A DNA stretch of 37,701 nucleotides. It comes from Desulfobacterales bacterium (GTDB lineage Bacteria > Desulfobacterota > Desulfobacteria > Desulfobacterales > Desulfatibacillaceae). Numbering within the stretch: position 1 is the stretch's first letter; every line of letters begins with the position of its first letter. Under the pieces are notes generated by a model. That model was not told where the DNA came from. It ran no database searches and saw only the letters and a list, made by a program, of their open reading frames with translations. Positions 1-37,701 of the stretch are shown here, one piece after another. The position numbers and the translations under genes are program-made. Where the stretch lies: NCBI GenBank assembly GCA_020057225.1, contig JAGVGH010000047.1, positions 1 to 37,701 of the forward strand, in the 5' to 3' direction.

Positions 1-32
1 CGAAAGACGCCTTTGACATAACATAACTCCTT

Positions 33-136
33 GGCGCGCGCGGAACCACCCAACCTACGTGTAACTACGTGTAACCCTCTCGTAAAATTATGATGTAGGC
101 CGGGTGGTTCTGCGCGGAGCGCAGGTTCACCCGACA
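33..136. repeat. Diverged pair of REP-like hairpins
   Basis: Two REP-like units lie tail to tail. The first (33-58) is a truncated half reading towards CCTAC. The second (95-136) starts with GTAG and has an imperfect palindrome, CCGGGTGG...TTCACCCG, around a GCGCGGAGCGC hairpin tip. They match the REP units inside the composite elements at 5.2, 18.5, 36.1 and 37.6 kb, but here I find no outer GGTAATTGC ends. A direct duplication of TACGTGTAAC (56-75) sits between them. The unit lies just downstream of the minus-strand M55 peptidase gene, where it could also act as a transcription-end hairpin. Nothing else is recognisable in bases 1-205. Confidence 0.7.
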
Positions 137-205
137 ATATCCTCATATATCTTTAAGCAAGAATGCTCATATAAGTTAGCGCCTATGGGGGGCCTCCCTT
201 CCTTC

Positions 206-1126
206 TTACCCGCTGAAAGGAGCGCCCCCGGAGTCGGGCCTGGGGGCGAACCATCTGGTTTTCATGCGAAACCAGCTCCGCAACGCAAAGGCCAGGGGGC
301 GGCGGAAAGGATAGGCTTTTTTGGGAATGAAAACCAGCCGGTTGAGCTTTTCAAAGCCCTCCAGCATATCGGCGGCGTCCCATGAGACAATCTCCGCGCG
401 CCTTTCAAAATTCCATGTGTTGAATTGTATTGCCAGCTCCTCGGTGCGGAAAACCGCATCAAAACGCAACGGACCCTTGAGGCGCAACGGGCGCATGCGC
501 GAAACGCCGCGCACGGCCTCGGCCGCGGATGCCCGGAGTTCCCGTCTGCCTTCCTCCAGATATACAAGGCTTTTTTCGCCGGAGGTGTATGTCTCTTTTG
601 CCTTGCTCACCCGCACGGCCTTCGCCCAGGGCAGGGTCCGCAGGGCCTGGTCCACAGCCACATCCTCCCCGGAAACAAAGCCGACGGGTATCCCAAACTC
701 CCCAAGATAGGCTCCGTAGATATCCATCTCCCCCGCGGGCGCGCCGTTTATTCTCACCTCGGAAAAAATCCCGTAGTGGGTGTGGGGAAAAAACGCGCCC
801 GGCGTTCCCGCGGCCGCGTGAATGGCCACATACAGGACAAGGTCTATGCCCCCGATATCGCCGAACAGGGAAGGATTTGCATAATGCCCCCCCACATAAC
901 GGACCCTCCTGTCCAGTTTGTCCGTCAGACAGTTGAATCCTGTGTCATGGGTGTCTTTAACCGTCACCCTGTCCGCGCCGCCGTCAAAGGCGCCGCAAAC
1001 CACGCTGTTGACATCCGCGGTCAGACAGGAACGCCCGTACTGCCATTCACGCGTTCCCGTCCTGCACTGCCGCATACGCCAGATACCGAAACTTCCCTCA
1101 AGGTCCGCAAACACCCCGATATGCAT
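206..1126 (-). CDS. M55 family D-aminopeptidase (DppA-like)
   Basis: This 306-residue protein resembles the zinc-dependent D-aminopeptidase DppA (peptidase family M55). The family's metal ligands are visible at the expected spacing: D8 and E10 in FADLEG, H60 in VKDTHD, H103 in VAIHAAAG and E133 in the AGEMDIYG segment. DppA forms a self-compartmentalising decamer that acts on short D-amino-acid peptides; the substrate here is unknown. There is no signal peptide, so it is probably cytosolic. The start at 1126 is preceded by a G-rich ribosome-binding stretch. It is the last gene of a minus-strand set nitroreductase > marR > peptidase, with 42 bp between the marR stop and this ATG. The C-terminal 30 residues, rich in R, F and W, go beyond the conserved core. 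The family call is firm; the physiological role is not. Confidence 0.85.
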   Translation of the reverse strand: MHIGVFADLEGSFGIWRMRQCRTGTREWQYGRSCLTADVNSVVCGAFDGGADRVTVKDTHDTGFNCLTDKLDRRVRYVGGHYANPSLFGDIGGIDLVLYVAIHAAAGTPGAFFPHTHYGIFSEVRINGAPAGEMDIYGAYLGEFGIPVGFVSGEDVAVDQALRTLPWAKAVRVSKAKETYTSGEKSLVYLEEGRRELRASAAEAVRGVSRMRPLRLKGPLRFDAVFRTEELAIQFNTWNFERRAEIVSWDAADMLEGFEKLNRLVFIPKKAYPFRRPLAFALRSWFRMKTRWFAPRPDSGGAPFSG

Positions 1127-1168
1127 GGTTCATCCCCCCCTGAACTCCACAGGAACCGCCAGGCGGTT

Positions 1169-1691
1169 TTATTCCAGTTTTTTCAGCAGACGCTGAAGCT
1201 GTTTCCGCGCCTCCGGGCTGAAGCGCCGGATAAACGAGCCGTTGATCTCGTTGTACAGCGTCACAAAGGAGTCCTGATGCTCCCTTGCCTTTGGCGACAG
1301 CCAGACGCGCAGGGTCCGCCGGTCGTCGCTGTCCGTCCGCCGCTCGACCCATCCATCCCTTTCCATGCGGTCTATCAGCCCTGTGACAGTTGCCCGGCCG
1401 GTCTCTGTTATTTCCGCAAGCTGGCCGGGCTGAAGCCCGTCAAGCTGGATGACGGCCATCCGAATAAAAAACCGGGAGTGTGTGATACCAAAATGCGGGA
1501 AAATCCGTAACACCTGCTGAAAGCCCCCGCTCAATCTCCCTCTCCCTGTGGGAAAGGGCCGGGGTGAGGGCGTACCTTGTCTGATTGCGCCTTGGTGTGA
1601 GTCCATGCTCCGCGATCCGCCCCCGGTAATGGCGGGAAATTTTCCGGCTCAGAGAGCCAAGCTGGAAACAGATGCAATCTTGCAAGGTCAT
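1169..1691 (-). pseudogene. marR-family regulator disrupted by a 112-bp element
   Basis: The two halves of a MarR-type winged-helix repressor lie in different frames. The 5' half (from ATG at 1691) gives an N-terminal helix ending ...IAEHGLT. The 3' half gives ...RFFIRMAVI, then GQLAEITETGRATVTGLIDRMERDGWVERR (recognition helix and wing) and a DDRRTLRVWL wing motif. Between them is a small element at 1486-1597 flanked by TGA on both sides. Deleting the element and one TGA (115 bp) joins the halves as ...GLTHSRFFIRM... in one frame, giving about 135 residues, the usual MarR length. The intact ancestor would start 3 nt after the nitroreductase stop, so it was translationally coupled to that gene and probably regulated the operon. 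As it stands the reading frame is shifted and the DNA-binding domain is separated from its N-terminal dimerisation helix. Confidence 0.85.
1486..1597 (-). mobile_element. MITE-like element, family 1, copy 1 (inside marR)
   Basis: A 112-bp non-coding insertion. Read on the minus strand it begins CACCAAGGCGCAATCAG, passes a CCCTCACCCCGGCCCT...AGGGAGAGGG hairpin and ends ...TTTTGGTA. The same order is found in the plus-strand copy at 4362-4478, including the segments GGCTTTCAGCAG and GCAATCAGACA. The ends are imperfect inverted repeats (TACCAAGGTGC type). A 3-bp direct repeat (TGA on the plus strand, 1483-1485 and 1598-1600) flanks it. It carries no gene, so a transposase acting in trans is inferred. 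Confidence 0.8.
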
Positions 1692-1694
1692 CGC

Positions 1695-2363
1695 TTATTC
1701 CACCCAGGTCGTCAGGTTTTCGGCGGGCACCCTCTCCGAGCGGACATGGTTTGCCGGAAAGTCCATGTCCGGATGTCCCAGGGCAATGGAGATGACAAGG
1801 CGCTTTCCGTCGGGAACGCCGGTGTGCTTGCGAAAGACTTCAGGGTAAAGGATTCCCTGGTCCTCGATGCAGGTGCCCAGGCCGAAGCTGAGGGCGGCGA
1901 GGCAGATGTTTTCCATCACGGCCCCGATGTCCAACAAGGGAGCGGATTCTTTGAGGATTTTGTCGGTGGCAATGACAATGGCGACAGGGGCGTCGAAAAA
2001 GCGGAAACCGCGTTCCAGCCACCCGGCCCGTTTCACCTTGTCCTCCCTGGGGATGTCCATGGCGCGGAAGAGCCGCTTGGCAAGCGCGATCTGGCGCTCT
2101 GCGTACACACTTTCCCTGGGCCATCCCACGACCAGGTGCTCCGGGTTCATGGCCGCCCCGCTCCGCAGTTTTTCCACGAGTTCCGCTCTGAGGGCCTCGA
2201 GTTTTTGCCCGGTCACCACGATGAATTCCCAGGGCTGGGAGTTCATGGCGGAAGGCGCCCGGCAGGCGGTTTCCAGGATTTGGCGGATGACATCTTTTGG
2301 GACCGGTTTTGGGAGGAACGCGCGGATGCTGCGCCTTTCCCGGACCGCTTCCATGAGTTCCAT
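1695..2363 (-). CDS. Nitroreductase family protein
   Basis: This 222-residue FMN-dependent nitroreductase-fold protein has the N-terminal signature MELMEAVRERRSIRAFLPKPV (flavin phosphate contact), APSAMNSQPWEF, and the C-terminal ALSFGLGTCIEDQGI helix typical of the family. Members reduce nitro groups, quinones or flavins with NAD(P)H; the substrate cannot be read from sequence. I chose the start at 2363 rather than the longer frame to 2468. An AAGGAGG ribosome-binding site lies just upstream, and the candidate promoter lies inside the longer reading. It is first in an operon with the disrupted marR (3 nt downstream) and the M55 peptidase. Such a pairing suggests that MarR once controlled the reductase in response to a small aromatic or oxidant. 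Confidence 0.9.
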   Translation of the reverse strand: MELMEAVRERRSIRAFLPKPVPKDVIRQILETACRAPSAMNSQPWEFIVVTGQKLEALRAELVEKLRSGAAMNPEHLVVGWPRESVYAERQIALAKRLFRAMDIPREDKVKRAGWLERGFRFFDAPVAIVIATDKILKESAPLLDIGAVMENICLAALSFGLGTCIEDQGILYPEVFRKHTGVPDGKRLVISIALGHPDMDFPANHVRSERVPAENLTTWVE

Positions 2364-2419
2364 ATCGGGCCTCCTTTGGTTATGGAGGGGTATTGCGGGG
2401 TGTTTTCCGCGTTTGATTC

Positions 2420-2457
2420 GCATGCGTATAGTTAGCATACAAACCATTTGGCCGCAA
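2420..2457 (-). promoter_or_regulatory. Candidate promoter and MarR-type operator for the nitroreductase operon
   Basis: On the minus strand, TTGCGG (2457-2452) and TAACTA (2434-2429) are separated by 17 bp, giving a sigma70-like promoter about 65 nt upstream of the nitroreductase start. An imperfect palindrome with half-sites GTATGC and GCATGC (2420-2440) overlaps the -10, a usual place for a MarR operator. Because marR is now broken, the operator may be unoccupied. The assignment rests only on position and symmetry. Confidence 0.35.
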
Positions 2458-2558
2458 GAAATATCCACCCCTGAACGATACGCAGTTAATACATTGAATT
2501 TATAACTTTTTTAAGAATCCGCGCGCGGCCCCCGCCCAAAAGCGACCGCCAGATATCC

Positions 2559-3185
2559 CTATCTCGGCAGATGCGCCACCACGCAGGGATCGTCCAGATG
2601 CAAAATGGCAAAGGAGCGCCGGGTGACAGACCCGGCGTCAAAAATGTAGGAATGTCCGGGAAGAATATCCACCCGGGTTGTCTCCTCCATCTCGGTTTCC
2701 CGAATGACAGCGCCGGGGTCCATCACCAGCACCCGGGGCACGCAACTGTGACCCACGAAAATGAGACGGCAGCGCATCTCGTGGAACATCTCGATGGCGT
2801 TGTAGTATTCCGCCCTGTCCCAGCTTTCAAGACCGTTTTCGCGCACGAGGCGCCCGTGGGTAAAGCCTATGTCAAGGCCCTGGACCTTGAATTTGCGCAT
2901 GCGCTTGAAGCCGCGGACGAGTTCCTTGTGGGCGGGGCTTACGCCGTAGTCGGGAGGGCGCTCGAGGCCTTCCCCGGATGCCGCGGAAAGGATTTCGAGG
3001 TCCTGGTCGCCTAAAAGGTTGACAATTCTGGGCGTGGAGAGCATGCGGATGCAGCGGTTCACGTCGCCCTGGTAGCCGGCCACGTCGCCGAGGTTCACCA
3101 CGAGGGCGCAGTCCTCCATGCGGCCAAGGACGTATTCGAGATCCCTGTCCATTGCGTGGATGTCGGAAAGAACGCCGATCCTCAT
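2559..3185 (-). CDS. Calcineurin-like metallophosphoesterase (YfcE/MJ0936-type)
   Basis: This 208-residue single-domain protein has the metallophosphoesterase motifs D8-x-H10 (LSDIHA), G33-D34 (NLGDVAGY), H110 (GFTHGR) and GH146 (VFVGHS-type, here IFVGHSCVP). Two dinuclear-metal motifs are altered. The usual GNHD/E is GDQD at residues 59-62, so the catalytic Asn and His are missing, and the final GHTH is GHS. Related bacterial enzymes hydrolyse phosphodiesters or nucleotides such as Ap4A. With the third motif changed, activity could be reduced or directed to another substrate. It stands alone, transcribed on the minus strand about 195 bp upstream of the nitroreductase. No signal peptide is present. 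The fold is certain; the function is open. Confidence 0.8.
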   Translation of the reverse strand: MRIGVLSDIHAMDRDLEYVLGRMEDCALVVNLGDVAGYQGDVNRCIRMLSTPRIVNLLGDQDLEILSAASGEGLERPPDYGVSPAHKELVRGFKRMRKFKVQGLDIGFTHGRLVRENGLESWDRAEYYNAIEMFHEMRCRLIFVGHSCVPRVLVMDPGAVIRETEMEETTRVDILPGHSYIFDAGSVTRRSFAILHLDDPCVVAHLPR

Positions 3186-3332
3186 GGCGTATGCTCCTGA
3201 TAAGATGGTCTGTAGTTCTGTCCCGGCACCGGCATTGTAGAGCCGGAGAGGCTGCTTGTCAAAGGCGGGAAAAGGGGGGCAAAAGAAGCGCCGCGTGCTG
3301 TTTCCATTTTTTTATCTGTGTTAATAAAAGAG

Positions 3333-3361
3333 TTGCGCTTTTCTTTTCAACAGGTTATAGT
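3333..3361 (+). promoter_or_regulatory. Sigma70-like promoter for the exported coiled-coil gene
   Basis: TTGCGC and TATAGT are separated by exactly 17 bp in an AT-rich patch of the otherwise GC-rich gap 3186-3528. The predicted transcript would begin near 3368, about 160 nt before the gene at 3529. I see no other element in this gap. Confidence 0.5.
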
Positions 3362-3528
3362 CTATTGGGCGCGTTTGGTTGGCATGTGAAAATCCCCTGC
3401 CGCGCCACGAGAAAAAACTCAATATGTTGCGGCGTGACGCGGCTCTGGACTCAATACCAGGGATCGCCGCGCGCCGCGGCGGAAAACAGGAAGCCGGCCC
3501 CAAAGGGCGCCGCCACAAGGAGACACCC

Positions 3529-4248
3529 ATGAAAAAGAAAACCACCATGCCGCGCGGCGTGCTTCTTGCCGCCACAGTCCTTGTCGCTGCCGCCGTCATG
3601 CTCCCCGCCCCCGCCTCCGCGGGGGCGCTGTTCGTGGAGCTCAAAAACGGCTCCCGCTTCTTTGTCTCCGGATACTGGCACCGGGACAACATGATCAGCT
3701 TCGAGGTGGCGGGCGGCACGCTGGGGTTCCCGGAGAAAAGCGTGAAATGCGTCCGGGAGGTGCTTGCCCAGGACGAGATTCAGCTCATCTCCCTGATCGA
3801 GGAGGAGAAGCAGCGCCGGGAGCTGGAAAAAGCAGGATCCGCGGTGCAAACGGAGATCGAGCGTCTCAACGGACTGGAGGAGCAGGTTGTGCTGGCGGAA
3901 AGCCAGAAAAACCTTGAAGGGCAGGATGAAAGCTCCATTTACCACGTGCCTATTTACGAGTGGAAGTTCGAGGACACCCAGCTTGCCTCCAACGCCACCG
4001 GAGACTACCGGGTTTCCGTGGACGGCCTTCTCACCAAGCTGGCGGAGTATGACGGGGTAAAGGCCCTGGTCTTCAAGTATCTGGGCGCCGATGACTCGGT
4101 GGTCGCCGAAAACGTCGTGCATCCGGAGGAATTGCGGCAGTCTGGGAAATCCGAGGACGGAGAGGTCTTCCGTGTGGAAAACGCCATTCCCGCGGACAAC
4201 AACCCCAAACGGGTGGAAATCTCCGTCACGCGTTTCGACTCCAAATAA
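3529..4248 (+). CDS. Exported hypothetical protein with coiled-coil segment
   Basis: This is a 239-residue protein with a clear signal peptide: MKKK, a hydrophobic run LLAATVLVAAAVMLPA, then APASA|GA for cleavage. It therefore acts in the periplasm or envelope. Residues about 33-75 look like a small beta-rich 'LKNGSRFFVSGYW' surface-sensing type domain, followed by an E/K/Q-rich probable coiled coil (about 80-125) and a C-terminal beta-rich half. The start at 3529 is chosen over the longer frame from 3379 because AAGGAG lies just upstream and the signal peptide begins there. It appears monocistronic, with its own promoter and a strong terminator. I do not recognise a named family with confidence; the N-terminal part is similar in feel to short domains that many Desulfobacterota exported proteins carry. 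Confidence 0.75.
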   Translation: MKKKTTMPRGVLLAATVLVAAAVMLPAPASAGALFVELKNGSRFFVSGYWHRDNMISFEVAGGTLGFPEKSVKCVREVLAQDEIQLISLIEEEKQRRELEKAGSAVQTEIERLNGLEEQVVLAESQKNLEGQDESSIYHVPIYEWKFEDTQLASNATGDYRVSVDGLLTKLAEYDGVKALVFKYLGADDSVVAENVVHPEELRQSGKSEDGEVFRVENAIPADNNPKRVEISVTRFDSK

Positions 4249-4267
4249 CACGCGGCAATTTCAGGGA

Positions 4268-4342
4268 CCGGGCGGGCTTCCGCCCGGGCTCATGTTTCAA
4301 GGCGCAACAGGCCCAGGTGCCCGTTGCGCCTTTTTATTTTTA
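4268..4342 (+). terminator. Rho-independent terminator, with a GC hairpin just upstream
   Basis: The stem GGCGCAAC (4301-4308) pairs with GTTGCGCC (4323-4330) and is followed at once by TTTTTATTTTT. This is a textbook intrinsic terminator 52 nt past the stop of the exported protein gene. A separate perfect CCGGGCGG/CCGCCCGG hairpin lies at 4268-4287. Confidence 0.85.
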
Positions 4343-4361
4343 GGCGCGCCTCTCTGTCTCA

Positions 4362-4478
4362 TACCAAGGTGCAATCAGACATAAAAAAACGCCCTCACCC
4401 CGGCCCTCCCCCACAGGGAGAGGGTGATTGGGCGGGCGCTTTCAGCAGATGTTTTATGGATTTGAACGCAACTTGGTA
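4362..4478 (+). mobile_element. MITE-like element, family 1, copy 2
   Basis: This 117-bp sister of the element in marR lies in the opposite orientation relative to the window. It starts TACCAAGGTGCAATCAGAC and ends GAACGCAACTTGGTA, so the termini are imperfect inverted repeats of about 15 bp. A direct TCA repeat flanks it (4359-4361, 4479-4481). The centre holds the same CCCTCACCCCGGCCCT/AGGGAGAGGG hairpin. It sits harmlessly just past the terminator at 4301-4342. The remaining bases up to 4678 hold only a weak AT-rich promoter-like stretch (TTGCTG near 4556, TAATAA near 4579). Confidence 0.8.
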
Positions 4479-4678
4479 TCAGCATCCGCCACGCCCCGCC
4501 CGACAGGTTTCCCCGGTCTTGCCGCCCTCTGGCGCACCACAACGGTTTCTAATTTTTGCTGGACAAACATAAGTGAACCTAATAAATTGGGGGCGTGCGG
4601 CTCTGGCCGCCAAACAGAAACACCGGCGGTCCGTCTCTTGCCGCCCCAAGTCCCCCCCGCCCGCGCAAGGAGGCTCTC

Positions 4679-5128
4679 ATGTACAAATCCGCGGTGTTCA
4701 TGGAAAACCAGGAAGGGGCTGTTTGCCTTGCGCCCGACGCAAAGGACGCGCCGATGGATTGCAACCGATTCTTTCTGCTCTGGACGGACGGACGCGGCGA
4801 GGACGCTGACATGACCAGGGAGGCAAGGGACTTGAAAGCGGCGGCGCTGTTTAAAAACGCCTTCCGCCGCGAGGAGGACGGCCCGGAAGGTTCCTGCGGA
4901 GACCACGCGGACGCCTGGGAGATTACCCTTGCCAGGGCAACCCGCGCCGCGCAGGCGGTGGGCGCGGAGACCCCCCGGGAAGCAGGTTCCGGGGATTTCA
5001 GCGGCGTCCTGGCCCAGGCGTCCTCCGCAGCGCGGAAAGCGGCCTCCACAGTCACGGTTCCGCACACCGGAACCTATCAGGAATACCTGGAGCGTGTCGC
5101 CAGGCACGTCTCTTCGCGGGAGGGGTAA
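4679..5128 (+). CDS. Orphan hypothetical protein, 149 residues
   Basis: I do not recognise this protein. Its start at 4679 follows AAGGAGG at good spacing, which supports real translation. The protein is acidic and Ala/Glu/Arg-rich with no signal peptide or membrane segment. Residues about 1-35 (SAVFMENQEGAVCLAPD, then NRFFLLWTDGR) could form a small beta unit, and the rest looks helical (TREARDLKAAALFKNAFRRE, WEITLARATRAAQAVG). It stands alone between the family 1 element and a composite REP element, and may be lineage-specific. Confidence 0.6.
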   Translation: MYKSAVFMENQEGAVCLAPDAKDAPMDCNRFFLLWTDGRGEDADMTREARDLKAAALFKNAFRREEDGPEGSCGDHADAWEITLARATRAAQAVGAETPREAGSGDFSGVLAQASSAARKAASTVTVPHTGTYQEYLERVARHVSSREG

Positions 5129-5176
5129 CCGCCTTCAACACGCAGGAATTCCAGTGGAGGTAATTGCCAAGCTCTT

Positions 5177-5339
5177 GAGGTAATTGCAAAATTCATTGAA
5201 ACGACAAATTTAACGCAGGCCGGGTGGTTCCGCCCGAAGGGCAGGTTCACCCAACAGATATGAATCATTTAAAAATGTTGGATGAACCTGGGCCGCAAGG
5301 CCCGGAACCACAACCCGCGCTCTATTTTGCAATTACCTC
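5177..5339 (+). mobile_element. REP-containing composite element, copy 1
   Basis: This 163-bp element is bounded by a perfect 16-bp inverted repeat, GAGGTAATTGCAAAAT (5177-5192) and its complement (5324-5339). Inside, a conserved arm (GAAACGACAAATTT) leads into one REP-like hairpin (GGGTGGTTCCGCCC...GGGCAGGTTCACCC), an AT-rich spacer (GATATGAATCATTTAAAAATG), and a second, inverted REP-like hairpin built around GGGCCGCAAGGCCC. Just to its left (5157-5176) a shorter copy of the left end, GAGGTAATTGCCAAGCTCTT, is repeated in direct orientation, suggesting a second insertion or an end duplication. It occupies most of the gap between the orphan gene and the TPR remnant. Confidence 0.8.
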
Positions 5340-5405
5340 GGCAAAAAGACCTCGTTCCGTCGAGAGGCTCCGGCGTCGGGGTTTTTCCCGGGATGCCCCG
5401 GACAG

Positions 5406-5690
5406 TCACCCCTCTGGAACCGTTTCCCCGTCCACCTCCCGTTTCTTGAGAAGGCGCCGCGCTGTTTCCTTGGCGCGCCGGTTTTCCGCCGCAAAGTCCC
5501 GCGTGGCGTTCCCGGGAATGGAGAGCACCTTTAAAAGCGCCTCTCTGGCCTCGTGTTTCTTTCCGTTGCTCCAGTGGGTCTCCGCAAGAAAAATGTAGCT
5601 CAATGTAAAGTGGGGATCAAACTGGATCGCCTCGTTCACAAGCTGTTCCGTCTCCGCGAGGGAATATCCGCGCATGGATTTCCGGAACAT
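5406..5690 (-). pseudogene. C-terminal TPR fragment (TatT-like?), possibly truncated
   Basis: Reading on the minus strand gives TPR-like helices: SLAETEQLVNEAIQFDPHFTLSYIFLAETHWSNGKKHEAREALLKVLSIPG, then a basic, RAKETARRLLKK-ended tail. The order (helix pair with xxFDPxFTLSYxFLAE, then a charged C-terminal helix) resembles the C-terminal end of TRAP-transporter TatT-type or similar tetratricopeptide proteins, which are normally two to three times longer. I see no N-terminal part. The reading frame stays open to 5795, but that stretch contains the promoter for the kinase gene and has no clear ribosome-binding site. The ATG at 5690 is therefore only the first plausible start. A remnant of a longer gene is most likely; a short TPR protein is possible. 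Confidence 0.45.
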
Positions 5691-5724
5691 GCCGGGCGCG
5701 GCAAGAGCCGGAATTTTTCGCTCT

Positions 5725-5753
5725 TTGACACGGAATGCGCGTTCCGGTACAAT
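5725..5753 (+). promoter_or_regulatory. Near-consensus sigma70 promoter with palindromic spacer, kinase cluster
   Basis: TTGACA (5725-5730) and TACAAT (5748-5753) are separated by exactly 17 bp. The spacer is itself an imperfect palindrome, CGGAATGCGCGTTCCG (5731-5746), a plausible operator for a dimeric repressor. Transcription would start near 5760, about 75 nt before the kinase ATG. Confidence 0.65.
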
Positions 5754-5834
5754 AGCATGTCCGGAGCATGAGAATTTTCTCCCCGGTCCGGCCAAATTGC
5801 CGACCGGGCGGCGCGGGAAAGGTGCGAGGCGCGC

Positions 5835-8800
5835 ATGGGCCGTTTCCGGCTCCCATCATGGCTTGTTAAAAAAGACGGCGCTCCCGGAGACAACCCCCCT
5901 GTGGTCTCCGCCCCCGAGGTCACCCCGTTGCGCGCCCCGGGCGGCGGTCTGCCCGAGGGCGAGGACGCTGTCCTGCCCCCTGCCGCGCCCCCTGTCATCC
6001 AGGACTACAAACCCGGAGACATCATCGCCGGACGCTACGAGGTCGAGCGCGTCTTCTCCGGCGGCATGGGCAACGTCTATATCGCCCGACAGCCAAGGCA
6101 GGAGCTCCGCTTCGCCATCAAGCAGCCCAACGCCGTCGTCCTCTCCCATCCCGGCTTTTTCACCCGGGTGGTCCGGGAGGCCGGCGCGTGGACCCGCCTG
6201 GGCATGCATCCCCACGTGGCCTACTGCTACTTTGTCCGCCAGATTGACAATGTGCCCTGCATCTTTGTCGAGTACGTGGACGGCGGCACGCTCCGCGACT
6301 GGATCCACGAGGGGCGCTGCGCCGGTTTCCAGGTGGGGCTGCGGCTCGCGGTGGAGTTCTGCCACGGCATGGAGCACGCCCACGGCAAAGGAATGATTCA
6401 CCGGGACATCAAACCCGAAAATATTCTTATGACCCGCAAAGGCTCGGCCAAGGTCACGGACTTCGGCCTTGTGGGCGCGCCCGGGATCCAGGGAGGCCCG
6501 GATCCCGGGGACGCGGGCGGCAACCGCACCCTGGCGGGCACTGTCATGGGCACTCCTCCCTACATGAGCCCCGAGCAGTGGGCCGATCCCCGGCAAAAAA
6601 GCCCGGAGGCTCCTCAAGGCGTCTGGTTTGACTCCGAGGTGTTCTCCTTTGGCGTTTGCCTCTATGAAATGTTCTGCGGAGTCCGCCCCTACACCAGCAC
6701 CCGCGCCCTCAAAGACCCGCCCCCGGATCCGGCCCGGCACCGCCCGGAAATGGACAAGGAATTGGCCGCGCTCTTGGCGCGCGCGGTCCACGGCAGGCGG
6801 GAGGAGCGGCCCCAGAGTTTCGCGGAGCTCCGGGAGGCGCTGAACGCGGCGCACCGGCGGCTGTTCGGCAACGACGCGCCCGCCTACAGCCTCAAGCTCA
6901 TGGACACCCAGGCGGACGAGATCAACAACCAGGGCTATTCCTATTTTGAGCTGGGACAAAAAGACAAGGCTGTGGCCGGTTTCCGCCAAGCCCTGGCCCG
7001 GGATCCTTCCCATCCCCAGGCCACCTACAACCTCGGCCTTCTGGAATACCTGGACGGCGCCGTGGATGACGAGGAAGTGGTCAAGCGTCTCAAAAACGCC
7101 TCGGGAAACGCCCAAAACCGGGGAGTCATCGAGGAGCTTGTCGCCTCCTTCCACGCCCAGAGGGGGAACCCCGAAGCCGCGCGGCAGGCGGTTCGGGGCA
7201 TTCCCGGAAAATTCGAAGCGCTGTTCGGCGGGGAGCCCCCCCGGCGCACCGGGCGCCTGCGCTCCCTGGCAGGACACACCCTGGCGGTGCGCTCTGTGGC
7301 GGTCTCGTCGGACGGGCGCACCGGACTTGCCGGGGGACACGGGGATTGTGTCATCCACTGGGATCTTGTGGGCGGGGCGGCCCTGGCCATCCTCACGGTT
7401 CACGCCCAGGGGGTGAACATGCTGGCCATGTCCGGAAATGGCAAAACCGGGCTGACCGCCAGCCCTGACGGCACCGCCCGCCTTTATGACCTTGAAACAG
7501 GCAAGCCGACACACACCCTGAAAGGCCACTCGATGGGTGTCACCTGCGCGGCCCTGGACGAGGAGGGGCGCGTTGCCCTCACAGGCGGCGTAGATAAAAC
7601 CCTGCGGCTGTGGGACACCGCCCGGGGCGAGTGCCTCCATGTGTTCAAGGTCCACGAGGCCCCTGTCCGCGCCCTGGCCATGACCCCCTGCGGAAGACTT
7701 GCTGTCTCCGGCGCGGCCGACGGAAGCATCGCCTACCTCAGTCTTCCGGGCAGGGACATGGTGGCCATGCTCAAAAAGGAAAAGGAAACCTGGAACTGCG
7801 CCTCGCTAAGCGCCGACGGGCGCCAGGCCCTTTTGGGCGGAAAAGGCGGCAGCCTGGTCTTCCTCGATCTTCCCGGACGCCGGGAGATATTCACCAAGCA
7901 CGCCCACCCGGGGGAGGTGCTCTCCCTGGCCCTGGTCCGGCAGGGCGGATACGCCGTAAGCTCGGGAACCGACGGGGCTGTGAGGCTGTGGGACCTCTCG
8001 GTCCCCCGGGTGATCCGGACCTTGCGGGAACCGGGCGGCCCGGTAAACGCCACCGCCCTTTCCGCGGACGGCGGCCTTGCCCTTTTTGGCGGCCCCCGCT
8101 CCCAGGCCGCCCTGTACGAGCTTGCGTTCGAGCCATCCCACAAGGCCGAGCTCGCGCTTTCACGCTTCCAGCGCTACGACCACAAGCTCATCGGGCAAAC
8201 CCTGGCAAAAAACACCCTGGACCAGTCCCGTCTGCTCTTCACGCGGGGCCATCCCCTGCCCGCCTGGAACCTCCTTCTTTCCGCGTGGCGCAACGCGAGC
8301 TTTCTGGACGACAAAGACATTCTCCAGCTTTACTCGGACATGGCCGCCCAGGGAATGCTCAAGCGCCTGCACACTGTCGCCCACACCATGGAGTTTACAG
8401 GCCACACAGGCCCTGTCCGCCATGTTGTCCTTACGGCGGACGGGCGCTTCGCCCTTTCCGCGGGGGAAGACAAAACCATACGGCGCTTCAGCCTGGAATC
8501 CGGAAGATGCCTGCACACCCTTCGGGGCCACAAAGGTCCGGTGCATTCCCTGGCTCTTTCGCCCTCGGGCCTGCACCTTCTCTCCGGCGGGGCCGACGGC
8601 ACGGTCAAATACTGGGCGGTCACGAGCGGCCAATGCCTGCTCACCCTGACAGGACACCGCGCCGAGGTGTTCTCCGTGGCCTTTGCGGGCGCGGGACGCT
8701 ACGCCCTTTCCGGCAGCGAGAACTACGTCAAGACCTGGGACCTCCAAACAGGCCAGTGCATGCGCACCCTGCAGGGCAACATGGTCCGCGCCATCGCCAC

Positions 8801-9299
8801 CTCCGGGGACGGAAAGCATGCGGTGTGGGCCAGCGGCGCCAGCGTGTTCGGCTATTACGATCTCGCCTCCGGGGAGTGCCTGGGCGCCCTGGAAGGGCAC
8901 GAGGCGCTTCAGACCTGCGTGGCTGTTTCCCGTGACGGGCTTTTCGCCCTTTCCGGCGACAAAAACGGCACTGTCAAATACTGGCTGCTCAAAACAGGCA
9001 GGGCGCTTTCCACCCTGCCTCCGCACCAGGGCCCTGTCTGGGGAATCGGCTTTTCCGCGTGCGGACGTTTCGCCTTTTCCGCGGGAGGGGACGGCGCGGT
9101 CAAAACCTGGGAGCTTCCCACGGCCCGCACAAGCCACACCTTTCAGGGACACAAACAGGCGGCGCTTTCGGCGGCCATGTCGGCCAACGGGCGCTATCTT
9201 ATCTCTTCAGGGGAAGACGGCGCGCTCATCCTGCGGCGGCTTGTCTGGGAGCTGGAATTTCCCGGGGCAAAAACGCCAAAACGCCGCAGGCAGGAATGA
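5835..9299 (+). CDS. Ser/Thr protein kinase with TPR and 14 WD40 repeats
   Basis: A 1154-residue PknB-like (Hanks-type) kinase. After a Pro-rich head, the kinase domain (about 61-345) shows the glycine loop VFSGGMGNVY (73-82), the ATP-binding lysine in FAIK (K96), E115, HRDIKPEN (189-196, catalytic D191), DFG (209-211) and GTPPYMSPEQW. All catalytic residues are intact. Residues about 365-425 form a TPR pair (YSYFELGQKDKAVAGFRQAL). Two sets of seven WD40 blades follow, about 475-760 and 850-1140, separated by a helical linker. This count suggests two complete beta-propellers serving as docking or sensing platforms. No membrane segment is present, so the kinase is cytosolic, unlike PknB with its outer PASTA domains. 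A PP2C phosphatase gene starts 22 nt after the stop, so the pair forms a reversible phosphorylation switch. The start is at an ATG following GGAAAGG. Confidence 0.93.
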   Translation: MGRFRLPSWLVKKDGAPGDNPPVVSAPEVTPLRAPGGGLPEGEDAVLPPAAPPVIQDYKPGDIIAGRYEVERVFSGGMGNVYIARQPRQELRFAIKQPNAVVLSHPGFFTRVVREAGAWTRLGMHPHVAYCYFVRQIDNVPCIFVEYVDGGTLRDWIHEGRCAGFQVGLRLAVEFCHGMEHAHGKGMIHRDIKPENILMTRKGSAKVTDFGLVGAPGIQGGPDPGDAGGNRTLAGTVMGTPPYMSPEQWADPRQKSPEAPQGVWFDSEVFSFGVCLYEMFCGVRPYTSTRALKDPPPDPARHRPEMDKELAALLARAVHGRREERPQSFAELREALNAAHRRLFGNDAPAYSLKLMDTQADEINNQGYSYFELGQKDKAVAGFRQALARDPSHPQATYNLGLLEYLDGAVDDEEVVKRLKNASGNAQNRGVIEELVASFHAQRGNPEAARQAVRGIPGKFEALFGGEPPRRTGRLRSLAGHTLAVRSVAVSSDGRTGLAGGHGDCVIHWDLVGGAALAILTVHAQGVNMLAMSGNGKTGLTASPDGTARLYDLETGKPTHTLKGHSMGVTCAALDEEGRVALTGGVDKTLRLWDTARGECLHVFKVHEAPVRALAMTPCGRLAVSGAADGSIAYLSLPGRDMVAMLKKEKETWNCASLSADGRQALLGGKGGSLVFLDLPGRREIFTKHAHPGEVLSLALVRQGGYAVSSGTDGAVRLWDLSVPRVIRTLREPGGPVNATALSADGGLALFGGPRSQAALYELAFEPSHKAELALSRFQRYDHKLIGQTLAKNTLDQSRLLFTRGHPLPAWNLLLSAWRNASFLDDKDILQLYSDMAAQGMLKRLHTVAHTMEFTGHTGPVRHVVLTADGRFALSAGEDKTIRRFSLESGRCLHTLRGHKGPVHSLALSPSGLHLLSGGADGTVKYWAVTSGQCLLTLTGHRAEVFSVAFAGAGRYALSGSENYVKTWDLQTGQCMRTLQGNMVRAIATSGDGKHAVWASGASVFGYYDLASGECLGALEGHEALQTCVAVSRDGLFALSGDKNGTVKYWLLKTGRALSTLPPHQGPVWGIGFSACGRFAFSAGGDGAVKTWELPTARTSHTFQGHKQAALSAAMSANGRYLISSGEDGALILRRLVWELEFPGAKTPKRRRQE

Positions 9300-9321
9300 A
9301 CACAGACGGACCGGAGGCGAG

Positions 9322-10188
9322 ATGGATTTTTTCAAACGGCTTTTCACAACAGGCAACAACGGCGCGGAGGGGGAAAAGGAAACCCCGGAGGGTTCGGATT
9401 TGAAAAACGACTGTCCAGCCCCCATCCTGGAGCAGGGTGACGCCGAGCGCGCCTTTGGCATGACGCATCCGGGCAGGATACGCAAAAACAACGAGGATTT
9501 TTTTCTGGCGGACCCGCAAAAGGATGTTTATATCGTCGCCGACGGCATGGGCGGGCATTTGGCCGGGGAGGTGGCGAGCCAGAACGCCACCGAGAGCGTG
9601 GACAGGTTTTTCAGTGAAAAACGGATGGACGCCATCCGCATGGACGAGGAGCAGATCCAGGCGTCCATGCGGGCGAGCCTTGTCGAGGCCCACCGCCTTA
9701 TCCAGGAGATGGGCGCCCAGGACAAATCCCGCAGGGGCATGGGCTGCACCATCGTCATGGGTCTCATCGCCGGGGAGACCCTGCATCTGTGCCATGTCGG
9801 GGACGCCCGGGCCTACATCGCCAACGCCGCGGGAATCCACCTTGCGACAACCGACCACAGCGTGGTCATGGCCATGGTGGGGGCGGGACGCATGACCATG
9901 GAGGAGGCCCGGAACAGCCCCTTTAAAAATGAAATCACCATGGCCATAGGCGGCGGAGCGCCCCTTATCCCCGAGTACGCGCGCCATCCCCTGTGCCCGG
10001 GCGACAGGGTTCTTCTGTGCTCCGACGGGCTGTGGGACATGCTCTCCGACGCGCGGATTCTGGAGGTTCTTACCCAGCCCGGCCTGTCGGCCAAAGACAT
10101 CTGCCACCAGCTTGTCAAGGAGGCCAACGAGGCGGGCGGACGGGACAATATCACGGTGCTGGTAATCATGCACCGGAGCGCCCGCTGA
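9322..10188 (+). CDS. PP2C-type Ser/Thr protein phosphatase
   Basis: This 288-residue PPM/PP2C phosphatase carries all metal-binding motifs: GRIRKNNED (51-59), VADGMGGH (72-79), GDARAY, LCSDGLWDM and GGRDNITVLV. It is a Stp/PrpC-like enzyme that removes phosphate from phospho-Ser/Thr with Mn/Mg. The first 40 residues are an acidic, non-conserved leader that may tether it to a partner. There is no membrane segment. The start at 9322 has GGAGG five bases upstream. The gene follows the WD40 kinase by 22 nt and precedes the deacetylase-like gene by 30 nt, so all three are probably one transcript. The kinase is the obvious substrate or antagonist. Confidence 0.95.
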   Translation: MDFFKRLFTTGNNGAEGEKETPEGSDLKNDCPAPILEQGDAERAFGMTHPGRIRKNNEDFFLADPQKDVYIVADGMGGHLAGEVASQNATESVDRFFSEKRMDAIRMDEEQIQASMRASLVEAHRLIQEMGAQDKSRRGMGCTIVMGLIAGETLHLCHVGDARAYIANAAGIHLATTDHSVVMAMVGAGRMTMEEARNSPFKNEITMAIGGGAPLIPEYARHPLCPGDRVLLCSDGLWDMLSDARILEVLTQPGLSAKDICHQLVKEANEAGGRDNITVLVIMHRSAR

Positions 10189-10218
10189 CCGGAAGTTTGC
10201 CGGGAAAGGAGGCGGACC

Positions 10219-10977
10219 ATGGCGGTGAAGGCCGTGTTCCATCCCATGTTTTACAAGGTCTATACCCGGGATCCGGCCGCTGAGGCGGGCCGCATGGAAG
10301 CGGTGATAGAGGCCATTGACCCCTATGTGGAGTTCCTCACCCCGGGTTCCGCGGACCCGGAAGACCTCGCCCTGGTCCACACCCGGCAACATATCGAAAG
10401 CGTGCGCCAGGAGGGGCTGTACGACATCGCCGCCCTGGCCGCGGGCGGCGCGGTCCTGGCCGCGAGGACAGGAATGCGGGAACCCTGCTTCGCCGCTGTC
10501 CGTCCTCCCGGGCACCACGCCTCCCCGGATTCCTGCTGGGGCTTTTGCTGCTTTTCCAACATGGCGGTGGCCGTCGCGGTCCTTTTACGGGACAAACTGG
10601 CCAACAGCGCCTTTGTGCTGGATTTCGACCTGCACTACGGGGACGGGACCGTGGCCTGTGTGGGCGGTTTTGAGAATGTGACCATCCTGAATCCGGATTT
10701 CCGCGACCGCGCGGTCTATGTCCGGGAAGTGGAGGCGGCCCTGGCCGGCTGTCTGGCGGATGTCATCGGGATTTCCGCGGGTTTCGACAACCACATCCAG
10801 GACTGGGGCGGCGTGCTTGCCACAGAGGACTACCACGCCATGGGGCGCGCGGCGGCCATGACCGCGCGGAGAAACAAGGGCGGGGTGTTCGCCCTTCTGG
10901 AGGGGGGCTACAACCACAAGGTGTTGGGCAAAAACGCCCTGGCCCTGGTGCGGGGCCTGGAGGAAGGGTGGGGATAA
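10219..10977 (+). CDS. Histone-deacetylase/AcuC-like hydrolase, short form
   Basis: This 252-residue arginase/deacetylase-fold protein has RPPGHHA (catalytic H99, H100), the DFDLHYGDGT block (D135, D137, H139; zinc ligands D137/H139) and SAGFDNH (D190, third zinc ligand), plus LEGGYN (catalytic Tyr region). Classical members (AcuC, acetylpolyamine amidohydrolases) are 300-380 residues. Here the segment between the GDGT block and SAGFD is only about 40 residues instead of roughly 80, so one loop region is trimmed while every catalytic residue stays. It would remove acetyl groups from a lysine or polyamine. Its place behind a kinase and PP2C suggests that acetylation and phosphorylation may act on the same target, but that is inference. 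The RBS AAAGGAGG lies just before 10219. Confidence 0.88.
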   Translation: MAVKAVFHPMFYKVYTRDPAAEAGRMEAVIEAIDPYVEFLTPGSADPEDLALVHTRQHIESVRQEGLYDIAALAAGGAVLAARTGMREPCFAAVRPPGHHASPDSCWGFCCFSNMAVAVAVLLRDKLANSAFVLDFDLHYGDGTVACVGGFENVTILNPDFRDRAVYVREVEAALAGCLADVIGISAGFDNHIQDWGGVLATEDYHAMGRAAAMTARRNKGGVFALLEGGYNHKVLGKNALALVRGLEEGWG

Positions 10978-10989
10978 GGGCGCCCCGGG

Positions 10990-11598
10990 TCAGGTGAACA
11001 TGGAGACATCGCCCTGGCCCTCGCGGAGGATTTCAGGCTCGTCGCCGATGAGGGAAACCACGCTGGAGGGTTTGCCCGCGACCGGTCCGCCGTCCAGGAC
11101 GAGATCAATCTGGTTCTTGTAATGGTCATGGAGAAGGGAGGCGTCCGAGAAATCCCCGCCGCCCTGGGCCTTGGCGCTGGTGGTGATGACGGGGTTGCCG
11201 AGTCCCAGAACCAGGGCCAGACAAACGGGATGGTCCGGCACGCGGATGCCCGCCTCTTTCCGGCGGTTGAGCATGATCTTGGGCACAAGCCTGGAGCCTT
11301 CGAGAATGAAGGTGTACGGACCGGGCAACAGGCGCCGCATCATCTTGTACTGATAGTTGGTGACTTTCGCGTAGGTCGAGATGTCCGTCAGGTCGGCGCA
11401 GATGAACGAGAAAGGCTGCTCCGGGGTTTGGTGTTTCAGCCTGTACACGCGCTGGATGGCGCGTTTGCACATGATGTCGCAGCCGATGCCGTAAACGGTG
11501 TCGGTGGGGTAGGCGATGACGCCGCCTTCCCGCAACACCTCGACCGCCTGCCGGATTTTTCTGGGCTGCGGATTAACCGGATTGATTTCGATGAGCAT
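10990..11598 (-). CDS. yciO: YciO-type Sua5/YrdC-domain protein
   Basis: This 202-residue protein has the YrdC fold. It shows EVLREGGVIAYPTDTVYGIGCD, RVYRLKHQTPEQPFSFICADL, the PGPYTFILEGSRLVP motif, AGIRVPDHP and a C-terminal VVSLIGDEPEILREGQGDV. Length and motif order fit YciO rather than Sua5/TsaC: there is no Sua5 C-terminal domain, and the KRxxxxPFS pattern reads KHQTPEQPFS. TsaC/Sua5 makes threonylcarbamoyl-AMP for the t6A37 modification of tRNA; whether YciO does the same in vivo is unsettled. I start it at 11598 (MLIEINPVNP) because homology begins there; the longer ORF to 11634 adds a non-conserved head. It converges with the deacetylase-like gene, with 12 bp between stops. Confidence 0.88.
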   Translation of the reverse strand: MLIEINPVNPQPRKIRQAVEVLREGGVIAYPTDTVYGIGCDIMCKRAIQRVYRLKHQTPEQPFSFICADLTDISTYAKVTNYQYKMMRRLLPGPYTFILEGSRLVPKIMLNRRKEAGIRVPDHPVCLALVLGLGNPVITTSAKAQGGGDFSDASLLHDHYKNQIDLVLDGGPVAGKPSSVVSLIGDEPEILREGQGDVSMFT

Positions 11599-11672
11599 GG
11601 CGTCCCCGTTTGTTAATAAAACAAAACGCGGCATGATACAGAAGGGGCGGGGCGGCTGTCAAGGGCGGCGTT

Positions 11673-11774
11673 GTGAACAGCCCCGAGGGCCGGCGCATAG
11701 TCCTGGTTCAGCGCCGCAAGGGGCGGGAACCTGAGATGCTTCTGGAGCAGTATTACAAACGCGGACAAAAATGA
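11673..11774 (+). CDS. Possible 33-residue small ORF overlapping the hydrolase start
   Basis: A GTG start at 11673, with AAGGGCGG just upstream, opens a short, basic peptide (RRIVLVQRRKGREPEMLLEQYYKRGQ core) whose TGA (11772-11774) overlaps the next ATG (11771). An ATGA overlap is typical of translational coupling. The composition (EMLLEQYYKR helix) looks like a real protein segment, but no family is recognised. It could be a leader that couples translation of the hydrolase, or a chance frame. Confidence 0.3.
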   Translation: MNSPEGRRIVLVQRRKGREPEMLLEQYYKRGQK

Positions 11775-12985
11775 GCCGCCCCGCGGAACCCGAAGGCGGC
11801 CTGGAGGCGCATGTGGAATTCACATTCAGAACCGGCACCCACTCTTTTCACAGAGACCGGAACTTCAACTTTCAACTCAACCGCCAGATCAAGCTGGGCG
11901 GCGCCCCCATGGAAGACATCAAAAAGGCGGCCGTCTCCATCCAGACCCTCGACGACTGGAAGCGGGAGTTTCTGGCGCTTGCCAAACAGGCGGAGGCCGG
12001 GGCGCGCCTGGCCCACGCGGCCTGCTGCTACCGGGCCGCGGAATTCTTCATGCCGCCTGGAGACCCGGACAAACATCCCGCTTTTAAAAAGGCCGCGGAG
12101 CTTTTCCGGATGACGGCCCAGCCCGACTTTGCCTCGGGCATGGTCGAGGAACACCGGGTTCCGTATGAAAACACATGGCTTCCCGCGTGGCGGCTTCCGG
12201 CCCTGGGAGGCAGCCGCAAAAAAGGCGTGGTGGTCCTGCACGGAGGATTTGACTCGACCATCGAGGAACTCTACGCCCCTGCCTCTGGCATGCGCAACCA
12301 GGGGTTTGACATTGTGATGTTTGAAGGCCCGGGCCAGGGGAGCGTGCTCCACGACCAGGGCCTTCCCATGACCCCGGAGTGGGAAAAACCGGTGGCCGCC
12401 GTGCTCAACCATTTCAACCTGTCCGGGGTGACCCTGGTGGGCGTTTCCCTGGGGGGATATCTCGCGCCCAGGGCCGCGGCCATGGAGCCGCGCGTCCACC
12501 GCGTGGTGGCCTGGGACGTGCTCTATGATTTTTTCGAGGTGCTTTCCAGGGCGGGCGGTCCGGTCATTGAAAAGACCGTGAAGACCTTTGTCCGGCTGGG
12601 AGCGCGGGCGGCCTTGAACCGGATGGTCCGTCTGCGCGCCCGGTTTGACCCCTGCACCGCGTGGGGCGCGGGACACGGCATGCGGGTTTTGGGCGCGGAT
12701 TCTCCTTTTGATTTTTTTGAGCGCGCCCGCCAGTACACCATGCGGGGAATATCGGAATTGGTGTGCCAGGACATGCTCGTGCTGGCGGGAGCCGAAGACC
12801 ACTTCATTCCCATGGACCTGTTTCACCGCCAGGCCCGGGAGCTTACAGGCGCGCGGTCCTACACCGGCCGCGTGTTCACCTGGGCCGACATGGCGGAGGA
12901 CCACTGCCAGTGCGGCAACCTGAAGCTGGCCCTCGATGTTATCAGCGCCTGGACGGAAGAGCGCGGAAGGACGCGGGGCGCGTGA
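11771..12985 (+). CDS. Alpha/beta hydrolase (FrsA/DUF1100-like)
   Basis: This 404-residue protein has an N-terminal helical segment typical of the FrsA/dihydropseudooxynicotine hydrolase-like group (FTFRTGTHSFHRDRNFNFQLNR, then DDWKREFLALA and YRAAEFF), followed by the hydrolase core. The core shows VVLHGGFDSTIEE (oxyanion loop), the nucleophile elbow GVSLGGY and the later AGAEDHFIP and DHCQCGN segments that supply Asp and His. The catalytic triad thus appears complete. Members cleave carbon-carbon or ester bonds of diverse small molecules; the substrate here is unknown. There is no signal peptide. The TGA overlaps the GTG start of the next gene, so the two are translationally coupled. Confidence 0.85.
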   Translation: MSRPAEPEGGLEAHVEFTFRTGTHSFHRDRNFNFQLNRQIKLGGAPMEDIKKAAVSIQTLDDWKREFLALAKQAEAGARLAHAACCYRAAEFFMPPGDPDKHPAFKKAAELFRMTAQPDFASGMVEEHRVPYENTWLPAWRLPALGGSRKKGVVVLHGGFDSTIEELYAPASGMRNQGFDIVMFEGPGQGSVLHDQGLPMTPEWEKPVAAVLNHFNLSGVTLVGVSLGGYLAPRAAAMEPRVHRVVAWDVLYDFFEVLSRAGGPVIEKTVKTFVRLGARAALNRMVRLRARFDPCTAWGAGHGMRVLGADSPFDFFERARQYTMRGISELVCQDMLVLAGAEDHFIPMDLFHRQARELTGARSYTGRVFTWADMAEDHCQCGNLKLALDVISAWTEERGRTRGA

Positions 12986-13890
12986 GACAGACACCCCCGG
13001 CGCCGGCACAGGAAGAGCGCCTTTCCATCGCCGGGCTTTGCGCGGACACGGCTCCACACTTTGCCCTGCCCCTTGCGCCCCGCGCGGACGCGTATCTTCC
13101 CTTTGTGTCCCTGCCGGGAAAAGAGGCCCCCCGGGTCCGGCTCAGCCTTTATCTCCCCTCCCGCATGCCCGCTCCGGCGGGGGAGCTTCTTTTCAAGGGG
13201 GAGTCCTGGAGCATGGTCCGGACCAACAGGGGCAGGGCCGTTGTCCTTGCCCCGCCCGGAGCTGAGGCGCCCTTGTGGTGCGCGTTCTTTCAAGAGGATT
13301 TCCGCTCCGGCGGGGTTCATCTTTCCCCCGCCCTTGTCGAACCCACAGACCATGGACCGCGTGTCCACAATCCTCTCTCCTACCCGCTGGACCAGGTTCT
13401 CTGGATGCACCTTCTCGCGGTTCTGGAGGGCGCTGTCCTGCACGCCGCGGGCTTTGTCAAAAACGGAAGGGCGTTGGTGTTTCCCGGTGTTTCAGGCGCG
13501 GGAAAAACAACGCTCACGCGCTTGCTGCTATGCCGTGAAGGCTGGGACGGTCTGAGCGACGACAGGGTGGCGGCGCGGAAAACATCCGAAGGGGTTTTCG
13601 CCTTTGGCACCCCCTGGTCCGGGGAAGCGGGCCTGGCGGAAAACAAGGGCGCGCCCCTGGCGGGCCTGTTTTTTCCGGAGCGCGGGGAAAAGGAGGCGCT
13701 GGAGCCTCTTTCCCCGGACAAGGCTCTTCAAAGACTTGTAAAAACCGCCTCGGTTCCGTGGTATGATAAAGAGGCTCTTTGCCAAACTCTGGATTTTTTG
13801 GGAACCCTGGCTATCTGCGCGCCCTGCCACGTCCTGCGGTTCCGGCCCGGGGGAAACATCGCGGAGGCGCTGGAAAAGGCGGGGTTTTGA
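12982..13890 (+). CDS. HprK/PEPCK-like P-loop kinase domain protein
   Basis: This 302-residue protein starts at GTG 12982 inside the preceding stop (GTGA overlap) and has GGAAGG upstream. The N-terminal half is poorly conserved. The C-terminal half carries a Walker A motif GVSGAGKTT (near residue 168) and an acidic LSDDRV motif (near 190), the arrangement of HPr kinase/phosphorylase and serine-kinase relatives. It also has the upstream HAAGFVKNGRALVFPG phrase found in HprK-like proteins that accompany peptide-modification or PQQ-type gene sets. No HPr, PTS or PqqD gene is nearby, so a classic catabolite-repression role is unlikely. Its partner is probably the overlapping alpha/beta hydrolase; how they cooperate is unknown. 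Confidence 0.75.
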   Translation: MRQTPPAPAQEERLSIAGLCADTAPHFALPLAPRADAYLPFVSLPGKEAPRVRLSLYLPSRMPAPAGELLFKGESWSMVRTNRGRAVVLAPPGAEAPLWCAFFQEDFRSGGVHLSPALVEPTDHGPRVHNPLSYPLDQVLWMHLLAVLEGAVLHAAGFVKNGRALVFPGVSGAGKTTLTRLLLCREGWDGLSDDRVAARKTSEGVFAFGTPWSGEAGLAENKGAPLAGLFFPERGEKEALEPLSPDKALQRLVKTASVPWYDKEALCQTLDFLGTLAICAPCHVLRFRPGGNIAEALEKAGF

Positions 13891-13954
13891 CAAGGATGGG
13901 TATTCAAACCATGCATCTGCCTGAAAGCGGCCTTCTCAATCCAAGGCGGGGCCT

Positions 13955-15241
13955 ATGAGGGAAAACCACGAAAACGGCGCGGCCCGGGAGCGTGTTTGTG
14001 TCAAATGCGGCCAGTGCATGAGCGTATGCCCTGTTTTCCGCGTCACAAACCGCGAGCAGGACGTTGCCAGAGGAAAACTTGCCCTCCTGGAGGCGGCGGA
14101 AAAAAATCCGGCGGCCACCTGGAGGGGCGCGGTGGAAGAAGCGCTTTCCCGCTGCCTTCAATGCGGCGCCTGCTCCTTTCACTGCGCCAACCAGGTGCCC
14201 GCCGCGCGGCTTGTCCGCCAGGGAAGGGAAGAGGTGTTCCGCCACACGGGCCTGGGTCCGCTCAAGGAACTGCAGCTTGCGGTCCTTGCGGGGGATTCCC
14301 TTCCGTCCGCTCTTTTGCGCAAAGGCGGCGCCCTCCTCGCCGCGCTCGCCGGTGGCGGCCTGGAGCCGGAAAGCGGCCTCCGGGTCCGTTTTCCCCTCTC
14401 GTTTTTCACATCCCGCTCTGTCATCCCGGTGTTCCATTCCCCTTCCCTTCTTGCCCGCGCCTCCCGGCCCGATAACAGCGCGTCCGCGGTGTTTTTTTCC
14501 GGGTGCGGGGCAAACCATCTGTTTCCGGACACACCGGAAGCGCTCTTTAGCCTTGCCCGCGCCTCGGGCGCGCGCCTGGCTCTTCCTCCCGGGCAAGGCT
14601 GCTGCGGCCTGCCCCGCGCCGCCTGCGGAGACATTCGGACAGCCCGGGAAACCGCGGTGAAAAACATGGCGGCGCTCGCATCCCCGGACCGGGTTCCAGT
14701 GGTGACAGCCTGCGCCTCCTGCGCCGGACACCTCAAGGAATATCCGGACCTTTTTCCCCCGGGAAGCCCGGAACACAAACAAGCCCTGGTCCTGGCCGCG
14801 CGGGTGACAGACCCGGCGGAATGGCTCATGGGACTTTCCGGTTTTGGGAATGTTCTTGAGGCTGTCCGGGCCAGGGGCAACGAAGGCAAAACGCTCCGGG
14901 TTTTCTACCACGCGCCGTGCCACTCACGGTTTGGCCCGGCCAAAACAACCGCTCCGGCAAGGCTTCTGGCCCTGGCCGCTCCGGGAACCGGGCGGGCGGG
15001 CGGCCCGGAAACCGAGGGCTGCTGCGGGCACGGGGGAACCTTCAACGTCCGTTGGCACGGGCTTTCCATGGAGATTCTGGACGGAAAGATGGAGAAAGCC
15101 GCGCGGGCGCGGCCGGAATGGATAGTAACAGACTGCACGGGCTGCCGCCTGCAGCTTATGGAAGGAGCGGCCAGGGCCGGGCTTGCGGCAAGGGTGGCCC
15201 ATCCGCTTGCGCTTGTGGCGGAGCTTGCGGGCAAAGGGTGA
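13955..15241 (+). CDS. GlcF/LutA-type iron-sulfur protein with two CCG domains
   Basis: A 428-residue (Fe-S)-binding oxidoreductase subunit. It has two 4Fe-4S ferredoxin motifs near the N-terminus, CVKCGQCMSVCP and CLQCGACSFHC. Two cysteine-rich CCG domains follow (GCCGLPRA and ACASC; then GCCGHGGTF and DCTGC), as in glycolate oxidase GlcF, GlpC and heterodisulfide reductase HdrD. Such proteins pass electrons between a flavin dehydrogenase and a membrane or soluble acceptor. No GlcD-like flavoprotein gene adjoins it here, so the partner must lie elsewhere. It is cytosolic with no membrane span. The start at 13955 follows a G-rich ribosome-binding stretch. Confidence 0.88.
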   Translation: MRENHENGAARERVCVKCGQCMSVCPVFRVTNREQDVARGKLALLEAAEKNPAATWRGAVEEALSRCLQCGACSFHCANQVPAARLVRQGREEVFRHTGLGPLKELQLAVLAGDSLPSALLRKGGALLAALAGGGLEPESGLRVRFPLSFFTSRSVIPVFHSPSLLARASRPDNSASAVFFSGCGANHLFPDTPEALFSLARASGARLALPPGQGCCGLPRAACGDIRTARETAVKNMAALASPDRVPVVTACASCAGHLKEYPDLFPPGSPEHKQALVLAARVTDPAEWLMGLSGFGNVLEAVRARGNEGKTLRVFYHAPCHSRFGPAKTTAPARLLALAAPGTGRAGGPETEGCCGHGGTFNVRWHGLSMEILDGKMEKAARARPEWIVTDCTGCRLQLMEGAARAGLAARVAHPLALVAELAGKG

Positions 15242-15330
15242 CCCTTGGCGGCAGGATTCCTTTTATACGGAATGATTGAGGAAACGCATCCAACGGGTGT
15301 TCATGCAACTCTGAGGGAAAGGAGCGCGCG

Positions 15331-15561
15331 GTGGCAAAACGAAAGTCAAAAAAACGCAAAGGGAGCCTGGGGAAAAAACAGGGGAACAAGGGCGGAAGAT
15401 CTCTTTTTACCCCGGCTTTCATCACGGCCCTTGCACTGGGCGGAACCGTCTTAGGACTCGGTGGTTATCTGGGCGTCACCCGTCCCGGGGCGGCGGGTTG
15501 GTATGTGGCGTTTTTAGGCGTGCTGCTGGTTGTTCTGTCTTGCGTGATGGCGCGGAGGTGA
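15331..15561 (+). CDS. Small two-helix membrane protein, basic N-terminus
   Basis: A 76-residue protein starting at GTG with GGAAAGGAG upstream. It has a very basic cytosolic head (KRKSKKRKGSLGKKQGNK) and two hydrophobic helices (FITALALGGTVLGLGGYLGV and WYVAFLGVLLVVLSCVM) separated by a short Arg/Pro loop. It is therefore an inner-membrane protein with both ends inside. I recognise no family. It follows the CCG protein by 90 bp in the same direction and may share its transcript. Confidence 0.65.
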   Translation: MAKRKSKKRKGSLGKKQGNKGGRSLFTPAFITALALGGTVLGLGGYLGVTRPGAAGWYVAFLGVLLVVLSCVMARR

Positions 15562-15602
15562 GAGGGCGTTGAGGGCGTTTTTCCTAAACCGGCAAAGCCG
15601 GA

Positions 15603-15644
15603 GGAGTTAGGAGTTAGGAGTTAGGAGTTAGGAGTTAGGAGTTA
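15603..15644. repeat. Heptanucleotide tandem repeat (GGAGTTA)x6
   Basis: Six perfect, consecutive copies of GGAGTTA (42 bp), directly after a short CCGGC-aaa-GCCGG hairpin (15588-15600 region). A repeat of seven bases, not a multiple of three, lies in non-coding sequence and is prone to slip. The gap 15562-16114 that holds it also holds a structured repeat (15767-15840), a CCTGGGGTTT/AACCCCAGG hairpin (15737-15756) and a promoter. Confidence 0.95.
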
Positions 15645-15766
15645 GAATAAAAAATCATCTTTTATTGTATTTTTTGGTTATAAAATGGGCATTTCTCCTC
15701 ATGGCAGCCGCGGTGCGGCAAGGTTTTTAAGCTAGCCTGGGGTTTCAACCCCAGGACCATGGCTTA

Positions 15767-15840
15767 GACATTATCTACGCAAAAAACGCGGATAATCCGG
15801 ACATAAAATCTAAATCCGTTCCGGTTCAATGCGCCCCGCG
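15767..15840 (+). repeat. Structured intergenic repeat, family 3, copy A
   Basis: The core ATTATCTACGC-AAAAAA-CGCGGATAAT is followed by CCGGACATAAAATCTAAA, then CCGGTTCAATGCGCCCCGCG. The same three blocks in the same order occur at 18286-18402 and 28318-28447. The first block folds into a hairpin. This copy has lost symmetry in the second, GC-rich block. Confidence 0.7.
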
Positions 15841-15986
15841 GCAACCCTAAACCCATGCGCAACGGGGTGTCGTCCCGGCGAAATCCGGAACCCAGCCAAT
15901 CGGTAAGTTATTCTGACAAACGCCTTAATTCCGACAGCCGCCGCTAAAAATCTTTCTCCGGCGCTTCCCCGCCAGGATTTCACCTT

Positions 15987-16016
15987 TTGACAACGCCCTT
16001 CGTTTTTTGCTATTTC
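15987..16016 (+). promoter_or_regulatory. Candidate sigma70 promoter for the DUF362 gene
   Basis: A perfect TTGACA (15987-15992) is followed after 18 bp by TATTTC (16011-16016). It lies about 100 nt upstream of the DUF362 start. The -10 match is modest, so the call is tentative. Confidence 0.4.
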
Positions 16017-16114
16017 CTGACGCGCCGCTGGGGATATTTCCCAATCCCTGCGCCGCGTCCCCTTCACGCCCCGGGCAACAGTCCCTCCCGGAGCATTCGC
16101 AAAGGAGGCACCCC

Positions 16115-17230
16115 ATGGCAGCCAACGTGTATTTCGCCAGTCTGCGCGCCCGAAGCGTCCGCCACAATAAGATCAGCAGCGTCAAGCGCCTGTTTGACGC
16201 CGCCGGTTTTGCCGGATTCCTGCGCGGGGAAGGACTCGTGGCAATCAAGACCCATGTGGGGGAACGCGGCAACGACACCTACATCAACCCGGTCTTTGTC
16301 CGGCAGGTGGTTGACCGTGTGAAGCGCGCGGGCGCCAAGCCCTTTGTCACCGACACCAACACCCTGTACCGGGGCGGACGCTCCAACGCGCCGGATCACA
16401 CCCTCACCGCCCTGGAGCACGGCTACACATTCGCCACCGTGGGCGCCCCCTTCATCGTGGCCGACGGACTCACCGGCGAAAACGCCGCGGACGTGGATGT
16501 GGGCCTGAAACACTTTTCCAGGGTTAAAATCGCCCGGGACATCGTTTGCGCCGACGCGCTCATCGTCCTTTCGCACTTCAAGGGCCACGAGCTTGCCGGA
16601 TTTGGCGGGGCTGTGAAGAACCTCGCCATGGGCTGCGCAAGCCGCATGGGCAAACAGGACCAGCACCGGGTCTCCATGCTGGTCAACGCGGACAACTGCA
16701 CGGGATGCGGAACCTGCGGGGAAAACTGTCCCGTGGGGGCGGCCCGGGTTCTGGACGGCAAATCGGTGATTGACCGGGAAACCTGCATCGGCTGCGGCGA
16801 GTGTCTTGCCATGTGCCCTGAAAAGTGCATCGAAATTGACTGGATAACCGATGTCTCCGAGTTCATGGAGCGCATGTGCGAATACGCGGCGGGCGCGGTC
16901 AGGACCAAGAAAGGCAAGACCGGGTTCATCAACTTCGTTATCAACGTCACACCGGACTGTGACTGCATCCCCTGGAGCGACACACCCATTGTCCCGGACG
17001 TGGGAATCCTGGCGTCCATTGATCCTGTGGCGCTGGACCAGGCCTGCCTGGACCTTGTCAACCGGCAGGCCGGGGTTGAAGGGTCCCTGCTCTCCAGGGG
17101 CCGCGAATCCGGCGCCGACAAATTCACAGGTCTTTGGAGCCACACCCGGTGCGAACTCCAGCTCAGTTACAGCGAAACCATCGGCCTCGGATCCAGGAAA
17201 TACAATCTGGCACGCCTGGACGAGGCATGA
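16115..17230 (+). CDS. DUF362 protein with two 4Fe-4S clusters
   Basis: This 371-residue protein starts at 16115 after AAAGGAGG. It has the DUF362 domain (GLVAIKTHVGERGNDTYINP at the start; CADALIVLSHFKGHELAGFGGAVKNLAMG in the middle). Two classical bacterial ferredoxin motifs are inserted: CTGCGTCGENCP (near 192-203) and CIGCGECLAMCP (near 223-234). The C-terminal part resumes DUF362 with DCDCIPWSDTPIVPDVGILAS. Members occur widely in anaerobes and are often called iron-sulfur proteins of unknown electron-transfer role. There is no signal peptide. Its neighbours downstream include a membrane barrel, but the hairpin at 17235-17260 separates the two. The fold call is firm; the redox partner is unknown. 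Confidence 0.9.
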   Translation: MAANVYFASLRARSVRHNKISSVKRLFDAAGFAGFLRGEGLVAIKTHVGERGNDTYINPVFVRQVVDRVKRAGAKPFVTDTNTLYRGGRSNAPDHTLTALEHGYTFATVGAPFIVADGLTGENAADVDVGLKHFSRVKIARDIVCADALIVLSHFKGHELAGFGGAVKNLAMGCASRMGKQDQHRVSMLVNADNCTGCGTCGENCPVGAARVLDGKSVIDRETCIGCGECLAMCPEKCIEIDWITDVSEFMERMCEYAAGAVRTKKGKTGFINFVINVTPDCDCIPWSDTPIVPDVGILASIDPVALDQACLDLVNRQAGVEGSLLSRGRESGADKFTGLWSHTRCELQLSYSETIGLGSRKYNLARLDEA

Positions 17231-17234
17231 CAAC

Positions 17235-17260
17235 GGCCGCGCCCTTTTAGCGGCGCGGCC
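17235..17260 (+). other. Perfect 9-bp GC-rich hairpin between DUF362 and barrel genes
   Basis: GGCCGCGCC (17235-17243) pairs perfectly with GGCGCGGCC (17252-17260) across an 8-nt loop (CTTTTAGC). There is no T-run, so it is more likely an mRNA-stabilising or attenuating stem than a full intrinsic terminator. Confidence 0.6.
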
Positions 17261-17284
17261 ATAACCGGTAAACGGGAGGAAACA

Positions 17285-18190
17285 ATGATGTGGTCCGGGA
17301 TTAAAAAGGCGGTGTTCCTGGCGGCCATGCTGGCGCTTTCCGCCGGTGCGGCGCAGGCGGCTGACGGCCATTACGTAAACGGTGTCGAGGGAATCAAGGC
17401 GGCGACCCTGCCTCCCCCGGGGGTGTACTGGAGGATATACAGCACCTATTACGGGGCGGGCGAGATTTTGGACAAAAACGGCGATGAAATCCCGGTGAAT
17501 TTTGACCTGGACGTGTTAGCTGTGGCCAACCGCTTTCTCTGGGTGACGCCGCTCAGAATTCTGGGAGGAGACTATTTCGCCGACCTGACCGCCCCTCTGG
17601 TGTGGACGGATCTGGACATGAAGCGTCTGAACGTTCACAGCGCCGAGGGCGGTTTTGGCGACCTGTGCGTCGAGCCCTTTGGACTGGCGTGGCACGGCCC
17701 CCAGTACGACCTTTCCCTGGGCGCGGCCGTGTACCTGCCCACCGGCAAATACGACATCAAAGAACCTGCCTCGCCCGGCAAAGACATGTACACGGGCATG
17801 TTCACCTTTGGCGGCACTCTCTACGCGGACACGGAGAAAACATGGTCCGCGTCGCTCCTGGCGCGGTACGAGACCCACTCGGAAAAAGACGAAACGAACG
17901 TGGAGCCGGGCGACGACTTCCATTTCGAGTGGGGACTTGCCAAAACCCTGGCGCAGACCTTTGACGTTGGCCTCGCGGGATACTGCCAGTGGCAGATTAC
18001 CGATGACGGAGGAACCGGTGTGACATGGGACGATTCCGTCCATGACCAGGCTTACGCCATCGGGCCCGAAGTGGCGAAATTTTTCCCGGAATCCAACACA
18101 GGTGTAAGCCTCAGGGCCTTGTGGGAGTTCGGGGTCGAGGACGCCACCCAGGGCAGCCTTGTAACCCTCACCATCAGCCAGGGTTTCTGA
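17285..18190 (+). CDS. Outer-membrane beta-barrel (SphA/phenol meta-pathway-like)
   Basis: This 301-residue protein has a signal peptide (basic start, AVFLAAMLALSAGAAQA|AD). Alternating beta-strand patterns fill the rest, ending in a C-terminal LVTLTISQGF with terminal Phe, the usual outer-membrane insertion signal. Phrases such as ATLPPPGVYWRIYSTYYGAGEI near the N-terminus, then LGGDYFADLTAPLVW and LYLPTGKYD-type text (here VYLPTGKYDIKEPASPGKDMYTGMFTFGGTLY), match the 'MetA-pathway phenol degradation/SphA' transporter-like family (COG4313). These are thought to be channels for hydrophobic compounds. It starts at ATG 17285 after GGGAGG; a second ATG follows at once. It is preceded by a hairpin and followed by REP sequences. 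Confidence 0.82.
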   Translation: MMWSGIKKAVFLAAMLALSAGAAQAADGHYVNGVEGIKAATLPPPGVYWRIYSTYYGAGEILDKNGDEIPVNFDLDVLAVANRFLWVTPLRILGGDYFADLTAPLVWTDLDMKRLNVHSAEGGFGDLCVEPFGLAWHGPQYDLSLGAAVYLPTGKYDIKEPASPGKDMYTGMFTFGGTLYADTEKTWSASLLARYETHSEKDETNVEPGDDFHFEWGLAKTLAQTFDVGLAGYCQWQITDDGGTGVTWDDSVHDQAYAIGPEVAKFFPESNTGVSLRALWEFGVEDATQGSLVTLTISQGF

Positions 18191-18231
18191 TTCTCTAATG
18201 TTTTTCCTAAGTCCGTTCCGATTGATGAAAC

Positions 18232-18273
18232 TGTCGGATGAACCTGCGCTTCGCGCGGAACCATCCGGCCTAC
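18232..18273 (-). repeat. Solitary REP-like hairpin with GTAG signature
   Basis: On the minus strand it starts GTAGGCCGGATGG, and CGGATG pairs with CATCCG around a GCGCGAAGCGC tip. This is the same unit as in the composite elements, but alone, 42 nt past the stop of the beta-barrel gene. A 5' GTAG tetranucleotide next to an imperfect palindrome is the hallmark of REP sequences handled by RAYT transposases. Confidence 0.75.
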
Positions 18274-18285
18274 ACAGGCTTTAGG

Positions 18286-18402
18286 GCAGGCTGTAAACGG
18301 CCCGTTTTTAGGGCAACTATCCGCGCAAAAACCGCGGACGATCAGGACATAGAATCTCAACGCCCTTCTCGGCGGGGCGCCCGGTTTAATGGCGCCCCGC
18401 CC
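18286..18402 (+). repeat. Structured intergenic repeat, family 3, copy B
   Basis: It begins TTTAGGGCAGGCTGTAAACG (18290 on), shared almost base for base with copy C. It continues through the hairpin core ACTATCCGCG...CGCGGACGAT and CAGGACATAGAATCTCAA, and ends in a perfect 11-bp GC stem, GGCGGGGCGCC/GGCGCCCCGCC (18371-18401). No T-run follows on either strand, so this stem may act as a structural rather than terminating element. The bases between here and 18470 show nothing else; 18633-18823 hold only a ribosome-binding site. Confidence 0.75.
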
Positions 18403-18470
18403 AAAAATCACCTGACCGCCTTGACACAGACGCGCGCTTCCTTTAGGATTCCCTCACGTTTTTCCAACGG

Positions 18471-18632
18471 GGTAATTGCAAAACTCTTAGAAACGACAAA
18501 TTTGAGGCAGGCCGGGTGGTTCCGCCCGAAGGGCAGGTTCACCCAACATCTTGGAATAATGGTATAATTGTTGGGTGAACCCGGGCCTCGCGGCCCGGAA
18601 CCGCCCAACCTACGCCTCATTTTGCAATTGCC
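18471..18632 (+). mobile_element. REP-containing composite element, copy 2
   Basis: About 162 bp, from GGTAATTGCAAAA (18471) to TTTTGCAATTGCC (18632). It contains the conserved arm TAGAAACGACAAATTTGAGG, REP hairpin a (GGGTGGTTCCGCCC...GGGCAGGTTCACCC), an AT-rich spacer (CTTGGAATAATGGTATAAT), and inverted REP hairpin b around GGGCCTCGCGGCCC. CAAC flanks both sides if two more bases are assigned to each end, a possible 4-bp target duplication. The spacer is identical to that of the cut copy at the right end of the window. Confidence 0.85.
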
Positions 18633-18823
18633 TCCAACATCTTCAAAACAACAACACAAAACCACGCTTCCACCAAGTCCTTAACGCGCCAAGACGCCAG
18701 CCGCCCTTGGGGGGCGTATCCGGATTTCCCTCCCAGGCATGGCCCGGTTTTACATCCCGGTTTTCATTCTCCGTCCACCTTGCTTGCTGCTTAACACAAC
18801 CTCATTACGGAAGGAGTCCTCCC

Positions 18824-21700
18824 ATGCGAAAAACTCACTGGCCCCAGCTTGTCCCTCTTGTCCTGGCCCTCGCGCTTGCCCTCTTGCTCGCTCCCTCCGC
18901 GGCAAACGCGGAGCCTGTTGGACCTCCCGACGCCCCTTGCTCCTTTGACTCCATTGTGGCCTTTGGCGACAGCCTCTCGGACTCCGGCAACAATTTAGCC
19001 GCTTCCGAGGGAACCTACCCCAGCCCCACCCAGTACTGGCAGGGCCGGTACTCCAACGGCAACGTCTGGGTCGAGCAGTTCGCCAATCTTATGGGTATCA
19101 CAGAGACCCAGCTTCTGCAGGACGCGCTGGCCGACCCTGAAAATTTCACGTTCGAGGACGTGCTCTTCAACAACGCCCACGGCGGGGCCAAGAGCGGGCA
19201 GGATCCGGAAGACGCGCCCCCGGACTTTCTGGACCAGCTTGCCACCTTTGAAGTCCTGACAGAGGGAACATTGCCCGACGACTCCCTGGTCACTGTCTGG
19301 ATCGGCGCCAACGATTTCCTCAACAACGACCAGCTCCAGACCCAGCAGGACATCGAGGCCGCGGTCAACGCGGCCATGCAAAACATTGGCGCCGGCCTCG
19401 CCACCCTGGCCAACACCTTTGATGCCGATTACATTCTGGTGGTCAACCTGCCTGACCTGGGCGCCACCCCCTTGAACAACAGCACCCCCGAGGGACAGGC
19501 CGGCGGACGCCAGCTTGCCCAAGCTTTCAACGGCGCCCTGGACCTCACGCTGGACCAGTTCGAGGCCAATTTCCCTAGGGTGCGTCTTTACCGCTACGAC
19601 GCGCTGGATCTCATTGACAACACGATCGCCAGCCCGGGCCGCTACGGCGAGTGCAACACCACCGATGCCGCCCTGCTTCAGGGTCTTGGCTTTGACCAGG
19701 CCGCAGGCTATCTCTTCTGGGACGGCGTCCACCCGACCACCCAGGCCCACGGCGTTATCGCCAACCAAATCTTCGGCCAAATCTTCATGGAGGACGCGCC
19801 GGAGGGAACCTCGTTCCACCGCGCCGCGGACGAGGAAAGCGTCATCTTCGGCGTTTCCGAAAACGTCGGCGCCATCACAAGCGTGTCCTCTCTTGACGCG
19901 GCGGCCTATCCTTCCGCCTCCCAGCCCAACAACATGTTTTTGGGTCTTGTGGAAATCGCGGCCACCCTGCCCGAGGGCCAAACAACGGCCCGTTTTGACA
20001 TCCACCTGCCCGATGGGATGGACGAGGACTATAGCTGGTTCAAGTATGTGGGCGGCGAGTATGTGGACTTCGTCCAGGTGTATGAAGACTCGGGGGGCGC
20101 GAACGGCGCCATCATCAGCGATGAGGGAATGACCGTCACCCTGGTCATCCAGGACAACGGTCCTTACGACACAGACCCCGCTGTCGGCTCTGTGCGCGAT
20201 CCCGGCGGTGTCGGCCACGAGGCTCCCCCGCACCTCGCCACGTTCGACAACATCGTGGCCTTTGGCGACAGCCTTTCCGATTCCGGCAACAACTTCGCCC
20301 TGAGCGAGGGGACCGAGCCAACCACCACAAATTACTGGCAGGGCCGGTATTCCAACGGCCAGGTGTGGGTGGAAGAGCTTGCCTCCCTGTTTGGCATCAC
20401 GAACACCTACCTTGCCGCCCAGCTCATGGCGGACCAGGAGCCCGAGGGTGACAGCCTGCTCTACAACTTCGCCTTTGGCGGCGCGGAAACCGGAGAGAAC
20501 AACAGCCCTCCCGGATTTATGAGCCAGCTTGTATGGTTGGGCGAGGGGCTGGGAATTCCCATCCCGGACAACAGTCTTGTAACGGTGTGGATTGGCGCCA
20601 ACGACTTTTTAGGCGAGGACTTCGACGGCTGGGGCGATGTTGACTACGCTGTCAACGAGGCTGTGGACGACATCTACGTCGGCCTCAGCATCCTTGTCGA
20701 GTTCCTGGACGCACAGTACATTCTCGTCAACAACCTTCCGGACCTGGGCGCCACCCCCATGTACAACCAGGATGAGGAAAGCGCCGCGGAAGGGCGTCAG
20801 ATGAGCCAGTATTTCAACATGGTACTGGCGGAAATGCTGGATGAGTTCCGTTTTGAGTATCCGGCGGTCCGCCTGTACGAGACAGATGTTTTCGCCCTCA
20901 TGGACAACATCCGGCAGTATCCCGACAAGCACGGCTTCACGGACACGGTGAACGCCGCGCTTTACCAGGGGTTGGGCTTTGACGAGGCTGAGGGCTACGC
21001 GTTCTGGGACGGCGTGCATCCAACATCCCAGGCCCACGGCGTTGTGGCGGCCCAGGCGTACGGCGACGTGGTGTTCCGCCTGCCCGAAGCCGACGCGACC
21101 TATGTCGAATCCAACGGAATCCAGACAGGCGTTCTCGCCGTGGTGGCCGAGTCCGGAACCCTCACGGGCTTTACCTATATTGACCCGGCCAACACCTCCC
21201 AGAGCGGACGCCCGGCGGGCCAGCCCTACGGCACCTTCCAGGTGGATGTCACGGCGCCTGGAGCGGGACAGGCCGTAACTTTGGTCTTCCACCTGCCCGC
21301 GGCGCTGTCGGCCGGCCAGTCCTGGTACAAATACACACCGGCTCTTGGCTGGGTGGATTTCACCAGCGTCTATCAGGCCACCGGCGGAGCGCAAGGCGCC
21401 CTGATAAGCGCGGACCGCAGGACAGTCGCGGTGACCATTCTTGACAACGGACAGTATGACTTGAATTCGCTCCCGGGCTTCGTGCGTGACCCCATGGCCG
21501 CTGGTGCGCCGCCAGGCGCCGCGGGCACGCCGGGATCCTCCGACGGCTTCTGCCTCATCGGCTCTGTGAGCGGGAAAACGCCTTCCAAGGGGGCCATGCC
21601 CCTTTCCCTGGCCTTGCTGCTTTTCTTTGCCGCTCTGGCGGTTTCTGAAAAAGCAGGACGCGGGAAAAGGAAGCAGGCCACCCGGTCCGCATTGTCTTGA
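18824..21700 (+). CDS. Secreted protein with two tandem GDSL esterase/lipase domains
   Basis: A 958-residue exported protein. The signal peptide is residues 1-29 (LALALALLLAPSAANA). GDSL domain 1 (about 40-325) has IVAFGDSLSDSGNN (nucleophile Ser), GAND and WDGVHPTTQAHG (Asp/His). A beta-rich 'choice-of-anchor U'-like segment follows (WFKYVGGEYVDF...DNGPYD...VRDPGG). GDSL domain 2 (about 470-760) repeats all blocks (IVAFGDSLSDSGNN, GAND, WDGVHPTSQAHG). A second anchor-U-like segment follows (SWYKYTPALGWVDF...RDP). The C-terminus has GFCLIGS, a hydrophobic helix (PLSLALLLFFAALAV) and a basic tail (KAGRGKRKQ), i.e. a tripartite sorting-type signal. Both domains keep Ser, Asp and His, so both look active as serine esterases/lipases. 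The start at 18824 follows AAGGAG. The gene is followed by its own terminator. Confidence 0.9.
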   Translation: MRKTHWPQLVPLVLALALALLLAPSAANAEPVGPPDAPCSFDSIVAFGDSLSDSGNNLAASEGTYPSPTQYWQGRYSNGNVWVEQFANLMGITETQLLQDALADPENFTFEDVLFNNAHGGAKSGQDPEDAPPDFLDQLATFEVLTEGTLPDDSLVTVWIGANDFLNNDQLQTQQDIEAAVNAAMQNIGAGLATLANTFDADYILVVNLPDLGATPLNNSTPEGQAGGRQLAQAFNGALDLTLDQFEANFPRVRLYRYDALDLIDNTIASPGRYGECNTTDAALLQGLGFDQAAGYLFWDGVHPTTQAHGVIANQIFGQIFMEDAPEGTSFHRAADEESVIFGVSENVGAITSVSSLDAAAYPSASQPNNMFLGLVEIAATLPEGQTTARFDIHLPDGMDEDYSWFKYVGGEYVDFVQVYEDSGGANGAIISDEGMTVTLVIQDNGPYDTDPAVGSVRDPGGVGHEAPPHLATFDNIVAFGDSLSDSGNNFALSEGTEPTTTNYWQGRYSNGQVWVEELASLFGITNTYLAAQLMADQEPEGDSLLYNFAFGGAETGENNSPPGFMSQLVWLGEGLGIPIPDNSLVTVWIGANDFLGEDFDGWGDVDYAVNEAVDDIYVGLSILVEFLDAQYILVNNLPDLGATPMYNQDEESAAEGRQMSQYFNMVLAEMLDEFRFEYPAVRLYETDVFALMDNIRQYPDKHGFTDTVNAALYQGLGFDEAEGYAFWDGVHPTSQAHGVVAAQAYGDVVFRLPEADATYVESNGIQTGVLAVVAESGTLTGFTYIDPANTSQSGRPAGQPYGTFQVDVTAPGAGQAVTLVFHLPAALSAGQSWYKYTPALGWVDFTSVYQATGGAQGALISADRRTVAVTILDNGQYDLNSLPGFVRDPMAAGAPPGAAGTPGSSDGFCLIGSVSGKTPSKGAMPLSLALLLFFAALAVSEKAGRGKRKQATRSALS

Positions 21701-21713
21701 CGGTGTGTGAAAC

Positions 21714-21753
21714 GCGGGGGAACGCCCGTATTCGGGTCTCCCCCGCTGTTTTT
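21714..21753 (+). terminator. Rho-independent terminator after the double-GDSL gene
   Basis: GCGGGGGA (21714-21721) pairs with TCCCCCGC (21739-21746) around a loop that holds a second small hairpin (CCCGTATTCGGG), followed by TGTTTTT. Confidence 0.85.
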
Positions 21754-21802
21754 CAGGACAAAAACCGGACCAAAATCCAGAACACTATGGGCCCGAAATC
21801 CG

Positions 21803-21831
21803 TTGACAAGGCGAGGGGTCTTTGGTAGCAT
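21803..21831 (+). promoter_or_regulatory. Promoter of the cytochrome c3 gene
   Basis: A perfect TTGACA (21803-21808) is followed after exactly 17 bp by TAGCAT (21826-21831). It lies directly behind the GDSL terminator and about 90 nt before the cytochrome start, so cytochrome c3 has its own transcript. Confidence 0.65.
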
Positions 21832-21929
21832 TCAGGGCCGTTTCAGGGGGTGCCCTTTCCTTGTCCCGGAAAGGGCTTGGAAACGGAACTGGCGGGAAAA
21901 ACAACCAAATTCTTAAGGAGAGAAGAACC

Positions 21930-22403
21930 ATGCGCAACAGCAAGTGGACCATTGGCGTAATCACGGCCGCGGCGGTGATGTTCCTGGCCGCCGGCCTTTA
22001 CGCCGCGGCGGCGCCGGACGTTATCCCGATGCAGACGGCGGGTTACGAGAAACACACCAAGGGCATTGTCCAGTTCACGCACAAAAAACACGCGACCGAC
22101 TACAAGGCCACCTGTGGCGACTGTCACCATGACGCCCAGGGCAAGCCCCTTGCGGCCCTCAAAGACGGCGACCCCGTCCAGAAATGCGTCGAGTGTCACA
22201 AAATAGTGGGCGAGATTCCCAAGGAAGCAAAGGCGGAACTCAAGAAGCAGAAACTCAGCAAGGAAGACATGGCCAAGAAAGAGCGTGAGTACCACGCCGA
22301 GGCTCTGCATGAGAACTGCCAGGGCTGCCACAAGGATTTCAACAAGAAAAACAACAGCAAGGCCGCTCCGACCACCTGCACCACCTGCCATCCCAAACAG
22401 TAA
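21930..22403 (+). CDS. Periplasmic class III tetraheme cytochrome c3
   Basis: This 157-residue protein has a signal peptide (RNSKWTIGVITAAAVMFLAAGLYAAA) and four CxxCH heme sites: CGDCH, CVECH, CQGCH and CTTCH. The spare histidines required for bis-His ligation are present, for example in VQFTHKKHATDYK. The layout (Val-Gln-Phe-x-His before heme 1, short CxxCH-only spacing) is that of cytochrome c3 of sulfate reducers, the periplasmic electron shuttle between hydrogenases/formate dehydrogenases and transmembrane redox complexes. An inserted Lys-rich stretch (about 98-125, KLSKEDMAKKEREYHAE) sits between hemes 2 and 3. It is translated from 21930 after AAGGAG. Its maturation would depend on the ResB/CcsA pair encoded at 33.7-36.0 kb. 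Confidence 0.95.
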   Translation: MRNSKWTIGVITAAAVMFLAAGLYAAAAPDVIPMQTAGYEKHTKGIVQFTHKKHATDYKATCGDCHHDAQGKPLAALKDGDPVQKCVECHKIVGEIPKEAKAELKKQKLSKEDMAKKEREYHAEALHENCQGCHKDFNKKNNSKAAPTTCTTCHPKQ

Positions 22404-22449
22404 CCCGGGTTGGCGGTATCCGCCCGCGGGCGGTTGGACGCTTTAAAAA

Positions 22450-22480
22450 GGGCGCCGGACGAAAGTCCGGTGCCCTTCTG
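22450..22480 (+). terminator. Terminator after cytochrome c3
   Basis: GGGCGCCGGAC (22450-22460) pairs with GTCCGGTGCCC (22465-22475) across a GAAA loop, with one G-T pair. The following T-stretch (TTCTGCCTT) is weak. It separates cytochrome c3 from the convergent patatin gene. Confidence 0.7.
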
Positions 22481-22512
22481 CCTTCCGGAAGACCCCGCGA
22501 AGCCCGGGAGAC

Positions 22513-23454
22513 TTAACCCCGGAGTTTTAATTTGGCGCACACCTCTTGAAGGACCGGTTTCTTGTTCTTTATTAAATCCGCGGCCTCTGACTTCAAGTTC
22601 ACGATATTACCTTTTGAAACATTGTCCATGTCATCGCTTGCTGTCTCAAGCCTTGTTTGAATTCGTACATGCATACCAGGAGAAAGCAGCAAATCCATCT
22701 GATAATTTGCCGCATCTGACATACCTCCAAACATGCAGCTCAATAAAGGTGAAAGCCACTCAATCTTTCCCCAATTGATAGCTTCTGAATAAGGTATCTT
22801 TCGTATCAAATCTCCTGTGCCTAAAGACAGCACGAAAAACTCTGATTCTTCAGGAAAAATTTTTTTCGTCTCAACATACGCCGAAACAGACGGTGTGTTT
22901 ATAAAAACGCCGCCATCAATAAGCGCTCTCTCTGTTCCATTTATTGAAACCAAAGCTGGCTCAAAATATGTTGGAGCTGCCGAAGTCGCACGGGCAACAT
23001 CTCGCATTAATATTGCCTTGTCTTCTTGCTTCCAGCTTTTAAAAAAGCGCGGAGCACGGTTTTCTATATCATAGCTTGTTACCAATGTTTTTGTTCTGCA
23101 CTCCCCGAGAACAGCATTCCCAAAATACTTCTCCAAAACCCCCTCAAGCCCTGCGTGTGGATATTTCTCATCCGCCAAACCAAAAACAGATGACACCCCT
23201 TTCCAGGGAGACCTGGGAAAAATCTTCTTCCCGTGTTCCTCGTAAATCCCCGCAAGCTCCATGGCCGTGTACGGCTTGCCTTTCTCCTTGCACTTTGAAA
23301 AGCCCAGAGCGAGGATTCCCCCGGTGGATGTCCCCGCCACAAGGTCAAAACTCTCCGAAACGGCCTTTCCCGTTTGTTGTTCGATGGCGTCAAGAACCAG
23401 CGCGGGAATGATTCCGCGGATGCCGCCTCCGTCAATGCTGAGTATGGTCTTCAT
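22513..23454 (-). CDS. Patatin-like phospholipase
   Basis: This 313-residue single-domain patatin has the oxyanion motif DGGGIRG (8-14), the nucleophile elbow GTSTGG (S43) and the catalytic Asp in DGG (D180). All parts of the Ser-Asp dyad are intact, so it should hydrolyse membrane phospholipids or other acyl esters. It begins without a signal peptide. In length and motif text it is close to CapV-type effectors of CBASS, but no cyclic-nucleotide synthase gene is nearby, so that function cannot be claimed. Most of the gene is clearly more AT-rich than its neighbours, unlike its first 200 bp; this suggests transfer from another background. The start at 23454 has AAAGGAAAA upstream. It lies 103 bp downstream of the activase gene on the same strand. 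Confidence 0.88.
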   Translation of the reverse strand: MKTILSIDGGGIRGIIPALVLDAIEQQTGKAVSESFDLVAGTSTGGILALGFSKCKEKGKPYTAMELAGIYEEHGKKIFPRSPWKGVSSVFGLADEKYPHAGLEGVLEKYFGNAVLGECRTKTLVTSYDIENRAPRFFKSWKQEDKAILMRDVARATSAAPTYFEPALVSINGTERALIDGGVFINTPSVSAYVETKKIFPEESEFFVLSLGTGDLIRKIPYSEAINWGKIEWLSPLLSCMFGGMSDAANYQMDLLLSPGMHVRIQTRLETASDDMDNVSKGNIVNLKSEAADLIKNKKPVLQEVCAKLKLRG

Positions 23455-23557
23455 TGTGTTTTCCTTTCACGCGTTGCGCGCCTGGGCCGCGCGGAACTTC
23501 CCCTTTGCGCCGTCCGGGCGGATGGATGGACAGGTTCCGCGCCGCCGCGGTTTTTTC

Positions 23558-26500
23558 CTACCGCCACCCCCCGGACACCCTGTGGCGCCCCCTGCCCTGC
23601 CCCGCCTCCCGCATGGCCAGGTCAAGCCGCCTTGCCCGCAGGCAAAACGCGTCCAGCTTGGCCATAATCACCTGGGGAAACGGCGAGCCGTCGCTCTCTA
23701 TGGCGAACAACGGCAAATCCCCCATGCCCGCCCTGCTCCCGGGAAGGCGCTCCTCCCGCATGGCCTCGGCAAGCACCGCCTCGGCCAGCCGGTTGGGCAT
23801 GCAGCCAAAAGGACCGATGGCAATGGCGCCGCAGGTGCTTCTGCCCACGCTCAAAAGGACGCTTCCCGCCGTGAGCACGGCCTCCCCTAACAGAAGCGGC
23901 GATATCCAGGGCGCGCCCTTGTCCATGATCTGGGCGATGTCCTCCCCATGGTCCGGGACAAGTCCTGATTTGGCCAGGGTTTTCCGTACCCGCGCCTCCA
24001 GATTGTCCCGCACCGCGCGCTTGAACGCCTGGCCCATTTTCTTGAACGGCCCGGCGGGCGTCTCCGCATATCCTTTTTCCACCAAATAGTCCGTGTACGC
24101 CACCCATTCGGAAACCGGCGCCACCCGCGCCGCAAACCCCCGTTTCGCCAGTTCCCGCACCAGATTTCTTCTGCTCAACGAATCCCGCCTTACAAATATC
24201 TCCCCCGCCAGGGTCACCACAGGCACCTCGCGCGCGGGCCGTTTCAAAGGAATCCGCCGCATCTCGATGGCCGCGTGGAGCAGGGCGTCCAAAAACCGTC
24301 CCTGGTCCAGTGTTTCCAGGGCTTTTTCAACCCGCGCCCAGGCGCGCCCTAAAACCTCCAGGGCCGCGTCAGGGGAAACCGCGGCGGCAAGCAGCATGGA
24401 CCGCGCGTCCTCGAACACGTCCGCCGCCACAAACCCCTGCCAGACAGGCCGTTGAATGTTTGCCGGAAGCCCGCTCTCGTAGGAGTCGCGGCTGGAAAGC
24501 GAAAACACCGAGACATCCGGAATTTCCAGCCGCCGCAGGAGGTCCTCCATAAACACCCGGTACTGGCCGAACCGGCAGGGACCGTCCGCCGTGGGCATAA
24601 AGTAGGCGACATGCTCCCCGGGCCGCCGTTCCCTCCCGGTATAATCTAAAAGAGTGCCCACTGTGAGCAGCAAGGGCAGGCACTCCTTGCAGGAGGTGTT
24701 GGCCCTTCCCAGTTTGAGGATGGCCTCGTCCGCGGGCCGCGCGGCCACGGCGTTGAAGCCCGCGCCCCGGAACACTGCGGCCAGCGCTCCGGAGGAAAGA
24801 GGACCCATGGAGGGAAACAGAAGGGTCACCCGGGAGTCGTCCAGCGCGAGCTCCCGCCCCGGAGCGCCCACCACCACCCGCTTTTTCCCCAGCGTCCGCG
24901 CCTTTGCGGGAACAAAGAGGGAAACCCTCCGCGCTATCTTCTTCTCCTTTTCAAGCTGCCGGTACGCCGCCACCACGTCCAGAAACGCCTCAATGCGCGT
25001 TTCGATTCCCGCGTCCGCGGTATGGCTGTCCAGTTCCAGGGTCAGGCTGGGCTTTTTTCCCATAAGTTCCCGGAAATAGCCGATGACAAACGAGTCCGGG
25101 CCGCAGGAAAAGTTGGTGACATAGGTTCCGTGAAGCTGGGGATGGGCGCTCACCAGTTTTGCGGCGCGGAGAATGGTCTGCCCCATGCCCCAGTACATGT
25201 GTTCCTTGGGGTTTTCAGGGGGGGTGTCGAGGAAATCGTGGGGAATCACCAGAACGCCCCGGGTGGCCAGTTTGTGGGGAATGCCCATGTGAGCCTCGGA
25301 GGCGAACGCGTTGTAGGGACGGCCAAACAGGACCACCCCGGTCTTCTCCGGCTCCTCCGCAAGCCGCAGGAGCGCCTCCCGCCCCAGGGCGCGCATGTCC
25401 CGGACGCAGCGCTCCTGGGCAAGCAGCGCCTTTTGATAGGCTCTGCGCGCGCTCCAGCGCCGGGCGCCAAGCTCCCGGGCCACATCCAAAAAAGCATGCT
25501 CGGCCTCCTCCATGCCATTGTGAAACTCCAAAAACGGGGAGAGCACCCGGACGCCGTGCCGGCGCAGCGCGGCAAGCTCCGGCGCAAAAGCCGCGGACAG
25601 ATAAAACGGCTCTCCCTGGGCCAGCGGACAGGCCTGGGACTGGGCGTACCCATGGGGCACGTGAATGCTCCGCACATGGGGAAGAAACACGAAGTCCGGC
25701 CGGGGCGTCTGATCAAGAAGCGCGCCGAAAAACCCGTGGGCGAGCTCGACAGGATAGCAGAAGGCCGCGTGTACCCGGTCCATTCCCGTTCGTGCGGCCT
25801 CCTCCGGAAGCCGGGCCTCATAGCCAAGCTCCGCGAAAAACGTGGAATACAACGGATACAGCGCGTGGGTGAAAAAGCTCCGGTTGAGCGCCACCACTCC
25901 CCGTTTCCGCGCGCCCTCGGGAATCCGCCCCGCGTGGGTCTCATACACAAGCCGCTCCCGCGCCCGGACAAGATTCAAGGCCCCCGCGTCGTGCCGCGTC
26001 TTTCTCCGCAGGTTCGCGTACCTGTCGCACGCCCCGCCAAAAGCATAGGGCGCGCCTTCCACGCGCACGGTGGCGATTTGGCATTTGCGGTCGCAGCGCT
26101 CCTTGCCGCCTGGACACACAAAGCTCTTGCCGTACTCCACCTCCCGGGCGGCCAAAGCCTCCAAATCAAAGCGGCCTTCCTCCAAAAGACCCGCGCGCAT
26201 GCGCTCCGCCGCCACCAGGGCCACACCGTAAGCGCCCATCAGGCCAGGCTCCGGAGGCACCACAATGGGCTTGCCCGTGAGGGCCGCCATGGCCAGGGGC
26301 ACAGCCTTGTTGTAGCAGACTCCCCCCTGCATGAAGATCTTCCCGCCCACGGGCCGGTTGCCCTTGACCCGGTTCGCGTAATTCATGCAGATGGAATAAA
26401 CGAGTCCGGCCAGGATGTCCTCCCGGGAAATCCCCTCGTGAACCGCGTTTTTCACGTCCGAGGAAATGAACGCGGCGCACTGGTCGTTGAAATTGGGGGG

Positions 26501-27955
26501 TGCCCCGCCTTGAAGGGCCAGGTCCGCGATGTCCTCTGTGGAAACTCCCAGGGTCTCAAAGGCCGCCTCTTCCAAAAAGCTGCCCGTTCCCGCGCTGCAC
26601 GCCTCGTTCATGGCGTAATCCGACGCCACCCCGGCGGTGAGATAGGTGTATTTGGCGTCCTGCCCGCCGATTTCAAAAATGGTGTCCACGCCCGGGTCAA
26701 AACGCGCCGCGGCCGTTGCGTGGGCGATGATCTCATTGACCACGCATTCGGTCCGGGCGTGCAGCCCGGCGATTTGCCTTCCGGAGCCGCAGACGCCCAG
26801 GGCGGTGATGGTGATGTCCGCCGGGGAGACAAGGGCGTTAAGCTCTTTTGCCAGGGCCGCGTAGCACGCGCGGGATGCCCCCACCGGGTCGCCGTTGGTC
26901 CGCAGATACACGGAACCCAGAATGGCCTTGTCGTCCGCGCGGACCAGAACCGCCTTGGTGGTGGTGGACCCCACGTCCAGGCCCAGAAGGCAGGCGTCTC
27001 CGGCTTTGGGCGCCTCCCGTGAAAGGGTCTCAAAACGGACAAGGGGCAGGGCCTCTTTAAGGGGCGGGAGGGTGGCGAAGGCGGCTTTTCGCAGGGTGAA
27101 CAGCGCCTTGGGCCCGGGATACGGAAGGGTCTGGTTTTCAAGCGCCCAGAGCGCCGCCCCCAGGGCCTCGAAGGCGCAGGCTTCCTTGGGCACCACAAGG
27201 CCGGGAAGTTCTTTTTTCAGATACTCCACCATCATCCTGTTGCGGGTGGTGCCACCCGTGAGCAGGATGTTTTCCCGGGGTACACGGTTTAAAAGCTCGA
27301 TGACTTTTCCAGCCATCATCCGGCACAGTCCCGCCACAACCTTTTGCCTGGGCACGCCCTTGTTGGTGGCGTGGGTGCAGTCGGACTTGCAGAAGACCGA
27401 GCAGCGGCCGGACACAGGATGCGGCTCCACGTCCGCGGCCCATTGGGCGGCCTCCTCAAGGCCCACGCCCAGGCGCCGGATTTGCTGCAAAAAGAACTCC
27501 CCGGTTCCGGAGGCGCACTTGTTGCCGGTTTTGACGTTGGTGACGCGGCCGTCCGGACCCAGCACATAGACCATAAAGGTCTCGCCGCCCGCGGAGACCA
27601 CGGCAGGGCACCGGAGGCCCGGAGGCACGGAATAACGGGCCGCGAACTCCACGGCCTCGGGCTCGGGAATGGAGGAGAGGGCCAACAGGTCGCGGAACTT
27701 TCTGCCGGTGACGGCGACGCGGTGGAAAGATTCCATGGGGAGCGTGGCTAAAAGGGTTTCAAGGGTTTTCCTGGGGTCTCCTCCATGGGGATGGGAGACC
27801 GCGGAAAGAACCCTGGGGGAGTCTTCAATCTGGGATTCGGCCTGGCAAAGGCCGATGGAGGAGGCGCCCACGGAGATTCCGAGGGACCGGAGGACCGAAG
27901 ACGGGCTTGAGGTGTGTTTGGGAAAGCCGCGCAAGGGATGGGATTGCATGTGCAT
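23558..27955 (-). CDS. Giant acyl-CoA dehydratase activase with HgdB-like half (BcrA/BadF family)
   Basis: A 1465-residue multi-domain protein. Residues about 25-295 form a first ASKHA activase domain with altered phosphate loop (GISVGASSIG) but kept cluster Cys (NKCASGTGEF). Residues about 325-590 form a second, canonical one: GLDVGSTTTKAVL, GVCGSGRQIAG, EIGGQDAKY and NEACSAGTGSF (cluster Cys). A Cys-rich PGGKERCDRKC linker follows. The rest (about 680-1440) contains DUF2229-type and HgdB/2-hydroxyacyl-CoA dehydratase D-component-like segments (FGRPYNAF, NFSCGPDSFV, TSCKECLP). Short activases couple ATP hydrolysis to one-electron reduction for dehydratases or benzoyl-CoA reductase. Fused forms of this size are common in anaerobes but their substrate is unknown. 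The start is ATG at 27955, with only a weak RBS. Confidence 0.88.
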   Translation of the reverse strand: MHMQSHPLRGFPKHTSSPSSVLRSLGISVGASSIGLCQAESQIEDSPRVLSAVSHPHGGDPRKTLETLLATLPMESFHRVAVTGRKFRDLLALSSIPEPEAVEFAARYSVPPGLRCPAVVSAGGETFMVYVLGPDGRVTNVKTGNKCASGTGEFFLQQIRRLGVGLEEAAQWAADVEPHPVSGRCSVFCKSDCTHATNKGVPRQKVVAGLCRMMAGKVIELLNRVPRENILLTGGTTRNRMMVEYLKKELPGLVVPKEACAFEALGAALWALENQTLPYPGPKALFTLRKAAFATLPPLKEALPLVRFETLSREAPKAGDACLLGLDVGSTTTKAVLVRADDKAILGSVYLRTNGDPVGASRACYAALAKELNALVSPADITITALGVCGSGRQIAGLHARTECVVNEIIAHATAAARFDPGVDTIFEIGGQDAKYTYLTAGVASDYAMNEACSAGTGSFLEEAAFETLGVSTEDIADLALQGGAPPNFNDQCAAFISSDVKNAVHEGISREDILAGLVYSICMNYANRVKGNRPVGGKIFMQGGVCYNKAVPLAMAALTGKPIVVPPEPGLMGAYGVALVAAERMRAGLLEEGRFDLEALAAREVEYGKSFVCPGGKERCDRKCQIATVRVEGAPYAFGGACDRYANLRRKTRHDAGALNLVRARERLVYETHAGRIPEGARKRGVVALNRSFFTHALYPLYSTFFAELGYEARLPEEAARTGMDRVHAAFCYPVELAHGFFGALLDQTPRPDFVFLPHVRSIHVPHGYAQSQACPLAQGEPFYLSAAFAPELAALRRHGVRVLSPFLEFHNGMEEAEHAFLDVARELGARRWSARRAYQKALLAQERCVRDMRALGREALLRLAEEPEKTGVVLFGRPYNAFASEAHMGIPHKLATRGVLVIPHDFLDTPPENPKEHMYWGMGQTILRAAKLVSAHPQLHGTYVTNFSCGPDSFVIGYFRELMGKKPSLTLELDSHTADAGIETRIEAFLDVVAAYRQLEKEKKIARRVSLFVPAKARTLGKKRVVVGAPGRELALDDSRVTLLFPSMGPLSSGALAAVFRGAGFNAVAARPADEAILKLGRANTSCKECLPLLLTVGTLLDYTGRERRPGEHVAYFMPTADGPCRFGQYRVFMEDLLRRLEIPDVSVFSLSSRDSYESGLPANIQRPVWQGFVAADVFEDARSMLLAAAVSPDAALEVLGRAWARVEKALETLDQGRFLDALLHAAIEMRRIPLKRPAREVPVVTLAGEIFVRRDSLSRRNLVRELAKRGFAARVAPVSEWVAYTDYLVEKGYAETPAGPFKKMGQAFKRAVRDNLEARVRKTLAKSGLVPDHGEDIAQIMDKGAPWISPLLLGEAVLTAGSVLLSVGRSTCGAIAIGPFGCMPNRLAEAVLAEAMREERLPGSRAGMGDLPLFAIESDGSPFPQVIMAKLDAFCLRARRLDLAMREAGQGRGRHRVSGGWR

Positions 27956-28317
27956 ACCTTTGATTGCGGGTTTTCAGGCATGGGTTGTAGCTGTTCCGGC
28001 ACAGGTGTCCGGGACAGAGGTCAGACGACCCGACCGTAAAAAATTATTTAACCCTCTGGAAAGAAACAGAAATCCAGCTTTGGGCACTATAGCGGAAGGC
28101 CGGGGGAAAGGCAACCCGGAAAAGGGGGCGTTGGCGCCCGCAAGGGGAATGCCTGTCTGGAATCATTTGATATGACAGTGTTTTTTGATGAAGAGGGAAG
28201 TGTAAAAGTCGTGTAAAGGAGGAATAAAGAAGGGGTCAATGCCCCGTGCGTAAAACTCCCTTCCAGCGGGGCCTTGCCCCTTTTCGCCTAAACCGGCGGA
28301 GCCGGAAAGAAGGTTTT
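27956..28317. other. Intergenic region with no recognised gene
   Basis: No reading frame with a convincing start lies between the activase start and the family 3 repeat. The only notable items are an AT-rich stretch (28041-28050 and 28160-28230) that could hold the activase promoter on the minus strand, and a CCGGCGGAGCCGG hairpin (28295-28307) of the same type as that near 15588. Confidence 0.6.
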
Positions 28318-28447
28318 AGGCTTTAGGGCTGGCTGTAAACGGCCCTTTTTTAAGGCTGCGCCATTATCTGCGCAAACAACGCGGATAATCCGGACATAGA
28401 ATCTAAAAACAGCGCGGGACGCCCGCTTTCCGCAGGCGCCCCGCGCT
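28318..28447 (+). repeat. Structured intergenic repeat, family 3, copy C
   Basis: The first block (TTTAGGGCTGGCTGTAAACG, from 28322) matches copy B. The second is the best-preserved hairpin core: ATTATCTGCG (28363-28372) and CGCGGATAAT (28380-28389). GGACATAGAATCTAAA follows. The third block is a GC stem (28411-28447). On the minus strand this stem plus the neighbouring T-stretch serves as the terminator of the ABC operon. Confidence 0.75.
28406..28447 (-). terminator. Intrinsic terminator of the Gld-like ABC operon
   Basis: On the minus strand AGCGCGGGGCGCC (28447-28435) pairs with GGGCGTCCCGCGCT (28424-28411) and is followed by GTTTTTA. It begins 10 nt past the stop of the DUF4340 gene and lies within the third block of repeat copy C. 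Confidence 0.75.
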
Positions 28448-28456
28448 CCTTCTCCC

Positions 28457-29770
28457 TTACGGCGCGCCTGCTGCCCCGGCGCCATCCCCGGCGGCGTCCA
28501 TCATCCCTTCCGCTCCCGGCATCCCGGGCATCCCTCCGCCAGATTCCACCCCGGCCGCCTCCTTCTTCTGCTCCATATCTTCCACCGCCGTGTACAGCGC
28601 GTCCGCCCTCCACTTGGCAATGGTAAACACCCAGGGCGCAAACGCGGTGTTCTCTTTTTCCAGCCGCGCCGCCAGCTCCGCCTGTTCCTTAAGCTTCTTC
28701 TCAGCCTCCTCGGCGGGACTCGTCTTTCCAGGCCCGGCCTTGGCCGTGGCCACATCCCCGGGCGCCGCCTGGGCCGTTGTCAAATCCTTGGCCCCGCCCT
28801 TGGCCTGGCCCAGCTCCTCTTCCACAATCACAGCCTGCGCTCCGCCCTCTCCGGGACGGAACTCCGCGGCAAGCCGTATCCTGCACTTCCCGTCCGCCTC
28901 CGGCTTGCCCTTGTATAGCCGATAAACCGAGCCGTTAAAAAGCTCATACTCCAGGTACAAATCATCCACCCCGCCCGTTTGCGGGTCGTATTTCTCCACA
29001 TCGTCCAGTTCCAGCAGCGCCATTGCCCCGGCCACCCGGTCCACCGAGGACCAGTTCACCTCCTTGCCTTCCGGGAAGGTCTCCTTCTCAAAGGACTTGC
29101 CCTCGCCCGGACGCTTGAATGCAAACCGCGTCTTCCACGCGCCCTTTTCACCCGCCATGCACACAAGACGCCGAACGCTGGCGCTCTCGACCTTTACAAT
29201 ATCCGGCTTGAGCCAGTAGGACGCCTTGCCCACGTTCTCGTCGAAAAAGCTGTTGACAAGGCTCACCTGGGTCTCGCCCTTTTTCACGATGTAGTGCCCG
29301 TCCGGAATGCCCGGGCCGTCGCCTTTTTTGCGCTGCGCTCCCAAAAGAAACCGCGCGATGTCCTTGCCCCCCGCGTCCACAAAAGCCACCTCGGTTCCGA
29401 TTTCCAGGGGCGGCGCGCCTTTTTCCGGCCATTTCACCCGCATCCTGCCGGTTGAGCCTTCCCCGGGCGTAAAGGTCCGGCCCACCTTCAGGTCCAACAC
29501 CTTCCTGCCAAACTCCGCGATCTTGTCAAAAGAGGCCGGATATCCGTCTTTCTGGACCACCTTCCAGGCGCCCCCTTCCAGCTTCACATCCACCTCTCCG
29601 TCCGGGCCCTTGAACGAGAGCGTCGTCAGCCTGTTCACGTCCAGGTTGCTGTACAGAGGCGCCCCCATGCCTCCTGGGCCTTTGAGGTTTTTCAAACGCC
29701 ATGCGAAAACCGCGGCTCCGGCAAGAACCGCGGCCACCGCCACTAAAATGACAAACTGTTTCGCGCGCAT
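28457..29770 (-). CDS. DUF4340 membrane-anchored envelope protein
   Basis: A 437-residue protein with one N-terminal membrane helix (FVILVAVAAVLAGAAVFAW) and a large outer part. It fits the DUF4340 family (early phrase VNRLTTLSFKGPDGEVDVKLEGGAWKVV), whose genes regularly follow Gld-type ABC genes. The C-terminal third is low-complexity: an Ala/Gly/Lys/Glu-rich stretch with predicted coiled coil (EEAEKKLKEQAELAARLEKE) and a Gly-Met-Pro/Ala tail. It overlaps none of its neighbours but starts only 3 bp after the stop of the GldG-like gene. It is likely the last gene of the operon and probably acts outside the inner membrane with GldG. Confidence 0.85.
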   Translation of the reverse strand: MRAKQFVILVAVAAVLAGAAVFAWRLKNLKGPGGMGAPLYSNLDVNRLTTLSFKGPDGEVDVKLEGGAWKVVQKDGYPASFDKIAEFGRKVLDLKVGRTFTPGEGSTGRMRVKWPEKGAPPLEIGTEVAFVDAGGKDIARFLLGAQRKKGDGPGIPDGHYIVKKGETQVSLVNSFFDENVGKASYWLKPDIVKVESASVRRLVCMAGEKGAWKTRFAFKRPGEGKSFEKETFPEGKEVNWSSVDRVAGAMALLELDDVEKYDPQTGGVDDLYLEYELFNGSVYRLYKGKPEADGKCRIRLAAEFRPGEGGAQAVIVEEELGQAKGGAKDLTTAQAAPGDVATAKAGPGKTSPAEEAEKKLKEQAELAARLEKENTAFAPWVFTIAKWRADALYTAVEDMEQKKEAAGVESGGGMPGMPGAEGMMDAAGDGAGAAGAP

Positions 29771-29773
29771 TCC

Positions 29774-31642
29774 CTACCCCCTTCTGCTCTGCGAATACCT
29801 GTACAGGCCAAATCCCAGACCAAAGAGCGCGACCACAAATGGCATGGCCAGAATGTTTATGATTTTGACTACGATCCCGAGAACTTCAATATCCGAGCGC
29901 AGCTTGCGCCGCACTTCCTTGAGCTCTTTTCTGAGGGAGGCGTGCTCGTCCCGCAGCCGGGAGAGATCCTTGGCCTGGGCGTCCGTCAAAATGGCCCTTC
30001 CGGACGGGTCTTTCTGCCGCTCCAGCTCATCCAGGGTCTTGCGTATTTCCTGGAGCTTGCCCGTGATTTCCTGCTCCTTCTCAAGCCATTTCCGCTGCGC
30101 CTCGCTGGCAAGATTCTGCACCCGGGTGAACGGACGCTCAAACTTGCCCCGGGACCGGATGGCGATGAGGTCGCTCGAACCTGTTAAGAGCTCGCAGGCG
30201 TTTTGCAGGAAATTGAGGTTGTCGTTGAACATGACGGGAAAGACCTGGGCGCCCGCGTTGACCTTTTGCATGTAGTAGGAGTCGTAAAGCATATCCGTGT
30301 CGCCCACTAAAACCACGGTGGCGCGCCTGGCCTCTTTGGCCTGCTTTTCCTGAGCGTCTTTTCCCCCGGCCGGGAAGGCTGTGGGGAATTTGCCGTCCAG
30401 GCGCACGGCCAGAACACTGGCTTTGCCGTCGGACTTAAACTCGGCGCGAATGGCGTCGGCCCCGATATTGGCCCGGAAAGCCTCCATGAGCGCGGACTGC
30501 TTGCTGGTGGAAATCAAGGGTTTCCACTCCAGGCCCTTGGCAAAGGACTCTTTTTTCTCCCAGACCCCCGCCACAGGCAAAAGCATCTTTTCAAGCATGG
30601 AGGTTATCTGGTCTTCGCGGTTCACATGCTCCCCAGCCACCGAAATCCACATGGGGTTTTCCTCCCGCTGCATGTTCCGGTTGTTGAGCAATGTCGTCTG
30701 TTCGAGGTCCGCCGCGGCTTTTCCCAGGTCCATGCCCACGCCCCAGGCTGTCAGAAGCGGCTCCAGGGATTCGGGGCGCTGGGGACGGCTCCGGTTTTGC
30801 AAGGTTTCCGCGCTCCACACGCTTTCGGGATCCTGGAACACGAGGAGGTTTTTTCCGGCCTGGACATGGGCGTCAATTGCCTTTGCCGTGTTCGGTCCCA
30901 GGTTGGCGGGCTGGACGACAATGAGAAGGTCCACATCCTTGTCAATGGTGTCCGCGGTGGGAGAGATGGTTTTCACCGTGTAGGTTTTTTTAAGCTCCGA
31001 GACAAACCACCAGGGTTCCTGGCCTTGCTCCCCCATTCCCATCATGGCGAGATTGGCCATGGGTCCGCCGTTGACAGGCAGGGCGGACAGGATTCCCAAA
31101 ACTTTTTTCTTGGGGTTGGTGGCCGCAAGGATGGCCCGGGTGATTTCATACTCCAAAAACCGCTCCCGGGCCGGGTCCAGGAAAGAAATAATCTCTTCGA
31201 GGTCCGCGGACTCCGCAACCAAACCGAAAAACATGGTTTCCCCGCCCTGGACGCTTACCTTGTCCAGTCCGTATTTGAGCGCCCATTCCTCCTCGTCGGA
31301 GTCCGGCTTGGGGTCAATTTTCTCGACGGCGATTTTGCCGTTCGAGTTGTTTTTATACTCCCCGATATAATCCATCACCCTGTTGTAGTAGTTTTTCAGG
31401 GGATACGGCACGGTCTTCATGCTCTGGTTGTAGAAGACCTTGAGAGTAACAGGCTCCTCGATTTTGGAAAGAATGTTGAGTGTTCCCGGAGTGAGGGAAT
31501 ACATGTTGTCCGCGGTCATGTCCCAGCGCACTCCGGCCTGGGAAAACAGCACATTCACGAAAACAAGGGCGGCGACAAGAACGAGTAGTCCTCCCGCCCC
31601 CATGAGGCTGCCCGTGATTCCCTTGGTTTTGCCTTCGGCCAT
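29774..31642 (-). CDS. GldG-like ABC transporter auxiliary protein
   Basis: A 622-residue protein with an N-terminal membrane helix (about 12-34, GSLMGAGGLLVLVAALVFVNVLF) and a C-terminal one near 597-615 (ILAMPFVVALFGLGFGLYRYS). Between them is the 'ABC-type uncharacterised transport system' domain seen in GldG. Its start is DMTADNMYSLTPGTLNILSKIEEPVTLKVFYNQ, which is the usual start of that domain. A predicted coiled coil precedes the last helix (about 510-590). GldG pairs with the ABC permease/ATPase GldF/GldA in gliding Bacteroidota; in other phyla the same set is found without gliding and its cargo is unknown. It begins 11 bp after the permease stop. Confidence 0.88.
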   Translation of the reverse strand: MAEGKTKGITGSLMGAGGLLVLVAALVFVNVLFSQAGVRWDMTADNMYSLTPGTLNILSKIEEPVTLKVFYNQSMKTVPYPLKNYYNRVMDYIGEYKNNSNGKIAVEKIDPKPDSDEEEWALKYGLDKVSVQGGETMFFGLVAESADLEEIISFLDPARERFLEYEITRAILAATNPKKKVLGILSALPVNGGPMANLAMMGMGEQGQEPWWFVSELKKTYTVKTISPTADTIDKDVDLLIVVQPANLGPNTAKAIDAHVQAGKNLLVFQDPESVWSAETLQNRSRPQRPESLEPLLTAWGVGMDLGKAAADLEQTTLLNNRNMQREENPMWISVAGEHVNREDQITSMLEKMLLPVAGVWEKKESFAKGLEWKPLISTSKQSALMEAFRANIGADAIRAEFKSDGKASVLAVRLDGKFPTAFPAGGKDAQEKQAKEARRATVVLVGDTDMLYDSYYMQKVNAGAQVFPVMFNDNLNFLQNACELLTGSSDLIAIRSRGKFERPFTRVQNLASEAQRKWLEKEQEITGKLQEIRKTLDELERQKDPSGRAILTDAQAKDLSRLRDEHASLRKELKEVRRKLRSDIEVLGIVVKIINILAMPFVVALFGLGFGLYRYSQSRRG

Positions 31643-31653
31643 GGTTTCCTCCG

Positions 31654-32406
31654 TTACGCGCTTTTACGGGTCTCGATGATGACACCGGTCCCGTACAGGG
31701 CGAAGAATATCAGCGACAGATAGTACACAAGGTCGCGAAGGTCCAGGACTCCCCTCTGCATGGAGACAAAGTGGGACCAGATGGAGAATCCTTCAACGGT
31801 CGCTATGAGCCAGGAGGGCGCCCAGCCCGTGAGAAAGTTGGTGACAGGGGGCCAGCCCACCAGAACCAGAAAGAGGCAGATGACAACGGAGAGAACAAAG
31901 CTGATGACCTGGTTCTTGGTCAAAGCCGAGGTCATGCTCCCCACCGCAAGATAGGCTCCGCCTAAAAAGAGGCTTCCCAAATACCCGGAGACCATGGCGC
32001 CCGCGTCCGGGCCGCCGAGATACATGGCGGTAAGCGGCATGGGGAAGGTCAAACAAAGGGCCACTCCGATAAACACCCAGGCCGCCAAAAACTTGGCCAG
32101 CACCGCTTCGGTAAGGGTTACGGGCAGGGTCAGCAGGATCTCGAGCGTGCCTGATTTGCGCTCGTCCGCCCACAGGCGCATGGCTACGGCAGGCACCAAA
32201 AAAAGGAATATCCACGGGTGCCACTCGAAAAAGCTGCGAAGGTCCGCTTGTCCCGCGTCATAAAAGTTGCTGATGGAGAAGGTGAAAAAACCGCAGAGAA
32301 CCAGGAAGATGACGATGAAAACATAGGCGATGGCGGAGCCGAAGTATCCGGTGAGTTCCCGGAGAAAGATGGCCTTGATAGTGTGCCAGTTGCGGTTGAG
32401 TTCCAT
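31654..32406 (-). CDS. ABC-2 type permease (GldF-like)
   Basis: A 250-residue integral membrane protein with about six helices (e.g. IAYVFIVIFLVLCGFFTFSI, WIFLFLVPAVAMRLWADE, VISFVLSVVICLFLVLVGW). The ADERKSGTLEILLTLPVTL sequence is the loop characteristic of ABC-2 permeases of the GldF/NosY/CcmB-like type. It forms the channel for the ATPase encoded 11 bp upstream. Confidence 0.9.
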   Translation of the reverse strand: MELNRNWHTIKAIFLRELTGYFGSAIAYVFIVIFLVLCGFFTFSISNFYDAGQADLRSFFEWHPWIFLFLVPAVAMRLWADERKSGTLEILLTLPVTLTEAVLAKFLAAWVFIGVALCLTFPMPLTAMYLGGPDAGAMVSGYLGSLFLGGAYLAVGSMTSALTKNQVISFVLSVVICLFLVLVGWPPVTNFLTGWAPSWLIATVEGFSIWSHFVSMQRGVLDLRDLVYYLSLIFFALYGTGVIIETRKSA

Positions 32407-32417
32407 AGTGTACTCCC

Positions 32418-33365
32418 TTACGCCGCTTTTTGGGGCATGGTGATGTTCCGGAAGACCTCGTCCAGCCGTCCTGTTTCCACGCTGAAGGACTCGAGCCTGT
32501 GCCCTCCCTGGGCGAGGTGCCGGAGGAGCCTGTCGGGAAGCGCCTCGGCGCCCTGGGCCGGAAAGGCCCTCAGCACCGCGGAGTCCCGGGTTTTTTCGAC
32601 CACTTCCACCTTGGCCACTCCTGTCAGTTTCTCAAGCTCCGCCACCAGGGGATTCGTGTCGTTTGTCTGCACCCGCAGGGAGACCGCGCCGGAAAGGCGG
32701 GAGCGCCTGCGCAGGCGCTCCGGGGTGTCATCCGCCATGATTTTGCCCTTGGCGATGATAACGGCCCGGGTGCAGACCGCGTCCACCTCTTCCAAAATGT
32801 GGGTGGAAAGCAGAATGGCTTTTTCCCTGCCCATTTCGCGGATCATGGAGCGGACCTCGTGCTTCTGGTTGGGGTCGAGGCCGTCGGTGGGCTCGTCCAT
32901 GACCAGGTATTCCGGGTCGTGGAGGATGCTTTGGGCAAAGCAGACCCGCTGCTTGAAACCCTTGGAGAGGGTGGAGGTGATTTGATTTTTCACCTCGGTG
33001 AGAAAGCATTTCTCCAGGGTGCGCTCCACCGCGGCGGCCCGGCTCTTGCCGGAGAATCCGCGGATCTGGGCGATGAAGTCGAGAAAGGCCCGCACCGTCA
33101 TGTCCGGATACACCGGCGCGTTTTCAGGCAGGTATCCCAAGAGCCTCCGCGCGGCAATGGGCGCCTGGCACACGTCATGGCCGCCGATAAGGGCGGTGCC
33201 GGTGTTGGGGGCAAGATACCCGGTGATCATGCGCATGGTGGTGGATTTGCCCGCCGCGTTGGGCCCGAGAAAGCCCAGGATTTCACCTTTTTTAACGGTG
33301 AAGGAGATGGAGTCCACCACTTTGTTTTGTCCGAACCATTTTCCGAGGTTTTTGGCTTCAATCAT
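32418..33365 (-). CDS. ABC transporter ATPase (GldA-like)
   Basis: A 315-residue nucleotide-binding protein. Walker A is GPNAAGKST (34-42, Ala for the usual Gly), Q-loop region GYLPENAPVYPDM (Glu for Gln, common in this subgroup), signature LSKGFKQRV (133-141), Walker B LVMDEPTDGLDP (D157/E158), and H-loop STH (H189). The C-terminal 90 residues form the extra domain of the GldA/NodI type. I start it at 33365 (MIEAKNLGKWF) because GGGAGG lies just upstream and homology starts there. It heads the operon ATPase > permease > GldG > DUF4340. Confidence 0.92.
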   Translation of the reverse strand: MIEAKNLGKWFGQNKVVDSISFTVKKGEILGFLGPNAAGKSTTMRMITGYLAPNTGTALIGGHDVCQAPIAARRLLGYLPENAPVYPDMTVRAFLDFIAQIRGFSGKSRAAAVERTLEKCFLTEVKNQITSTLSKGFKQRVCFAQSILHDPEYLVMDEPTDGLDPNQKHEVRSMIREMGREKAILLSTHILEEVDAVCTRAVIIAKGKIMADDTPERLRRRSRLSGAVSLRVQTNDTNPLVAELEKLTGVAKVEVVEKTRDSAVLRAFPAQGAEALPDRLLRHLAQGGHRLESFSVETGRLDEVFRNITMPQKAA

Positions 33366-33538
33366 ACGCGCCCTCCCGGTTGAACATAGGAATCCCCTGG
33401 CGGACAATCCGCCGGGGTCAATTGTCTAAAGACGTTTGAGAGAGGTCCGGAGTGGCGCGCCTTTGGTTCTGCCGCGGCTGCGGGCGCGGGGAGTTCCAGG
33501 GTGTTGATGGCGGCTGGTCCGGACGGGGTGTTCTGGTT

Positions 33539-33566
33539 AGTATAATGCAGAAAGGCGTCTTGACAA
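33539..33566 (-). promoter_or_regulatory. Promoter of the Gld-like ABC operon
   Basis: On the minus strand TTGTCA (33566-33561) and TATACT (33544-33539) are separated by 16 bp; a start near 33530 would leave a leader of about 165 nt. The rest of the gap 33366-33704 holds a weak plus-strand TTGACA (33560-33565) that might serve resB. Confidence 0.5.
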
Positions 33567-33704
33567 GGAGGGGTTTCAAATTAGCTTAGGGCCTGGGAGC
33601 AGGGAGAGGGCCGCGGGTTAATCAGGAATAAGAATCATTTAGCCGCGGGCTTGCCTTTTCCCCGGCCTTCTGCTATCTATCCCCCCCGGAAGGAATACCG
33701 CAAC

Positions 33705-35138
33705 ATGCCCAAATCAGCCCAGTCCACCCCCTTCTCCCAGGCCGTCGCCTTCTTCGCCTCTGTCCGCCTCTCCGTCACCCTCCTCCTCGTCCTCGCCGCC
33801 ACCTCCATCCTCGGCACCCTCATCCCCCAGGACCTCGCCGCCGAAGCCTATATCCACCAATACGGCCAAGGCTGGTTCCGCCTCCTGCGCTTCCTGGGCC
33901 TCACAGACATGTACCGGAGCTGGTGGTTCCAGCTTATCCTCCTCCTCCTCGCCGTCAACCTCCTCGTCTGTTCCCTCAAACGCTTCCCCGGCACATGGTA
34001 CTACGTCCGCCACAAACCCAAGGGATTCGAGCCCGGACGCTTCCGTTCCCTCAAACAGCACTGCGAGTTCACCGCCTCCAAACCCGCCGGGCAAATCATG
34101 GACGCCTACGCGGCCCTTGTTTCCCGCCGCTTCCCCAAACCCATACTTGCCCAAACAGACAAAGGCTTCACCCTCTTTGCCGAAAAAGGCCGCGCCTCCC
34201 GCCTTGGCCCCTATGTTGTCCACCTGGGCTTTCTGGGAATCCTCTTTGGCGGACTCATAGGCTCTGTCTGGGGCTTTAAAACCCACGCCAACCTGCCGGA
34301 GGGCGAAACCTTGAGCGTGGTCCGCGTGGAGGGCGAAGAAGGGCACAGACCCCTGGGGTTTGCCCTGCGCTGCGATGATTTCAACATCACCTACTATGAC
34401 CAGGAAAAAGGGCGGAAGGGCCGGAATCTTCGCCCCAAGGAATACCGCTCCACCCTCACGGTTCTCGAAGACGGAACGCCCTTGTTCACCAAAGACATTC
34501 TGGTGAACACGCCCTTGCGCCACCGGGGCGTCAATATTTTCCAGTCCAGTTATGGAAAAACAGACCCCAGGGAGGTGGAGCTTTCCCTCGAAAACCAGAA
34601 AACAGGCATGACGTATCCGCTCACCGTGCCCATGGGAAAAACAACGCCCTTTCCGGAAGGGGCGGGTGAATTCGCGCTGGAGGAATACCGGGACGGGTTC
34701 CACATCCGGGGCATGGACATTGGCCCGGTCTTCATCCTCTGGACCCGGCCCCAGGGAGGGGAAGAGGACAGGTCCATCCTCCCCGTCAACATGCCGGGGT
34801 TTGACAAACGGCGGGGCGGAGCTTTTGCCATCAATGTGGTCTCCTACAAACAAGGGGAATACACGGGCCTGCAAATCACCCATGACCCGGGCGTGGGCAT
34901 TGTGTACACCGGGTTTATTTTCCTGATTTTGGGCTGTGTGGCGACCTTTTACACCTCCCACAAACAAGTGTGCCTGGAGGCCGTGGAGGATGGCGGCGGA
35001 ACCCGGATTGTGGTTGCCGGCAGGGCGAGCAAAAACAAAATCGGTTTTGCCAGGGAACTCGACAGTCTCGCCAAGCTCTTATCGGAAAAAGGAAACGGAA
35101 ATTCCACGCCGGTGTGTACCGGGCTGACGCTGGAGTGA
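33705..35138 (+). CDS. resB: ResB-like cytochrome c maturation protein
   Basis: A 477-residue ResB/Ccs1-family membrane protein, one half of the system II heme-delivery complex. Hydrophobic helices occur at about 17-37 (SVTLLLVLAATSILGTLIPQ), 70-92, 170-190 (YVVHLGFLGILFGGLIG) and at about 395-420 (GIVYTGFIFLILGCVATFYTS). A large periplasmic part (about 195-390) contains the LRHRGVNIFQSSYG motif that is well conserved in ResB. It is followed 11 bp later by ccsA. The start at 33705 is preceded by GGAAGGA. Together with CcsA it exports heme and attaches it to CxxCH of apocytochromes such as the cytochrome c3 encoded here. Confidence 0.92.
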   Translation: MPKSAQSTPFSQAVAFFASVRLSVTLLLVLAATSILGTLIPQDLAAEAYIHQYGQGWFRLLRFLGLTDMYRSWWFQLILLLLAVNLLVCSLKRFPGTWYYVRHKPKGFEPGRFRSLKQHCEFTASKPAGQIMDAYAALVSRRFPKPILAQTDKGFTLFAEKGRASRLGPYVVHLGFLGILFGGLIGSVWGFKTHANLPEGETLSVVRVEGEEGHRPLGFALRCDDFNITYYDQEKGRKGRNLRPKEYRSTLTVLEDGTPLFTKDILVNTPLRHRGVNIFQSSYGKTDPREVELSLENQKTGMTYPLTVPMGKTTPFPEGAGEFALEEYRDGFHIRGMDIGPVFILWTRPQGGEEDRSILPVNMPGFDKRRGGAFAINVVSYKQGEYTGLQITHDPGVGIVYTGFIFLILGCVATFYTSHKQVCLEAVEDGGGTRIVVAGRASKNKIGFARELDSLAKLLSEKGNGNSTPVCTGLTLE

Positions 35139-35149
35139 GCTGAAAAACC

Positions 35150-36013
35150 ATGGAAAGTTCCTACGTCCTGTCCATCACGACGTTCATGTACATGACCGCG
35201 GCGGTGCTTTACGCCGCAACCTGGGTGTTCTCCTTTCGCAGGCGGACCGTGGGCAACATTGCCACCGCCCTTGCCGTTGCGGGACTTGCCGCCAACACCC
35301 TGGGGATTGCTCTCCGATGGGTGGAGTCCCACGACCTGGGTTACGGGCACGCGCCGTTTTCCAACATGTACGAGTCCTGCGTGTTGTTTTCCTGGACCAC
35401 GGTGTTTCTCCAGCTTCTTTTCCAGCGGCGGTTCAGGGTGCAGAGCCTGGGAGCGGTGACCCTTCTCCTGGCCACGCTGTCCCTGGCCTACGCGGCCCTG
35501 GTGACGGAAAACGAGATAGCGCCCCTGGTGCCCGCCCTCCAGAGCAACTGGCTTACGGCCCATGTGATCACGTGCTTTCTGGGATACGCGGCCTTTGCGG
35601 TGGGGTTTGGGACGAGCGGGCTGTATTTGATGAAGAGCGCGTTCGGCCCCGTGCCCGCCGGGGGACAGCCTCCGGCGGGGGGCGGTTTCTGGGCGGCGCT
35701 TCCGGATTTGGAGGTGCTGGACGAGCTTACCTATCAGAACATCATGTTTGGCTTTTTATTCCTCACGCTGGGAATCATCACGGGCTCGGTGTGGGCCAAT
35801 TCGGCCTGGGGGAGATACTGGTCCTGGGACCCCAAGGAGACATGGTCTTTGGTGACGTGGCTGGTGTACGCGACGCTGATTCATGTGCGGCTGGTGCGGG
35901 GATGGAACGGGGCGCGGATCGCGTGGCTGTCGGTGGCGGGATTTGGCGCGGTGCTGTTCACCTGGTTCGGGGTGAATCTCTTGCTCTCGGGCCTGCACAG
36001 CTATGGGGGGTAA
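35150..36013 (+). CDS. ccsA: CcsA/CcsB heme-handling protein
   Basis: A 287-residue polytopic membrane protein. The WWD signature reads WANSAWGRYWSWDPKETWSL (the tryptophan-rich heme-handling loop). Conserved His residues are visible at ESHDLGYGHAPFSNMYES, TAHVITCFLGYAAFA and LIHVRLVRGWNG. It belongs to the CcmC/CcmF/CcsA family and completes system II with ResB, 11 bp upstream. After the stop lies G-rich sequence (36014-36048), then a REP composite element. Confidence 0.92.
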   Translation: MESSYVLSITTFMYMTAAVLYAATWVFSFRRRTVGNIATALAVAGLAANTLGIALRWVESHDLGYGHAPFSNMYESCVLFSWTTVFLQLLFQRRFRVQSLGAVTLLLATLSLAYAALVTENEIAPLVPALQSNWLTAHVITCFLGYAAFAVGFGTSGLYLMKSAFGPVPAGGQPPAGGGFWAALPDLEVLDELTYQNIMFGFLFLTLGIITGSVWANSAWGRYWSWDPKETWSLVTWLVYATLIHVRLVRGWNGARIAWLSVAGFGAVLFTWFGVNLLLSGLHSYGG

Positions 36014-36070
36014 GGGGGGTAAGGGGGGGGCTGAACGGCCGCCAGGGAGCGAATAATCAATTTTACACAG

Positions 36071-36235
36071 GAGGTAATTGCAAAATAAAGCGCAGACTGG
36101 GTTGTTCCGGGCCGCAAGGCCCGGGTGTACCCAACATTTCTAAATGATTCCTCCGTGTTGGATGAACCTGCCCTTCGGGCGGAACCACCCGTTCTACCTC
36201 AAATTTGTCGTTTCCTAGAGTTTTGCAATTACCTC
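36071..36235 (-). mobile_element. REP-containing composite element, copy 3 (reverse orientation)
   Basis: 165 bp from GAGGTAATTGCAAAAT (36071-36086) to TTTTGCAATTACCTC (36221-36235). Its complement aligns along its length with copies 1 and 2: arm (AGGAAACGACAAATTTGAGG), REP a, spacer, REP b around GGGCCGCAAGGCCC. It lies between ccsA and an IS1-type remnant. Confidence 0.8.
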
Positions 36236-36249
36236 AAACATAAAATTGA

Positions 36250-36438
36250 ACGCATCCAACCTTTCTCATCGAAAGCGGCAACTCCAACACCCGTCATCGG
36301 GTGGGCCGTTTTACCCGGCGAACGAAAGTCGTGTCGCGCTCCGCAGAAATGGCGGACCTGACCATGCGGCTGTGGAACCATTATGAAAAGCCGGAACATT
36401 TTTCGGCGCTACAGGCAAAGATAGATATACTTGATTAA
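36250..36438 (+). pseudogene. C-terminal remnant of an IS1-family transposase
   Basis: Only the last 62 codons of a transposase remain. They contain IESGNSNTRHRVGRFTRRTK followed by VVSRSAEMADLTMRLW, which matches the C-terminal text of IS1-family InsB proteins (canonical IERxNSNTRH, then R-TK-VSxSxEM). The canonical Arg of IER is Ser here, and the reading frame is closed upstream by TGA, so no active protein is possible. The remnant begins 14 bp after composite element copy 3. Whether the element landed in, or next to, the old insertion sequence cannot be told. Confidence 0.6.
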
Positions 36439-36458
36439 CACCCTCACAAATGCGTTGT

Positions 36459-37115
36459 TCACCAGCGCCCTTCCCCCGTCTCGAAGACCTCCATCCACAG
36501 CCGAACCCGCTCTTCTCCGTAAATTTTCCGCCATTCCTCCAACAGCGTGTCCAGGGGAAGGTCGTCAAAGCTCCCGTGATAGACGGTGTACTCCACAAAG
36601 GGATTGCCGGAGAGGTCCTTTGGGGGAAACACCGCGTCCGCTCCGCCGTCAAAGACCAACGGCGCGATGTTCTGCTTGCTGCAGACCTCTTTGTCAAAGG
36701 CAGGGGTCGCCTTGCGCCAAACCTCATCCAGCAGTATCTCGGTATAACCGTGGTACACGAAAAGATTCACGCCCATGGCCTCCACGATTTCCCTGGTGGC
36801 GTTGTGGTTTCGGATGGTGGCAAAGCCCAGGCGCGCGGGAATCCCAAGCGCCCGGCAGGCCGCGCACAACAGGCAGGCTTTCTGGACGCAATAGCCGCGT
36901 CCGTTCTTCAAAATGACGCTGGCCTTGTAGTGTTCGGGCATGTAGAACGGGCTGTAAGGGTGGTAGGAAACGCCGTAGGCCACGGCGTCGAACAAACGGG
37001 CGGCGGCGGCCGCGGGGTTTTGGGCGTTTCCCGCGGCGGAGAGGGCGAAGTCTTTGACGGCGGGATGGTCCGAGTCCAGCACAAAGGTGGGCTTAAGAGT
37101 CGCGTCAGCGGTCAT
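36459..37115 (-). CDS. Transglutaminase-like (papain-fold) protein
   Basis: A 218-residue protein with the bacterial transglutaminase-like core. The Cys is in NGRGYCVQKA (C76), followed by CLLCAACRALGIPARLGFAT. The His is in FVYHGYTEI (H122), and Asp-141 in KATPAFDKE is the likely third triad member. Proteins of this class are often amidases or peptidases rather than true cross-linkers. There is no signal peptide. It lies downstream of the broken SUMF1-type gene on the same strand (63 bp apart). The start at 37115 has only a distant GGAAAG, so translation may be weak. Confidence 0.85.
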   Translation of the reverse strand: MTADATLKPTFVLDSDHPAVKDFALSAAGNAQNPAAAAARLFDAVAYGVSYHPYSPFYMPEHYKASVILKNGRGYCVQKACLLCAACRALGIPARLGFATIRNHNATREIVEAMGVNLFVYHGYTEILLDEVWRKATPAFDKEVCSKQNIAPLVFDGGADAVFPPKDLSGNPFVEYTVYHGSFDDLPLDTLLEEWRKIYGEERVRLWMEVFETGEGRW

Positions 37116-37178
37116 TGGAGGTGTCTTTCCGGGGGCTGCGCCCCTGTTTGTTGAATAATGACAAGAAACGGAGGCCCC

Positions 37179-37531
37179 TCACGGCCTCCACACCACCCGG
37201 AGGCCCAGGTTCTTGCGGGTAAACCCCGGAAAGCAGCCGTCCCGCTCCGCGCTCCGGCAGTGCTTCCCGTAATAGGTATAAGCCCCGCCCCGGTACACCC
37301 GGCTCGCTCCGGGCGCAAGAGCCACAGGATCCGCGGCCTCCGCCGCGCTGTAGTCCGCAAGCCAGTCCAGGCCCCGCTCAAACGCATTGCCGCGCATGTC
37401 GTACAGCCACCAGGCGTTGGGAGCAAAACTTGCCACAGGAAGCGCCTTCTTCCTATACTCCCCTGCGGGGCATCCCGCAAGAGGCCGGTTCCCCTTAAAA
37501 TTGGCCTGGGCCGTTGTAATACCGAGTTGCA
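37179..37531 (-). pseudogene. Broken formylglycine-generating-enzyme (SUMF1/EgtB)-type gene, C-terminal part
   Basis: The C-terminal half of a FGE-sulfatase-type domain: AQANFKGNRPLAGCPAGEYR, then APNAWWLYDMRGNAFERGLDW and RVYRGGAYTYYGKHCRSAER...FTRKNLGLRVVW. Standard members keep GNVWEW at the GNAFER position; here the Trp residues are missing. The coding text ends exactly at the outer end of composite element copy 4 (37532), so the N-terminal half of the domain is separated from it or lost. Whether it continues beyond 37701 cannot be seen. Confidence 0.75.
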
Positions 37532-37701
37532 GAGGCAATTGCAAAATGGGGTGCGGTCTCACGGGCTCCGCGCCAAAGATATATCTTCGGGGCTAAACAT
37601 ACAAGGTTGGGTGGTTCCGGGCCGCAAGGCCCGGGTGTACCCAACAATTATACCATTATTCCAAGATGTTGGGTGAACCTGCCCTTCGGGCGGAACCACC
37701 C
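37532..37701 (-). mobile_element. REP-containing composite element, copy 4 (cut by window end)
   Basis: It starts GAGGCAATTGCAAAAT (37532-37547), then contains an extra stretch of about 40-50 bp not seen in the other copies (CTCCGCGCCAAAGATATATC region, 37564-37600). It continues with REP b (around GGGCCGCAAGGCCC), the spacer identical to that of copy 2, and REP a, until the window ends. It borders the broken SUMF1-type gene. Confidence 0.8.

Follow-up and report, generated by a model that had tools for sequence, protein, structure and literature searches.

The marR gene of a conserved nitroreductase-marR-M55 operon is split by a high-copy MITE that carries the triplex motif (TM) in its core. 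The element is a non-autonomous MITE of the IS630 (Tc1/mariner-group) type, a reading that very probably gives the best explanation of the whole. The disruption of a gene by a MITE is, taken alone, ordinary; more deserving of attention are the TNA target and the TM as apparent cargo. The novelty is that the TM triplex-forming repeat and a high-copy MITE with clean target duplications, so far known separately, are connected here. The window, i.e. the whole stretch of DNA that was analyzed, is 37,701 nts long and comes from a Desulfobacterota genome; its features are collected in Table 1.

Interruption of marR in a conserved operon

The minus strand carries, in this order, the genes for a nitroreductase, MarR and an M55 D-aminopeptidase. 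A first, sequence-only reading had placed a 112-bp element flanked by TGA/TGA between two MarR frames at 1486-1597 and claimed that its removal repairs the gene; both statements were borne out. Removal of positions 1486-1600 (115 bp) yields a stop-free frame of 135 aa (MTLQDC...LLKKLE), and the marR flanks show no lesion besides the insertion. Pfam MarR matches the C-terminal fragment as well as the fused protein (PF01047, 1.9e-10, 135 aa), and the joined flanks have the make-up of a MarR protein, a winged helix within about 140 aa. In the interrupted gene, the N-terminal frame runs from 1691 across the element to a stop at 1440 and the C-terminal winged-helix frame is out of step. The insertion cuts marR after codon 32 and the extra 115 bp shift the frame, so that translation from the marR start terminates after 83 residues and the product lacks the DNA-binding domain. 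The function of MarR, which is probably to repress the nitroreductase-marR-M55 operon to which it belongs, is most likely lost or crippled.

The fused MarR was used as a query against 389 genomes of the order and uninterrupted orthologues were found. The same operon is present in three other genera (L315 in G134, L318 in G218 and L320 in G098), with identities to the window of 76, 65 and 64% for the nitroreductase and 73, 67 and 66% for the M55 peptidase, respectively. MarR itself is 73, 62 and 61% identical and the alignment is gapless through the insertion point, where the L315 gene reads IAEFNLTHSQFF; the empty marR site that was to be looked for in relatives is therefore present in all three operons. 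These operons were reached through the MarR search and belong to other families; a search of close relatives for the M55 gene gave no orthologue in the same family. The nitroreductase-MarR-M55 D-aminopeptidase arrangement is conserved across several genera of the order.

The insertion is real and well explained, and misassembly at the marR copy is unlikely because the fused MarR is gapless against uninterrupted orthologues from the same operon in other genera. The genome is a draft of 323 contigs, several contig ends fall inside the element, and a misjoin through a repeat of more than 100 copies could have produced such an interruption; this is nevertheless highly improbable, as both flanks belong to one gene, their joining gives a full MarR colinear with the same-operon orthologues, and the TGA/TGA duplication obeys the rule of the element family described below.

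Upstream of the nitroreductase gene, the sequence TTTGTATGCTAACTATA resembles, by inspection of four sequences, TTTGTRTGCNAAYTATA of the L315, L318 and L320 operons, as would be expected for a MarR operator. The operator-like site pointed out beforehand is thus conserved in three orthologous operons and is retained as a candidate. We only infer that MarR is the repressor of the nitroreductase-marR-M55 operon. Derepression of the nitroreductase and the M55 peptidase, resting on the conserved operator-like site, is plausible, and an operon left without its regulator would be the likely outcome; the insertion may also be polar on the downstream M55 peptidase gene and lower its expression. Regulation would survive if a 145-aa protein that starts at 1606 and is translated across the element and on into the winged helix still bound the operator. 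The ORF 1169-1606 is open across the element and matches MarR, and the rest of marR carries no further lesion, but the first 32 MarR residues are replaced in this product by element-encoded sequence and no clear ribosome-binding site is found at good spacing before 1606. In the MarR family, these N-terminal residues form part of the dimer interface. Survival of regulation by this route is unlikely, and loss of the regulator is preferred.

Table 1. Features of the marR operon, the MITE copies and a target repeat in the window
Feature	Positions	Strand	Remarks
D-aminopeptidase M55 (PF04951)	206..1126	-	downstream of marR; adjoins marR also in L315, L318, L320
Interrupted marR	1169..1691	-	N-terminal part 1601-1691; C-terminal winged-helix part 1169-1485; joined, 135 aa
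Target duplication TGA, left of copy 1	1483..1485	.	sequence
MITE copy 1	1486..1597	-	112 bp, within marR; plus strand of the element is the marR coding strand
Triplex motif (TM/TMECO type) core of copy 1	1538..1571	-	one mismatch to TMECO no. 1
Target duplication TGA, right of copy 1	1598..1600	.	sequence
Nitroreductase (PF00881), operon gene 1	1695..2363	-	start 2363 set by orthologue comparison
Candidate MarR operator TTTGTATGCTAACTATA	2427..2443	-	similar in three orthologous operons; by inspection
Target duplication TCA, left of copy 2	4359..4361	.	sequence
MITE copy 2	4362..4478	+	117 bp, intergenic
Triplex motif core of copy 2	4391..4424	+	one mismatch to TMECO no. 1
Target duplication TCA, right of copy 2	4479..4481	.	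sequence
Unoccupied copy of another repeat (CCATGGCTTAGACATTAT)	15742..15814	+	repeat used as target by other MITE copies

The element family and its target site

The element has the properties of a MITE. First, it is short and non-coding with terminal inverted repeats (ends TACCAAGGTGC and TACCAAAATGC); second, it is present in many dispersed copies with target duplications; third, element-free sites exist, namely the marR orthologues and unoccupied target repeats. The sister copy with TCA/TCA flanks that the sequence-only reading had reported was recovered as an intergenic element, and the further copies it suggested looking for in the genome are numerous: at least 127 distinct profile matches, 97 of them full-length, a lower bound that covers the part of the genome retrieved. 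The 15-nt terminal repeat, allowing up to 3 mismatches, gave 171 matches in its own genome compared with 20 for the reversed control. The most frequent length is 112 bp (44 of the 76 two-ended copies). Copies of this length agree with the consensus at 95% of positions on average and diverge from each other by a mean of 8%, no pair being identical; the marR copy is identical to any other at 106 of 112 positions at most. Because of this divergence and the lack of identical copies, the amplification is not a last-moment burst. No match to the element was obtained in Rfam or in a phage search.

MITE copies avoid open frames. Of 74 joined sites, 30% have the junction crossed by a stop-to-stop frame of at least 200 codons, whereas the figure for random points nearby is 76%; the marR copy is therefore in a minority. 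Two ISAs1-like transposase remnants (L163, 306-447; L046, 520-665) each contain a MITE copy at one and the same target position, the two copies pointing in opposite directions; either the element was inserted twice independently or it was inverted in place. The window also contains a second dispersed repeat of about 170 bp (5175-5344, 18471-18635, 36057-36249 and 37527-37701, with related pieces at 94-145 and 18220-18274); with its ends GAGGTAATTGCAAAAT and its inverted GGCCGGGTGGTTCCGCC/GGTTCACCCAACA arms, it looks like a further MITE-like family.

Identical 3-bp flanks were found in 49 of the 76 two-ended copies, whereas 20,000 shuffles gave 18.3 on average and 33 at most. T occupies position -3 in 72 copies and A position -1 in 74, and the flanks are mostly TNA within CTNAG. 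Some copies are inserted in another repeat, whose occupied copies read CCATGGCTCA-TACC...GGTA-TCAGACATTAT; among 30 further copies of this target repeat, 16 read CCATGGCTCAGACATTAT, one, in the window, reads CCATGGCTTAGACATTAT and 13 are off-pattern. Comparison of empty and occupied target repeats thus defines CTNAG as the target and TNA as the doubled part. Combined, the identical flanks and the empty target repeats substantiate the initial proposal of a mobile insertion that duplicates 3 bp. The repeat that repeatedly serves as a MITE target (GTTTCAACCCCAGGACCATGGCTCAGACATTATC...) is the third abundant repeat, with 251 candidate places in the genome; it is found in the window at 15742-15814 and at 40 other places in the genome of the window (G000).

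IS630 elements classically duplicate TA (PMC7386202, PMC4853749 for the group), so that the copies might instead be TA-duplicating MITEs of IS630 or of the IS5 group in which the third base agrees by accident. The middle base, however, agrees in 57 of the 76 copies (mean 22.4 and maximum 39 in 20,000 shuffles), the empty sites are CTNAG with a single TNA, and no IS5-type transposase was found beyond one ISAs1-like fragment. The chance that either reading holds is close to negligible. In the Tc1/mariner group, TA is the classical duplication and TAA occurs in fungal Fot elements (PMC7386202); a literature search on IS630 with TNA returned nothing relevant. The TNA duplication points to an IS630-like group with a target other than the classical TA.

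A probable IS630-type parent

An IS with matching ends and 3-bp flanks, proposed at the outset as something to look for, was found in Desulfatibacillum alkenivorans DSM 16219 (G003), which belongs to the same family as the genome of the window. This IS630-family IS spans 1135 bp and is assembled from pieces overlapping by 239 nts, contigs C68 and C71 ending and contigs C10 and C84 beginning inside it. Both of its ends are TACCAAGTTGCAATC; orfA, encoding winged helices, meets orfB, encoding DDE_3, at an A-run, and orfB matches NCBIfam IS630 (NF033545) at 1e-33. The left flanks are TGA and TCA, and so are the right ones; left and right flanks are on separate contigs and were paired by their TNA match. 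The ends of the MITE have 14-15 of 15 nts in common with those of this IS, and some MITE copies in the genome of the window end exactly in TACCAAGTTGCAATC. The element is of IS630 type by its ends because these are shared with an IS630-family IS. It does not show the classical TA duplication, its own being the 3-bp TNA as in the TGA and TCA flanks of the related IS, and so works like a TNA-duplicating IS630-type element rather than a classical one. More distant IS630 relatives (44-51% identity) have other ends (TTATTCCATT); TTA flanks were found in the four with both ends readable, which is consistent with TNA and no proof of it.

No match to DDE_3 (PF13358) was obtained in the genome of the window, which is 92% complete, so the mobilizing transposase is absent or unassembled, and the mover is deduced only from ends and target. 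A transposase encoded elsewhere would recognize the terminal repeats, TACCAAGGTGCAATC on one side and TACCAAAATGC or TACCAAGTTGC on the other, and would insert the element at CTNAG-like sites with duplication of TNA; one such event would have split marR. The D. alkenivorans enzyme or a lost relative may have moved the MITE in this lineage. Two other parents were rejected. The ISAs1-like fragment is the sole match to PF01609 (DDE_Tnp_1) and is itself interrupted by the element; PF13586 gave none in the genome. An IS5-group parent was considered on account of its similar ends; that an IS630 transposase occurs together with the ends of the element speaks against it.

The triplex motif core and comparison with known systems

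Positions 27-60 of the MITE consensus, read on the opposite strand, are CCCTCTCCCTGTGGGAGAGGGCCGGGGTGAGGGC, 34 nts that agree at every position with TMECO no. 1 and no. 4 of the E. coli intrastrand triplex motif (Holder et al. 2015, Table 1; PMC4666352), and the core of the consensus is by sequence a TM/TMECO motif. With up to 2 mismatches, TM occurs at 135 places in the genome of the window, and 112 of the 117 sites examined lie inside the MITE. The exceptions are mostly inverted TM pairs with flanks unrelated to the MITE (L257, L259 and L262; contigs C29, C56 and C150 of G000). One site near a contig end (L260, C59) is a hybrid whose left half corresponds to the free TM pairs and whose right half to the MITE, and could reflect recombination at the TM core or misassembly. 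Other genomes of the order contain the same core without MITE ends. In G042 (L078, L091, L101, L264-L273), TM is part of another conserved repeat, ATATAATAGACTGAAATTCCATTTTATTC-TM-GATTTTCGACTTTTTACGAAACCATCA, in which no terminal repeats are visible.

The TM core looks like a cargo of the MITE, since 112 of 117 sites are in the MITE and same-ended MITEs without TM exist. Other cores are found in small elements that share these ends and the TNA flanks, both in the genome of the window (L110) and in G003, G004, G263 and G269. In G269 (L165) and G263 (L168), elements of 121-122 bp that have ends of this kind and are flanked by TAA/TAA or TTA/TTA have as core a GTCATTGCGAGG...GCAATCT hairpin, which we take to be another widespread repeat, and the core of L110 is another GC hairpin. 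In the simplest reading, the MITE would have captured a TM and then amplified it through the genome.

Alternatively, a MITE with a GC-rich hairpin could have come to resemble TM by convergence. Similar motifs are present in more than 260 genomes (PMC4666352) and the form may be favoured repeatedly. Against this, 39 consecutive nts recur unchanged in enterobacterial DNA of plasmid records, the matches covering the TM core only and lying in intergenic DNA, same-ended MITEs carry unrelated cores, and TM pairs exist beyond the MITE in the same genome. Convergence is accordingly doubtful and capture of a TM by the MITE is preferred.

Intrastrand triplex formation by TMECO was shown in vitro, and the motif, which recurs across bacteria and is linked to genome instability, had previously been unseen with a mobile element; its discoverers looked for a mobile origin and found none (PMC4666352). 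A search of the post-2015 literature for an association of TM with mobile elements returned nothing relevant. A high-copy MITE with TM suggests one route for the spread of the motif, which the link between TM and MITE therefore makes directly testable. As ends of this kind enclose TM here but other hairpins in G263, G269 and L110, it is conceivable, although we put this forward as speculation, that widespread bacterial palindromes like TM spread at least partly as cargo of TNA-duplicating IS630-type MITEs. If true, TM would gain the mobile origin that was sought in vain.

Three known systems may be compared. Firstly, TMECO has the same 34-nt core as the MITE consensus; in its published description TMECO is a free-standing intergenic motif never associated with mobility functions (PMC4666352), whereas the core here sits in a MITE with target duplications and once within a gene. 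Secondly, the hupL MITE of Candidatus Thiomargarita nelsonii (PMC4853749) is likewise a short, high-copy inverted-repeat element that breaks a gene in an uncultured bacterium and whose parent IS was not found, but it has 19-bp inverted repeats, a 10-bp direct repeat and unrelated ends. Thirdly, the D. alkenivorans IS (IS630, NF033545, PF13358) is the nearest parent type: it shares with the MITE the terminal repeat TACCAAG(G/T)TGCAATC and the TNA flanks, whereas the MITE lacks a transposase and, unlike the IS630 group with its classical TA, duplicates the 3 bp TNA.
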